DNA of 64,000 nucleotides from Immundisolibacter sp. (GTDB lineage: Bacteria > Pseudomonadota > Gammaproteobacteria > Immundisolibacterales > Immundisolibacteraceae). The notes under the pieces are model-generated. The model did no database searches, was not told the origin of the DNA, and saw nothing but the letters and a program-made list of their open reading frames with translations. The stretch spans positions 1 to 64,000 of the forward strand of contig NZ_JACIZD010000004.1 in the NCBI RefSeq assembly GCF_014359565.1, in the 5' to 3' direction. The position numbers were made by a program, and so were the translations under genes. The number at the start of each line of letters is the position of its first letter. Within the stretch, counting starts at the first letter, position 1. Shown in pieces: positions 1 to 64,000 of this stretch.

Positions 1-320
<320 letters not shown>

Positions 321-374
321 CTATCGAGGTGTCCACTTCGATTGGACCAGGACAGGCTGGAAGATTCGCCATTT

Positions 375-439
375 GTGGGAGGCCCGCCCCCGGGCCGAAT
401 GGGTGCCACGACGATTCGCGGCGAGGGCGCCGCTCCCAC
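375..439. repeat. REP doublet (first copy)
   Basis: Two different palindrome-rich units face each other: GTGGGAGGCCCGCC...GGGCCGAAT, then ATTCGCGGCGAGGGCGCCGCTCCCAC. Both begin or end in GTGGGAG/CTCCCAC. The same pair recurs in clusters at 1003-1230, 2941-3078 and 4270-4608. The doublet lies about 100 bp upstream of the REP-associated transposase gene, as expected of REP/BIME elements. Confidence 0.85.
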
Positions 440-541
440 TACCCTGGTAAAACTCCGAACAACTCCTCGCACCGGCTAGACTCACCCCTGTCCAGACAAC
501 CACCGGAGCCGGGAAACCTGTTTTCCGACGGAGCACCCCCG

Positions 542-979
542 ATGCGCTTTGCCTCGCACCGGCTGCGGCGCGGCCGGGTTTCGGAAGCCGGCCGCGCCTA
601 CCTGGTCACCGCCACAACCCTGCAGCGGCGCCCGGTGTTCGCGGACTGGACCGCCGCTCGCCTGCTGGTGTCGGCTCTGCGCCGCGAAAATGACTGCGGC
701 GCGGCCACGACCCTCGCCTACGTGGCCATGCCGGACCATCTGCACTGGCTCATGCAACTTGGCGAGGGTGTCACCCTGGCCACCGTGGTCGGCCGGGTCA
801 AGAGTGTGGTGGCCCATGCCATGACCGGGCCGATCTGGCAGGCCGGCTTTCACGACCACGCCGTGCGCGCGGACGAGGATCTGGCGCGCATCGCCCGCTA
901 TCTGGTGCTGAATCCCGTGCGGGCCGGCTTGGTGCAGCGCGTCGGCGACTACCCGCACTGGGATGCCATCTGGCTGTAA
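542..979 (+). CDS. REP-associated tyrosine transposase (RAYT, TnpA_REP family)
   Basis: This 145-residue protein starts MRFASHRLRRGRVSEAGRAYLVTATT. The opening is the characteristic N-terminus of the Y1_Tnp/TnpA_REP family (IS200/IS605-like HUH enzymes). The HUH metal-binding motif is visible in PDHLHWLMQL and the catalytic tyrosine region in IARYLVLNPVRAGLV, which is a family signature. RAYTs nick and join single-stranded DNA at REP palindromes and are thought to spread them. The gene sits between REP clusters at 375-439 and 1003-1230, so the REPs are probably its own substrates. The ATG at 542 is preferred over upstream in-frame starts because homology begins there. Length is near the short end for the family but all key motifs are present. 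Confidence 0.9.
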   Translation: MRFASHRLRRGRVSEAGRAYLVTATTLQRRPVFADWTAARLLVSALRRENDCGAATTLAYVAMPDHLHWLMQLGEGVTLATVVGRVKSVVAHAMTGPIWQAGFHDHAVRADEDLARIARYLVLNPVRAGLVQRVGDYPHWDAIWL

Positions 980-1002
980 GAAAGCACTTGCAGGAGGCCC
1001 AT

Positions 1003-1230
1003 GTGGGAGGCCCGCCTCGGGCCGAATGGGTCGCCACCAAGATTCGCGGCGAGGGCGCCGCTCCCACAGTGGGTGTGGGAGGCCCGCCCTCGGGCCGAAT
1101 GATTGGCTGAAAGATTCGCTGTTTGTGGGAGGCCCGCCTCGGGCCGAATGATTGGCGACAACCATTCGCGGCGAGGGCGCCGCTCCCACAGGGGCGCCCG
1201 CTCCCACAATCCAAATAGCCGCTCCCACAG
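1003..1230. repeat. REP cluster downstream of the RAYT gene
   Basis: At least three GTGGGAGGCCCGCC units (starting near 1003, 1074 and 1125) are mixed with two full GCGGCGAGGGCGCCGCTCCCAC units (ending near 1067 and 1189). Shorter CTCCCACA remnants follow to about 1230. Units occur in opposite orientation pairs, which is BIME organisation. Confidence 0.85.
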
Positions 1231-1257
1231 AGCCGACCGATACCCGCCAGGCCAGAC

Positions 1258-1290
1258 AAAAAAACCCCAGGGATGTCGCCATCCCCGGGG
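1258..1290 (-). terminator. Rho-independent terminator of the PstS-like gene
   Basis: On the minus strand the sequence is CCCCGGGGATG, a GCGA tetraloop, CATCCCTGGGG, then seven T's. That is an 11-bp stem with one G-U pair and a GNRA loop, ideally placed about 50 bp after the stop codon at 1338-1340. It separates the gene from the REP cluster. Confidence 0.9.
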
Positions 1291-1337
1291 CTTGTTCAGG
1301 TCAGCCGGCCTTACGCCGGCCATGCGGTGCGCTTACT

Positions 1338-2852
1338 TCAGAAGAACTTCTGCAGCGGCGCGCAGGTATTGCCGTAGTGGGTCGCCTTGGCAACATTGCT
1401 GTTGGTGGTCGGGTCGTAGTTGATCGGCAGCGCGATGGTGGCTTCCTTCGGGCCGGCCGCCAGCGTGCTCAGCACGGCCGGGTCGCCGATCAGCTCGATG
1501 AACTCGTCGGCCACGTCTTTCTTGAGGCCGCCCAGTGCCGACGCGCCAGCCGTCGTGTTGCGGTACTGGAAGGACAGCTCGACGGCGAAGTCGTAACGCC
1601 CTTCTCGGTGGTTGGCCTTGGTCGGCGCGATGCCGCACTCAAGCTGATCGGCGTTGGTGCACTCGAAGGCGTCGGTCGCGGGGTTGATGCGACCGGCACC
1701 GTCCAGCGCGCGGAACGACCAGCCGTTCTCGCTGTTCAGGCTGTCCAGCGACAACACGCCGATGGCCTTGGTGGCCGGCGCCAGGCTGAACCGGACCTTG
1801 TAGACCTTGCCGTCGTCGCCGGTGAAGGTGTGATCCGTACCGGACTGGGCCCGCGCTAGGCAGTCGCGCACGTTGCCCGAGGAGGGGTTCTCGACCACCG
1901 TGTAGCCCGCGCTCGGATCGATCAGGATCGGGTCTGCCGAGGTCCCGGCATGGGCGCTGTCGTAACCGGCGCTGTCCGCCATGCGCGCCGGCGGCGTGGA
2001 AGCGGCGGTGCCGTGCAGGCTGTTCTGGGCGCACGGGAAGTTGTTGAAGAACCAGTTGTAGCTGGCCTGCGTGCCGGAGCCCTGCACGCGGCGGCACACC
2101 GCCACCGGACCGCTGATGCTGCCGTCGGCCACATTGCCCCAGTCCGTGATCAGGCCGGACAGCATGGCGCCGTACTCGGCGCGGCTGATCGGCAGCGTGT
2201 CGGGCACGGCGTTGGTGGCGACGATACCCATCATCAGCGAGCTGGCGCCAAACTGGGTGCCGTCGAACACAACCGCTTCTGTCGGGTCGAGCTGATCAGC
2301 ACCGAACTCTACATTGTACGGACCCTTGAACATGTTCGGCTCGACGTCCGACACGCCGAAGTCGGGAACCCGGTTGTCGGCCGTGGGGGTGAGATCGTTA
2401 CCCACCTCCGGGCAGCGATAGATGCCAGTGTTCAGCGTGCAGGAGGCAGAATCGATCTTCATGGTGGCGATGGCCTCGGCGCGGGCCACCGGGTTCACGC
2501 CCCACACCGAGCCACCCTTGGCGCGGTTGACCAGCAGCACCTTCTTGCCGTGCAGGCTGGCCTTGATGCTCGGGTCGGCTTTCACCACGCCGAAGTAGGC
2601 GCGGTAGCTCCTGCCGTCGTCACCAAAATTGTTTGTGGAGCCGTTGTTGTCGTGGTAAACAAAAATACCTTGGCTCGAATCGAACAGCTTGTTGGCGACT
2701 TCGCCTAGCAGATTCTGCGGCGCCGAGGCACCTGACAGGTAGATGTCGACGTCCGGTGCTTCGAACGCGGTCAGCGCCAGCGCCTGGCCGGCGGACAGAC
2801 TCAGCGCCGCGGCACAGGCCGCCGCCAGCGGATTCAGTTTGAACAGGGTCAT
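1338..2852 (-). CDS. Secreted PstS-like substrate-binding-fold protein
   Basis: The protein has 504 residues starting MTLFKLNPLAAACAAALSLS, a signal peptide with probable cleavage after ALA. The start at 2852 is chosen over a longer frame because AAGGAG lies 7 bp upstream. Several segments resemble phosphate-binding PstS proteins: YLSGASAPQNLL near the mature N-terminus (compare GAGATFPAPL), DFGVSDVEPNMF (compare DFGASDAPL), LSGLITDWGNV (compare the GKITxW segment) and RRVQGSGTQASYNWF (compare the DGSGTT phosphate loop). Several cysteines suggest disulfides. I infer a periplasmic or exported protein of the PBP type-2 superfamily; the ligand is unknown. No pst transporter genes are nearby, and its neighbour is a PEP-CTERM protein. 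The gene stands alone with its own terminator. Confidence 0.6.
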   Translation of the reverse strand: MTLFKLNPLAAACAAALSLSAGQALALTAFEAPDVDIYLSGASAPQNLLGEVANKLFDSSQGIFVYHDNNGSTNNFGDDGRSYRAYFGVVKADPSIKASLHGKKVLLVNRAKGGSVWGVNPVARAEAIATMKIDSASCTLNTGIYRCPEVGNDLTPTADNRVPDFGVSDVEPNMFKGPYNVEFGADQLDPTEAVVFDGTQFGASSLMMGIVATNAVPDTLPISRAEYGAMLSGLITDWGNVADGSISGPVAVCRRVQGSGTQASYNWFFNNFPCAQNSLHGTAASTPPARMADSAGYDSAHAGTSADPILIDPSAGYTVVENPSSGNVRDCLARAQSGTDHTFTGDDGKVYKVRFSLAPATKAIGVLSLDSLNSENGWSFRALDGAGRINPATDAFECTNADQLECGIAPTKANHREGRYDFAVELSFQYRNTTAGASALGGLKKDVADEFIELIGDPAVLSTLAAGPKEATIALPINYDPTTNSNVAKATHYGNTCAPLQKFF

Positions 2853-2940
2853 TGCAGGAACTCCTTCGGATGGAAGATTGGAAATAGACAAGTCAAGGAG
2901 ACAATTACTCAATGAGCGGTTTGGTGAGGGTCGATCCGCC

Positions 2941-3078
2941 GTGGGAGGCCCGCCCTCGGGCCGAATGATTGGGATTGGCTACCGGGATTCGCGGCGAGGG
3001 CGCCGCTCCCACAACCCAGCAAGAGAGGAGGGCCTCCCACAGGGGAGTTCCCCGTGGGAGGCCCGCCCGCGGGCCGAA
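2941..3078. repeat. REP cluster between two exported-protein genes
   Basis: A GTGGGAGGCCCGCC unit starting at 2941 pairs with a GCGGCGAGGGCGCCGCTCCCAC unit ending near 3011. CCTCCCAC and another GTGGGAGGCCCGCC copy follow, ending near 3078. The cluster fills the space between the PEP-CTERM gene stop and the region upstream of the PstS-like gene. Confidence 0.8.
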
Positions 3079-3118
3079 GCTTCGGACACCACCAACCGCT
3101 CAGGCCCTCAACCGACGC

Positions 3119-3976
3119 TCAGGCCAGCGCCCGGCTGCGCCGGCGCGCCACGGCACCGGCGCCCAACAGGCCCAGGCCCAGCAGCGCCCAGGTCTCGGCT
3201 TCCGGCACGGCGGCGAAGGTCAGGGTGCCGTCGCTGGCCAGCGTCCAGATCGCCGGCGCCGAGGCGCCGAAGAACTGCGTGGCACTGATCTTGGAGCTCA
3301 CAGCAGCGCCATTCGACAGCGACCAGAAGTTGAGCCCCTGGTCCAGCCAGCCGGCGTTGCTGAAGTTGGCCCAACCACCGAAGGCGGCACCCCAACCGCC
3401 ACTGCCGGAGTACGCTTGGTCGTTGCCCAGACCGTCGCCGATCACCTCGATGTTGGAACCGTTTTCCTGAGTGTCGTGCGTGCCCAACGTGCCGGATTGG
3501 GCCTGCGACACGTAGACATTGAACGCACCCAGCATGTTGCCCATCTGGACACCGCTCAGCGCCTCGATCGTGGCCTCCGTGACGGACGACAGCGCGGTGG
3601 TCAGTATCTTGCGTGTATTGAGGGTGGTGCCGGTTGAGTCACCGCCCACCACGTTCCACCGCACGCTGCCCAGGCTGCCGTTGGCGGTCGAGTCGGCCAG
3701 GAACTGCGTCAGCAGGGCGTCGGGGGCAAAGCTCATCTGCAGCGGGGTGCTGTTGGAGATGATGCCGCTTTGCGAACTCACGCCGGCCGGGGTCAGCGTG
3801 CTCTGGAAAATGCCCATATCCAGGGTGTAGCCAGCCTGGCGCGCCGAATCCCATACCGACAGCACCATCTCGCTGTTGCCGGTGGAGGCGGGCACGATGT
3901 TGGCCGAAGCCTGGCCGGCGCCCAGCGCCAGCGCCACCGCGCCGGCCAGGGTCGTCAATTTCAATGTCGTCTGCAT
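3119..3976 (-). CDS. PEP-CTERM sorting-domain protein
   Basis: This 285-residue exported protein starts MQTTLKLTTLAGAVALALGAGQASA, a signal peptide. Its C-terminus is a PEP-CTERM-like tail: VPEAETW, then a hydrophobic helix (ALLGLGLLGAGAVA), then RRRSRALA. Such tails are recognised and cleaved by exosortase and mark proteins for the cell surface or biofilm matrix. The middle is rich in Ser, Thr, Gly, Asn and small residues with no catalytic motif I recognise. The start at 3976 follows GAGGGAG at good spacing; the longer frame upstream would overlap the riboswitch. No exosortase gene is in the window. The riboswitch-like leader suggests control by a cyclic dinucleotide, which would fit a surface or biofilm role. 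Confidence 0.85.
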   Translation of the reverse strand: MQTTLKLTTLAGAVALALGAGQASANIVPASTGNSEMVLSVWDSARQAGYTLDMGIFQSTLTPAGVSSQSGIISNSTPLQMSFAPDALLTQFLADSTANGSLGSVRWNVVGGDSTGTTLNTRKILTTALSSVTEATIEALSGVQMGNMLGAFNVYVSQAQSGTLGTHDTQENGSNIEVIGDGLGNDQAYSGSGGWGAAFGGWANFSNAGWLDQGLNFWSLSNGAAVSSKISATQFFGASAPAIWTLASDGTLTFAAVPEAETWALLGLGLLGAGAVARRRSRALA

Positions 3977-4057
3977 GGTCGATACTCCCTCGCAAGGAAT
4001 GATGAAGCCGGCGACATGCCGGCCGCTCGAACGAACGGAGAGTGCATCCAGGGGCCG

Positions 4058-4152
4058 CTTTGGCAACCCGGCGGTCTTGGTGGCCTCAGGCGAGGGCAAC
4101 AAGATCCGTGGCTTTCCGGCCCCGCCTCACGACGGGTGTGGCATTTGTCCCG
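4058..4152 (-). promoter_or_regulatory. GEMM-type riboswitch candidate (c-di-GMP-I or cyclic AMP-GMP)
   Basis: Reading the minus strand from about 4152, the order of conserved pieces is that of GEMM-I RNAs. First comes GGGACAAATGCC. Next is a hairpin CCCGTC-GTGA-GGCGGG with a GNRA loop, the tetraloop of the docked stem. Then come GGAAAGCCACGG and a second arm, ending AAGACCGCCGGGTTGCC (the GCxGGGUUGCC receptor strand). ACAA just before the first stem resembles the cyclic AMP-GMP subtype (A at the position that is G in Vibrio Vc2). The start codon of the PEP-CTERM gene is about 80 nt downstream. Between them is a hairpin GCCGGC-N5-GCCGGC (4007-4023) that could be the expression platform. Identified by eye; a covariance model would decide. 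Confidence 0.7.
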
Positions 4153-4269
4153 CGGCGGCCCGAAGACCCCCACGCGCCGCCCGGGACATCCAGGCGACGG
4201 GGGCAGACTAGCGACCGATAGTTACGCGGCGCTTACCGTTTGATGACAGTTTTCGCGACCGGCAGGCGA

Positions 4270-4608
4270 TGCGGCCCGAGGTGGGCCTGTGGGAGCGGTG
4301 TCTCGTGGGAGCGGCGCCCTCGCCGCGAATCGTCGTGGCGACCCATTCGGCCCGAGGGCGGGCCTCCCACAGTCTCGGCCTTGGCGATTCGGCCCGAGGC
4401 GGGCCTCCCACAGACAGATGGCGAATCGTGGGAGCGGCGACCCTCCTCTGTGGGAGCGGCGCCCTCGCCGCGAATCGTCGTGGCGACCCATTCGGCCCGA
4501 GGCGGGCCTCCCACAGGGTGCGAATCTTGGTGGCCAACCCTTCGGCCCGAGGGCGGGCCTCCCACAGTCTCGGCCTTGGCGATTCGGCCCGAGGGCGGGC
4601 CTCCCACA
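4270..4608. repeat. Large REP array
   Basis: About 340 bp of gene-free DNA is made almost entirely of the two REP unit types in alternating orientation. GGGCGGGCCTCCCAC units end near 4371, 4411, 4515, 4567 and 4608, and CTCGCCGCGAAT units lie near 4320 and 4465. They are separated by short unique spacers such as AGTCTCGGCCTTGGCGATTC, which itself occurs twice, so a doublet has been duplicated in tandem. No coding potential. Confidence 0.85.
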
Positions 4609-4651
4609 AACTACGTCTTATCCATGCGCGAGACGATGCACGGCCGGCAAA

Positions 4652-5341
4652 TCAATTGGCCACCCCGAACAGCGCACCGACTCCTGCCGTCAAGGCCATT
4701 GCCAGGGCACCCCAGAAAGTGACTCGCAAAGCCGCTACGAGAACGGGAGCGCCGCCCGTTTTCGCTGCCAATGAGCCCAGTAACGCAAGGAACAACAGAG
4801 AGCTGCCTGGAACAGTCCACATAAGCGAGGAAGCCGGCAACAACAGGACGACGAGTAGAGGAAGGCTCGCGCCGACCGAGAATGTACCTGCAGACGCAAA
4901 CGCAGCCTGAATCGGGCGAGCCGTCGATGTTTCCGAAATACCGAGTTCATCGCGTGCATGCGCACCAAGCGCATCGTGCTCCATGAGCTGGACTGCTACC
5001 GTGCTTGCGAGTTCTTTATCCAACCCCCGCCTGACGTATATCTCAGCCAATTCCGCTTGCTCTTGTTCGGGCGCACTGGCCAGCTCTCCACTCTCTCGGG
5101 AAAGATCCGCCCGCTCCGTATCCGATTGGGAGCTGACTGACACATACTCACCCGCTGCCATCGACATGGCGCCTGCAACGAGACCGGCAACACCCGACAC
5201 CAAGACCGCTTTTGGGTCTGCCCCTGCTGCTGCCACCCCCAGAACCAGACTGGCAGTAGATACAATTCCATCATTTGCCCCCAGAACCGCAGCACGAAGC
5301 CAGCCAATCCGTTCCGTCCTGTGCCTTTCACCATGCCTCAT
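4652..5341 (-). CDS. VIT1/CCC1-family membrane protein (Fe2+/Mn2+ transporter)
   Basis: The 229-residue protein starts MRHGERHRTERIGWLRAAVLGANDGIVSTASLVLGVAAAG. The GANDGIVST segment is the hallmark first membrane helix of the vacuolar iron transporter family. A second helix with AGAMSMAAGEYVSVSSQSD follows, also diagnostic. The middle cytoplasmic part is rich in Glu and corresponds to the metal-binding helices of plant VIT1. Three further hydrophobic segments complete a five-helix protein. The ATG at 5341 is chosen because GGAG lies about 6 bp upstream; a TTG at 5353 would overlap it. The family exports Fe2+ or Mn2+ from the cytoplasm; which metal is not visible. It stands alone. Confidence 0.88.
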   Translation of the reverse strand: MRHGERHRTERIGWLRAAVLGANDGIVSTASLVLGVAAAGADPKAVLVSGVAGLVAGAMSMAAGEYVSVSSQSDTERADLSRESGELASAPEQEQAELAEIYVRRGLDKELASTVAVQLMEHDALGAHARDELGISETSTARPIQAAFASAGTFSVGASLPLLVVLLLPASSLMWTVPGSSLLFLALLGSLAAKTGGAPVLVAALRVTFWGALAMALTAGVGALFGVAN

Positions 5342-5445
5342 GCAAAGCTCCAATTGAAATGAAAGACGAAGCCAACGCTCAGGCCCGAGTGAAAGCGAGA
5401 GCGAGGCACGCTATACGCCGTCGCACGCGGTCTTCTGTTCAGCCC

Positions 5446-5515
5446 GTTGGGCTGACGCAGGAAGCCCGACATCGTTTACACCGAGAATACCGGAGCACAA
5501 AGGTTGCCAGCTGCG
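5446..5515 (-). repeat. Truncated MITE-like element, copy A
   Basis: Plus-strand GTTGGGCTGACGCAGGAAGCCCGACATCG, followed by CACCGAGAATACCGGAGCACAAAGGTTGCCAG, matches the reverse complement of the right end of the element at 6361-6552. Only about 70 bp are kept. Confidence 0.75.
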
Positions 5516-5524
5516 TACAATACA

Positions 5525-5574
5525 GGAGTCAGGCCTAGACTTTAGAGTAATGCATAAACTCTGGACCTGACCCC
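5525..5574. repeat. Imperfect inverted repeat
   Basis: Two 20-bp arms (5525-5544 and 5555-5574) match at 16 of 20 positions around a 10-bp spacer. The right arm reads TAAACTCTGGACCTGACCCC. It lies between the MITE fragment and the 2OG oxygenase gene. It may be a small palindromic repeat or a transcriptional signal; no T tract follows. Confidence 0.5.
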
Positions 5575-5626
5575 ATGCTTTTGTTCCGCGCGTCTGAAAA
5601 CACCGCGAAATCCGAAGGACGACCGC

Positions 5627-6256
5627 ATGTCGATGCTCAACTTGGCCAAGTTCGACGCCACGCCGCTGCAGACCGAGCCGTGCGACTACCTCATCGTGCC
5701 CGGCTTCGTGAGGCCGGAAGCGCTGGCTGGGCTCAACGCCGACTTTCCGGCCATCGATGCCGCCGGCAATTTTCCGTTCGAGGACCTGAGCTGCGGCCCG
5801 CGCTTCCAGGCGCTGGTCGACGAGCTGACCGGCCCCGACGTGCGCCGGCATTTCGCCGCCAAGTTCGGCATGGATCTTGATGCATTCCCGACCCAGGTGA
5901 CGATCCGCAAGCACATGTCGAGGCTCGATGGCCGCATTCACAACGACTCGCGTTCCAAGAAAATCACGGTGCTGATCTACTTCAACGAGCAGTGGACGCA
6001 GCGGGGCGGCCAACTGCGCCTGAACAAGAGCCTCGACCGGATGGACGACTACTACGTCGAGGTCCCGCCGGTGTGCGGCAACCTGATTGCCTTTCGGCGC
6101 AACGAGCATTCCTTCCACGGCTTTCCGTCCGCATCGGGCGAACGGCGCACGCTGCAGATGTACTGGGTGGATCCGCAGCGACTTCAGAGAAAAAAGGCCA
6201 CCGGCATGCGCAAGATCATCCACAAACTGGTGCGTCGCGCCATCAAGAAATTCTGA
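5627..6256 (+). CDS. 2OG-Fe(II) oxygenase (prolyl-hydroxylase-like fold)
   Basis: The product is a 209-residue soluble protein. The iron-binding triad is visible: H and D in RIHNDSRSK (HxD near residues 103-105) and the distal H in NEHSFHGFPS. The Arg that holds 2-oxoglutarate follows about ten residues later (GERRTLQMYW). The segment KITVLIYFNEQWTQRGGQLRL is the core strand pair of the family. Such enzymes hydroxylate amino acids, peptides or small molecules; the substrate is not readable here. The C-terminus is very basic (RKIIHKLVRRAIKKF), possibly membrane- or nucleic-acid-associating. GAAGG precedes the ATG. It stands alone between repeats. Confidence 0.82.
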   Translation: MSMLNLAKFDATPLQTEPCDYLIVPGFVRPEALAGLNADFPAIDAAGNFPFEDLSCGPRFQALVDELTGPDVRRHFAAKFGMDLDAFPTQVTIRKHMSRLDGRIHNDSRSKKITVLIYFNEQWTQRGGQLRLNKSLDRMDDYYVEVPPVCGNLIAFRRNEHSFHGFPSASGERRTLQMYWVDPQRLQRKKATGMRKIIHKLVRRAIKKF

Positions 6257-6360
6257 GAGCGGCCTTCACCTGTCGGCCCAGGCCGCTTTTGATGCGACTG
6301 CTCTCCCGCTTCTCGTCCCGATAGGTCATGTAGTTCATGCCGGTTGGGTTGCCGCGGTTC

Positions 6361-6552
6361 AGGTTGGGGTGAAGCAGGAAGCCCGACAGATTCATCATCG
6401 TCCGAAAGACACGATTGCGAAGCCTGCGTGTTTTGCATCCCACCCAGGCATCACGCACAGAAAGCGCCCCGTCGGGCAGCTTGCGCCTGGCAACCTTTGT
6501 GCTCCGGTATTCCCGCTGTAAACGATGTTGGGCTTCCTGCGTCAGCCCAACC
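6361..6552 (+). repeat. MITE-like element, copy B
   Basis: A 192-bp element bounded by inverted ends (AGGTTGGGGTGAAGCAGGAAGCCCGACA at left, TGTTGGGCTTCCTGCGTCAGCCCAACC at right). The internal sequence includes TTTTGCATCCCACCCAGGCATCACGCACAGAAAGCGCC and is shared with 56881-57078. It has no coding capacity. Most of the gene-free stretch 6257-6662 is this element; the rest shows nothing recognisable. Confidence 0.8.
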
Positions 6553-6662
6553 GGGCTGCGGACCAGGCCGCATTGTCTCAGGACCAAGGTCTCACGCCAC
6601 CAACGGGGGGGGAATAAATCAGCGCTTCCCTAAACCAAACCGTTCGCCGGGCGAACCAATGC

Positions 6663-7145
6663 TCAATCCAGCGGAAAGGTGACGTCGAAAACGCCATCAA
6701 TCTCGGTCGTTTCACCCTCTCTTTTCGGGGAGGCCTCGAAAGTTCCCCTGACGTGAACGGCCGTGTCGGTCTTGTCGAACAGCTCCAGCTTGACCTCGGT
6801 GTCCTCCTCGCCGGCCTCCCATTTGTCCGAAAACCCTGACAGCAGGTAATAGAAATCGGTCCCACGGGCTTCCTTGCCTTTGGGGCCCCTCATCACATAA
6901 AAGCGAAGGGAAATCGCGTTCTTGGTCGCGGCCAGATCGGTCTCCTGCGGGTTGCCCCAGAGCGTGAAACTATCGATAACCTTCGCGGAATCGTCGTGTG
7001 AGGACTGGCTTTCGCCGTCCTTTGCAGTGACGAACCACGTTTGCTCCTCGCCCTGCCAGTTGGCGGTGATGGTTCCCAATGTATCCGCGTGGGCGGCACC
7101 GGCACCCAGTACGAAAGCCGCAAACACCACGATGCTACGTTTCAT
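6663..7145 (-). CDS. Small secreted protein of unknown function
   Basis: The predicted protein has 160 residues starting MKRSIVVFAAFVLGAGAAHA, a clear signal peptide cleaved before DTLGTITANW. The mature part is acidic, about 140 residues, and has alternating polar and hydrophobic segments typical of a beta-sandwich. There are no cysteines and no motif I recognise. The ATG at 7145 is chosen because AAGGAG is 6 bp upstream; an upstream ATG (7151) directly abuts AAGGAG and is too close. Likely periplasmic. No operon partner: the antitoxin gene upstream is separated by about 120 bp. Confidence 0.7.
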   Translation of the reverse strand: MKRSIVVFAAFVLGAGAAHADTLGTITANWQGEEQTWFVTAKDGESQSSHDDSAKVIDSFTLWGNPQETDLAATKNAISLRFYVMRGPKGKEARGTDFYYLLSGFSDKWEAGEEDTEVKLELFDKTDTAVHVRGTFEASPKREGETTEIDGVFDVTFPLD

Positions 7146-7263
7146 CGTCATCTCCTTGTTCTGTCGCATGCCCTTAAAACCCGCGGTGTCTCACACTGAA
7201 GGCGTTCGGAGGCTAGCCATTTCCGGTTTCTGGGTCTTGGTGCCGAAACCAACGCCCTGTAAT

Positions 7264-7500
7264 TCACCGGAGCAGGGATATGGCCTTGCGGGCTACCTCC
7301 GCTCCGGACGCAGTCCGAGTTCGCCCCGAGTCGGCTTCGGCCGCGCGGCAGAGCGATTCTTCGCCCCAAAGCCACTCGTACTCGGCTTCGGACACCTCTT
7401 CCATGCTTTGCAGCAGACGATGCGCCAGGGAGGCGCGTGCGTCGATGGGAAGCGAAAGTGCCTGGGCTTCAAGTTCCTTGACGTCCCTGCTCGCGCTCAT
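7264..7500 (-). CDS. Addiction-module antitoxin (PF09720-like), apparently without toxin
   Basis: This 78-residue protein reads MSASRDVKELEAQALSLPIDARASLAHRLLQSMEEVSEAEYEWLWGEES. The pattern L-x2-E/D-R-A-x-L-A-x-R-L-L-x-S-L/M followed by ALW/WLW and a charged tail is that of the putative addiction module component family. These antitoxins normally precede a RelE/ParE-type toxin in the same operon. Here only about 120 bp separate the stop codon from the next gene, with no intact toxin frame. A short out-of-frame stretch (NYRALV...) may be a toxin remnant. GGAGAG precedes the ATG. It may be a solitary or decaying module. Confidence 0.7.
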   Translation of the reverse strand: MSASRDVKELEAQALSLPIDARASLAHRLLQSMEEVSEAEYEWLWGEESLCRAAEADSGRTRTASGAEVARKAISLLR

Positions 7501-7556
7501 GGCGGGTCTCTCCAATCGGGTTTCGTAACCCGAAGTTTCATGCGATGCCAGCCACG

Positions 7557-9259
<1,703 letters not shown>

Positions 9260-9263
<4 letters not shown>

Positions 9264-9577
9264 GGCTGCGCCTCCAGCTTGCCCATCACTTCACCGCGAA
9301 AGCCCCACACGGCGCGCGCGCCGCTGTAGGGCACGAGCCGCACCTCGCGGCTTTGTCCGGGCTCGAAGCGCACCGCGGTGCCGGCGGGGATGTCGAGCCG
9401 CATGCCGCGCGCGGCGGCGCGGTCGAAGCGCAGCGCCGGGTTGGTCTCGGCAAAGTGGTAGTGCGAGCCGACCTGGATCGGCCGGTCGCCGCTGTTGGCG
9501 ACTTCGAGCGTGAGGGTGGGCCGACCGGCGTTCAGTTCGATCTCGCCGGGCTGGGGGTCGATTTCTCCTGGAATCAT
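9260..9577 (-). CDS. ureB: Urease subunit beta
   Basis: The 105-residue subunit starts [20 protein letters not shown], the canonical UreB N-terminus. [17 protein letters not shown] and [14 protein letters not shown] are family signatures. It forms the trimeric urease with UreA and UreC. AGGAG lies 9 bp upstream of the ATG. In most operons ureA ends directly before ureB, but here the preceding gene is kdpE (91 bp away), and ureA lies about 8.3 kb upstream on the other side of the kdp locus. No promoter-like sequence is obvious in the 91 bp, so expression may depend on read-through from kdp or an unrecognised promoter. Confidence 0.97.
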
Positions 9578-9668
9578 GCACATCGCTCCTGTGGACTGCC
9601 TTGCTCGGCGTCGGGATTGCGCCACGCCTGCATGCAAGCCACGCGCCAGAAAGCCCTTTCCCGATGAT

Positions 9669-10352
9669 TCAAGCGGGCGCGTAGCGGTAGCCCACGCCGG
9701 TTTCGGTCAGCAGGAACACCGGCCGGGCGGGGTCGACCTCCAACTTGTGGCGCAGGCGTGCCATGTAGATGCGCAGGTAGTGGCCCTGCTCCACCGCCGC
9801 CGGCCCCCAGACTTCGCGCAGCAGGTGGCGCTGGGTGAGCACCTTGCCGGGATGGCGCAGCAGCGCCGCCAGCAGGCGCAGCTCGGTCTGCGTCAGGTGG
9901 ATGTCCTGCCCGCCGCGGCTGGCGCGGCGGTGCGCCAGATCGACGGTCACATCCCCCAGCAACAGCACCGGTTCGCCGCCCTCGCCCGCCCGGCTGCGGC
10001 GCAGCGCCACCCGTACCCGCGCCAGCAGCTCCGCGACACCGAAGGGTTTGGTCAGGTAGTCGTCCGCGCCGGCATCAAGTGCCGCCACCTTGTCGGTCTC
10101 CTCGACCCGCGCCGACAGCACGATCACCGGCATCTGACTCCAGGCGCGCAGCGCGGTGATGAAGTCCCGGCCGTCGCCATCGGGCAGGCCCAGATCGAGG
10201 ATCACCAGATCGGGCCTGCGCGTGCCGGCCTCGATCAGGCCGCGCGCCTGCGTCGGCGCCTCGAACACACGCAGGCCTTCACCCTCCAGCGCGCGGCGCA
10301 CGAACAGGCGGATGGTGGGGTCGTCCTCGACGATCAGGATGGTGCCGTCGAT
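9669..10352 (-). CDS. kdpE: KDP operon response regulator KdpE
   Basis: KdpE is an OmpR-type regulator that activates kdpFABC when K+ is scarce. About 227 residues: receiver domain with ILIVEDD, phospho-acceptor D in [13 protein letters not shown], switch Lys in YLTKPFG, then a winged-helix domain ending [13 protein letters not shown]-like ([15 protein letters not shown]). The start is odd: no ATG, GTG, TTG or CTG occurs in frame between the kdpD coding region and the first conserved strand. The best candidate is ATC at 10352 (reading [11 protein letters not shown]), overlapping kdpD by 19 bp. A CTG at 10337 would cut into the first strand. Translational coupling to kdpD is likely. Confidence 0.93.
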
Positions 10353-13069
10353 GACTCGGCCTGCGCGTGTGTGGGTGGGGCAACTTCGTCGGCGGCTGTC
10401 GGCGGCGGCGCCAACGGCAGGGTAAACACGAAACGGGCGCCGCCTTCGGGGCGATTTTCGGCCCGGATGTGCCCGCCGTGGGCGTCGATGATGGCCTGGC
10501 AGATGGCCAGGCCCAACCCCACGCCGGCAATCGCCGATTCGCGCTGCCCGCGGGTGAAGCGGTCGAAGATGATCCGCTCCTGGCCCGGCGGCAGGCCGGG
10601 TCCTTCGTCCCACACCGCCACCTCCAGCACATCGCCGGCCACGCGGGCGGTGATGCCCAGCGGCGTGCCGGGCGGCGTGTACTTGATGGCGTTGTCGAGC
10701 AGGTTCACCAGCACCCGCTCCAGCATCACCGCATCGCCCTGCACCAGCGGCAGGTCGGCCGGCAGGTCGGTTTGCAATGGATGGCCGGCGAGCGACGGCT
10801 CCAGCGCCTTGATCGCTGCGCCGATGAGCTCCTCCAGCGCCAGCCACTCCTTGCGCGGCTGCACCGTGCCCGATTGCAGGCGCGCCATTTCCAGCAGGTT
10901 GTCGACCAGCCGGCTGGTGCGCAGCGCCTGGTCGCGGATGGCTGCGGCGGTTTCGCTCTCCGGCGCCTGTACCGCCAGCAGTTGCAGCGTCAGCGTGTCG
11001 GCCAGCCCCACCAATGCGGTCAGCGGCGTGCGCAGATCGTGCGACAGCGCCGCCAGCAGCGAGCTGCGCAGGCGCTCGGATTCGGCGCCGAGCCGACTGC
11101 CGTGCGCTTCGGTAGCGAAATGCAGGCGCTCCAGCGCCATCGCGATCAGGGCCGCGTAGGTCTCCAGCAGGCGGCGCTGTTCGGGGATGTGCAACAGGCG
11201 CGGGTGACTCGGCTCCACTACCAGCACGCCGCGCACCCCAACCGGCGCCTTCAGCGGCAGGTAGGCGGCACGGGCAGCCGGCAGGGTGTCGGTGCCGACA
11301 CCGGCCGGCTCGCCGTGGTCGAAACACCACTGCGCGATGGCCACGTCCACGGTCGGTGCCTGCCCGTCCTGGGGCCGGAGCTTGCCGGCGGCATCGGGCA
11401 GCAGCACGGTCGCCTGGGCGCGGAAGCTCGCCTCCACGAAGCGGTCGCTGATCGCCGCCACCTGCGCTTCGCTCAATGCCGAGGCCAGCGCCTTGGCCAT
11501 CTGGTAGAGGTTGCGAATGCGCTCCTCGCGGCGTCCGGCGATGCGCGCCTGGTAGCGCAGCAGCGCGGTCAGATGGCCGATGGTCAGGCCCACGATCAGC
11601 ATCACGGCGAAGGTGAGCAGGTACTGGGCATCGCTGACGGCAAAGGTCAAACGCGGCGGCACGAAGAAGAAATCGAACAGCGCCACCGACAGCACGGCCA
11701 GCAGCGCCGCCGGCCCGCGTCCCCAGCGGAACGCCGCCAGCACCACGCCGAGCAGGAACAGCATGACGATGTTGGTCAGCTCGAGGTAATCCCGCAGGGG
11801 CGTGGCCAGCGCCGTGATGCCCAGGCACAGCAGCGCCGCCGCGACGTAACGGGGCCAGATCGCCTTGGCGATCCGGGGCGCGGGCGCGTCGTCAACCGCC
11901 ACACGGCGTTGCGGTGGGCGCCCGTCGTCAGCGCGACGGGCCACCGCGATCAGGTCGATGTCCGGCGCCCGCTCGCTCAGGCGGCGCATGAACTGGCCCC
12001 ACCAGCGCCGCTGCGGTCGCGCCCGCCGACCGATGACGATCTTGCTCAGGTTGCGCTCGCGAGCGTAGTCGAGCGCCGCATCCACCAGGTCCGGCGCCGC
12101 CAGCACCGCCGTTTCGGCGCCCATCTCCTGCGCCAGCTTGAGGGTGGCGAGGATGGCGCTGCGCTGCGCTTCCGGCAGGCGCTGCAGGCGCGGCGTTTCG
12201 ATGTAGATCGCATGCCAATGGGCGTTCAGCCGGCTCGCCAGGCGTGCCGCCGTGCGCACCAGCTTGCCGTCGGTGTCGCCCGGCCCCAGGCACACCAGCA
12301 GCGATTCGCTGGTGGCCCACACCTGGCTGCCGGGCGTGGCCAGGCGCGCGCCCTGCATCTGCGCATCCACCCGCTCGGCGGTGCGTCGCAGCGCCAGATC
12401 GCGCAGCGCGATCAGGTTGCCGCGGCGAAAGAAATGCTCGGCGGCCCGCGCCGCCTGCTCGGGCAGGTAGACCTTGCCCTCCTTGAGACGCGTCAGCAGG
12501 TCGTCCGGCGGCAGGTCGACCAGCGCCACCTCGTCGGCGGCGTCGAATACCTGGTCGGGCACCGTCTCCCAGACCCGCACGCCGGTGATGCCGCCGACCA
12601 CGTCGTTGAGGCTCTCCAGGTGCTGCACGTTGAGCGTGGTCCAGACATCGATGCCGGCGGCGAGCAGTTCCTCCACGTCCTGCCAGCGCTTCGGATGCCG
12701 GCAACCGGGCAGATTGGAGTGGGCGAGTTCATCCACCAGCAGCAACGCCGGGCGCCGGGCGAGGGCAGCGTCGAGGTCGAATTCCGTCAGCATGCGGCCA
12801 CGGTGCTCGACCGGCTTGCGCGGCAGGATTTCGAGGCCATCCAGCAGGGCCTCGGTCTCCGGCCGGCCGTGCGTTTCGACCAGCCCGACCACCACCTCCA
12901 CGCCCTGCGTGCGCGCCTGCCGGGCCGCCGCCAGCATGGCGTAGGTCTTGCCCACGCCGGGCGCCGCGCCGAAGAAGATCTTCAGCTTGCCGCGCCGCGC
13001 CGCCGCCTCGTCCGCCGTCACCTGCCGCAGCAGGGCGTCCGGGTCGGGGCGACCGGGGACCTCAGTCAA
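10334..13069 (-). CDS. kdpD: Osmosensitive K+ channel sensor histidine kinase KdpD
   Basis: KdpD is a membrane kinase that senses K+ limitation and phosphorylates KdpE. The 911-residue protein has the standard order. The N-terminal KdpD domain comes first, with Walker [14 protein letters not shown] (about residues 34-46). A universal-stress-protein-like domain follows. Next are four membrane helices (about 400-490, [15 protein letters not shown] onward), a GAF-like region, the H box ([13 protein letters not shown]) and the ATPase domain ([22 protein letters not shown]). The start codon is TTG at 13069, overlapping the kdpC stop by 8 bp; no better start exists before the first conserved residues. 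Confidence 0.97.
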
Positions 13070-13649
13070 GCGGCTGCACCCGGTGGCCGTCGAGCGCCAG
13101 GTTCAGGCGCAGCACGTTCACCCGCGGTGCGCCCAGAATGCCCAGCCAGGGCCGCGCGGCCTGCTGCTCGATCAGCGCGGAAACTTGCTGCACTGCCAGC
13201 CCCCTGGCCTTCGCCACCCGCGCCACCTGGTAGCGCGCAGCCGCGAGCGAGATGTCGGGGTCAAGACCGCTGCCCGACGCGGTGACCAGATCGATCGGCA
13301 CCGGCTGGTCGTTACCCGGATCGGCGGCCCGCAGTGCCGCCATGCGCGCCTTGACCGCATCCCTCAGCGCCGGGTTGAGCGGGCCAAGATTCGAACCGCT
13401 CGAGATCGCGGCGTTGTAGGGGAACGGGCCGGTGGCGGACGGCCGGCCCCAGAAGTACCGCGCACCGGTGAAGGACTGGCCGATCAGCGCCGAGCCGACC
13501 GGCTTGCCGTCCACCGCCAGGATCGACCCATTGGCCGCATGCGCAAACAGCAGCTGGCCGACGCCGGTCACCGCGAGCGGATAGGCGAGCCCGGTCAGCA
13601 CGCCGAGCAGCACGAACAGGGAGAGTGCGGGACGTAACAGGGATGTCAT
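13062..13649 (-). CDS. kdpC: Potassium-transporting ATPase subunit C
   Basis: KdpC is a single-span subunit that stabilises the KdpFABC complex and aids ATP binding. The 195-residue protein has one N-terminal helix ([22 protein letters not shown]). The family motifs are [22 protein letters not shown] and [40 protein letters not shown] is the conserved C-terminal signature. It starts 11 bp after the kdpB stop and overlaps kdpD by 8 bp. Confidence 0.97.
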
Positions 13650-13660
13650 GACAGTGCTCC

Positions 13661-15727
<2,067 letters not shown>

Positions 15728-15737
15728 GGGGTTCGCC

Positions 15738-17534
15738 TCAGTTGCCAGCCCAAAGGATCAGGTGCTCGATCGCCGGCCCCAGCGCCAGCGCCGGCACGTA
15801 GGTCAGCGCGCCCAGCAGCAGCACGGTACCGACCAGCAACCCCACGAACAGCAGGCCATGGGTCGGCAGCGTGCCCGGCCCCTGCACCAGACGCTTCTTG
15901 GCCGCCAGCGAGCCGGCGATCGCCAGCACCGGCACGATCACCGCGAAGCGCCCCAGCCACATGGCCACGCCAAGCCAGCCGTTGTAGAAGGGCGTGTTGG
16001 CGCCAAGACCCGCGAAGGCGCTGCCGTTGTTGTTGGCCGCGGACGAGAAGGCGTAGAGGATTTCCGAGAAACCATGCGCGCCGGGATTGGCCACCCCCCC
16101 GGTGCCGGCGCTGGCGCTCACCGCAATCGCCGTGCCCAGCAGCACCAGCGCCGGGGTCACCAGGATGGCGATCGCCACCATCTTCATGTCGAAGGCCTCG
16201 ATTTTCTTGCCGAGGTATTCGGGCGTGCGGCCGATCATGAGCCCGGCGATGAACACCGCCATCATGGCAAACACCAGCATTCCGTACAGACCCGAGCCGA
16301 CGCCGCCGAACACCACCTCGCCGAGCTGCATCAGCACCATCGGCACCAGCCCGCCCAGCGGCGTGAAGGAGTCGTGCATGGCGTTGACCGAGCCGTTCGA
16401 GGCCGAGGTGGTCGCGGCCGCCCACAGCGCCGAGGCGCCGATACCGTGGCGGGTCTCCTTGCCCTCCATGTTGCCGCCGGATTGCAGCGCGCTCGCGGTC
16501 TGATCGGTGCCCAGCGCGGCGAGCAGCGGATTGCCCTGCTGCTCGAAACTCATGACCGCGATCGTGGCACCGACGAAGATCACCGTCATCGCCGCCAGCA
16601 CCGCCCAGCCCTGGCGGGTGTCGCCCACGGCCCTGCCGAAGGTGTAGCAGAGCGCGGCCGGAATCAGCAGGATCGCCAGCAGCTCCAGGAAATTGGACAG
16701 CGGCGTCGGGTTCTCGAATGGGTGCGCGGAGTTGACACTGAAGAAGCCGCCGCCGTTGGTGCCGAGCTGTTTGATGGCGATCTGCGAGGCGGCCGGTCCC
16801 ATCGGCAGGGTCTGGGCGCTCGTGGCGACGGTCTCGGTGACGGCATTACCCGCGGCATCCGTCACCGGCTGACCGGCATCGTCGAGCCTCGCTGCCTCGT
16901 AGCTCACCGGTTCCAGCGTGGTGACTTCCTGGTAGGCCGAGAAGTTCTGGATCACGCCCTGGCTGACCAGTGCCAGTGCCAAAACGAACGACAAGGGCAG
17001 CAGCAGATAGACCGTGACGCGGTACAGATCGGCCCAGAAATTGCCGATGGTCTGCGCCGAATGACGCGCGAAGCCGCGGATCAGGGCGAACACCACCGCG
17101 ATGCCCGCCGCGGCCGAGACGAAGTTCTGCACCCCGAGCCCGAGCATCTGCGTCATATAGCTCATAGTGGCCTCGCCACCATAACCCTGCCAGTTGGTGT
17201 TGGTGACGAAGCTGATAGCGGTGTTGAAACTCGAATCCGGCGTGACATTCACCATCTGCTGCGGATTGAGCGGCAGCCACAACTGCAACCGCTGCAGCGC
17301 GTACACCACAATGAATCCGACCAGACTGAACAGCAGCACCGCCAGGGCATATTGGCGCCAGCTCATCTCCTCACGGCCGATGCCGCACAAGCGGAAAACG
17401 CCGCCTTCGAGCCGCGCCAGCGGCCGCCAGCGCGGCGCGTCCATGAGCTTGGCTATGTACAGGCCCAGCGGCTTGACCGCCGCCAGCAGCACGACCAGAT
17501 AAGCCGCGAGCAGCAACCAGGATTGCGTGGTCAT
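15738..17534 (-). CDS. kdpA: Potassium-transporting ATPase subunit A
   Basis: KdpA is the channel-like K+-binding subunit, related to Trk/Ktr. It has 598 residues and ten predicted helices. Selectivity-filter loops are recognisable: [28 protein letters not shown], the [19 protein letters not shown] region and the NNNGSAFAG loop. The start codon directly follows the kdpF stop (TGAATG), so translation is coupled. First gene of the large subunits of the inserted kdp locus. Confidence 0.98.
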
Positions 17535-17624
17535 TCAGAAATCCTCCGCCCGGATCAGGGCGTAGACGAGATAACCGAGCAGCGCCACCGCCAATGCGCC
17601 ACCGATCAGATAGACCACACTCAT
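17535..17624 (-). CDS. kdpF: K+-transporting ATPase subunit F
   Basis: This 29-residue single-helix peptide reads MSVVYLIGGALAVALLGYLVYALIRAEDF. The LLxYLxYALIRAEDF C-terminus is diagnostic for KdpF, a lipid-like stabiliser of the Kdp complex. It abuts kdpA and overlaps the preceding small frame by ATGA. Confidence 0.95.
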   Translation of the reverse strand: MSVVYLIGGALAVALLGYLVYALIRAEDF

Positions 17625-17716
17625 GGCGCCGCTCCCGGCAGGCGACCGCAGCCGACCGCCAGACCCACCACGAGACCGAACAGGACCAACAGGACAAGCA
17701 ACCAGACCCCATCCAT
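17621..17716 (-). CDS. 31-residue membrane peptide leading the kdp operon
   Basis: The frame encodes MDGVWLLVLLVLFGLVVGLA followed by VGCGRLPGAAP. It is one hydrophobic helix with a short polar tail. AGGAG lies 7 bp upstream of the ATG, and the stop overlaps the kdpF start as ATGA, both strong signs of real translation. Small hydrophobic frames before kdpF are known in some other bacteria; their role is unclear. It may be a KdpF-like subunit or a leader peptide. Confidence 0.65.
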   Translation of the reverse strand: MDGVWLLVLLVLFGLVVGLAVGCGRLPGAAP

Positions 17717-17870
17717 CGCGCTGCTCCTCATGCATGACAGACATCCGGCACGATACGCCGACGCCTGCAAACTGGCCGACAAAAGACGCGGCTGTGGCGT
17801 CAACAAGCCGTAAACATGAGGCGGATCAGGCTGGCAATGGAACCCCGGCTGCCAACGGCCGGGCTGCGCT

Positions 17871-18173
17871 TCAAACGATGGGTTCGTGCACGGTCACCAG
17901 CTTGGTGCCGTCCGGAAAGGTGGCCTCCACCTGCACGTCGGGGATCATCTCCGGCACGCCTTCCATGACGTCGTCGCGCGTCAGCAGGGTGCGGCCGTAA
18001 TCCATCATTTCGGCCACCGTGCGGCCATCGCGGGCGCCTTCCAGAATCGCCGCGCTGATATAGGCCACGGCTTCCGGGTAGTTGAGCTTCACGCCGCGCG
18101 CCTTGCGCCGTTCGGCCAGCAGCGCGGCGGTAAACAGCAGCAGCTTGTCTTTCTCGCGTGGGGTCAGTTCCAT
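17871..18173 (-). CDS. ureA: Urease subunit gamma
   Basis: The 100-residue subunit starts [40 protein letters not shown], the near-invariant UreA N-terminus, and ends VTVHEPIV as usual. AGGGAG precedes the ATG and ureD ends 25 bp upstream. The next urease gene, ureB, is separated by the entire kdp locus (about 8.3 kb). A hairpin CCCGGCCG...CGGCCGGG-like segment lies immediately after the ureA stop but has no T tract. The 154 bp between ureA and the first kdp frame could hold the kdp promoter; I see no convincing -35/-10 pair. Confidence 0.98.
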
Positions 18174-18198
18174 GCGGTCTCCCTTTTTCGTTTGAAAC

Positions 18199-19050
18199 TC
18201 AGGTCGCCCAGATGCGCGGCGCCAGCGCCGGGCGGCCCAGCACGGCCGGGCGCAGCGCGGCCCAGGCGTCGATGAGGGCGCGCTGCACGGCCTGCGCCTG
18301 CGGGCCAAGCACGCGCAGTGCCAGCACGCCGTCCACGTTGCTGGCGCCGGCCAGCACACCGGCATGCGCCTCCACCGCCGCGCGCACGGCGCCGACGATT
18401 TCCTCCTCGCTTACCAGTGTGGCCAGCAAGGTGCCGCTGACGCACTGGCCGCGCAGACCAAACGGTGCATCCAGCAGCGCCGCGCCGTCGTAATGGGCGC
18501 GCTCCAGCCACAGCGGCGCACCGTCCTGCCATAGCTCCAGCGCCATGCCGAGCCGGCCGGCGTAGCGCTCGCCGCTGTCCGGCCGGCCCAGGCACAGGAT
18601 CTCCCAGCCGATGAAGCGGCCGCCGGGCGCAAGCTCCACCCGCGTCGCCACCCGCGCGTGCACGCCGGCGAAGGCTATGGTCGGCTGCGGCAGCCATTCG
18701 AGTTGCGCGCCGGGGTCCACGCGCAGCGTCTGGGTGAGCTGCGCGCACGGGCCGGCGCTGCGGTACAGCTTGCTCGCGGCCGGTGTGGTGATCAGCACAC
18801 GGCTGTGCGGCCCGGCGTGAACCGCCACGTCCAGCACGTCGCCGCCCACCACCCCGCCCGGCGGGTGCAGCAGATACACGTGACAGGCACCGGCCGGCCC
18901 TTCCGGATGAAAGGGCCGTTGCACGGTCAGCGGCCCGCCGTGCGCGCGCCGGGCGAGCACGGTGCGCTCGCCCTGGCGCGCAAAGCTCAGGCCGAGGTGT
19001 GCGCGCCAGCCGGTGGCGATCTCAGCGTCGGCGCGAGCGCGCACGAGCAC
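18199..19050 (-). CDS. ureD: Urease accessory protein UreD
   Basis: UreD is the scaffold that binds apo-urease and recruits UreF and UreG for nickel insertion. The 283-residue protein shows the family motifs: [55 protein letters not shown] and the E/R-rich [16 protein letters not shown]. The GTG at 19050 overlaps the preceding small gene by 29 bp; a second GTG at 19044 is an equally possible start. UreF and UreG, its partners, are absent from the window. Confidence 0.95.
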
Positions 19051-19228
19051 GCTGCGCGCCCAGCAGACTCAGGCCACCGACGCCCAGCGCCAACACCAGC
19101 AGTGCGGTCCACGGGTGGTGCAGCAGGAGGTCCGGCAGTCCGGCCAGCGGGGCGTGGCCCGGATGGGCAAGCGCGACACCGGGCAGCGCAAACATGGCCA
19201 GGAAAAGGGCTTTTGGTGCGTGTTTCAT
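19022..19228 (-). CDS. Small HPGH membrane protein in guanidine/urease operon
   Basis: This 68-residue protein starts MKHAPKALFLAMFALPGVALA, a signal sequence, giving a predicted mature N-terminus HPGHAPLAG. A second hydrophobic helix (PWTALLVLALGVGGLSLLG) and an Arg-rich tail follow. An N-terminal HPGH after the signal peptide is the opening of HupE/UreJ nickel permeases, but the rest of that family (several more helices) is missing. GAGGAA is 7 bp before the ATG. Its place between gdmH and ureD, both tied to nickel enzymes, suggests a role in nickel handling at the periplasmic face. That is inference. Confidence 0.7.
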   Translation of the reverse strand: MKHAPKALFLAMFALPGVALAHPGHAPLAGLPDLLLHHPWTALLVLALGVGGLSLLGAQRARARSRRR

Positions 19229-19259
19229 TGGGGTTTCCTCGAGGTTGCTTGCAGGTGAT

Positions 19260-20435
19260 TCAGCCGCGGATCATGTGTTTGTGCGCGCCCATCTTGCCGT
19301 GCGCCACCAGCGTGCCGAGCACGTCCACGCAGGCCCGCACGCCCAGCAGCGCCGTGATGTCCGAGGTGTCGTACGGCGGGGAGACTTCCACCACCTCCAT
19401 GCCGCACAGGCCTTCCTTGGCCACGGCGCCGATCAGGTACAGGATCTCACGCGGCAGAAAGCCGCCCGGCTCCGGCCAGCCGGTGCCCGGCACGAAGCCG
19501 CAGTCCACCGAGTCGATGTCGAAGGACAGGTACACCGCGTCGGTGCCGTCCCAGGCCTTCTCGAGCGCGATCTCGGCCACCTTCTCCAGGCCCAGCTCCA
19601 CCACGTCGTTCATGGTGATGATGGTGGTGTCGCGCTTGCGCGCTTCGGCGATGGCCTCGCGCGGCACCTGCCAGCCGCCGATGCCGATCTGCACCAGGTT
19701 CTTGGCCGGCACGTTGGGCAGGTTGGTGGCGTGGAACCAGGGCGTGGTGTGCATGCGCTCGTCGAGGTCCTTTTCCTGGATGTCGGCGTGGCGGTCGAAG
19801 TGGATGATGCCGATCTTCTTGTCGGTCTCGCGGGCGATGCCGCGCACGGTGGCAAAGCCGATCGAGTGATCGCCGCCCAGGATCACCGGGAAGGCGCCGG
19901 ATCGGAACACGTGCCCGACGGCGTTGCTGATCTGGTCGAAGGTCTTTTCGATGTTGGCCGGGATGGTGAATACATCGCCGGCGTCGCACAGCGTCATCTG
20001 CTCGCGAAGATCAACGCCGATCTCGTAGTTGTACGGGGTGTACAGCGCAGAAATGCGGCGCATGCCCTGCGGTCCGAAGCGCGTGCCCGGCCGGTAGGTG
20101 GTGCCGCCGTCGAAGGGCACGCCCAGCACGCAGGCGTCATAGTTGCCGATCAGGTTGGCGTCCTCGCAGTACGGCGCCTTCATGAAGGTGTTGATGCCGG
20201 CGAAGTGCGGCAGCTCGCCGCGCGAGAAGGTGGGGATGGTCTTGTCGTCCAGGCTGTCGGCGCCCGGCAGGCCCAGCTTCAGGCCGCGCGCCTGCTCGGC
20301 GTGCCAGCGGTCGAGCGGAATCAGCTCTTCCTTGCCCAGCATGGCCCAGGAATGCAGGCTGGTCTTGTCGAAACTGGGGTGATGTTGGCGCACCGCCGGA
20401 CCTGCGGGCGGGCGCGAGGAACGCAATCGGGACAT
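19260..20435 (-). CDS. gdmH: Guanidinase-like ureohydrolase (nickel-dependent guanidine hydrolase family)
   Basis: The 391-residue arginase/agmatinase-superfamily protein has all six metal ligands: H190 (GGDHSIG), D214, H216 and D218 (HFDRHADIQ), D306 and D308 (SFDIDSVD). It is about 80 residues longer than agmatinases at the N-terminus, as GdmH proteins are. The metal motif is DRHxD rather than the DAHxD of agmatinase or arginase. Published GdmH enzymes hydrolyse guanidine to urea and ammonia using nickel. Assignment rests on length, motif and above all context: a guanidine-I riboswitch and transporter upstream, urease downstream. AGGAG lies 8 bp before the ATG. Cytoplasmic. Agmatinase (speB) is the likely automatic label but fits the context poorly. 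Confidence 0.85.
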   Translation of the reverse strand: MSRLRSSRPPAGPAVRQHHPSFDKTSLHSWAMLGKEELIPLDRWHAEQARGLKLGLPGADSLDDKTIPTFSRGELPHFAGINTFMKAPYCEDANLIGNYDACVLGVPFDGGTTYRPGTRFGPQGMRRISALYTPYNYEIGVDLREQMTLCDAGDVFTIPANIEKTFDQISNAVGHVFRSGAFPVILGGDHSIGFATVRGIARETDKKIGIIHFDRHADIQEKDLDERMHTTPWFHATNLPNVPAKNLVQIGIGGWQVPREAIAEARKRDTTIITMNDVVELGLEKVAEIALEKAWDGTDAVYLSFDIDSVDCGFVPGTGWPEPGGFLPREILYLIGAVAKEGLCGMEVVEVSPPYDTSDITALLGVRACVDVLGTLVAHGKMGAHKHMIRG

Positions 20436-20456
20436 GGCAAAAGCTCCTGTCTGGCT

Positions 20457-21275
20457 TCAGGGGTGGTGGGGGAACTGCGAAACGGATGCCGGCGCGCGGC
20501 GCGGGCGCATGGCGCTGGCCAGCGCGGCTGCCAGTTCCGGGGACGTGTGGGCCTCGGGACTGCGCAGCGGCAGGTCGTAGGTGATGGTGGCGCCGTAGGC
20601 GGTCGGGTCCTGCGGGTCCCAGCGCGGCTTGTCGAACACCAGCAGGCGGGTGCCCAGCGCGAAGCCCTCGTGCAAATCGTGCGTGACCATGAACACGGTA
20701 AGACCCAGCCGCTGCCACAGCGCCGTCAGCAGCGCGTGCATGTCCTTGCGCGTGCCCGGATCGAGCGCGCCGAAGGGTTCGTCCAGCAGCAGGATGGCCG
20801 GCTCCATCACCAGCGCCTGGGCAATCGCCAGGCGTTGGCGCATGCCGCCGGACAGCGCCGCCGGGTATTTGGCCTCGTCGTCGGCCAGGCCGACGGCTTC
20901 CAGCATGGCCCGGGCGCGGGACAGCGCCACGCGCCGCGTACGGCCGAACAGGTGACCGGTGAAGCGTGCCCGGTCCAGCTCCAGGCCCAGCAGCACGTTG
21001 CCCAGCACGGTCAGGTGCGGGTAGACCGAATAGCGCTGGAACACCACGCCGCGCTCACGCCCCGGCTCGGCGGCCAGCGGCTTGCCGTCCAGCAGAATCT
21101 GCCCACGCGTGGGTTTGAGCTCCCCCAGCAGCAGGCGCAGAAAGCTGGTCTTGCCGCAGCCCGACGCGCCGACGATGGTGACCAGCTCGCCGGCCGGCAC
21201 ATGCAGCTCGATCCGCTCCAGCACCGGCGTGGCGCCGTAGCGCAGCCACAGGCCGTTGACGTCCAGGCCGCTCAT
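20457..21275 (-). CDS. ABC transporter ATPase, probable guanidine importer
   Basis: The 272-residue ATPase is of the NitT/TauT/SsuB type. It has Walker A GASGCGKTSFL, Q-loop VVFQRYSVYP, signature ALSGGMRQRLAIAQAL, Walker B ILLLDEPFGALD and switch H in VTHDLHEG. A C-terminal extension of about 60 residues follows. The ATG overlaps the permease stop by 4 bp. The substrate is inferred from the guanidine-I riboswitch ahead of the operon and the guanidinase gene 21 bp after it. Confidence 0.9.
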   Translation of the reverse strand: MSGLDVNGLWLRYGATPVLERIELHVPAGELVTIVGASGCGKTSFLRLLLGELKPTRGQILLDGKPLAAEPGRERGVVFQRYSVYPHLTVLGNVLLGLELDRARFTGHLFGRTRRVALSRARAMLEAVGLADDEAKYPAALSGGMRQRLAIAQALVMEPAILLLDEPFGALDPGTRKDMHALLTALWQRLGLTVFMVTHDLHEGFALGTRLLVFDKPRWDPQDPTAYGATITYDLPLRSPEAHTSPELAAALASAMRPRRAPASVSQFPHHP

Positions 21276-22090
21276 GCGCCGTTGTCCTCCACCCACGGGA
21301 ACCAGCGGCGGGCGAGCGCCGCCAGCGTGCGGTCCATCGCATACGCCAGCAGCGTGATCCACGCCACGTACGGCAGGATCACGTCCATCGCCATGTACCG
21401 GCGCACCAGAAAAATCCGGTAGCCGAGGCCATCGGTGGCGGCGATGGCCTCGGCCGCGATCAGGAACAACCAGGCCGGCCCCAATGTCAGGCGCAGGCCG
21501 TGCACGAGCGCCGGCAGGGTTTGCGGAATCACCACCCGCAGGGCGATCTGCCAGGTGCTGGCGCCCAGCGTCTGCGCCTTGATCACCTGTTCGCGCGGGA
21601 TCTCGCCCGCCCGCTGGGCCAGATCGCGCATCAGAAACGGCGCCACGCCAAAGCCGATCAGCACGATCTTGGACAGCTCGCCCAGCCCCAACACGATGAA
21701 CAGGATCGGCAGCAGCGCCAGCGGCGGGATCATCGACAGCACCGCCACCAGCGGCCCGAGCGTGGCGCGCACCAGTGGGATCAGGCCCATCGCCACGCCC
21801 ACCGCAAAGCCCAGCACGGCGCTCACGCCCACGCCCCAGGTCAGGCGCTGCAGGCTGGCGGCGGTATCGGCCCACAGCAGCACGCTGCCGCTGCGCGCAT
21901 CCGGCTGCGTGGCCAGGCGCACCGTGGTGTCCGCGAGCGTTGCCAGCGACGGCAGGAGCTTGTCGTTGGGGTTCGCCGCCAGGCGCGCGTCGGAGCCGAT
22001 CAGGTAGGCCAAGGCCAACAGGGCCAGCGGCAGCACCCCCAGCACCAGCGCGCTGGCGCGGCCGGGGCGGCGATTGAGCAGGCGGGTCAT
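21272..22090 (-). CDS. ABC transporter permease, probable guanidine importer
   Basis: The 272-residue inner-membrane protein has about six helices and the BPD_transp_1 EAA loop (EQVIKAQTLGASTWQIALRVVIPQTLP), which docks to the ATPase. The N-terminal helix is [17 protein letters not shown]. It resembles NitT/TauT permeases. It starts 18 bp after the substrate-binding protein gene. Confidence 0.9.
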   Translation of the reverse strand: MTRLLNRRPGRASALVLGVLPLALLALAYLIGSDARLAANPNDKLLPSLATLADTTVRLATQPDARSGSVLLWADTAASLQRLTWGVGVSAVLGFAVGVAMGLIPLVRATLGPLVAVLSMIPPLALLPILFIVLGLGELSKIVLIGFGVAPFLMRDLAQRAGEIPREQVIKAQTLGASTWQIALRVVIPQTLPALVHGLRLTLGPAWLFLIAAEAIAATDGLGYRIFLVRRYMAMDVILPYVAWITLLAYAMDRTLAALARRWFPWVEDNGA

Positions 22091-22108
22091 GGCCTTGCCT
22101 GTCGCGCC

Positions 22109-23170
22109 TTACAGCGCGCCGTCGGCCGCCATCTTCATGTAGGTGTCGTCAAAACGCAGCTTCACGTTGCCGGCATCGCCCAGCGTTTTGCCGCCCGGAA
22201 AGGCAATGCCCACCGCATCGGCGCTCCTGGCGCCCTCGCCCAGCAGCCCGTGGGCGAACGAGAACGTGCGCACGTAATCCATGGTGCGCAGCAGGGCCGG
22301 ATCGCGGCTGAAGGCCACCGCCTCGGCCGGCTCGTAGAACATCTGCGTGGTGGCGAGCTGGCTTTCGAAGCCGGCCAGGTCGGTTCCGGAAGCCTTGGCC
22401 ATGGCCTCGCGCGCGGCCTTGCCGGCGGCGTCCTGCGCGGCCATCAGCGCCATGGTTTCGTACCAGGCGCCGGTCAGCGCCTTGCCCAGCGCCGGGTTGG
22501 CCGCGAGCGTGGCCGAGTTGACCACCAGCAGGTCGATGATCTCGCCGGGAATATCGGACGAATCAAATACCAGCGACGCGCCCGGCAAGGCCTTGACCTC
22601 GGCCAGCTGCGGGTTCCAGGTGACGATGGCGTCCACATCCGGCGCCGCCGCGGCGGCCACGATGTCCGCATCGCCGGTGTTCACCACGGTGATGTCGCGC
22701 TCGCTCAGCCCCACCGACTCCAGCGCCCGCGCCAGCAGGTAGTGCGAAACCGATAGTTCCACCAGATTCACCTTGCGGCCCTTGATGGCCTTCAGGTCCG
22801 TGGCGCCCTTGAGCACCACGCCGTCGTTGCCGTTCGAGAAATCGCCCACGATCAGCGCCGTGGAGTCCACCCCGCCGGCCGCCGGGATGGTCAGGGCGTC
22901 CATGTTGGTCATCACGCAGCCGTCGAAGGCGCCGGCCGTGTACTGGTTGATGGACTCGACGTAATCGTTGATCTGCACCACGTCGATGCTGATGCCGTAC
23001 TTGTCGGCCCACTTCTTGACGATGCCGGTATCAGCCGCGTGGCCCCACGGCATCCAGCCGACATAGATGGACCAGGCGATGCGGAAGTCTTTCTTGGGCG
23101 CCGCCTGCGCCGGAGTGGCGAGGCCAACCGCCAGCACGGCGGTAAGCAGCAGGGTGGTCAAGCGGTTCAT
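22109..23170 (-). CDS. Periplasmic substrate-binding protein, probable guanidine-binding
   Basis: The 353-residue protein starts with a signal peptide MNRLTTLLLTAVLAVGLATPAQA. The mature part begins KKDFRIAWSIYVGWMPWGHAADTGIVKKWADKYG. The AWSIYVGWMPW opening is that of the ABC binding proteins found next to urea-carboxylase genes, enzymes later shown to act on guanidine. NitT/TauT-like two-lobe fold. CAGGGAG precedes the ATG at 23170. First gene after the guanidine-I riboswitch, which strongly supports guanidine as ligand. Automatic annotation may call it a urea or sulfonate binding protein. Confidence 0.88.
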   Translation of the reverse strand: MNRLTTLLLTAVLAVGLATPAQAAPKKDFRIAWSIYVGWMPWGHAADTGIVKKWADKYGISIDVVQINDYVESINQYTAGAFDGCVMTNMDALTIPAAGGVDSTALIVGDFSNGNDGVVLKGATDLKAIKGRKVNLVELSVSHYLLARALESVGLSERDITVVNTGDADIVAAAAAPDVDAIVTWNPQLAEVKALPGASLVFDSSDIPGEIIDLLVVNSATLAANPALGKALTGAWYETMALMAAQDAAGKAAREAMAKASGTDLAGFESQLATTQMFYEPAEAVAFSRDPALLRTMDYVRTFSFAHGLLGEGARSADAVGIAFPGGKTLGDAGNVKLRFDDTYMKMAADGAL

Positions 23171-23248
23171 GGTGCGCTCCCTGTGGTGGAAGCGCCGGGG
23201 GGCCGGCGAGCGAAATGCCAGGCGCCGTGGACCCCAGCGCAGCTAACA

Positions 23249-23346
23249 TCTCCCGGGCTTTTGTCCCGCCGTGTACCCGGTCCTGTGGGGGCCGGGCTGC
23301 CTCTCTCGGACCAGCACCCGGCCGCAGCCGAATCGGAACCCTAGAC
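23249..23346 (-). promoter_or_regulatory. Guanidine-I (ykkC) riboswitch
   Basis: On the minus strand the conserved blocks appear in the right order. CTAGGGTTCCG (complement of 23334-23344) comes first, then GGTCCGAGAGAGGCAG. ACACGGCGGGACAAAAGCCC and GGGAGA close the aptamer near 23249. These are the near-invariant nucleotides of the ykkC class, which binds guanidinium and turns genes on. The start codon of the transporter operon is about 80 nt downstream. Between them is a perfect hairpin CGCCGG-CCCC-CCGGCG (23193-23208) close to the ribosome-binding site, with no T tract. Control may therefore be at translation. The promoter must lie within the divergent M16 gene. Confidence 0.93.
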
Positions 23347-23351
23347 GCAAC

Positions 23352-24509
23352 GTGAACTTTGCAATCCCTGTGCCACACCCTGCCGCCACGACCACGCAGG
23401 CCCTTCCCAACGGCGGGCGAATCACCTTCGATCCGCGTCCGCAGGCCGCTTCCGTCGCCGTGGTGCTGCGTCTGGCAGGCGGCACGCGCGAGGAAACCGC
23501 CGCCGATGCCGGGCATCTGCACCTGCTGGAACACCTGCTGCTGCGGCGCACCGCCCGCAGCGATTCGTCGGCACTCGCCCGGCGCATCACGGCGCTCGGG
23601 GGCATGGTCAATGCCGAGACCGGCCGCGAACATCTGGCGCTGATCGGCCGCGCGCCGGCCGGGCAGGCGTCCGCACTGGCCGAGCTGCTGGTCGAGTGCC
23701 TGTGCGAACCGGCCTTCGACGAAACCGACCTGGCACTGGAACTGGGCGTGATCGAAGCCGAACGCACTTTCGTGGGGCAGACGCCGCCCCACGAGGCCCT
23801 GATCCGGCTCGCCTGGCCGCAGCATCCGCTCGGCCGGCTGGTGCTGCCGGCCGATCCGGCATCTGCCGGCCCGGCTGCGCTGCAGCGACTGTGGGCGCGC
23901 CAGTGCGTCGGAGCACGGCTTGGCGTCGCGGTCGTCGGCGCTTTCGATGTTGCCGCGGTCGAAGCAGCGCTTGCGCCGCTGGCAAGGCTGCCCGCCGGCA
24001 CCGCCCCCGACTGGGGAGCACCGCCCGAGTTCGTGCCCGGCCGTTACGGCGATCTGCGCGATGAGCGGCCAGCAAGCCTGCTGTGGGCACTGCCGTGCAT
24101 GCCCTACGACCGCGCCGCTACGGCGGGCTGGGAATTGACCGCAGCGGTGCTGGAATTCACCCTCGCCGCGGCGCTGCGGGACAGCGGTCTTGCCTACGCG
24201 TGCGCGGTGTGGCCAGAGTTCCATTCGGATGCCGGCCTGATCGCGGTGCAGGTATCGACGGTGCCGGGCCGGGTCGCCGCCTGTGCCGACGCGGTGAATG
24301 CCTGCCTGGATGCGCTGGCGAACGAAGGCTCGAGTTCGGAAATGACGAACCTCGCGCGCGACGCCCTTTCAGCGCGCGCAGCGCTGGCCCGGGACGACCT
24401 GGAAAACCAGGCACAGGCGCTGACGCAGCATCCGCCCGGCATCGAGCCGGCGCCCGGCCAACGGATCGTGCTGCCGGCCGCCGGCTGCGTGTTGCAGATC
24501 GTGGTATGA
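23352..24509 (+). CDS. M16-family metallopeptidase-like protein
   Basis: The protein has about 385 residues if it starts at GTG 23352. The inverted zinc motif HxxEH is intact (HLLEH, residues 57-61), and the third ligand Glu lies about 76 residues on in VIEAERTF, as in pitrilysin and processing peptidases. The length corresponds to one M16 half-unit, so it might act as a dimer or with a partner. No signal peptide is evident. The start is uncertain: an in-frame GTG at 23271 lies inside the antisense riboswitch region, and neither GTG has a clear ribosome-binding site. It diverges from the guanidine operon. Confidence 0.8.
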   Translation: MNFAIPVPHPAATTTQALPNGGRITFDPRPQAASVAVVLRLAGGTREETAADAGHLHLLEHLLLRRTARSDSSALARRITALGGMVNAETGREHLALIGRAPAGQASALAELLVECLCEPAFDETDLALELGVIEAERTFVGQTPPHEALIRLAWPQHPLGRLVLPADPASAGPAALQRLWARQCVGARLGVAVVGAFDVAAVEAALAPLARLPAGTAPDWGAPPEFVPGRYGDLRDERPASLLWALPCMPYDRAATAGWELTAAVLEFTLAAALRDSGLAYACAVWPEFHSDAGLIAVQVSTVPGRVAACADAVNACLDALANEGSSSEMTNLARDALSARAALARDDLENQAQALTQHPPGIEPAPGQRIVLPAAGCVLQIVV

Positions 24510-24543
24510 GCGCGCGCCGCGCCTGCGGCTCACCGCATCCGGA

Positions 24544-24987
24544 TCAGCCCCGGGTGCGCATCATCAGCGTGAACTCGCCGTCCTGAATCCGCTCGTGGCG
24601 CTGGTTGGTGACAGTAAAGGCCAGCGTGACCACGCCGCGGTCGGGCTTGGAGGTTGCCTTCACCGCCCGCACGCGCATCTCGGCGGCGATGGTGTCGCCG
24701 AACTTCACCGGCCCGATGAAGCGCCAGGTCAGGCCCAGGAACGCGATGATGGTGCCGTTGATGACACCGGTCTGATGCATCAGACCGGACACGATGGCCA
24801 GACCCAGCAGGCCGTGCGCAATCGGCTCGCCGAACTGCGTCTCGGCTGCGAACACGCGGTCGGTGTGCAGCACGTTGAAGTCGCCGGACAGGCCGGCGAA
24901 GGCCATCACGTCGGCCTCGGTGACGGTACGGCGCACGGTCGGGATGACCGCGCCGGGGGTGAAATCCTCGAAATACCAGGCGGTCAT
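24544..24987 (-). CDS. MaoC-like hot-dog dehydratase
   Basis: The 147-residue protein has the MaoC/(R)-enoyl-CoA hydratase layout: YFEDFTPG near the N-terminus, then the catalytic segment AGLSGDFNVLHTD...FGEPIAHGLL with the D and H of the active site. The hot-dog strands follow (WRFIGPVKFGDTIAAEMRV). These enzymes hydrate enoyl-CoA thioesters or dehydrate hydroxyacyl-CoAs. Single gene, facing the M16 gene tail to tail. Confidence 0.88.
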   Translation of the reverse strand: MTAWYFEDFTPGAVIPTVRRTVTEADVMAFAGLSGDFNVLHTDRVFAAETQFGEPIAHGLLGLAIVSGLMHQTGVINGTIIAFLGLTWRFIGPVKFGDTIAAEMRVRAVKATSKPDRGVVTLAFTVTNQRHERIQDGEFTLMMRTRG

Positions 24988-25110
24988 CTCAGCTCCTAGC
25001 GGTCAGGACAAGCGGCGGCAGATTACGCGCTGCAAAAGGCGACCGGCAAGCGCGCCGGCTTGAAGGAAACTTAAACTATCTGCCCCGCCACCCGCACCCA
25101 GGCCCGCGCC

Positions 25111-25806
25111 ATGACCGCCACCCTGATCCTGATCCGCCACGGCCGCTCGCTGTGGAACGACCAGAACCGCTTCACCGGCTGGGTCGACGTGCCGCTGATG
25201 GAGCGCGGCTGGCAGGAGGCCGAAACGGCCGGTCGCCTGCTGGCCGACTACCGTTTCGATGCCGCCTACGCCTCGCACCTGCAGCGCGCCATCTGCACCC
25301 TGCAGGTGGTGCTGCGCGCCAACCGCGGCGGGCGCACGCCGATCTTCATCCCGGCCGAGGGCACCGTGCCGCGCGAGTCCTACCGGCCGAACGAGAACGA
25401 GTTTCCAGCCTTTTTGCACGTCGTGCCGCTGGCCGAACGCCACTACGGCGACCTGCAGGGCCTGAACAAGGACGAGGTGCGGGCCAAGTACGGCGAGGAG
25501 CAGTTCGTCAAGTGGCGCCGCGGTTACGACACCCCGCCGCCGAACGGCGAGAGCCTCAAGGACACCGTGGCACGCGCCCTGCCCTACTTCAACACCGAGA
25601 TTCGGCCGCGTCTCGCGAGCGGCGAGACGGTGCTGATCTCCGCCCACGGCAATTCGCTTCGCGCACTGACCAAGGAACTGGAAGGCATTTCCGACCAGGA
25701 CATCATCAAGCTGGAAATCCCGACCGGCGTGCCGATCATCTACCGGCTGGATGTCGACGCAGACCGGCTGCACATCGTCGACAAGCAGGTGCTGGGCACC
25801 GGCTGA
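25111..25806 (+). CDS. gpmA: 2,3-bisphosphoglycerate-dependent phosphoglycerate mutase
   Basis: The 231-residue enzyme interconverts 3- and 2-phosphoglycerate in glycolysis and gluconeogenesis. The phospho-histidine motif RHG (H10) is in [12 protein letters not shown]; the [17 protein letters not shown]-adjacent ERHYGDLQG and [10 protein letters not shown] motifs are conserved. The second catalytic His is in SAHGNS. The ATG at 25111 gives the usual N-terminus. The MFS gene begins 8 bp downstream, so the two may be co-transcribed. Confidence 0.95.
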
Positions 25807-25813
25807 CCCGGCC

Positions 25814-26971
25814 GTGGCGCGTCTGCGCCTGCCGCGCACGGTCTGGGTGCTCGGCTTCGCCTCGCTGCTGAACGACACCGCCAGCGAGATGATCGCGCCC
25901 CTGCTGCCGGTGTTCCTGACCGCCGTGCTGGGCGCCGCGCCGGCCGCCATCGGCCTGATCGAGGGCCTGGCCGTGGCCACCGCCAGCGTGCTGCAGCTGG
26001 TTTCCGGGCGCCTCGCCGACCGTGGCGTCAGCACCCGCTGGCTGGTGCTGGGTGGTTATGGTGCCTCGAACCTGGTGCGTCCACTGATCGCGCTGGCCTG
26101 GGCCTGGCCGGTGGTGCTGCTGTTGCGCTTTGCCGACCGCATCGGCAAGGGTCTGCGCACCTCGCCACGCGACGCCCTGCTGGCCGGGGCGGTGGAGGAA
26201 CGGCACCGCGGCGTGGTGTTCGGCTTTCACCGGGCCATGGATCACGGCGGCGCCATGCTGGGGCCGCTGCTGGCCTTTGGCCTGCTGCAGGCCGGCCTGA
26301 GCACGCCGCAGGTGTTTGCGGCCTCGGTGGTGCCCGGTGCGCTGGTGTTGCTGTGCCTGGGCCTTGGGCTGCGCGAGCCCGCCGCGATTCCACCCGCGCC
26401 GCTGGCGCCGCTGCGCTGGGGCCTGCTCGACCGGCGCATTCGCGGCCTGATCGGCGCCGCCGGGCTGCTGGCAGTCGCCAGCGTGCCGGACGCCTTCCTG
26501 GTGCTGTGGGCGTATCAGGGCGGCATCGAGGTGGTCTGGCTGCCGCTGCTGTGGGCGGCGGCGCATGCGGTCCGGTCGGCCATATCCATCCCGGCCGGCT
26601 ATTTGTCGGACCGCCTCGGGCGCATCCCCGTCGTTACCGGTGGCTGGCTGATCCGCGCCGGCCTGCTGGCCGTGATGGGCGCCGTCAGCCGGGACGGCAC
26701 GCTGCTCTGGGGGCTGTTTCTGGCCTATGCCGGCGCCACCGCCTGCACCGAGGGCGCCGAACGGGCGCTGATCGGCGATCGCGCCCCACCGGAACAAAAA
26801 GGTACCGCGTTTGGCATCTACTACCTGGTCAGCGGCCTGCTGGCCCTGCCCGGGGCCGTGCTGTTCGGCGGCCTGTGGCAGAGCCTTGGCCAGGGCAGTG
26901 CATTCGCCGTGGCCGCCGCGATCACGCTGATCGGCGCCGGCGCGTTCGTTCACCAGGCACGACAAGGCTGA
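25814..26971 (+). CDS. MFS transporter
   Basis: The 385-residue membrane protein starts at GTG 25814 (VARLRLPRTVWVLGFASLLNDTASEMIAPLLPVF). Around twelve hydrophobic segments are visible. The MFS loop motif GRLADRGVSTRWLVLGGYG lies after helix 2 and its half-repeat GYLSDRLGRIPVVTGGW in the second half. The segment LLNDTASEM...IGLIEGLAVA and RFADRIGKGLRTSPRDALLA resemble a widespread MFS subgroup of unknown substrate. No substrate can be assigned. It follows gpmA by 8 bp. Confidence 0.88.
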   Translation: MARLRLPRTVWVLGFASLLNDTASEMIAPLLPVFLTAVLGAAPAAIGLIEGLAVATASVLQLVSGRLADRGVSTRWLVLGGYGASNLVRPLIALAWAWPVVLLLRFADRIGKGLRTSPRDALLAGAVEERHRGVVFGFHRAMDHGGAMLGPLLAFGLLQAGLSTPQVFAASVVPGALVLLCLGLGLREPAAIPPAPLAPLRWGLLDRRIRGLIGAAGLLAVASVPDAFLVLWAYQGGIEVVWLPLLWAAAHAVRSAISIPAGYLSDRLGRIPVVTGGWLIRAGLLAVMGAVSRDGTLLWGLFLAYAGATACTEGAERALIGDRAPPEQKGTAFGIYYLVSGLLALPGAVLFGGLWQSLGQGSAFAVAAAITLIGAGAFVHQARQG

Positions 26972-27004
26972 GTTCGCACCGCCCGCGCCCCGTCGGGGCC
27001 GGCG

Positions 27005-28936
<1,932 letters not shown>

Positions 28937-29053
28937 GGGATCCCCTGATGGCTCACGCGCCGTGCGGCGACAGCGTTCGAACAACGAATGGTAAGTAAGC
29001 GGACGATAGGCGTCGAGAAAAACGACCCGCCACGGCCCAGCGAGGACACACGC

Positions 29054-29794
29054 ATGGAACACTCCCCCGAGGATCGGCACGAGGCGGCCATCCGCAGCGC
29101 CTGGCAACGCAACGCCGCGCCGTGGGCTGACGCCGTGCGCCAGCAGCGCATCGACAGCCGCCGGCTGGTGACCGACCAGGCGATCGTGGAGGCAGTCATG
29201 CGCCAACGGCCGAAACGCGTACTCGATGCCGGATGCGGCGAAGGCTGGCTCTCGCGCCGGCTGACGGCGCTCGGCCTGGCGGTGCTGGGCGTGGACGCGG
29301 AGCAAGGCCTGATCGACGTCGCCCGGGCGGCCGGCGGATGTGAATTCACGGTCGCGTCGTACGACGACCTGGCGGCCGGCAGCATCGGGCAGATGTTCGA
29401 CACCGTAGTGTGCAACTTCGCCCTGCTCGGCCGGGACTCGACCGAGGCACTGTTTCGCGCGGCGCCGGCGCTGCTGGACCCCCGCGGCACACTGGTGGTG
29501 CAGACCCTGCACCCGCATACTGGCGACCACGGCCTGCCCTACCGAAACGGCTGGCGCGAGGGTTCCTGGGCCGGCTGCGGGCCGGGCTTTGCGCAACCGG
29601 CGCCGTGGTACTTCCGCACGCTGGAAAGCTGGGTGCGGCTGTTCACCGATCACGACCTGCCGCTGATCGCGCTGGACGAACCCGTGCACCCGCTCACGGG
29701 TCGACCAGCGTCGGTGATCTTCACCGGCCGGCGGCCGGAGTCTTGCCAACTCGCCCATGATTCAGGGGGCCGGCTGGCTGCGGAGGCGGGTTGA
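29054..29794 (+). CDS. Class I SAM-dependent methyltransferase
   Basis: The 246-residue cytoplasmic protein carries motif [13 protein letters not shown] at about residues 58-69, the acidic motif [13 protein letters not shown], and the motif IV region [12 protein letters not shown]. Resembles small-molecule or ubiquinone-type methyltransferases; substrate unknown. The ATG at 29054 is chosen because GAGG precedes it and homology starts there. The next 272 bp (29795-30066) hold nothing I recognise. Confidence 0.82.
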
Positions 29795-30066
29795 CCTGCC
29801 GTGGCGATCGCCGCGATCGATCATCCGGCACCACATGTGCTTGCTTGATGCTGCCGGTGGCAGCAATTACCGTGACCAGGCGCAGCGAGCCAAGGCGCGC
29901 ATGCCCTGTCTCGAGCACGTGTTGGGGGCGCCGACTTGATCGAAAGCATCGCGCTCCCCAATCTGCTGCCAAACTATAGCCGGGCGCGGTTCGACGCCGA
30001 TGGAACGGCGAAACCTGGGCGCCTCGGCAGCCCATACCGGCCGTAAACCCAGTCACAGGAGACAGC

Positions 30067-31152
30067 GTGAATAACGAAACCCGCCCGTGGTGGCGCCGCG
30101 CTGGCGTGCTTGCCGCCGTGGCCATCGCCGCCGCGCTGGCGTTCGCAGGCTGGCGGTACGTACTCGAGCGCAACGGCGCACTGAACGGCATCGCCAGCGG
30201 CAACGGCCGCATCGAGGCGACCGAAATCGACATTGCCGCCAAGATTCCGGGGCGGATCAAGGAAATCCTGGCCCGCGAGGGCGACTTCGTCAGCGCGGGG
30301 GCGGAGCTGGCGCGCATGGATACGGCCGTGCTCGAAGCCCAGCGCGCCGAGGCCCAGGCGCAGCTCGAGCGGGCGCACAGCGGCGTCGCCACCGCCGAGA
30401 GCCTGGTGCATCAGCGCGAGGCCGAAAAACACGCTGCCGAGGCGCGGGTGGCGCAAAACGAAGCCGAACGCGTGGCGGCGCAAAAGCACCTCGCCCGCTC
30501 GCGCGAACTCAGCGCGCGCCTTGCCATCTCCGAGCAAGAGCTCGACGACCAGCAGGCACGGTTCGCGGCGGCGGTGGCAGCGGTGGCGGCGGCGCGCGCG
30601 CAGGTAGCAGCCGCCGATGCGGCCCTGGTCAACAGCCGCGCGCAGGTGGTCGACGCCGGCGCAGCGGTGGATGCAGCTCGCGCCACCATCGACCGCATCC
30701 AGGCCGACATCGACGACAGCGTGCTGCGCTCGCCGCGCGACGGGCGCGTGCAGTACCGCGTGGCCGAACCCGGCGAAGTGCTGCCGGCCGGCGGCGTGGT
30801 GCTGAACCTGGTCGACCTGGGCGACGTGTACATGACCTTTTTCCTGCCCACGGCGCAGGCCGGCCGGGTAGCGCTGGGCGACGAGGTCCGCCTGGTGCTG
30901 GATGCCGCCCCGCAGTACGTGGTGCCGGCGCGGGTGTCGTTCGTCGCCGACGTGGCGCAGTTCACGCCCAAGACGGTGGAAACCGCCGAGGAGCGGCAGA
31001 AGCTGATGTTCCGCGTCAAGGCCAACATCGACCTCGATCTGCTGAAAAAACACCTCAAGCAGGTCAAGACCGGCCTGCCGGGCGTCGCCTACGTGCGCAT
31101 CGATCGTAACGCCGCTTGGCCGGAGCAGCTGGCGATCATCCTGCCGCCGTGA
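30067..31152 (+). CDS. HlyD-family membrane-fusion protein (YhiI-like)
   Basis: The 361-residue periplasmic adaptor starts at GTG with AGGAGA upstream. One N-terminal helix ([21 protein letters not shown]) anchors it. A lipoyl half-motif follows ([20 protein letters not shown]). Then comes a long coiled coil of alternating Ala/Glu/Gln (about residues 85-215), followed by the second lipoyl half ([28 protein letters not shown]) and the beta-barrel. Such adaptors link an inner-membrane ABC exporter to an outer-membrane channel. Its stop overlaps the start of the rbbA-like gene, matching the E. coli yhiI-rbbA-yhhJ order. Confidence 0.92.
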
Positions 31153-33917
31153 CCGCCGCGCCCCCCGCCAGCCCGCCGCCGGACGGCGCCCCGGTGGCCC
31201 GCCTCAGCGGCGTTGGCCTGCGCTACGGCAAGGTCGAGGCGCTGGTCGATGTGACGCTCGACCTGCCGGGCGGTTGCATGGCCGGCCTGATCGGCCCGGA
31301 CGGGGTCGGCAAGTCGAGCCTGTTGGCGCTGACCGCCGGCGCGCGCGCCATCCAGGACGGCCGGATCGAGGTGTTCGGCGTGGACCTGGCCGATGCCCGC
31401 GCGCGCCGGGGCATCCTGCCGCGCATTGCCTACATGCCGCAAGGCCTGGGCAAGAACCTCTACCCGACGCTGTCGATCGCCGAGAACCTCGAGTTCTTCG
31501 CCCGCCTGTTCGGCCACGACGGCAGCGAGCGGGCACGGCGGATCGAGACGCTCACGCGCGCCACCGGGTTGTTCCCATTTCTGGACCGGCCGGCCGGCAA
31601 GCTGTCCGGCGGCATGAAGCAGAAGCTCGGCCTGTGCTGCGCGCTGATCCACGACCCGGACCTGCTGATCCTGGACGAGCCCACCACCGGCGTCGATCCG
31701 CTGTCGCGGCGCCAGTTCTGGGACTTGATCGCCGGCATCCGCCGCAACCGCCCCAACCTGAGCGTGCTGGTGGCCACTGCCTACATGGAAGAGGCAGCGC
31801 GCTTCGACTGGCTGGCGGCCATGGACGATGGCCGGGTACTGACCATCGGCAGCCCAGCGACCATCCTGGCGCAAGCCGGCGCGGCGACGCTGGAAGAGGC
31901 CTTCATCCGCCTGCTGCCGGAGGACAAGCGGCGGGGTTACCGGCCGGTCGAGATTCCGCCGCGGCCGCAAGACGATGGCGATACCGCAATCGAGGCCCGG
32001 GATCTGACCATGCGCTTTGGCGACTTCACGGCGGTCGATCACGTCAGCCTGCGCGTGCCGAGGGGTGAGATCTTCGGTTTTCTGGGCTCCAACGGCTGCG
32101 GCAAGACCACGACCATGAAGATGCTCACCGGCCTGCTGTCGCCGACCGAAGGCCAGGCCTGGCTGTTCGGAAACGAGGTCGACCCGCACGACATCGCCAC
32201 GCGCCGGCGCGTCGGCTACATGTCGCAGTCGTTCTCGCTCTACAACGAACTGACGGTGGCGCAGAACCTCACCCTGCACGCGCGCCTGTTCGGCGTGCCG
32301 GCGGCGCAGATCGCGCCGCGGGTGCAGGAAATGGCCGAGCGCTTCGGCCTCACGCAGGTGATGGACAAACTGCCCGACGCGCTGCCGCTGGGCGTGCGCC
32401 AGCGCCTGTCATTGGCGGCGGCGCTGATCCACAAGCCTGAGATGCTGATCCTGGACGAACCCACCTCGGGCGTGGACCCGGTGGCGCGCGACGCCTTCTG
32501 GCGCATGCTGGTCGAGTTGTCGCGCGGCGACGGGGTGACCATCTTCATCTCCACCCACTTCATGAACGAGGCCGAACGCTGCGACCGCATCTCGCTGATG
32601 CACGCCGGCAAGGTGCTGGCGGTCGGACCGCCGGCCGAGCTGGCGCAGCGGCGCGGCACAGCGACGCTGGAGGATGCCTTCATCGCCTACCTCGAGGATG
32701 CCACCGCGGCCGACAAGAAGGACGACGAGCCACGACTGACGGCCCAGGCGTCGGCGGCCAGCGACGGTGGCCTCAGCGGCTGGCGGCAGCACTTCGACCC
32801 GCGGCGCTTCGGCAGCTATGCGCGGCGCGAGACGCTCGAGCTGGTGCGCGACCCGATCCGCCTGACGCTGGCCCTGCTCGGCAGCGCCCTGCTGATGCTG
32901 GTAATGGGCTATGGCATCAACCTGGACGTCGAGGATCTCAGCTTCGCCGTGCTCGACCGCGACCAGACCACGCTGAGCCAAAACTACGCCCTGGACCTGG
33001 CCGGCTCGCGCTATTTCAGCGAACAGCCGCCGATCATCGACTACGCCGATCTGGACTGGCGCATGCGCTCGGGCAAGCTGAGCCTGGCGATCGAGATCCC
33101 GCCGAGCTTCGCGCGCGACGTCGCCCGTGGCCGGCCGGTGCAGATCGGCGCCTGGATCGACGGCGCCATGCCGACACGGGCGGAGACCGTGCGCGGCTAT
33201 GTACAGGGGATTCATGCCCACTGGCTGGCCACCAGGGCGCGCGAGGCCGGCCGTGGCGAGGCCTTGGCGGGGCTCGTCACCATCGAGACCCGGTTCCGCT
33301 ACAACCCGGACGTCAAGAGCCTGGTGGCGATGGTGCCGGCGGTGATTCCGCTGCTGCTGATGATGATTCCGGCCATGCTCGCAGCGCTCGCCGTGGTACG
33401 CGAGAAGGAACTCGGCTCGATCACCAACTTCTACGTCACGCCGACCACGCGGCTCGAATTCCTGCTCGGCAAGCAGCTGCCTTACGTGGTCCTGTCCTTC
33501 CTGAGCTTCCTGCTGCTCACGCTGCTGGCGGTGACCGTGTTTCGCGTGCCGCTGAAGGGCAGCTTCCTGACGCTGGCGGCGGCTGCGCTGCTGTATGTCG
33601 GCGCCGCCACGGCTCTGGGGCTGCTGATTTCCACCTTCATGCGCAGCCAGATCGCGGCGATCTTCGGCACGGCGGTGCTGACCATCCTGCCGGCAGTGAA
33701 CTTCTCCGGCATGATCGACCCGGTGTCCTCGCTCCAGGGCGCCGGCCGGCTGATCGGGGAGATCTACCCGACCACACATTTCCTGACCATCGCCCGCGGC
33801 ACCTTCTCGAAGGCCCTCAACTTCTCGGACCTGCATGCCGCCTTTCTGCCGCTGGCGCTGGCCGTGCCGATCCTGATCGGCTTGTCCGCCACGCTGCTCA
33901 AGAAGCAGGAGCGGTAG
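31149..33917 (+). CDS. rbbA: Fused ABC exporter: two ATPase domains plus ABC-2 permease (RbbA-like)
   Basis: The 922-residue protein contains two complete ABC domains. The first has Walker [12 protein letters not shown], signature [13 protein letters not shown] and Walker [13 protein letters not shown]. The second has [11 protein letters not shown], a degenerate signature [13 protein letters not shown] and [12 protein letters not shown]. An ABC-2 type membrane domain with about six helices follows (from [18 protein letters not shown]). This architecture is RbbA/YhiH, called ribosome-associated ATPase in E. coli but more probably an exporter subunit. Start GTG 31149 overlaps the adaptor stop by 4 bp. 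The substrate is unknown. Confidence 0.93.
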
Positions 33918-34068
33918 CGGGATGGTCTGCAAAACTACTGCGCGTGCGCCTGGCACCGTCCGGCGGTGCTCGAAATGCTCATGTATTGGCACATACACTG
34001 CGCTTTCTGCGCTCCGGCGGCCGGCGCCATCCACTCGCTCGCTACGTTTTTCAGGCCATCCCTAGCCC

Positions 34069-35190
34069 ATGCGCCCGGCCAATATTTTTCATCTGGGCAT
34101 CAAGGAGCTGCGCAGCCTGGCGCGCGACCCGATGATGCTGGTGCTGATCGTCTATGCCTTCACCGTTTCGGTCTACACGGCGGCCAAGGCCATGCCCGAG
34201 ACCCTGAACAAGGCGCCGATCGCAGTGGTGAACGAGGACCGCTCGCCGCTGTCCTGGCGCATCGTCAGCGCCTTTTACCCGCCTTATTTCATGCCCCCCG
34301 AAATCATCGACCAGGCCGGAATGGATGCCCGCATGGACGCCGGCCTCGACACCTTTGCCCTGGACATCCCGCCGGACTTCCAGCGCGACGTACTGGCGGG
34401 GCGGCAGCCCACGATCCAGCTCAACGTCGATGCCACGCGCATGAGCCAGGCCTTCACCGGCAGCGGCTACATCCAGACCATCGTGAACGACGAGGTGCGC
34501 GCCTTCGTGAAGCGCTATCGCGAGGTGACGGAGTTGCCGGTCGATCTGGCGCTGCGGGTGCGCTTCAATCCCGAACTCAACAAATCGTGGTTCGGCGCCA
34601 TCATGCAGGTCATCAACAACGTGACCATGCTGTCCATCGTGCTCACCGGCGCGGCACTGATTCGCGAACGCGAGCACGGCACGATCGAGCATCTGCTGGT
34701 CATGCCGGTCACGCCTTTGCAGATCATGACCAGCAAGGTGTGGTCGATGGGGCTGGTGGTGCTGGCCGCCACTGCCTTCGCGCTCACCGCCGTCGTGCAG
34801 GGCTGGCTGTCGGTGCCGATCCAGGGCTCGCTTGCGCTGTTCCTGGCCGGGGCGGCGCTGCATCTGTTCGCGACCACCTCGATGGGCATCTTCCTTGGCA
34901 CCGTCGCCCGCTCCATGCCGCAGTTTGGCCTGCTGCTCATGCTGGTGCTGCTGCCGCTGCAGATGCTGTCCGGTGGCTCGACGCCGCGCGAAAGCATGCC
35001 CCTGGCGGTCCAGTACATCATGCTCGCCGCGCCCAACACGCATTTCGTAATGCTGGCCCAGGCGATCCTGTACCGCGGCGCCGGCATCACGGTGGTCTGG
35101 CCTCAATTCCTGGCCATCGCCGCCATCGGCTCGGTGCTGTTCGCCCTGGCGCTGGCGCGCTTCCGGCGCAGTCTCGCCACCATGGCCTGA
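34069..35190 (+). CDS. yhhJ: ABC-2 type permease (YhhJ-like)
   Basis: The 373-residue permease starts MRPANIFHLGIKELRSLARDPMMLVLIVYAF, typical of YhhJ/YbhR half-exporters: one helix, a large periplasmic domain, then five helices after FGAIMQVINNVTML. The cytoplasmic loop LIREREHGTIEHLLVMPVTPLQIMTSKVW is the ABC-2 coupling motif. It pairs with the membrane domain of the RbbA-like protein. A 151-bp spacer separates the two genes, unlike the tight overlap before rbbA. Confidence 0.92.
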   Translation: MRPANIFHLGIKELRSLARDPMMLVLIVYAFTVSVYTAAKAMPETLNKAPIAVVNEDRSPLSWRIVSAFYPPYFMPPEIIDQAGMDARMDAGLDTFALDIPPDFQRDVLAGRQPTIQLNVDATRMSQAFTGSGYIQTIVNDEVRAFVKRYREVTELPVDLALRVRFNPELNKSWFGAIMQVINNVTMLSIVLTGAALIREREHGTIEHLLVMPVTPLQIMTSKVWSMGLVVLAATAFALTAVVQGWLSVPIQGSLALFLAGAALHLFATTSMGIFLGTVARSMPQFGLLLMLVLLPLQMLSGGSTPRESMPLAVQYIMLAAPNTHFVMLAQAILYRGAGITVVWPQFLAIAAIGSVLFALALARFRRSLATMA

Positions 35191-35251
35191 GAAACCGCAT
35201 CCTCGGGATTTTTCGGTTCCTGCATCCTGCGGCGGGCCGGATGCGCGTCGC

Positions 35252-38200
35252 TCAACGCTTGTCGATCTTCGGCTCGGCCCAGGTGCCGGTGACCCGGTAG
35301 TGCTGTTCGGTGGCCTTGTCGATCGCGCCCTCGAAGATTTTCTGCCCCAGATAAATGACCGCACCCACACCGGGCGCGGCGATGGCGCCGGCCAGCGGCA
35401 AGCTGGAGGTGACCTGCGGCACCACCAGCACCTGCAGGTCCAGGCTGCGGTCGACCAGGTTGGTGTGGCCGTTGAGCGTCAGGTGCGCCGCCGGGCCGCG
35501 CACGCGCAGGTCGCGCAGCTCGGCATCGCCAGCCGCCAGCTGCAGCTCGCCGTCCGTGCGGTCGATGGCAAACCCGCGCCCGAACACGTCCCGGAAATCC
35601 AGCGACAGGCGGCGCATGACGCTGTCCAGACTGAGGATGCCAAACAGGCGCCCGACGCCGGGCTCGACGTCCGGCAGCGTGCCCTTTTGCAACTGCCCGC
35701 TGACCTGGCCGCTGAGCATGGCAAAGCCGAAGGCGCCTGGACTGCCCGGCCAGGACACCTGCGCCTGCACCTTGCCGCGGCCACCCCGCACCAGGTCGGC
35801 CACCCCGAACCGCGCCAGAAATGCCCCGAAGTCCTTGAAATCCGCCGTCGCGTCCAGGTGGCTCTCGGCACGCTGGGCGGTCCCCGTCCAGCGGCCGCGG
35901 CCGCCGATGGTGCCGTACTCGCCACGCAGGTCCAGGCGGTCGAAATCGAGCCCGTCGGCGAGGCGCTGGCTGCTGAACTCCAGCGCGCCGAAGTCCTCAC
36001 CGCCATAACGCAGGGCGCCGATGCGGCCGCCCAGCACCGGCACGCTGGCCGGATTCACGCCGCCGCTGCCACCCTCGCCGGCACCGTCCTGGCGCTGCAG
36101 GTACAGCCGGGAAAGGTCCAGCCCGACCGCCTGCGTCGGGCCGCTGCCGCGCACATTCACCTTGCCGGCCACGTCGACGGCATCCAGATCGATGTCCCAG
36201 CCCTCGCTGCGCAGCACCTGCAGGCGCACCCCGGCGAAGGACTGGCCGAGGTAATCGAGCCGGTCGGCATACACATCCACCCGCGGCGCCGGCCAGGCGC
36301 CACCGGCCGCACCGCCGAAATGCTGGCCCAGCCACGCCAGCCAGGGCGCCAGCGGCAGCTGCGCGAGGCGCCCGTGCACGTTGAAGCCGGCCGGCGGCAG
36401 GCGCGTTTCGACGCCGATCGCCAGATCGCCCCGCCGCAGCGCCGTGCCGCCGCCTGCCACGGGCGCCAGATCGAGCCGCGCGGTCAGTGGCTGCGCGCTC
36501 AGCGTCACGTCCCAGGCGCGCGGCGGCGCCCCGCAGGCGCACTGCGCGCGCACGTGCAGGGGCTGGCTGCGCAGCGCGTCCAGCGGTGCCGGCAGCTCGC
36601 CGGTGGCCTTGGCCAGATCCAGGTTCAGGTCAAGGTCCAGATCGCCGGCGCCGGCGATATCGATGCCGCCCTGCCACGGCACGGCACCGGCGAACAGTTC
36701 CGGCCAGGGCAGGCGCAGGTAGCGGGTGATTTGCGCCGCGTCGGCCTGGCCGCGCGGCTCGACACGCAGCCCGCTGCCCGGCGCGCTGGCGAGGTCGAAC
36801 ACCACCGGCCCGCCGAACAGTCGGGCCTGGACCGCCTTGGCGCCGAGACCGCGCTGATCGAAGGTCAGCGCCCCGCGCAGCTGCTGCACGGTCAGTCCGC
36901 TGCCGGCGATGGTCAACGCATTTCCGGCCAGCTGCGTACGGCCGGACACCTGCGTGGACTTGACCGGACCGGTGAAGACCAGGTCGAGCTTGACCCGGGT
37001 CTGCGCCGTGCCGTCGAAGGCCAGGCGCTCGACCCGACCGCCGAAGCGGCTTGCCAGCGGCGACTGCTGCACGAAGCGGATCACGTCCTGCGCCGGACCG
37101 TCGACGACGCCATCCAGCAACAGCCGCTTGCTCGGCAGTGCCACATCCGGGATGCGCACCTGCACGGCACTGGCCCGGCTGTCGAGTAACCGGCCCTCGT
37201 CCAGGCTCAGGGAAAACTCCGCCCCCCGCAGCCCGAACTGGCCGCGCGCCTCGGCCACCGCCGGCCAGCCCGCACCCGGCTGATAGTCGAGCCCGACGTC
37301 GACAAAGCGCGCCGTGCCCAGGAACTGGCCCTGCCCGTCGCGGAACGGAAAGCGCCGCGGATCGCCCCGCAGCAGCGCCTGCACGTCGCTGAGCGTGCCG
37401 GCCTGGATGGCCTTCCTGCCCCATTCAATGAACTTTGGGGACAGTCCGCGATCCGGCAGCAGGGCAAAGAACTCGGCCGCCGCCGCCTGCGGCGTGCCGG
37501 CCTGAAGGAACAGTTCGGGCTCGCCACCGGCCGGCAGGCTCAGCCGGCCGCGCGCCGCCAGCGCGATGCTGCCGCGACGCGCGGAAAAACCGCCGAGCTG
37601 GGCATCGACCCCACTCGGCGACCATTGCGCGGTCAGCTCGCCCTGCGCGGCATCCAGTTGCAGGGGCTCGGCGTAGGCGCGGGGCGCATCCAGGAGCAGG
37701 TGCGGCGAACCGACCAGCGTGAAGCTGGCCGCCGCCTCGCCCAGGCGCAGCTCACCGGCGGCGCCGGCCAGACCCGGCAACGCACCATCCGGCTGCCAGC
37801 CCAGTTCGTCCACCCGGACAGCCAGCCGCAGCGGTCCTGGCGTTGTGCCAGCCGAGCCTGCGATGAGCAGCAGATCACGACCACGCAGGGTCGGATCAGC
37901 GCCTGCAAGGCGCGTGGCCAGGGCGTTTTGTGATGGCGCCATCAATGCCGCAAGGGGACCGAATCGCGGCAGGTCGATCAGGCCGCCGGTCAGGGCCAGC
38001 GTGTCGCCACTGCGCCGAAGCAAGGCACGATCCAGACGCCACAGACGCTCGCCGGACTCGGCCCGCAGGCTGTCCAGACCGGCCATCCAGCCGTCGGCCG
38101 CGCGCTGCATCACGCCCGACAGGTGCAGCGCATCCAGCACCAGACCGGTTTGCGCATCGGCCCGCTGCAGCTCGCCCCGCCCATCGACGGAGCCATGCAC

Positions 38201-38989
38201 GCGCGTGACCCGGCCTTCCTTCCAGCGCAGCCACAGTTCGCCGTTGAGCTCGCCGCCAAACACGAAAGGCCCCAGCGGTACACCGGCGCCGACCACCTCC
38301 CGCGCCGTCACGTAGGCCCGTCCGTCGGTGGTGGCCATGTCACCCGCAAGACCGCCCATCTCGGCCCGCAGCCTGAAGCTGCCGCTGGCCGCCCCGCCGA
38401 CGCCAACGCGCAGGTCCAACCAGTGCCGCGCACCGCGCCGCTGCAGGGTCACGTCGGCCGGCTCCAGACGCAGCATGCGGCCGGCCTGCGTGAGGTCGGT
38501 GACATCGATCACGGCCGCCCGCAGGCGCACCTGCGGCTGGGCCAGCAGCCAGGACGAAAGCCCGTCGCCGCCGCCCTCGCCTACCTGCATGCCGCCGACC
38601 TGCCAGCGCCCGTCCGGCTGGCGCACCACCGCCAGATGCAAGCCTTCGATCTGCAACGCGGCCAGGCGCGGCTCCCACGCCAGCAGCGAGGCCAGCCAGT
38701 TGAAGCGCAGACTCAGTGCCGCCACCCGCGTGACGCTGCCGTCGCTGCCAAGGAGGCTGGCGCTGCGCAGGGAGATTTCCGGCGTATTGCCGCGCAGACC
38801 CGCGCTCAGGTCGGAGAACTGCACCGGCTGTCCGAGCACCCGGCTGACCACGGCCGCCACCTGCTGCGGCCGCTGCTCGAGCTGCGGCAACAGCACGCGC
38901 AGCGCGCTCAGGCCAGCGGCCGCGAGCACCAGCAACGCGAACACAGTCCACGCCAACAGGCGGCGCAGACGGCCAATCAGAACGCGCAT
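35252..38989 (-). CDS. yhdP: YhdP-family envelope protein (AsmA-like)
   Basis: This very long protein (1245 residues) has one N-terminal helix (LLAWTVFALLVLAAAGLSALRVLLP) followed by a huge beta-rich periplasmic part. The opening PQVAAVVSRVLGQPVQFSDLSAGLRGNTPEISLRSASLL is the DUF3971/TIGR02099 signature, and the C-terminus GAIAAPGVGAVIYLGQKIFEGAIDKATEQHYRVTGTWAEPKI is the AsmA-like end. YhdP proteins form bridges that carry phospholipid from inner to outer membrane. Last gene of the rlmH-side run; converges with yhhJ. Confidence 0.93.
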   Translation of the reverse strand: MRVLIGRLRRLLAWTVFALLVLAAAGLSALRVLLPQLEQRPQQVAAVVSRVLGQPVQFSDLSAGLRGNTPEISLRSASLLGSDGSVTRVAALSLRFNWLASLLAWEPRLAALQIEGLHLAVVRQPDGRWQVGGMQVGEGGGDGLSSWLLAQPQVRLRAAVIDVTDLTQAGRMLRLEPADVTLQRRGARHWLDLRVGVGGAASGSFRLRAEMGGLAGDMATTDGRAYVTAREVVGAGVPLGPFVFGGELNGELWLRWKEGRVTRVHGSVDGRGELQRADAQTGLVLDALHLSGVMQRAADGWMAGLDSLRAESGERLWRLDRALLRRSGDTLALTGGLIDLPRFGPLAALMAPSQNALATRLAGADPTLRGRDLLLIAGSAGTTPGPLRLAVRVDELGWQPDGALPGLAGAAGELRLGEAAASFTLVGSPHLLLDAPRAYAEPLQLDAAQGELTAQWSPSGVDAQLGGFSARRGSIALAARGRLSLPAGGEPELFLQAGTPQAAAAEFFALLPDRGLSPKFIEWGRKAIQAGTLSDVQALLRGDPRRFPFRDGQGQFLGTARFVDVGLDYQPGAGWPAVAEARGQFGLRGAEFSLSLDEGRLLDSRASAVQVRIPDVALPSKRLLLDGVVDGPAQDVIRFVQQSPLASRFGGRVERLAFDGTAQTRVKLDLVFTGPVKSTQVSGRTQLAGNALTIAGSGLTVQQLRGALTFDQRGLGAKAVQARLFGGPVVFDLASAPGSGLRVEPRGQADAAQITRYLRLPWPELFAGAVPWQGGIDIAGAGDLDLDLNLDLAKATGELPAPLDALRSQPLHVRAQCACGAPPRAWDVTLSAQPLTARLDLAPVAGGGTALRRGDLAIGVETRLPPAGFNVHGRLAQLPLAPWLAWLGQHFGGAAGGAWPAPRVDVYADRLDYLGQSFAGVRLQVLRSEGWDIDLDAVDVAGKVNVRGSGPTQAVGLDLSRLYLQRQDGAGEGGSGGVNPASVPVLGGRIGALRYGGEDFGALEFSSQRLADGLDFDRLDLRGEYGTIGGRGRWTGTAQRAESHLDATADFKDFGAFLARFGVADLVRGGRGKVQAQVSWPGSPGAFGFAMLSGQVSGQLQKGTLPDVEPGVGRLFGILSLDSVMRRLSLDFRDVFGRGFAIDRTDGELQLAAGDAELRDLRVRGPAAHLTLNGHTNLVDRSLDLQVLVVPQVTSSLPLAGAIAAPGVGAVIYLGQKIFEGAIDKATEQHYRVTGTWAEPKIDKR

Positions 38990-39022
38990 GGCCGGAACGC
39001 AGCGGGACGGGCAGGCACCGGC

Positions 39023-39496
39023 TCAGTGCTCCCGGTGATACGGCAGCTTGTGCAGCAGGCTCCAGGCACGGTACAGCTGCTCGGCCACCAGCACCCGCGC
39101 CAGCATGTGCGGAAAGGTCAGCCGCGACAGCGACCAGCTGGCCCGGGCGCGCGCGCGCACGCCGGGACCGAAACCGTCGGCGCCGCCGATCAGCAGCGCC
39201 AGCGGCCCGCCGTGCTCCAGCCAGCCGGACAGGGCACCCGCCAGGGCTTCGGAGTCGTATTGCTCCCCACGCGGGTCGAGCAGCACCGGCCAGGCACTGT
39301 CCGGCAACGCCGCCAGCAGGCGGGCGTCTTCCTGCGCCAGCGCAGCGGCGAGGCCACCTGCGCTGCGCCGGGCCGGCGGGATTTCCTTCAGCTCCACCTT
39401 CAGGCGTCGCCCGAAACGGCTCAGATAATCGCCACAGGCGGCGCTGACCCAGGCCGGCGGTCGGTGGCCGACCGCCAGAATCAGCACCTGGCTCAC
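39023..39496 (-). CDS. rlmH: 23S rRNA pseudouridine-1915 N3-methyltransferase
   Basis: The 157-residue SPOUT methyltransferase modifies helix 69 of the large ribosomal subunit. The knot motifs LLIGGADGFGPGVRARA and LSRLTFPHMLARVLVAEQLYRAW...LPYHREH are unmistakable. The GTG start at 39496 overlaps the rsfS stop (GTGA), giving translational coupling. Confidence 0.96.
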   Translation of the reverse strand: MSQVLILAVGHRPPAWVSAACGDYLSRFGRRLKVELKEIPPARRSAGGLAAALAQEDARLLAALPDSAWPVLLDPRGEQYDSEALAGALSGWLEHGGPLALLIGGADGFGPGVRARARASWSLSRLTFPHMLARVLVAEQLYRAWSLLHKLPYHREH

Positions 39497-39861
39497 ACCC
39501 CGTCGCCGGCCTGCTCTGCCTTCGGCCGGCCAGGCCGCGCCGACCACAGGTCCTCGAGGCGGTACAGGGCGCGCGTCTGCGGCAGCATCACGTGCAGCAC
39601 CAGGTCGACCAGGTCCACCAGCACCCATTCGGCACCGCTGTCGCCTTCCATGCCCAGAACCGGGTAACCGGCGGCCTTGGCGGCGTCGCGGGCGGATTCG
39701 GCCAGTGCCCGCACATGGCGGCTCGAGGTGCCGCTTGCCACCACCATGACACTGGTAAGGCTGGTCAGCTGGCTGACGTCGAGCACCGTCACGTCGACGG
39801 CTTTGAGTTCTTCGAGGGCGCTGAGCACCACGGCCTGCAGGCCGGCCAAGTCTTGCGGCAT
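39493..39861 (-). CDS. rsfS: Ribosomal silencing factor RsfS
   Basis: The 122-residue protein blocks subunit joining by binding L14 when nutrients are short. DVTVLDVSQLTSLTSVMVVASGTSSRHVRALAE and the GDSGAEWVLVDLVDLVLHVMLPQTRALYRLEDLW region define the family. It lies 3 bp after nadD. Confidence 0.96.
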   Translation of the reverse strand: MPQDLAGLQAVVLSALEELKAVDVTVLDVSQLTSLTSVMVVASGTSSRHVRALAESARDAAKAAGYPVLGMEGDSGAEWVLVDLVDLVLHVMLPQTRALYRLEDLWSARPGRPKAEQAGDGV

Positions 39862-39864
39862 GTT

Positions 39865-40530
39865 TCAGTCGGTATAGAGGTGATGACGGCGAATGTACCG
39901 CAGGCAACCGTCGGTCACGAGAAAGTGCACGCTGCGCCCGGCGCGCAGCGCGGCCCGCACGCGGGTGGCGGAAATGTCCAGCGGCGGCAGCGCCTGGCGC
40001 CAGACCAGACCCGCCGCCGACCCGGCCAGCGCCTGCGCGCTGTCGGCCCAGCGGCCGGCCACGGCCCGGGCGAGCGCGGGCGGCAGCTCGCGGGCCGGCT
40101 CGCCCGGCAAGGGCGGACGCTGCATGACCACCAGGTGGGCCAGCTCGAACAGGTCCTGCCAGCGATGCCAGGTGGTCAGTCCCAGAAAGGCGTCTTCGCC
40201 GACCAGCAGGCACAGCGGCCGCCGGCCAAGCTGCATCCGCAGATCGGTCAGCGTATCGACCGTGTAGGACGGCCCGGCACGCTCGAGTTCCCGAGCATCC
40301 ACGGTCAGTCCGGCCACGCCGCGCACCGCCAGGCGCAGCATGGCCAGGCGCTGGGCGGCGCTTGCCACCGGCTGCGAGCGGTGCGGCGGCACGTGGGCCG
40401 GGATCAGGCGCACCTGCGCCAGATCCAGCGCATCGCAGATTTCGATCGCCGCCCGCAGATGGCCGATGTGCACCGGGTCGAAGGTGCCGCCCAGGATGCC
40501 GACCGGTCGCAAGCGGCGGCGCCCGCGCAC
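39865..40530 (-). CDS. nadD: Nicotinate-nucleotide adenylyltransferase
   Basis: NadD makes deamido-NAD in NAD synthesis. The nucleotidyltransferase motif GGTFDPVHIGHLR is near the N-terminus and ISATRVRAALRAG near the C-terminus (the SxTxxR motif). PPHRSQPVASAAQRLAML and WYxF-equivalent TWHRWQDLFELAHLVVM also fit. Two starts are possible: GTG at 40530 (221 residues) or TTG at 40512 (215 residues, beginning LRPVGILGG); neither has a good ribosome-binding site. It begins 11 bp after proA. Confidence 0.95.
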   Translation of the reverse strand: MRGRRRLRPVGILGGTFDPVHIGHLRAAIEICDALDLAQVRLIPAHVPPHRSQPVASAAQRLAMLRLAVRGVAGLTVDARELERAGPSYTVDTLTDLRMQLGRRPLCLLVGEDAFLGLTTWHRWQDLFELAHLVVMQRPPLPGEPARELPPALARAVAGRWADSAQALAGSAAGLVWRQALPPLDISATRVRAALRAGRSVHFLVTDGCLRYIRRHHLYTD

Positions 40531-40541
40531 GGCGGCGGCCG

Positions 40542-41795
40542 TCAGGTGCGTACCTCGCCGTTGCCCAGCACCACCCACTTCTGGCTGGTCAGGCCCTCCA
40601 GCCCGACCGGCCCGCGGGCGTGCAGCTTGTCGGTGCTGATGCCGATCTCGGCCCCCAGCCCGTACTCGAAGCCGTCGGCGAAGCGGGTCGAGGCATTGAC
40701 CATCACCGAGGCCGAATCGACCTCGCGCAGGAAGCGGTCGGCGCGGCCAAGGTCGCGGGTGATGATCGCTTCGGTGTGCGCCGAGCCGTAGCGGGCGATG
40801 TGCTCCATGGCCTCGTCCAGGCCGTCCACCACGCGCACGGCCAGGATCGGCGCCAGGTACTCGGCATGCCAGTCGGCCTCGGTAGCGGGCGTCATGCCCG
40901 GCACCTGGGCGCGGGCGCGCTCGCAGCCGCGCAGCTCGACGCCTTTGGCAGACAGCTCGGCGGCGATGGCCGGCAGCATGTCCGCCGCGCCGGCTGCCAC
41001 CAGCAGGGTTTCCATGGCGTTGCACACGCCATAGCGGTGGGTCTTGGCGTTCAGCACGATGCGCCGGGCCATGTCCGGGTCGGCGCCGTCGTCGATGTAG
41101 ACGTGGCACACGCCGTCCAGGTGCTTGAGCACCGGCACCCGCGCCTGCTGCATGACGGCCTGGATCAGCCCCTTGCCGCCGCGCGGCACGATGATGTCCA
41201 CGTACTCGACCAGGCCGGCCAGCAGGCCAACCGCCGCGCGGTCGGTGGTTTCCAGCACCTGCACCGCGGTGGCCGGCAGGCCGGCGGCTTCCAAACCGCG
41301 GGCGATGCACGCCGCGATGGCCAGGTTCGAGTGCAGCGCCTCCGAGCCGCCGCGCAGGATGCAGGCGTTGCCGGATTTGAGGCACAGCCCGGCCGCGTCG
41401 GCGGTGACGTTGGGGCGGGACTCGTAAATGATGCCGACCACACCCAGCGGCGCGCGCATGCGCCCGACGCGGATGCCCGACGGCCGGGCGCGCAGCTCGT
41501 CGACCGCACCGACTGGATCGGGCAGCGCCGCGATCTGGCGCAGGCCCTCGGCCATGCCGGCGATGCCACGCGCGTCCAGCAGCAGGCGGTCGAGCAGCGC
41601 CTCGTCCAGACCCGCCGCCCGGCCGGCTGCCAGATCCTTGTCATTGGCCGCCCGCAAGGCCGCTTCGCTGCGCTGCAGGGCATCGGCAATCGCCAGCAGG
41701 GCGGCATTCTTGGCGCCGGTGCTGGCGCGGGCCATGTGTCGTGCGGCCTGGCGGGCGCGCTGGCCAAGCTGCTGCATGTAAGCGTCGAGTTCCAC
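40542..41795 (-). CDS. proA: Gamma-glutamyl phosphate reductase
   Basis: ProA is the second enzyme of proline synthesis (glutamyl-5-phosphate to semialdehyde). The 417-residue protein has [33 protein letters not shown], the catalytic Cys in [15 protein letters not shown], and [42 protein letters not shown]. The GTG start at 41795 is 2 bp beyond the holA stop. The order holA-proA-nadD is seen in other gammaproteobacteria. Confidence 0.97.
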
Positions 41796-41797
41796 GG

Positions 41798-42808
41798 TCA
41801 GCTCCGCTGTGGGTGGGCCGAAGATTGGCGGCCGGCCTTTGCTGGCCCGGCCATGCGCAGCGCCAGCGCGGTCAGTGCCTGCCAGGGCTCGACACCGCCG
41901 CCGACGCCCTTGTTGGCACGATCGACCTGCGCCGCCTGCGCCAGCAGGCCCTGCCAGGCGGCCGGCGGCCGGCGGCGGGCGGCACGCTCGATCAGCTCGC
42001 GCCGCCGCGGCGGCTGGCCAAAGCTGTTGCCGTCGATCAGCCGTTGCAGGTCCTGCGTCAGCTGCCACAGGGCCAGGATGGGCGTCTCGCCGGAATCCTG
42101 CAGGTGCGCCAGCGCCCGCGTCAGGCGCAGCCGATCGCCGGCCAGCACCGCATCGGCCAGGTCGCGCGTCGCGTAGCGCGTGCTGTCGCCAACCGCCTGC
42201 AGCACGCCGTCACGGTCCAGCGCACCGCCGGGCGGCGCCAGCAGGGCCAGCTTGTCCAGTTCCTGCGCCGCCGCCAGCAGGTTGCCTTCGGTCAGGTCGG
42301 CCAGCAGTGCGGCCGCCTGCTCGTCCAGCGCCAGGCCCAGCCCACGCGCCCGGGCCACCAGCCAGCGCGGCAGCGCGGCGACCTCCAGCGGCCAGGCATA
42401 CATGACCACCCCGGCTCGATCGCAGGCGGCGAACCAGCCGCTGTCGCGCGTGCGCTTGTCGAAACCGTCGCCGGTCAACAGCAGCAGCACGTCCGGCGGC
42501 GGCGCGGCGAGGTAGTCACACAAGGCGGCAATACCGTCCTCGGCCAATTTGCCGCTGCCCAGGCGCAGTTCGATCAGCCGGCGCTGCGCGAACAGCGACA
42601 GGCTGGCCGCCTCGCCGCGCAGCAGGCTCCAGTCGAAGCCACGCTCGACCTCGTGCACCACCCGCTCGTCGTAGCCGGCTGCCCGCGCTGCGCCGCGCAC
42701 GGCGCTGGCGGCATCGGCCACCAGCAAAGGCTCCTCGCCGGCCAGCAGGTACACCGGCGCCAGGCCGCGGGCCAGGGCCGCGGGCAGCTGCTCCGGTTTC
42801 AGCTGCAC
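41798..42808 (-). CDS. holA: DNA polymerase III subunit delta
   Basis: HolA opens the beta clamp within the clamp loader. The 336-residue protein starts [30 protein letters not shown], the family N-terminus. [26 protein letters not shown] and the [45 protein letters not shown] segments are conserved. GTG start 42808, 7 bp after lptE. Confidence 0.95.
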
Positions 42809-42815
42809 GGCCGGC

Positions 42816-43310
42816 TCAGCCCAGGCGCGCCGCCAGGCGCCGCATGATCTGCTGCACCGCCTGGTCCTGCAGCTCCAGGCGGCCGGCGCTCTGCTCGCTC
42901 TGACTGCCCAGCACGTTGGTTTCGTCGTAGCTGACATCGCGCAGCAGCTCGACGGTCTGCGGCGCGACCAGGAAGCTGCCGTCCCGCTTTCGCAGCTCGA
43001 AACCGAGCCTGTAGCGCAGCTCGTGCTCGCGCACGCGGGCGTCGGTGCCCACGGACAGCACCCGCGTGTCGAACCTCGGGTTGCTGATCTGCAGCACCGC
43101 ATCGGCGGCCGTGGCGTCCTCGACCAGACGCACGCCGCGGCTGGCCAGCGTGCGCTGCAGGCGATGGCGCAGGTCGTAGTCGTAGCCCGGCACGTCGATG
43201 AACACCGCCCCCACCGTATCGGGCAGCTGGTAGTTGCCGCGCACGTGAAAGCCGCAGCCGGACATCAGCAACAGTGCGGCCAGGGCCGGGAAGAAAAGAA
43301 ATCGGCGCAT
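42816..43310 (-). CDS. lptE: LPS-assembly lipoprotein LptE
   Basis: LptE plugs the LptD barrel that inserts lipopolysaccharide in the outer membrane. The 164-residue protein has a lipobox LMSGC (Cys19) followed by GFHVRGNYQLP, the family opening. It lies between leuS and holA as in most gammaproteobacteria. Start at ATG 43310. Confidence 0.95.
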   Translation of the reverse strand: MRRFLFFPALAALLLMSGCGFHVRGNYQLPDTVGAVFIDVPGYDYDLRHRLQRTLASRGVRLVEDATAADAVLQISNPRFDTRVLSVGTDARVREHELRYRLGFELRKRDGSFLVAPQTVELLRDVSYDETNVLGSQSEQSAGRLELQDQAVQQIMRRLAARLG

Positions 43311-43341
43311 GGATCGGTTCACCCGGTGTTCAGTCGACAGT

Positions 43342-45801
43342 TCAGACAACGATATTGACCAGCTTGCCCGGCACCACGATGACCTTGCGCACCGGCGCCT
43401 CGCCCACGAAACGCTGCACGTTCGGCTCGGCCAGCGCCGCCGCGCGCACGGCTTCCTGATCGGCGCCGGCCGGCACCCGCACGGTGCCGCGCAGCTTGCC
43501 TGAAACCTGCACTGCCAGCGTGATTTCATCGGCTTGCAGCGCCGCCGGGTCGACCAGCGGCCAGGCAGCGCGCAGCAGCGGGCCCTGGTAACCGAGCTCA
43601 TCCCACAGGCCGTGCGTGATGTGCGGGACGATCGGCGACAGCAGCCGCAGCAGGATGGACAGGCCTTCCTCGACCAGCGCCCGGTAGCCGCCGCCGGTTT
43701 CCGGCACCGGCAGGCGCGACAGCTCGTTCAGCATCTTCATGCCGGCCGACACCACGGTGTTGAACTGGTTCTTGCGAAAGTCGTGGCTGGCCTGCTGCAG
43801 ACAAGCGTGGATTTCGCGCCGGGCGTCGCGCTGCGCAGCGTCCAGCGCCTGCGCATCGGCGGCCGGCGCGGTCTCCCGCCAGGCGCGAAAATCGGCCGCG
43901 AAAGCCCACAGGCGCTTCAGGAAACGATTGGCACCGGCCACGCCCTCGTCGGACCATTCCAGCGCCTGGTCCGGGGACGAGGCAAAAATGATGAACAGCC
44001 GCGCCGTGTCCGCGCCGTAGCGATCGATCAGCGCCTGCGGGTCGACCGTGTTGCCCTTGGACTTGGACATCTTGGCGCCGTCCTTGAGCACCATGCCCTG
44101 CGTGAGCAGCCGCGTGAACGGCTCGCTGGCGCTGATCAGGCCCTCGTCGCGCATCAGCTTGGTGAAGAAGCGCGCGTACAGCAGGTGCAGGATGGCGTGC
44201 TCGATGCCGCCGACGTACTGGTCCACCGGCAGCCAGTGGTCGGCGCGCCGGTCCAGCATGGCCGTGTCCAGATCGGGACAGGCAAAACGCGCGAAGTACC
44301 AGGACGACTCGAAGAAGGTGTCGAAGGTGTCCGTCTCGCGGCGCGCCGCACGACCGCAGTCCGGGCAGGTGGTCTCGTAGAACTCGGGCATGCGCGTCAG
44401 CGGCGAGCCGCTGCCGTCCACCGTGACGTCCTCGGGCAGGCGCACCGGCAGCTGCGCGTCCGGCACCGGCACCGGTCCGCAGGCCTCGCAGTGGATGACC
44501 GGAATCGGGCAGCCCCAGTAGCGCTGGCGCGACACGCCCCAGTCGCGCAGGCGGTACTGCACGCGCCGGGCGCCGATGCCGCGCGCCTGCGCCAGGTCCG
44601 CGATGGCGTCGAAGGCCGCCTGAAACTCCAGACCGTCGTGAGGTCCGGAGTTGATCAGCAGGCCCTTGTCGGTGAACGCGGCGTGTTCGACCAGGCTGGC
44701 CGGATCGCCGTCGAAACCAGCCGGCGCCACCACCGGCCGGATCGGCAGCCGGTACTGGCGGGCGAATTCCCAGTCGCGCTGGTCGTGGCCGGGCACGGCC
44801 ATGATGGCGCCCTCGCCGTAGTCCATCAGCACGAAGTTGGCCACCCACACCGGCATCTGCTCGCCGGTCAGCGGATGCACGGCGCGAAGGCCCGTGTCGA
44901 CGCCGAGTTTTTCCTGGGTCTGCAGCGCCGCCTCGCTGGTCTCGCGGGGTTTGAGTTGGTCGATGGCGTCGGCCAGCGCCGGGTTGCCGGCCGCCACCTG
45001 CTGCGCCAGCGGATGCTCGGCCGCCACCGCCATGTAGGTGGCGCCGTACAGCGTGTCCGGGCGCGTGGTGAATACCTTCAACTGCCCGTAGCCGGGCACC
45101 TCGAAGCTCAGTTCCATACCCACCGAGCGGCCGATCCAGTTGCGCTGCATGGTCTTGACCGGCTCCGGCCAGTCCAGGCCGTCCAGGTCCGCCAGCAGTT
45201 CGTCGGCATAAGCGGTGATGCGCAGGAACCACTGCGGAATCTCGCGCCGCTCGACCAGCGCCCCGGAGCGCCAGCCGCGCCCGTCGATGACCTGCTCGTT
45301 GGCCAGCACCGTCTGGTCGACCGGGTCCCAGTTGACCGCCGCCAGCCTGCGGTAGGCCAGGCCTTTCTTCAGCAGGCGCGTGAACAGCCACTGTTCCCAG
45401 CGGTAGTACTCGGGCCGGCAGGTGGCGATCTCGCGCCGCCAGTCATAGGCAAAGCCCAGGCGCTGCAGCTGCGCGCGCATGTGGGCGATGTTGTCGTAGG
45501 TCCAGCGGCTGGGCGCGATGCCGCGCTGGATGGCGGCGTTCTCGGCCGGCATGCCGAAGGCGTCCCAGCCCATCGGCTGCAGCACGCGCCGGCCCTGCAT
45601 CATCTGAAAGCGCGCCAGCACGTCGCCGATGGTGTAATTGCGCACGTGGCCCATGTGCAGCGCACCGGACGGGTACGGAAACATCGACAGGCAGTAGAAC
45701 TTCTCGCCCGGCCCGTCGTCGGCCGCCGCGAAGGCGTGGTGTTCCTGCCACCAGGCCTGTGCCTGGGCTTCGACCGTGGCGGCGTCGTACTGGCGATTCA
45801 T
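43342..45801 (-). CDS. leuS: Leucyl-tRNA synthetase
   Basis: The 819-residue enzyme charges tRNA-Leu. The HIGH-type motif is in [18 protein letters not shown] and the KMSKS loop in [16 protein letters not shown]. An editing domain (CP1) includes [22 protein letters not shown] and the zinc-like cluster CEACGPVPV...TTCPDCG. Full length. Confidence 0.98.
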
Positions 45802-45838
45802 GAAGGACTGCGCAAGGGCGGCAAAAAAAGACCGCCGA

Positions 45839-47326
45839 TTATAGCCGCCGGCCCGTGCCCGCCCGGCCCCGCCACCCGCCGACCAGACACAGCGCCAGGC
45901 ACAGCAGCGTCACCGGCATCTCGCCGAAGCGCGCGAACGGCGTCAGGCCCCGCCGCGGCAGCAGCTCGCCGCGCAGCACAGTCGGCTCGAAAGGCGCCGC
46001 GCGGGCCGTGACCCGGCCGCGGTGGTCGATGATGGCGGTAACCCCCGTGTTGGTGGCGCGGGCAATCGGTCTGCCCAGCTCACGGGCCCGCATGCGGGCG
46101 ATGTCCAGGTGCTGCGGCGGGGCGGTGGAATCGCCAAACCAGGCGTCGTTGCTGATGTTGATGAGCCAGTCGGCCGCCGCGCCGGCGCGCAGTTCCTGCG
46201 GAAACAGGATCTCGTAACACACCGACGCCGCCACCCGCGATTCGCCGATCCGCAGCAGCGGCTGGCCCGGACCACCGGTCGAGAAATCCGACATCGGCAC
46301 CGCCAGCAGGTCCAGCACCGGGCCGATCTGGCGCTGCAGCGGCACGTACTCGCCAAACGGCACCAGGTGCCGCTTGCGGTACTCGCCGCCCGGACCCGTC
46401 AACTGCACCAGGGCGTTGTAGTAGCGCCCGCCGGCATCCTCGATCGGCATGCCGATCAGCAGCGCGGCGCCGCCACGCTGGGCAGCCTCGCGCAGCGCGG
46501 TGAAATAGCCGGCATCCACCTGGCTCGGCAATGCGGGAATGGCGTTTTCCGGCCAGATGACGACATCGGCGTCGAAGTGCCCGGCGCTCAGGCGCCGGTA
46601 GCGGGCCAGTGTTTCCTCGAAATAGGCCGGATCCCACTTCATCTGCTGCTCGACGTTGCCCTGCACCAGAGCGACACGCACCGGCGGCCCGGCCGGCTGC
46701 GTCCAGTCCAGCCGGCCGAGCGCCAGCCCGCCGGTCGTCAGCGCAACGAATATCAGGGCTGCCGGCCAGCGCCGCCGGGGGCGGTTTGACAGGTGCACCA
46801 GCAAGGCCGCCGAGGCTGTCAGGGCCAGTCCGACGCCGGCCATCCCGAGCAGCGGCGCGAAGGCACCGAGCGGACTGTCGATCTGGCTGTAGCCGGGCGC
46901 CAGCCACGGGAAGCCGGTCAGCAGCCAGGAACGCAGCCATTCGGCCAAGCCCAGCGTTCCAGTTGCGGCAAGCAGAAAGGCGCCGTCACTGCGGCCAAGA
47001 CGTCTGGCCGCATACAGCGCCAGGGCCGGAAACAGCGCCAGGTAAGCGACCAGCGCCGCCGTGACCAGCGTCGCACTGGCGGCATCCATGTTGCCGTAGC
47101 GGTAGCAACTGATGAAGATCCAGTACAGGCCGCCGCCGAACCAGGCCAGACCGAACACATAGCCGCGGGCCGCCGCTTCCCGCGCGGTGCCCCGCATGGC
47201 CACGGCCAGCAATCCGGCCAGCGCCAGCAGTGCCAGCGGCCACAGACCAAACGGCGCATAGGCCAGCGGCATCAGCCCGCCGGCCAGGGCCGCCAGCAGC
47301 AGGCCGGCGCGGCGGTTTCGCGCCAT
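45839..47326 (-). CDS. lnt: Apolipoprotein N-acyltransferase
   Basis: Lnt adds the third acyl chain to lipoproteins in the inner membrane. Of 495 residues, the first 190 form about seven helices and the rest a nitrilase-like periplasmic domain. The catalytic triad is visible as E in [13 protein letters not shown] in [15 protein letters not shown] and C in [14 protein letters not shown] 47326 is used; GAGG precedes it. Confidence 0.96.
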
Positions 47327-47335
47327 CAAGGCGCC

Positions 47336-48190
47336 TCAGCCGTCGTCCGGCTCCGCGGCGACCACCGCCGCGCGGCGCACCCGGAGCTGCTCAATGCGCC
47401 GCCCGTCGGCGGCCGTTACCTCGAATTCGAAACCCTGATACTCGATCCGCTCGCCGACTTCCGGCAGGTGCCCGAACTGCTGGGCCAGCAGCCCGCCGAC
47501 CGTGTCGAACTCCTCGTCACTGAAACTGACGCCGAAATGGGCATTGAAGTCCTCGATCGGCGTCAGACCATGCACCAGCGCACTGCCGTCATCGGCCGGC
47601 TCGATGTCGGTCTCGTCCTCGTCGAAGTCGTACTCGTCCTCGATCTCGCCGACGATCTGCTCCAGCACGTCCTCGATGGTGACCAGGCCGGCCACGCCGC
47701 CGTACTCGTCGACCACGATCGCCATGTGGTTGCGGGTCTGGCGAAACTCGCGCAGCAGCACGTTCAGGCGCTTGCTCTCGGGCACGAACACGGCCGGGCG
47801 CAGCACGTCGCGCAGGTTGAACTGACTGTCCCGGCCGGGCTCCAGATACGCCAGCAGGTCCTTGGCCAGCACGATGCCGACCACCTCGTCGCGGTCATCG
47901 CCGATCACCGGGTAGCGCGAATGGCCGTTTGCCTCCACCACCCGTACCAGCGCCGCCAGATCGTCGTCCCGGTGCATCACCACCAGCTGCGAGCGCGGCA
48001 CCATGATGTCGCGCACCTGGCGCTCGCCGATGGTCAGCACGCCCTCGATCATGCGCAGCGTGCCGGCGTCGAGCACCGCCGCCGCCTCGGCGTCCTTCAG
48101 GTGGCGCATCAGCCAGTCGCGGTCGATCGGCTCGCCGAACAGGGCGTGGCTGATGCGCTGCAACAGGCCGTGGTGGCTGTCGCTACTCAT
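47336..48190 (-). CDS. corC: CorC/HlyC-family CBS-domain protein
   Basis: The 284-residue cytoplasmic protein has two CBS domains (VRDIMVPRSQLVVMHRDDD..., and LRPAVFVPESKRLNVLLREFRQTRNHMAIVVDEYGGVAGLVTIEDVLEQIVGEIEDE) and a CorC_HlyC C-terminal domain. It influences Mg2+/Co2+ efflux and envelope processes. The ATG overlaps the ybeY stop by 4 bp. Confidence 0.95.
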   Translation of the reverse strand: MSSDSHHGLLQRISHALFGEPIDRDWLMRHLKDAEAAAVLDAGTLRMIEGVLTIGERQVRDIMVPRSQLVVMHRDDDLAALVRVVEANGHSRYPVIGDDRDEVVGIVLAKDLLAYLEPGRDSQFNLRDVLRPAVFVPESKRLNVLLREFRQTRNHMAIVVDEYGGVAGLVTIEDVLEQIVGEIEDEYDFDEDETDIEPADDGSALVHGLTPIEDFNAHFGVSFSDEEFDTVGGLLAQQFGHLPEVGERIEYQGFEFEVTAADGRRIEQLRVRRAAVVAAEPDDG

Positions 48191-48693
48191 TGCGGGGCGA
48201 GCGCGCCGAGGTCGCTCAAATAGGGGTCTGGCAGTCCAAGATCGGCCATGATGGCCGTCTCTAGCGCTTCCATGGCCAGGCGCTGGGGCTCCTCGTCGTG
48301 ACTGTGGCCGGCCAGGTGCAGCAGGCCATGGATCAGCAGATGCGCCAGGCGCTGCTCGAAGGTCTTGCCATATTCGGCGGCTTCCGCCTGCACCACCGGC
48401 AGGCACAGCACGATGTCGCCCAGCGGCCGCGGCTCGCCGGGCGGCAGCGGAAAATCGTCGTCGAGCGGAAACGACAGCACGTTGGGCGCGTAGTCCTTGC
48501 CGCGGTAGTCGCGATTCAGCTGGCGGGCTTCGCCCTCGTCCACCAGCCGCACCGCCACGTTCACACCGGTCAGGTGCAGCGCCGCCGTCGCCGCCGTCGC
48601 CCAGGCGACGAACACCGCGTCGTCCGGGGCCGCCACGGTGCTGGCGCGGTCGATGTCAACTTCGCTGGTCGCCGGGCTCGGCGTGCTGCTCAT
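48187..48693 (-). CDS. ybeY: Endoribonuclease YbeY (16S rRNA maturation)
   Basis: The 168-residue metalloprotein has the zinc motif [11 protein letters not shown] (HGxLHLxGxDH-type) and [18 protein letters not shown]. It acts in 16S rRNA 3'-end processing and ribosome quality control. Its start lies inside the end of phoH, overlapping by 38 bp. Confidence 0.96.
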
Positions 48694-49636
48694 AGGCGTT
48701 GACGATGCGCTCCACCAGCGGATGGCGGACCACGTCGCGGGCGGTGAAGAAATTGAATGAAATGCCCTCGACGCCCTGCAGCACGCCCAGCACGTGCTTC
48801 AGGCCGGACGGCTTGCCGGGCGGCAGGTCGATCTGCGTCACATCGCCGGTGATGACCGCAGTCGATCCAAAGCCGATGCGCGTCAGGAACATCTTCATCT
48901 GCTCGGGCGTGGTGTTCTGCGCCTCGTCCAGGATGATGAAGGCCTCGTTCAGCGTACGCCCGCGCATGTAGGCCAGCGGGGCGATCTCGATCACGTGGCG
49001 CTCGATCAGCTTGCCGACGCGCTCGAAGGTCAGCATCTCGTACAGGGCGTCGTAGATCGGGCGCAGGTACGGGTCGACCTTCTGCGCCAGGTCGCCGGGC
49101 AAAAAGCCGAGCTTCTCGCCCGCCTCGACTGCTGGGCGCACCAGCACCAGCCGCTGCACTTGTTCTTCGAGCAGGGCCTGCACGGCGCAGGCGACGGCAA
49201 GATAAGTCTTGCCGGTGCCGGCCGGGCCGATGGCGAAATTGATGTCGTGGTTCTGGATGCTGCGCAGGTACTCGCCCTGGCTGCGGCCGCGGGCGCGCAC
49301 CTGCAGGCGCCGGCCGACCGCCACGATGGGCTCGTCGTCGCCCGCATGACCGCCGCGCACCAGCAGGTGCACCTTGGCCGCCGACAGCTCCTCGCTGCTG
49401 GCCGTCTCGGCGTAGATGGTCTGCAGGGCCTGACGGGCGCCGGCCACCGGATCGGCGGCGCCGCTGATGGCGAAAGAGTGACCGTGGCGGCGGATCGCCA
49501 CCCCGAAGTGGCGCTCCACCTGCCCGATGTGGGCGTCGAGCGGCCCGCACATACGGGCCAGGCGGGCGTTGTCGCCCGGTTCCAGGGTGACTTCCGCCAC
49601 CGCGGCGTCGGCCGTCAAACCAACAGGAACCGTCAT
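48656..49636 (-). CDS. phoH: PhoH-like ATPase (YbeZ)
   Basis: The 326-residue P-loop protein has Walker [14 protein letters not shown] and Walker [15 protein letters not shown]-like N-terminal segment precedes them. It partners YbeY in RNA handling. The ATG overlaps the miaB stop by 4 bp. Confidence 0.95.
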
Positions 49637-50979
49637 GCAGCGTGGCGGGAGCCGCTCAGCTCGCCGCGCAGGGTGTGCACCGAAACCGCCGTGATCTTCA
49701 AATCCACCAACTGACCCACGAGCTGCTCACTGGCCAAAAAGTTTACCACCCGATTGTTACCGATCCTGCCAAACAGCCGGCCCTGACCGCGCTTGGCCGG
49801 GCCTTCCACCAGCACCGTCTGCACGCTGCCGACCAGGGTTTCCACGTAAGCCTGCGACTGCCGCTCGATCAACGCCTGCAGCCGCGCCAGGCGTTCCTTC
49901 TTGATCGCCAGCGGCGTGTCGTCCGGCAGCGCCGCCGCCGGCGTGCCGGGCCGGGCGCTATAGATGAAGCTGTAGGCCTCGTCGAAGCCGGCTGCCTCGA
50001 CCATGGCCAGCGTGGCGGCAAAGTCGTCCTCGGTCTCGCCCGGAAAGCCGACGATGATGTCGGTGGTCAGACTCAGGCCGGGCCGCGCCGCCCGCACGCG
50101 GCGGATTTTTTCCAGGTACTCGTCCGCCGTATGGCCGCGCTTCATGGCCCGCAGGATGCGGTCCGAGCCGCTTTGCACCGGCAGGTGCAGGTGCGGGGCG
50201 AGCTTGGGCACCTCGGCATAGGCCGCCACCAGCGTGTCCGTGAACTCCACCGGATGCGAGGTGGTGAAGCGGATGCGCGCGATGCCGTCGATCTGCGCCA
50301 CCTGGCGTATCAGTTCGGCCAGGTCCGCCACCCCGCCGCGCGGCGTGGCGCCGCGGTAGGCGTTCACGTTCTGGCCCAGCAGCGTCACCTCGCGCACGCC
50401 CTGCTCGGCGTAGACCGCGACCTCGGTCAGCACGTCCAGCAGCGGGCGGCTGAATTCCTCGCCGCGCGTGTACGGCACCACGCAGAAGCTGCAGTACTTC
50501 GAGCAGCCCTCCATGGCCGACACGAACGCGGTCGGGCCGTTCGCCCGCGGCAGCGGCAGATGATCGAACTTCTCGATCTCGGGAAAGCTCACGTCCACCG
50601 CCGCCTGGCGACCCTGCGCCTGATTCAGCAGCAGCGGCAAACGATGGATGGTCTGCGGCCCGAAGATCAGGTCCACATACGGCGCCCGCTCACGCAGCCG
50701 GTCGCCTTCCTGGCTGGCCACGCAGCCGCCGACGCCGATCACCAGCTCCGGACGGTAGCGCTTGAAGTCGTGCCACCAGGCGCCCAGCTCCGAGAACACC
50801 TTCTCTTGCGCCTTCTCGCGGATCGAACAGGTATTCAGCAGCAGCACGTCGGCCTGCGCCGGGTCGTCGGTGGACTCGAGACCATGCGACTGCGCAAGCA
50901 CATCGGCGATGCGCTGCGAGTCGTACACGTTCATCTGACAGCCGAGGGTCTTGACGTGCAGTTTGCGGGGCGTGGTCAT
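49633..50979 (-). CDS. miaB: tRNA-2-methylthio-N6-dimethylallyladenosine synthase
   Basis: MiaB thiomethylates A37 of tRNAs using two Fe-S clusters and SAM. The 448-residue protein has N-terminal cluster cysteines ([32 protein letters not shown]), the radical-SAM motif CSKYCSFC and a C-terminal TRAM domain. ATG 50979 is preferred over the longer frame. It diverges from mnmG with an 87-bp gap that should hold both promoters. Confidence 0.97.
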
Positions 50980-51066
50980 GGGCGGGGAAACGGCCGGAAA
51001 CAGCCTGACAGCGGTATACAAGGCCGCCTATCATAACGACTTCCCCCTGCCCTGCCCGTGACTTCC

Positions 51067-52956
51067 ATGCAGTTCGACCGCCCCTTCGACGTGATCGTGG
51101 TCGGCGCCGGCCACGCCGGTGTCGAGGCCGCGCTGGCGGCTGCCCGCAGCGGCGCCGCGACCCTGCTGCTGACCCAGAACCTGGAAACCATCGGCCAGAT
51201 GTCCTGCAACCCGGCCATCGGCGGCATCGGCAAGAGCCACCTGGTGCGCGAGATCGATGCGCTGGGCGGCGCCATGGCGCTGGCCGCCGATCGCGCCGGC
51301 ATCCAGTTCCGGGTGCTGAACCGCAGCAAGGGCCCGGCGGTGCGCGCCACCCGCGCCCAGGCCGACCGGGCGCTGTACCGCCAGACCGTGCGCGGCATGG
51401 TCGAGGCGCAGCCGAACCTGAGTCTTTTCCAGCAGAACGTCGAGGACCTGATCGTCGAGGACGGCCGCGTGCGCGGCGTGCTCACGCAGATGGGCCTGAG
51501 TTTCAGCGCCCGCGCGGTGGTGCTGACCACCGGCACCTTCCTGGGCGGCGTCATCCACGTCGGCGAGCAGCATTACGGCGGCGGCCGGGCCGGTGATGCG
51601 CCGGCCATCGCGCTGGCGCGGCGCCTGCGCGAGCTCGGCCTGCCGGTCGGGCGCCTTAAAACCGGCACGCCGCCACGCCTGGACGGGCGCAGCATCGACT
51701 ACTCGCGCCTGCAGGAACAGCCGGGCGACACGCCAACGCCGGTGTTCTCGTACCTGGGCAGCGCCCGGCTGCACCCGCGCCAGGTCAGCTGCCACCTGAC
51801 CTACACCAGCGAGCGCACGCACGACATCATCCGCGCCAACCTGCACCGCTCGCCCATGTACGCCGGCGCCATCGAGGGCGTCGGGCCGCGCTACTGCCCG
51901 TCCATCGAGGACAAGGTGGTGCGCTTTGCCGACAAGACCGCGCACCAGATTTTCGTCGAACCGGAGGGCCTGGACACCTGCGAGGTGTACCCGAACGGCA
52001 TCTCCACCAGCCTGCCGTTCGACGTGCAGCTGGCGCTGGTGCGCTCCATCGCCGGCTTCGAGCACGCGCACATCCTGCGCCCCGGCTACGCCATCGAGTA
52101 CGACTTCTTCGACCCGCGCGCGCTGCAGCCGTGGCTGGAGACCCAGGCGCTTGGCGACCTGTTCTTCGCCGGCCAGATCAACGGCACCACCGGCTACGAG
52201 GAAGCCGCCGCGCAGGGCCTGATCGCCGGCCTGAACGCGGCGCGCCGGGCGCGGGATCTGGAACCCTGGTGGCCGCGCCGGGACGAGGCCTACATCGGCG
52301 TGCTGATCGACGACCTGACCACCCGCGGCACGCGCGAGCCGTACCGCATGTTCACCTCGCGGGCCGAGTACCGCCTGTGGCTGCGCGAGGACAACGCCGA
52401 CCAGCGCCTGACCGAAACCGGCCGGGCGCTCGGCCTGGTGGACGACGTGCGCTGGGCGCATTTTTGCCGCAAGCAGGACGTCATCGCCGCCGAAAAAGCG
52501 CGCCTCGGCGCCATCCTGCTGCGCCCGGAGCGGCTCGACGAAGCCGACCTGGCGCTGCTGGGCGGCCCGCTGTCGCGCGAGAGCACGGCGCTCGACCTGC
52601 TGCGCCGTCCGACCATCGACTACCCCACCCTGCACCGCCTGCCGGGCGTGGGCGAGCCGCATGCGGATGCCGAGGCCACCGCCCAGCTCGAAATCGACCT
52701 CAAGTACGACGGCTACCTCGGTCGCCAGCGGGCCGAGATCGAACGTCAGCGCCACGCCGAAACCACCGCCCTGGCGGCCGATCTGGACTACGCCGCCATC
52801 CGCGGCCTGTCGCACGAGGTGCGCCAGAAACTCGCCGCCGCCCGGCCCGCCACCATCGGCCAGGCCAGCCGCGTGCCGGGCGTCACGCCGGCCGCCATCT
52901 CGCTGCTGCTGGTGCACCTGAAACGCCGCAACCGTCCGTCCGTCGATGCCGCCTGA
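51067..52956 (+). CDS. mnmG: tRNA uridine-5-carboxymethylaminomethyl modification enzyme MnmG
   Basis: The 629-residue FAD protein modifies the wobble uridine of tRNA with Mnm[22 protein letters not shown] is the FAD-binding motif; [24 protein letters not shown] and [12 protein letters not shown] are family signatures. A GTG at 51058 is an alternative start. rsmG begins 11 bp before the stop. Confidence 0.97.
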
Positions 52957-53608
52957 GGCGGCGCCCGGCGACTGGGATCAGGCGCGCAGGCAGCTCGACC
53001 AGGGCCTGGTCGCTTTAAATCTTGACCTGCCGGCCGCCAGCCGGGATCAGCTGATCGCCCTGCTGCGCCTGCTCGCGCAGTGGAATCGCAGCTTCAACCT
53101 CACCGCCCTGCGCACGCCGGCCGACATGGTGGCAGGCCACCTGCTGGACAGCCTGGCGGTGCTGGCGCACCTGCCGCCGGGGCGGCTGCTGGATGTGGGC
53201 ACCGGCGCCGGCTTTCCCGGCCTGCCGCTGGCCATAGCCCGGCCGGACACGGCGCACGTGCTGCTCGACAGCCACCTCAAGAAGACCCGCTTCGTGCAGC
53301 ATGCGGCCTTGACGCTGGACCTGCATAACGTCGAAGTGGTCCAGCAGCGCGCCGAGCAATACCAGCCGGACCCGCCGTTCCCGGTGGTGATCGCACGGGC
53401 ATTCGCTCCCCTGCCTCGCCTGCTGCGCCTGATCGGCGACCTGTGCGCGCCCGGCGGCCGTGTACTGGCGCTCAAGGGACCGGCTGTCGAAACGGAACTG
53501 ACCGACCTGCCGGCCCAGTTCGAGCACATCGACACGCTGACCCTGCCCGCCGTGACCGGCCGTGACCGGCGCACGCTGGTCGTGCTGGCGCGGCGGGCGG
53601 TCGGGTAA
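52946..53608 (+). CDS. rsmG: 16S rRNA G527 N7-methyltransferase
   Basis: The 220-residue methyltransferase has [28 protein letters not shown] and the SAM motif [20 protein letters not shown]. It overlaps mnmG by 11 bp, the classical gidA-gidB arrangement near the chromosome origin. Confidence 0.97.
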
Positions 53609-53643
53609 AGTGTCGCCGCCGCGCAGTTCCTGAACCCAAATCC

Positions 53644-54417
53644 ATGCCACGCATCATCGCCATCGCCAACCAGAAAGGCGGGGTCGGCAAGACCACCACC
53701 ACCGTCAATCTGGCGGCGAGTCTCGCCCGCGCGCGCCAGCGGGTGCTGCTGATCGACCTGGACCCACAGGGCAACGCCACCACCGGCAGCGGCATCGACA
53801 AACGCGCCGCCAGCCCCGCCACGCTGGAAGTGCTGACCGGCGAGGCGACCCTGGCCGATGCGCGCCAGACCGTGCCGGCCGGCTTCGACGTGCTGCCGGC
53901 CAACGCCGACCTGACCGCCGCCAAGGTGCTGCTGCTGCAGATCGAGCGGCGCGAGTTCCGCCTGCGCGACGCGCTCGGCCCGATCCGCGACGAATACCAC
54001 TACGTGCTGATCGACTGCCCGCCGGCGCTCGACATGCTGACCGTGAACGCGCTGACCGCCGCCGGCTCCGTGCTGATCCCCATGCAGTGCGAGTACTACG
54101 CGCTGGAGGGCCTGTCCGACCTGCTCGACACCATCAACGACATCGCGAGCAGCGCCAACCCCGGCCTGCACGTGGAAGGCGTCCTGCGCAGCATGTTCGA
54201 CCCGCGCAGCCGCCTGTCGCGCGACGTGTCCGAACAGTTGCAAAGCCACTTCGGCGAGCGCCTGTACCGCACCGTGATTCCGCGCAACGTGCGCCTGGCC
54301 GAGGCGCCCAGCCACGGCCTGCCAGTGCTCGACTACGACCGCAGCTGCGTCGGCAGCACGGCCTTTCTCACCCTGGCCGGCGAAATGCTGCGCCGGCATC
54401 ACCTGAAGGCCAGCTGA
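53644..54417 (+). CDS. parA: Chromosome-partitioning ATPase ParA
   Basis: The 257-residue ParA/Soj ATPase moves origin regions with ParB. The deviant Walker A KGGVGKTTTTVNLA (from residue 11) and LIDLDPQGNATTGSG are clear. It begins 35 bp after rsmG and shares TGATG with parB. Confidence 0.97.
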   Translation: MPRIIAIANQKGGVGKTTTTVNLAASLARARQRVLLIDLDPQGNATTGSGIDKRAASPATLEVLTGEATLADARQTVPAGFDVLPANADLTAAKVLLLQIERREFRLRDALGPIRDEYHYVLIDCPPALDMLTVNALTAAGSVLIPMQCEYYALEGLSDLLDTINDIASSANPGLHVEGVLRSMFDPRSRLSRDVSEQLQSHFGERLYRTVIPRNVRLAEAPSHGLPVLDYDRSCVGSTAFLTLAGEMLRRHHLKAS

Positions 54418-55262
54418 TGAGCCAGAAACGGGGACTTGGCCGTGGCCTGGAAGCGCTGCTCAGCAGCGCCGCGCCGGCCAGCAACAGCGAACGGCTGGTG
54501 CGCCTGCCGATCGAGCAGATCGAACGCGGCCGCTACCAGCCGCGCCGCCACATCGGCGAGGAAGAACTCGCCGCCCTGGCCGACTCCATCCGCGCCCAGG
54601 GCGTGGTGCAGCCGGTGGTGGTGCGCATGATCGGCGAACAGCGCTACGAACTGATCGCCGGCGAACGGCGCTGGCGGGCCTCGCAACTGGCCGGCCTGCA
54701 CGAACTGCCGGCCATCGTGCGCGACATTCCCGACGAAGCCGCGGCGGCCGTGGCGCTGATCGAGAACATCCAGCGCCAGGACCTGAACGCCATGGAAGAG
54801 GCCGACGCACTCGAACGCCTGACGCGCGAGTTCGGTCTCACCCACGAGCAAGTGGCGCGCGCCGTCGGCCGCTCGCGCGTGGCGGTCAGCAACCTGCTGC
54901 GCCTGCGCCAGCTCACGCCGCAGGTGCGCGCGCTGCTCGAAAGCCGCCAGCTGGACATGGGCCACGCCCGCGCCCTGCTGGCGCTGGAAGGCACGGCGCA
55001 GATCGAACTGGCGCAGCGGGTGGCAGCGCAGGGCCTGTCAGTGCGCCAGACCGAGCATCTGGTGGCCCGCGAACTGCGCGGCGAGACCACGACGCCCGCC
55101 ACGAAGCCCGCGCCCAGCGCCGACGTGCGGCACCTGGAGCAGAATCTCGAAGAACGCCTCGGCGCGAAAGTCAGCATCGAACACGGCCGCCGCGGTGGCC
55201 GGCTGGTGATCCGCTACTCCAGCCTGGACGAGCTGGACGGGATACTGGGGCATATCAAGTAA
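54417..55262 (+). CDS. parB: Chromosome-partitioning protein ParB
   Basis: The 281-residue CTPase/DNA-binding protein has RYQPRRHIGEEELAALADSIRAQGVVQPVVVR, the CTP-binding ELIAGERRWRAS and NIQRQDLNAMEEA motifs, and the helix-turn-helix LTHEQVARAVGRSRVAVSNLLRL. I saw no parS-like palindrome in the immediate surroundings. Confidence 0.97.
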   Translation: MSQKRGLGRGLEALLSSAAPASNSERLVRLPIEQIERGRYQPRRHIGEEELAALADSIRAQGVVQPVVVRMIGEQRYELIAGERRWRASQLAGLHELPAIVRDIPDEAAAAVALIENIQRQDLNAMEEADALERLTREFGLTHEQVARAVGRSRVAVSNLLRLRQLTPQVRALLESRQLDMGHARALLALEGTAQIELAQRVAAQGLSVRQTEHLVARELRGETTTPATKPAPSADVRHLEQNLEERLGAKVSIEHGRRGGRLVIRYSSLDELDGILGHIK

Positions 55263-55446
55263 TTGGCCACCCGGCGCAATGATAGACGATGGGTTACTAC
55301 TGCGCGCCGCCACGGCAGGCAGGGGCGCTACATCAACCCCGTCCCACGGGCGCTAGGCTGGCCACAGGAAACGTAACATCGGCTGCAATAGGGCGATATT
55401 TTCGGTAACGGGTCCGGCAATTTGAGCTAGTCAGGGAGCCTCTGAA

Positions 55447-56859
55447 ATGAACGAATGGGCCGCCGACGGCGGCAAATTTGCTGCTATCGTTCTCACTTTC
55501 ATAGTCGTTGGCCTCTCGTATATTATCGGCTGGTTTTTGCGTACGTTGATCGCGCCACCCGGACCACCAACAACGCCGACAGAGCTCGGCCGCTCATGGG
55601 CGGGCTGGGTGGTTCTCATGTCATCCATAGCTCTTTTATACAAATTCTTTATCACGTTCGAGCTTTTTTCGCTTTTTGGATGGTTTCTTGGCACAAGCGT
55701 GTTGGGAATATCGACCTTTGCAGTTGGTTGGGGTTATGGAAAATTTTTTAAGTTTTCCAATCAACCCACACCATTACCGAATGCCCCACCCAGCGGCGAA
55801 CATCTTGCTGCGGACGACTCTATAAACGCAAGTGACCATGCCCCAGCTGACGAGTTGACTTGGCTCTCTGGCGAGCAATTGGCCTTGTGTGAAACCTTTA
55901 TTGGAAAGAAAGGCCTGCGCTATTATCTTCCACGATTCGAGAAATTTGCTCAGCAAAAGCCCAAGCTCACACCCACCTTCGATTCATTTTCTATCTACGA
56001 GTACACCGCCAAGTTCTTCAAGCCCAGCTGGAACTGGTCTGCGTTTTTATTTACCTACGGTTGGGCGATTTATCGGAAATTGTATGGATGGTCCATTGTA
56101 CTTTTCTTGACTTCGGCTTTTTGCTTTATGGCAATGACAGAAGGAGCGGCGGGACTTGGATTTATTTCTCTGATTGCCGTACATATCGCCTCCGGCATAT
56201 ACGCTAACGCCGCATACTACTCCAAGGCTAAAGAGATAGTCGTAGCAGCTGCACGGACTACCGGATCAAACAAGCAAGGTCGTTCAGAGGTCGGCGATAA
56301 GGGTGGCGTCAACCTTTTAGGCGGTTGGGTGGCGGCCGGCCAGGTATTTGTGGGTATCTCGGCCATCTTGATGGCTCTTGTCGCTTATGACCAACAAGTA
56401 TCTATAACAGGAAGCTCGCTAGGCCAGGCCCCTCTGCCGAGTTCCAGTGAGGTGGTGGATACACCGAAAATGGTAGAAGCGCCACCGGCTGCACCTGTTG
56501 AACAGTTACAGAAAGCGCCTGCCTTGAAAGCGGGATGGGCGCCCGTTTATTATGCCCCCGATCATACCGTCTACGTAGATTTGGGAAGTCAGAGATCAAA
56601 CGACAGCTCCGCGACAATCAAGGTGCTTATCGATTATGATATTGTGCAAGAAGAAGCCGGAAACCTCTATCTCTCGTCTGTAGGACACCACCAAGTTGAT
56701 TGCGGAAATCACGCCATAAGGCAAGTATTCTTTGCCCTGTATTCCAGCCACATGGGTGATGGCGCTCCTATTTGGTCCGACTCGTTGAATCAAACATTTC
56801 AACCCATCGTGCCGCGCTCCCTTGGCGAAGCGATATTTATATCGGTGTGCCATACGTAA
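55447..56859 (+). CDS. AT-rich membrane protein: DUF2628-like plus adhesin-E-like domain
   Basis: The 470-residue product is encoded by DNA much richer in A+T than its surroundings, with codons such as ATA, TTA and TTT that are rare nearby. Three helices lie at the N-terminus. A DUF2628-like unit follows at about residues 180-270 (EYTAKFFKPSWNWSAFLFTYGWAIYRKLYGWSIV...YYSKAKEIV). After another helix and a Pro/Ser linker, the C-terminal 100 residues resemble the surface-adhesin E domain: VYVDLGSQ, IKVLIDYD, YLSSVGHHQVDCGNHAIR, FFALYSSHMGDGAP, a pair of Cys. Probably inner-membrane anchored with the last domain outside. GGGAG precedes the ATG. Likely horizontally acquired; function unknown. Confidence 0.7.
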   Translation: MNEWAADGGKFAAIVLTFIVVGLSYIIGWFLRTLIAPPGPPTTPTELGRSWAGWVVLMSSIALLYKFFITFELFSLFGWFLGTSVLGISTFAVGWGYGKFFKFSNQPTPLPNAPPSGEHLAADDSINASDHAPADELTWLSGEQLALCETFIGKKGLRYYLPRFEKFAQQKPKLTPTFDSFSIYEYTAKFFKPSWNWSAFLFTYGWAIYRKLYGWSIVLFLTSAFCFMAMTEGAAGLGFISLIAVHIASGIYANAAYYSKAKEIVVAAARTTGSNKQGRSEVGDKGGVNLLGGWVAAGQVFVGISAILMALVAYDQQVSITGSSLGQAPLPSSSEVVDTPKMVEAPPAAPVEQLQKAPALKAGWAPVYYAPDHTVYVDLGSQRSNDSSATIKVLIDYDIVQEEAGNLYLSSVGHHQVDCGNHAIRQVFFALYSSHMGDGAPIWSDSLNQTFQPIVPRSLGEAIFISVCHT

Positions 56860-56880
56860 ATTCGCAAATGGTTCAATCGT

Positions 56881-57078
56881 GTAGGTTGGGCTGACGCAGG
56901 AAGCCCAACAGATTCAACCCTCGTCCGAAAAACACGCTTGCGAAGCCTACGCGTTTTGCATCCCACCCAAGCATCACGCACAGAAAGCGCTCCGTCGGGC
57001 AGGTTGCAGGCGGCAACCCTTATGCTGCGGTATTATCCGTGTAACCGATGTTGGGCTTCCTGCGTCAGCCCAACCTAC
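56881..57078 (+). repeat. MITE-like element, full-length copy C
   Basis: A 198-bp element with long terminal inverted repeats: GTAGGTTGGGCTGACGCAGG...AAGCCCAACA at left, TGTTGGGCTT...CCTGCGTCAGCCCAACCTAC at right. The ends match each other almost perfectly over about 30 bp. The interior matches 6361-6552 over its length. It has no coding capacity. It fills the gap between two AT-rich genes. Confidence 0.85.
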
Positions 57079-57110
57079 CGGACTTTGCGCAGTCCCTCTC
57101 GACTGACGGT

Positions 57111-57524
57111 TTATGTTTCGGGGGGTAGCCCAATTTTTTTCCTTATAAAGGCCTGAACCTTGGCAGCCTTTTCATATTCGGTTGTGTTTGAAAATAGAAT
57201 TAGATTTTTTGCTGCTTCTTCTGGAGCCCATTTTTTAAGTTTGAGATAGTAGCGATACCAACATGGCAGGCATTGAGTTGCCGCAAATAGTTGAGCCGAT
57301 GCCTTACGATTAGCAAGTACGCGCTCGTGATATAGATTTTGCATTTCATCATTAAGCTCGACGGCATTTACCACTTGCGCGTAGTAAATGAAATCCATTA
57401 GCACTTGATTTCTAACATCGTTAAATCGCAGGATCGGTTGGATATGAAAAATCGAGAGCCAATAACCCAATGCACCGGCAGCAATACCGATCAAGGCTGT
57501 TAATAGATTTATATCCATGTGCAT
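57111..57524 (-). CDS. Small AT-rich membrane protein, probable integron cassette gene
   Basis: About 137 residues starting MHMDINLLTALIGIAAGALGYWLSIFHIQPILRF, one N-terminal helix, then a helical charged cytoplasmic part (FIYYAQVVNAVELNDEMQNLYHERVLANRKA). No family recognised. ATG 57524 or 57518 are both possible, with no clear ribosome-binding site, as is common in gene cassettes. On its own strand an attC site lies 20 bp upstream of the start, which is where the preceding cassette's attC would be. Low GC compared with neighbours. No attC is visible after its stop. Confidence 0.6.
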   Translation of the reverse strand: MHMDINLLTALIGIAAGALGYWLSIFHIQPILRFNDVRNQVLMDFIYYAQVVNAVELNDEMQNLYHERVLANRKASAQLFAATQCLPCWYRYYLKLKKWAPEEAAKNLILFSNTTEYEKAAKVQAFIRKKIGLPPET

Positions 57525-57543
57525 GCGCAATCTGCCCGAGAAA

Positions 57544-57602
57544 CATAACGCCTGAATTAAGCCGCGCCGCGAAGCGGTGTCGGCTTGTATGAATTGTTAG
57601 AC
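57544..57602 (-). other. Integron attC recombination site (59 bp)
   Basis: On the minus strand the site runs GTCTAAC, AATTCATACAAGCCGACACC, GCTTCGCGGCGCGGCTTAA, TTCAGGC, GTTATG. The outer boxes (RYYYAAC and GTTRRRY types), the paired inner boxes AAGCCGAC and GCGGCTT, and the GCTTCGC centre closely match the attC of the aadA cassettes. Its length is exactly that of the classical 59-base element. Orientation places the cassette gene at 57111-57524 just downstream. No integrase gene is in the window. Confidence 0.85.
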
Positions 57603-57635
57603 CAACCACCCTATTTACTTGATCCAGCCCGCGCA

Positions 57636-57882
57636 ATAAGCGTAGCGCATTGCGGCGCATATCCAAGTCTTCCAACACTCAACTTACCGCCCTCCCGCCA
57701 CAAAAGCCCCAGCCGGATCAAGCTCCGCCTTGAGCCGCCGCTCGATGGCCGCCTGCGCCGCCGACGCCGGCTGAAACACGCCGCCGCTTCGATCCCCGCG
57801 ACAGATTTACGTGGCGTGGCCATGCGCGGCGGCTGTCGCCCAGACCTGTGCCAGTGGTGCCAGGCTGCGCAACCAGTTCATA
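57636..57882 (-). pseudogene. Decayed duplicate of the glcE 3' end
   Basis: This stretch matches 58590-58860 (the last part of glcE plus about 45 bp beyond its stop) with many differences. In the glcE frame it reads AAAHGHAT, then a stop (TAA), then CRGDRSGGVFQ, then PASAAQAAIERRLKAELDPAGAF and a stop at the position of the real C-terminus. The DPAGAF ending is closer to typical GlcE sequences than the DLDGVF of the intact gene here, so it may be a paralogue's remnant. The lipoprotein gene lies between the two copies. Confidence 0.8.
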
Positions 57883-57929
57883 TAGACTGGGCTCCTGCGA
57901 CTGGAGAGAAGAAATCGACGTTTTCGGTA

Positions 57930-58523
57930 TCAGTCCGTTACATCGCTGATATCGTTGGCGCGAAAGTCGGGCGGCATGTTCGATTGGGCGCAATAGCGGG
58001 CGCTGCGCTCCCAGCCGTCTGCGCTCTTGGATGTGAATGCCGCATCGCCCTCGAGCGTGTAGGTCGTGACGCTGGTTTCCGGCGAAGCATTGTCCTGCAA
58101 ATCCCCGCAGGCTTCGGTGACGCGGTAGGTGTTCGGCCCCGTTTGCTCGATGTTCTTGAACTCGCAGAAGTCACGCGCACCGCCGATGCCCTCGCGGCGG
58201 AGCAGCATGACCGTCGCGTTTGAGGCTTGGCCGCAGGGCGTATCGCTGGCGACGTAATAGCCGCGCTTGAGCGGCAGCGCGGCGATCGTGGCCGCTTGTG
58301 CGGTGGCAGGCGCGGTTTCCGGCGCAGCCGGTGCGGCGGCTTGGTTTGCGGTGCCGGTATCGGCTTGTGCGGCAGCAGCGGAAGCGTCCGGCGCGCTTCC
58401 GGTTTCCGTTTCTGCCGCGCCCTCTGTGGCGGCGGCATTCTCCGCCGTCGCGGCATTCTGGCCGCACGCGGCAAGCCCCGCCGCGAACAGCAGCGCCACA
58501 ACGAGGAAACGGGCTTTGTTCAT
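57930..58523 (-). CDS. Putative lipoprotein of unknown function
   Basis: The 197-residue protein starts MNKARFLVVALLFAAGLAAC, a lipoprotein signal with lipobox LAAC (Cys20). An Ala/Thr/Glu-rich linker follows to about residue 85. The folded domain contains four cysteines (SDTPCGQAS, RDFCEFKN, TEACGDLQD, ARYCAQS), probably two disulfides, and ends NDISDVTD. GGAGG lies 6 bp before the ATG. No family recognised. It is set between the two glcE 3' copies. Confidence 0.75.
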   Translation of the reverse strand: MNKARFLVVALLFAAGLAACGQNAATAENAAATEGAAETETGSAPDASAAAAQADTGTANQAAAPAAPETAPATAQAATIAALPLKRGYYVASDTPCGQASNATVMLLRREGIGGARDFCEFKNIEQTGPNTYRVTEACGDLQDNASPETSVTTYTLEGDAAFTSKSADGWERSARYCAQSNMPPDFRANDISDVTD

Positions 58524-58635
58524 GATGCCTCCACGCGTAAAAGTCCTTTCTGGTGCGGCTAACGTAGCAAAGGCCAGGCCCGCGTAGGCGTAACAAGCGT
58601 AGGGCCTTGCGCCGTTTTGCCGAGTGTTCCAAAGC

Positions 58636-59685
58636 TCAACGTGCCGCCCTACCGCCACCGAAAACGCCATCCAAATCAAGCTCCGCTCTGAGCCGCCGCT
58701 CGATGGCCGCCTGCGCCGCCGAGACCGGCTGGAACACGCCACCGCTGCGATCCCCGCCGCGCATCAGCGTGGCGTGGCCATGCGCGGCGGCGGCTTTCGC
58801 CCAGACCTGCGCCGGTGGTGCCGGGCTGCGCAGCCAGCGCTGGGCGCCGCCCCAGTCGAGCAACCAGTCGCCGGGCAAGTCGAGCGGCGGTGTGGCCGGC
58901 GGCAGGGACACGCGCCACAGCGGCGCGTCGCCCGCGAAGAAGGGCAGTTCGAGATTGCGTAGCGCCTGCCAGAAGGCGGCGCCGGCCGGCAGTTCCTCGC
59001 CGCCAATCTGCTGGCGCGCGGCGTTGACGCCATCGGCGGTGCCCGACAGGCGCAGGCACACCCGTCCGTCGTCCACGCACAGGCCGGACAGCGGCCAGGG
59101 CCGGCGCTGCCAGTCGATCATCGCCTGCAGCGGATCGGCGGGTTCCAGCACCAGCGTGAGTTCCGTTTCCGGCACCGGCAGCACGCGCAGCGAGGCTTCG
59201 AGCAGCACGCCAAAGGCGCCGAGCGAGCCGGCGTACAGGCGTGCCAGGTCGTAGCCGGCGACGTTCTTGATGGTCTCGCCGCCGTAGCGCACCGATTCGC
59301 CGCGGCCGTTGATGGCCCGCACGCCGAGCACGAAGTCGCGCGCCGCGCCCGCCCACGGCCGGCGCGGGCCGGAAAGACCCGCCGCGATGGCGCCGCCCAG
59401 CGTGCCGCGACCGCCGAACTGCGGCGGCTCGAAGCCGAGCATCTGCCCCTGCGCGGCCAGCACGGCGTCGATCTCTGCCAGCGGCGTGCCGGCGCGGGCG
59501 GTGATGACCAGATCCCCCGGCTCGTAACTGAGCACGCCGCGGTGGCCCGTGATGTGGAGCGCCTCGCCGGCGCGCGGGTTGCCATAAAACGCCTTGCTGC
59601 CGTGGCCGTGGGCGCGCAGCGGCTGGCGCGTTTCGATGGCGCGCCGCACGGCGCCGACAAGCGCCTCGGTGTGATCCTGGTCCAT
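58636..59685 (-). CDS. glcE: Glycolate oxidase FAD-binding subunit GlcE
   Basis: GlcE is one of the three subunits that oxidise glycolate to glyoxylate. The 349-residue protein has the FAD_binding_4 fold with PLRAHGHGSKAFYG, LSYEPGDLVITARAGTPLAEIDAVLAAQGQMLGFEPP and RGTLGGAIAAGLSGPRRPWAGAARDFVLGV. It starts 2 bp after the glcD stop. glcF, expected next, is absent: a lipoprotein gene and a glcE fragment occupy the place. Confidence 0.95.
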   Translation of the reverse strand: MDQDHTEALVGAVRRAIETRQPLRAHGHGSKAFYGNPRAGEALHITGHRGVLSYEPGDLVITARAGTPLAEIDAVLAAQGQMLGFEPPQFGGRGTLGGAIAAGLSGPRRPWAGAARDFVLGVRAINGRGESVRYGGETIKNVAGYDLARLYAGSLGAFGVLLEASLRVLPVPETELTLVLEPADPLQAMIDWQRRPWPLSGLCVDDGRVCLRLSGTADGVNAARQQIGGEELPAGAAFWQALRNLELPFFAGDAPLWRVSLPPATPPLDLPGDWLLDWGGAQRWLRSPAPPAQVWAKAAAAHGHATLMRGGDRSGGVFQPVSAAQAAIERRLRAELDLDGVFGGGRAAR

Positions 59686-59687
59686 GC

Positions 59688-61166
59688 TCAAAACCGATCC
59701 AGTTCCGGGTGCGGCAGGTGGCCGTGGTGCACGTGGCTGCCGCGCAGCTCGGCGCAGCGGGTCAGCGTCGGGATGGCCTTGCCGGGGTTGAGCAGGCCCG
59801 AAGGATCGAAGGCCCGCTTGACGGCGAAGTAGTCCTCCAGCACCGGGTCGGCGAACTGCCGGCAGGCCTTGTCGATCTTCTCGGCGCCGATGCCGTGCTC
59901 GCCGGTGATGGTGCCGCCCACGGCCAGGCATTCGTCCAGGATGCGGCTGGCGAGTTTTTCGGTGCGCTCCACCTGCTCGGGCACGCCGCCGTCGTACAGG
60001 ATCAGTGGGTGCAGGTTGCCGTCGCCGGCATGAAACGCCGTCGCCACGCGCTGGCCGTACTCCTCGGCCAGCTCGCCGATGCGGCGCAGGATGCCGGACA
60101 GGTGCCGGCGCGGCACGGTGGCATCGACGATGTAGAAATCCGGCGACACGCGGCCCATGGCCGGAAACGCGCCCTTGCGCCCGGCCCACAGGCGCGTGCG
60201 CTCGTCCGCATCGCGCGCCAGGCGCAGGTCGTAGCCGCCACAGGCACGCATCAGTGCCTGCACGCGTTCGAGCTGGGCCTCGACCTCCGCCGTGGCGCCG
60301 TCGAGTTCGCACAGCAGCAGCGCCGCGGCATCCACCGGCAGGCCCATCTGGATGTAGCCCTCGACCACCTCGATGGCCACCTGGTCCATCATTTCGAGCC
60401 CGGCCGGCACCACGCCGGCGGCGACGATGTCCATCACCGCCCGCCCGGCGCGCTCCAGGTCCGGAAACGCCGCCTGCAGCAGCACGATGGATTCGGGCAG
60501 CGGCAGCAGTTTCAGGCGCGCCTCCACCACCACGCCGAGCATGCCCTCGGAACCGGTGACCAGCGCCAACAGGTCGTAACCGGGGCCATCCAGGCCGCCG
60601 CTGCCCAGGGTCAGCAGATCGCCGTCCATGGTGACCAGCGTCACTTCGAGCAGGTTGTGGGTGGTCAGGCCGTACTTGACGCAGTGCACGCCGCCCGAGT
60701 TCTCGGCGATGTTGCCGCCGATGCTGGAGGCGAACTGCGAGGACGGGTCCGGCGCGTAGAACAACCCATGCGGCGCGGCTGCCTCGGACACGGCCAGGTT
60801 GCGCACGCCCGGCTGCACGCGGGCGATGCGGTTGTCGGGGTCGATTTCCAGGATGCGGTCAAAGCGCGTCATGGACAGCAGGATGCCGTCCGTGCGCGGC
60901 AGCGCGCCGGCCGACAGCCCGGTCCCGGCGCCGCGCGGCACCACCGGCACGCCGTGCTCCTTGCACAGCCGCAGCAGCGCCTGCACCTGCTGCACCGTCT
61001 CCGGCAACGCCACCGCCAGCGGCAGGGCGCGGTAGTTCGAAAGCGCGTCGCACTCGTAGACGCGGCGCTCGGCCTCGGCCGTCAGCAGGCCGTCCGCCGG
61101 CAGTACGCGGCGCAGCGCCGCCAGCAGGCCGGCGTGATCCGCGGTTCGGGATTCAGTGACGTGCAT
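59688..61166 (-). CDS. glcD: Glycolate oxidase subunit GlcD
   Basis: The 492-residue FAD-linked oxidase has VPVVPRGAGTGLSAGALP (FAD site), QFASSIGGNIAENSGGVHCVKYGLT, and the C-terminal HAGDGNLHPLILYD and GEHGIGAEK motifs. ATG 61166 follows GGAGGGG; the longer TTG start is less likely. Operon with glcE; divergent from purU. Confidence 0.97.
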   Translation of the reverse strand: MHVTESRTADHAGLLAALRRVLPADGLLTAEAERRVYECDALSNYRALPLAVALPETVQQVQALLRLCKEHGVPVVPRGAGTGLSAGALPRTDGILLSMTRFDRILEIDPDNRIARVQPGVRNLAVSEAAAPHGLFYAPDPSSQFASSIGGNIAENSGGVHCVKYGLTTHNLLEVTLVTMDGDLLTLGSGGLDGPGYDLLALVTGSEGMLGVVVEARLKLLPLPESIVLLQAAFPDLERAGRAVMDIVAAGVVPAGLEMMDQVAIEVVEGYIQMGLPVDAAALLLCELDGATAEVEAQLERVQALMRACGGYDLRLARDADERTRLWAGRKGAFPAMGRVSPDFYIVDATVPRRHLSGILRRIGELAEEYGQRVATAFHAGDGNLHPLILYDGGVPEQVERTEKLASRILDECLAVGGTITGEHGIGAEKIDKACRQFADPVLEDYFAVKRAFDPSGLLNPGKAIPTLTRCAELRGSHVHHGHLPHPELDRF

Positions 61167-61274
61167 GGCCCCTCCAGATGGCAGCAATGGTAGCCGCTGC
61201 GTCCAAAGGACAGGTCGGCGCCGCGGATTGGCTTATAGTTCTGCGCCGCAAAGAAGCCGCCCAAGCCGCCGAAC

Positions 61275-62132
61275 ATGTCCCGCAACACCGCCATCCTGCT
61301 CGTTACCTGTCCCGACCAGCGCGGCCTCGTCGCCGCCGTCGCGGACTTCCTGTACCGCCACGGCGCCAACATCCTGCACGCCGACCAGCACGTGGACATC
61401 GCCGCCGGGCTGTTTTTCATGCGCGTGGAATGGTCGCTGGCCGGCTTCGACATGTCGGCCGCCGACTTCACCACCGCCTTTACGCCGCTGGCCGAAAAGC
61501 ATGCCCTGCACTGGCGGCTGGAAGAATCCGACCGGCGCCAGCGGGTGGCCATCTTCGCCTCCCGCTACGACCACTGCCTGGCCGACCTGCTGTACCGCCA
61601 CCGCGCCGGCGAACTGTACTGCGACATTCCGCTGGTGATCAGCAACCACGAGGACACGCGCCAGCTGGTCGAGTTCTACGACGTGCCGTTTCACCTGATC
61701 GAGGTGACCCCGGAAGGCAAGACCGATGCCGAGGCGGCGCAGCTGGCCCTGCTCGAACAGAACGCCGTGGATCTGATCGTGCTGGCGCGCTACATGCAGA
61801 TTCTGGGGCCGCGCTTCGTGGCCCGTTACCCGGCGCGCATCATCAACATCCACCACTCCTTCCTGCCGGCCTTCCTGGGCGCCCGCCCCTACCACCGGGC
61901 CTTCGAGCGCGGCGTCAAGATCATCGGCGCCACCAGTCACTACGTCACCGACACCCTGGACGAGGGGCCGATCATCGAACAGGACGTGATCCGCGTGTCG
62001 CACCGCGACCAGGTCGAAAACCTGATCCAGAAAGGCCGCGACGTGGAGAAGATGGTCCTCTCGCGCGCCGTGCGCTGGCACCTGGAACACCGCATCCTGG
62101 CCTACGGCAACAAGACCGTGGTGTTCGACTGA
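61275..62132 (+). CDS. purU: Formyltetrahydrofolate deformylase
   Basis: PurU releases formate from 10-formyl-THF, balancing one-carbon pools. The 285-residue protein has an N-terminal ACT domain (AILLVTCPDQRGLVAAVADFLYRHGANILHADQH) and a formyltransferase domain with catalytic N and H in RIINIHHSFLPAF, and D in DEGPIIEQDV. Its proximity to glcDE may link glycolate and glycine metabolism to C1 units (inference). Confidence 0.96.
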   Translation: MSRNTAILLVTCPDQRGLVAAVADFLYRHGANILHADQHVDIAAGLFFMRVEWSLAGFDMSAADFTTAFTPLAEKHALHWRLEESDRRQRVAIFASRYDHCLADLLYRHRAGELYCDIPLVISNHEDTRQLVEFYDVPFHLIEVTPEGKTDAEAAQLALLEQNAVDLIVLARYMQILGPRFVARYPARIINIHHSFLPAFLGARPYHRAFERGVKIIGATSHYVTDTLDEGPIIEQDVIRVSHRDQVENLIQKGRDVEKMVLSRAVRWHLEHRILAYGNKTVVFD

Positions 62133-62282
62133 GCCGTCGCTCGGCGCTCGCTCAAAGCCTGGACGCCATTTGGCGCGCACAACTGCCGCCACCTACAATC
62201 CAAACGGTCGGTCGGTGCCGGTGACGGCGTCCGTCGGCGCACCACGCCATCCGCATCCACACACTGCGCGAGGAGAATCCGC

Positions 62283-63311
62283 ATGAGCAAGGGGGTCATT
62301 TTTGTTTCCACGGACTGGATTTCGGACGTGCTGGCCGACGCACTCGGCACGCTCGACTGCGAAATCATCCGCGGCCCGGCGGCCACCGGCCCGGGTTTCA
62401 CCGTCTACAACCCGGCCGACTATGAGCGGCTGTTCGGTCGCACCGACGTGATCGTGGCCAGCCCCATCACCAAGATCGACCGCTCGATCATGGAAGCCGC
62501 GCCGCGCCTGCGGGCCATCATGTCGCCGGTGATCGGGGTCGAGAGCATCGACGTCGACGCCGCCACCGAGCTTGGCATCATCGTCGGCCACGGCGCCACG
62601 CCGGAGAACTTCTTAGGCATGTCCGAGGCGACCGTGCTGTTCATCGCGGCGCTGGCCATGCAGCTGCCGTTCAAGCAGCGCCTGCTGGCGGAAAACGCAC
62701 CCCGGCCGCGCGAGCTCACGGCCCGCAGCGTGCGCGGCCGCACCATCGGTCTGGTCGGCATGGGCCGCATCGCGCGCGGCGTGGTCGACCGCCTGCAGGG
62801 CTGGGAAACCGAGATCCTCTACTTCGACCCCTACGTGCCGCAGGACAAGGCGCCGGCCGGCACCAAGAAGGTGGAGCTTGACGAGCTGCTGAAGCGCTCG
62901 GACTTCGTCAGCCTGCACGTGACGGTGACCGACCAGACGCGGGCCATGATCGGCGAGCGCGAGCTGCGCCTGATGAAGCCGACGGCGTACCTGGTCAACA
63001 CCGCCCGCGGCGCGGCGCTGGACGAAGCCGCCGTGTACAAGGTGCTCAAGGAAGGCGCGATCGCCGGCGCGGCACTGGATGCCTTCGTCGAGGAACCGCT
63101 GCCGATGAGCAGCCCGCTGCGCGAGTTCGTGGGCTCAGACAACGTGATCCTGACGCCGCACATCATCGGCCACTCCTACGATGTGATGGCCTCGCTGCCG
63201 GTGGCTGCAAAGGCCAACGTCGAGCGCGTGCTGCGCGGCGAGCCGCCGCTGTACACCAAGAACCCCGAGGCCATCGAGCGCTGGAAGGCGCGCCTGGCCA
63301 AGATCGGTTGA
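62283..63311 (+). CDS. D-2-hydroxyacid dehydrogenase (NAD-dependent)
   Basis: The 342-residue Rossmann enzyme has the coenzyme motif GLVGMGRIARGV, catalytic Arg in NTARGAALDEAAV, Glu in DAFVEEPLP and His in LTPHIIGHSYD. It resembles phosphoglycerate or hydroxypyruvate/glyoxylate reductases but lacks the regulatory C-terminal domain of SerA. Substrate unassigned; its neighbours suggest two-carbon or C1 acids. GAGGAG precedes the ATG. A strong terminator follows. Confidence 0.9.
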   Translation: MSKGVIFVSTDWISDVLADALGTLDCEIIRGPAATGPGFTVYNPADYERLFGRTDVIVASPITKIDRSIMEAAPRLRAIMSPVIGVESIDVDAATELGIIVGHGATPENFLGMSEATVLFIAALAMQLPFKQRLLAENAPRPRELTARSVRGRTIGLVGMGRIARGVVDRLQGWETEILYFDPYVPQDKAPAGTKKVELDELLKRSDFVSLHVTVTDQTRAMIGERELRLMKPTAYLVNTARGAALDEAAVYKVLKEGAIAGAALDAFVEEPLPMSSPLREFVGSDNVILTPHIIGHSYDVMASLPVAAKANVERVLRGEPPLYTKNPEAIERWKARLAKIG

Positions 63312-63333
63312 CAGTAATCCGTTGATTGCTCGA

Positions 63334-63370
63334 TGCCCCCGGCCGCACGTGCCGGGGGCATGCTTTCCTT
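63334..63370 (+). terminator. Rho-independent terminator after the dehydrogenase
   Basis: Perfect 10-bp stem TGCCCCCGGC / GCCGGGGGCA with loop CGCACGT (63334-63360), followed by TGCTTTCCTT. It lies 22 bp after the stop codon. Confidence 0.85.
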
Positions 63371-63403
63371 GAGCGATGGCCGTTTCTGGCACACTCGCCG
63401 CGC

Positions 63404-64000
63404 ATGTCCGCCCGCCTCACCGTTCATTTCTCCGGCGTCCCGGCCGCTCATCTGGCCGCCGTGTCCGGTCTCACGCCCGTTGCCACGCCGGCGGGCGATT
63501 CCGCCGCCGACGCCTGCGCCCTGTTCGGCCTGAGCGGCCCCGATCTGCCGCTGGCGGCCATCACCTACACCCACGATTTCAGCACGTCGCCGCCGGCCTG
63601 GTGTGCACGCCTGGACCCGGTGTGCCTGATGCCGTCCGGCGCCACGCTGCGCCTGATTGAACTCACCCAGACGCCGCTTTCGGAAGCGGACGCCCGCGAG
63701 CTGTTCGACCGGGTCAGCGAAGCCGGCGTGATTCCCGGCGTGCAGTGGCGGTTTGGCGCGCCGCAGCGCTGGTATGTGGAGAGTACCGATACGCCGGATG
63801 TCCGGACCTGCCCGCCCGACAGCCTGCCCGGTGGGGATGTGGCCGCCGGCCAGCCGCGCGGCACACACGCGCCCCGCTGGCAGGGCTGGCTGAACGAGCT
63901 GCAGATGCTGCTGTTCGATGCCGCGCCAAATCTGGCCCGCGAGGCGCGCGACCTGCCGCCGGCCAACGGCCTGTGGCTGTGGGGCGGCGGAATGACGCCT
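63404..64000 (+). CDS. RpfE-like protein (3' end outside window)
   Basis: The frame opens MSARLTVHFSGVPAAHLAAVSGLTPV and continues past the right edge; 199 residues are visible. The segment APRWQGWLNELQMLLFDAAPNLAREARDLPPANGLWLWGGGM is the signature of the RpfE/regulatory-protein family (LNEIQMLL...REARG...N-x-WLWGGG). Its biochemical role is not established. It starts 43 bp after the terminator. Confidence 0.8.
   Translation, partial: MSARLTVHFSGVPAAHLAAVSGLTPVATPAGDSAADACALFGLSGPDLPLAAITYTHDFSTSPPAWCARLDPVCLMPSGATLRLIELTQTPLSEADARELFDRVSEAGVIPGVQWRFGAPQRWYVESTDTPDVRTCPPDSLPGGDVAAGQPRGTHAPRWQGWLNELQMLLFDAAPNLAREARDLPPANGLWLWGGGMTP

Follow-up and report, generated by a model that had tools for sequence, protein, structure and literature searches.

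The window examined here, a stretch of 64,000 nucleotides, carries near its start a leader on the minus strand in which a first-pass annotation had recognised a GEMM-type cyclic-dinucleotide riboswitch, placed upstream of a PEP-CTERM surface-protein gene. The locus thus raises the question of whether the leader is such a riboswitch, which dinucleotide it would sense, and how the gene behind it could be controlled.

The aptamer and its predicted ligand

The whole 64-kb window was searched with covariance models of 4227 RNA families. RF01051 (c-di-GMP-I), which has a gathering score of 35 bits, matched the minus strand at 4152..4059 with 52.1 bits and an E value of 2.7e-7 over all 87 model positions (1-87), as the first-pass annotation had led us to expect. 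The match is the only GEMM-I copy in the 3.09-Mb genome. The aptamer is divided as follows.

4059..4152, minus strand: c-di-GMP-I (GEMM-I) aptamer, assigned by its RF01051 score, present as a single genome copy and kept in the congener G001
4142..4148, minus strand: J1/2, ACAAAUG, with G4142 as its last base, placed by covariance alignments and by parsing with Vc2 as control
4116..4141, minus strand: P2, with C-C/G-G lower pairs (4141-4140 with 4117-4116) and the loop GUGA (4130..4127), placed by alignment and parsing
4115, minus strand: A4115, equivalent of the intercalating A47, placed by alignment and parsing
4065..4113, minus strand: P3 with the tetraloop receptor; C4063, just 3' of it, is the equivalent of C92, placed by alignment

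The GEMM-I order of elements that had been described from the letters could be traced in full on the minus strand, with ACAA opening J1/2 (4148..4145), the GNRA loop GUGA capping a 6-bp stem (GCGA in G001), GGAAAGCCACGG at 4117..4106 and CCGGGTTGCC, the 3' end of which lies at 4062. The GNRA tetraloop on P2 and the receptor strands in P3 align to the RF01051 model. In G001 the aptamer scored 51.5 bits, and the RNA, its flanks and the downstream gene are all conserved, the leader being nearly identical. Across the order, the leader and aptamer are carried by two of eight genomes, several of the other six being incomplete assemblies, and the exact leader is common only to this genome and G001. 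When 11 related leaders were aligned, 95.5% of the P2/P3 pair cells were standard pairs, two-sided changes were found in six pairs, and the covariation score was reached by none of 500 shuffles. By every sequence feature tested, the window RNA is a member of c-di-GMP-I.

The base that governs ligand selectivity in this class is G20 of Vc2 and G11 of Cd1 (PMC9262584); its counterpart in an 84-nt cGAMP aptamer is A14, which closes J1/2 directly 5' of P2 (PMC6274999). Both covariance alignments place the corresponding base of the window aptamer at G4142, before the lower P2, and a positional parser that placed Vc2 correctly as a control also gave G4142. The contact bases G20, A47 and C92 (Vc2 numbering) thus correspond to G4142, A4115 and C4063, and from this conserved triad we infer that the ligand is c-di-GMP. 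The A after ACA, A4145, which had been taken as a mark of the cyclic AMP-GMP subclass, stands at the wrong position. The genome encodes 15 GGDEF domains, so c-di-GMP is likely made by the host, and among the 14 domains that cover position LxNR+9 none has the Hypr serine there. We take this position to correspond to Ser348 of GacA, the serine of cGAMP-making Hypr enzymes.

A GEMM-Ib riboswitch sensing 3',3'-cyclic AMP-GMP would fit a J1/2 that opens with ACAA like that of the Geobacter aptamer and a lower P2 in which a C-G pair adjoins the binding site, the Geobacter cGAMP aptamer having a C-G pair next to its own. Single changes in the lower P2 have been reported to affect selectivity (PMC9262584) and, given that report, the unusual C-C/G-G lower P2 calls for caution on the ligand reading. 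However, the selectivity position is occupied by G, not A, and the Hypr serine was absent from all 14 readable GGDEF domains, the one synthase type surveyed. On these two grounds cyclic AMP-GMP specificity was rejected, and we regard it as quite improbable.

The target gene and a putative Pho promoter

The coding sequence behind the aptamer begins 82 nt beyond it.

3119..3976, minus strand: coding sequence (3976..3119) of a 285-aa PEP-CTERM protein (PF07589, 22.5 bits; cut-off 20.7)

The protein has, by eye, a signal-peptide-like N-terminus, and its PEP-CTERM sorting motif scored above the Pfam cut-off. The sole exosortase of the genome, XrtB (330 bits; cut-off 275), is encoded on a different contig from the riboswitch. 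Both marks of a PEP-CTERM substrate, the sorting motif and an exosortase in the same genome, are therefore present, and together with the RF01051 match they bear out the first-pass placement of a GEMM-type riboswitch upstream of a PEP-CTERM gene. The likeness to floc_PepA is weak or distant (NF033554, 38.5 bits, below the curated cut-off of 80). The genome holds five PEP-CTERM genes, and the riboswitch lies upstream of this one only. Upstream of two gammaproteobacterial full-length homologues (L009 and L010), no GEMM-I was found, even at a relaxed threshold.

Upstream of the aptamer we identified two candidate promoter elements.

4217..4249, minus strand: Pho-box-like array, CTGTCAT-CAAA / CGGTAAG-CGCC / GCGTAAC-TATC, three 11-bp-phased repeats forming a putative PhoB site
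4205..4210, minus strand: -10-like TAGTCT, 6 nt past the last Pho repeat, assigned from the shared layout described below

Pho boxes are 11-bp-phased direct repeats resembling CTGTCAT (PMC4415409). The array has such phased repeats, and the genome encodes PhoB (TIGR02154, 340 bits) within a few kilobases of pstS. A textbook-type Pho pattern, CTGTCATNNNNCTGTMA, matched once in the window at no more than one mismatch, with 0.04 matches expected, and the first 18 bases of the array are identical in G001. The layout of n x 11 + 6 nt followed by TAGNNT recurs at the promoters of PhoX (PF05787) and a metallophosphoesterase (PF00149) in both genomes. From the -10-like element, transcription of the leader is predicted to start near 4198. 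A scan of the upstream region for a sigma-70 consensus promoter gave no match. Genome-wide, one-mismatch matches to the Pho pattern were no commoner than those to a reversed-pattern control; what argues for a Pho box is thus where the array lies, how its repeats are phased and its likeness to the phosphatase promoters. None of the genome's four remaining PEP-CTERM loci shows a Pho box at two mismatches, and upstream of other GEMM-I loci there were scattered two-mismatch matches only, which we regard as chance level. Taken together, Pho control of the leader is likely.

Several other elements of the window were recorded. The next gene downstream encodes a 505-aa exported protein (1338-2855, minus strand), which scored 20.6 bits against PF12849, below the cut-off of 27, and which also follows in G001; it is periplasmic-binding-protein-like, and considering the Pho box it may have a link to phosphate. 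REP-like palindromes, GTGGGAGGCCCGCC, flank the PEP-CTERM and binding-protein-like genes between 375 and 4607 in 12 copies (11 perfect, one mismatched), the element having 15 matches in the window where 2.6 would be expected, and an IS200/RAYT-like transposase ORF (PF01797, 24.1 bits) lies inside 329..979. A guanidine-I riboswitch (RF00442, 83.9 bits; 23248-23355, minus strand) precedes an ABC-transporter set consisting of a binding protein (23170..22109), a permease (22090..21272) and then an ATPase. A match to the 5' ureB sRNA (RF02514, 92.2 bits; 8826-9113, plus strand) runs antisense to a gene (9263..7557) resembling that of the urease alpha subunit and may merely reflect coding conservation. 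A 327-aa ORF running from within the aptamer into the PEP-CTERM gene was set aside as a by-product of high GC.

Leader folding and the proposed mechanism

Between the outer strands of P1 and the start codon, the leader contains the following elements.

4155..4161, minus strand: 5' strand of an extended P1, GGGCCGC, directly complementary to 4058..4052; kept in G001
4052..4058, minus strand: 3' strand of the extended P1, GCGGCCC, and predicted alternative partner of GGGGCCG of P2/J2-3, from sequence and folding
4038..4048, minus strand: candidate anti-Shine-Dalgarno strand, GATGCACTCTC, paired with 3991..3981 in the minimum-free-energy fold; kept in G001
4007..4023, minus strand: hairpin GCCGGC-ATGTC-GCCGGC in the interval from aptamer to start codon, with no T run of the length that an intrinsic terminator needs; near-identical in G001
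3981..3991, minus strand: Shine-Dalgarno sequence GAGGGAG (3991..3985) with its flank, 8 nt 5' of the ATG, read directly

On balance, we judge that the leader probably acts as a c-di-GMP riboswitch of class I, gating one exosortase-sorted surface protein behind a probable PhoB-type promoter. Transcription would probably begin near 4198 at that promoter, giving mRNA mainly under phosphate limitation. The nascent RNA would form P2 and P3 and, as the conserved contacts suggest, bind c-di-GMP at G4142, A4115 and C4063. Bound ligand would stabilise the aptamer and the extended P1, deciding whether 4058..4051 takes part in P1 or is instead paired with P2, and this choice would alter access to the Shine-Dalgarno sequence. 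Because the leader has no intrinsic terminator, the level of control is most likely translation. The switch would likely be ON at high c-di-GMP, the sense expected for a surface or matrix protein, and we consider ON somewhat more likely than OFF. After export, the protein would, judging from its C-terminus, be sorted by XrtB and retained at the surface.

The aptamer could instead bind c-di-GMP and act as an OFF switch, or act on transcription through Rho-dependent termination or through weak hairpin termination at 4023..4007. GEMM-I switches of either sense, ON or OFF, have been described (PMC9262584), and a 6-bp GC hairpin does stand between aptamer and start codon, followed in G001 by UCUCAUUUUU. 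However, a scan of the leader for intrinsic terminators gave no match, the hairpin is followed in the present genome by UUCAUCAUU, and an OFF switch is less expected for a presumed matrix or surface target. We consider this alternative rather unlikely.

Thermodynamic predictions of the leader gave little separation between states. The leader fold was no more stable than those of shuffled sequences (z -0.02), and for transcripts beyond 142 nt imposing the aptamer pairs cost 11-18 kcal/mol in this genome and 3-10 kcal/mol in G001. Accessibility of the Shine-Dalgarno sequence hardly differed between the folded states, and no clear alternative state of a two-state switch emerged in either species, whether folding was free or the aptamer was imposed. 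The absence of a clean predicted switch would be unsurprising in a leader so G+C-rich. This poor predicted competition between folds is also what would be seen if the aptamer had decayed and switching had been lost, as are the A-C mismatch in P3 and a score of 52.1 bits, which lies below those of most GEMM-I matches in the bacterial class (range up to 86). Yet every ligand contact is intact, the leader has been conserved in G001 although the protein sequence has diverged, and the aptamer subtype is strongly associated with exosortase genes (see below). A decayed aptamer is, in our estimate, very improbable, and a working c-di-GMP riboswitch remains our preferred reading.

The C-C/G-G subtype and comparison with known systems

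The lower P2 of the window aptamer is C-C/G-G, whereas most GEMM-I aptamers in the class have G-C/G-C; within the C-C/G-G minority the internal loop is often ACA/GCC. We collected RF01051 matches from an even sampling of 369 genomes across the class and recorded, for each locus, which gene comes next and which bases surround P2, restricting the subtype count to the 106 loci having enough downstream sequence. With the subtype defined post hoc, after the data had been seen, and PEP tails called by pattern and eye, an exosortase-type substrate was the next gene at 9 of 21 C-C/G-G loci and at one of the remaining 85 (Fisher p 8e-7), one counted substrate (G368) coming from a genome in which no exosortase was detected. 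Related genomes are not fully independent; counted by bacterial family, the proportions were 7/12 and 1/40 (p 4e-5). Within the 28 counted genomes that have a clear exosortase, the difference persisted (8/10 C-C/G-G loci against 1/42 others; p 5e-7), so uneven presence of exosortases is insufficient to explain the association. One of the two other C-C/G-G loci in exosortase genomes, in G097, precedes a polysaccharide export gene (PF02563, TIGR03027-like), after which chain-length, tyrosine-kinase, ATPase and XrtD exosortase genes continue on the same strand as an EPS operon.

11496..11371, minus strand, of locus L197 (G097:C10:1-14000): aptamer of the C-C/G-G subtype, heading the run from the export gene to XrtD

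A search from the protein side found two PEP-CTERM loci, of the betaproteobacterial genera Nitrosospira and Nitrosomonas that also have an upstream C-C/G-G GEMM-I. From these sequence comparisons, C-C/G-G GEMM-I RNAs appear to lie largely upstream of exosortase-pathway genes in exosortase-bearing genomes. We tentatively propose, with confidence a little short of even, that across gamma- and betaproteobacteria the subtype has a recurrent, dedicated role in controlling exosortase-pathway genes, which encode sorted surface proteins and, in one genome, form an exosortase/EPS operon, and that in the genus Immundisolibacter it sits behind a PhoB promoter, such that one surface protein would read phosphate limitation and c-di-GMP together.

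Further observations come from three genomes. At L197 in G097, CTGTCAT-GAAT-CTGGCG occurs 81 nt upstream of the aptamer and is a possible lead to a Pho box. In G328, two C-C/G-G aptamers lie 1.2 kb apart (L142, around C1:2193635-2194945, minus strand); one precedes a PEP-CTERM gene and the other has A at the selectivity position, and the pair could answer to different ligands. Six C-C/G-G copies in G224 (L146, L150, L151, L153, L158 and L159), most with a TAC internal loop, precede unrelated exported-looking genes and form a distinct local expansion.

The signals that switch on exosortase-sorted proteins are sparsely documented in the literature searched. If the subtype predicts exosortase targets, c-di-GMP control of many anonymous surface proteins would be foreseeable from sequence and testable with reporters, and a leader joining a Pho box to a riboswitch would, if real, be a compact case of two inputs on one surface gene. 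In the open-licence literature we found no earlier report of the subtype-exosortase association or of a Pho-box-plus-GEMM leader. Both the link of the subtype with exosortase genes and the putative Pho promoter are new; the aptamer itself is mostly ordinary and stands before a target class already linked to GEMM-I.

Compared with RF01051 RNAs of the Vc2 type, the window RNA has the same score above gathering, the equivalents of G20, A47 and C92, the GNRA loop with its receptor and the 5' leader position; it differs in its lower P2 (C-C/G-G rather than G-C/G-C), its internal loop (ACA/GCC rather than AAA/GAC) and an extra base in J1/2. It also aligns end to end with c-di-GMP-I-GGC (RF03167) at 53.9 bits, but this is below the gathering score of 59, and the A47 position holds A rather than G; membership in RF03167 was rejected. 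With the Geobacter 3',3'-cGAMP riboswitch (GEMM-Ib) it shares the ACAA start of J1/2 and the C-G pair by the binding site, whereas the selectivity base is G here and A there, and no Hypr GGDEF domain was seen in the genome.

The linkage of GEMM-I to PEP-CTERM genes is itself already known from Methylophaga nitratireducenticrescens GP59, in which four c-di-GMP riboswitches lie upstream of PEP/VPLPA-CTERM genes, and transcript levels differ between biofilm and planktonic growth (PMC12530212). The RNA class and the class of sorted surface protein are the same in both systems. However, the four GP59 riboswitches are clustered beside EPS genes, whereas here there is one copy, with the exosortase on another contig and a putative Pho box upstream. 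In Pseudomonas fluorescens Pf0-1, phosphate (Pi) limitation controls adhesion via c-di-GMP, the phosphodiesterase RapA lowering c-di-GMP so that LapA is lost from the surface (PMC3032545). In both cases phosphate and c-di-GMP inputs meet on a surface protein; in contrast to Pf0-1, both inputs would here act on the promoter and leader of the gene itself.
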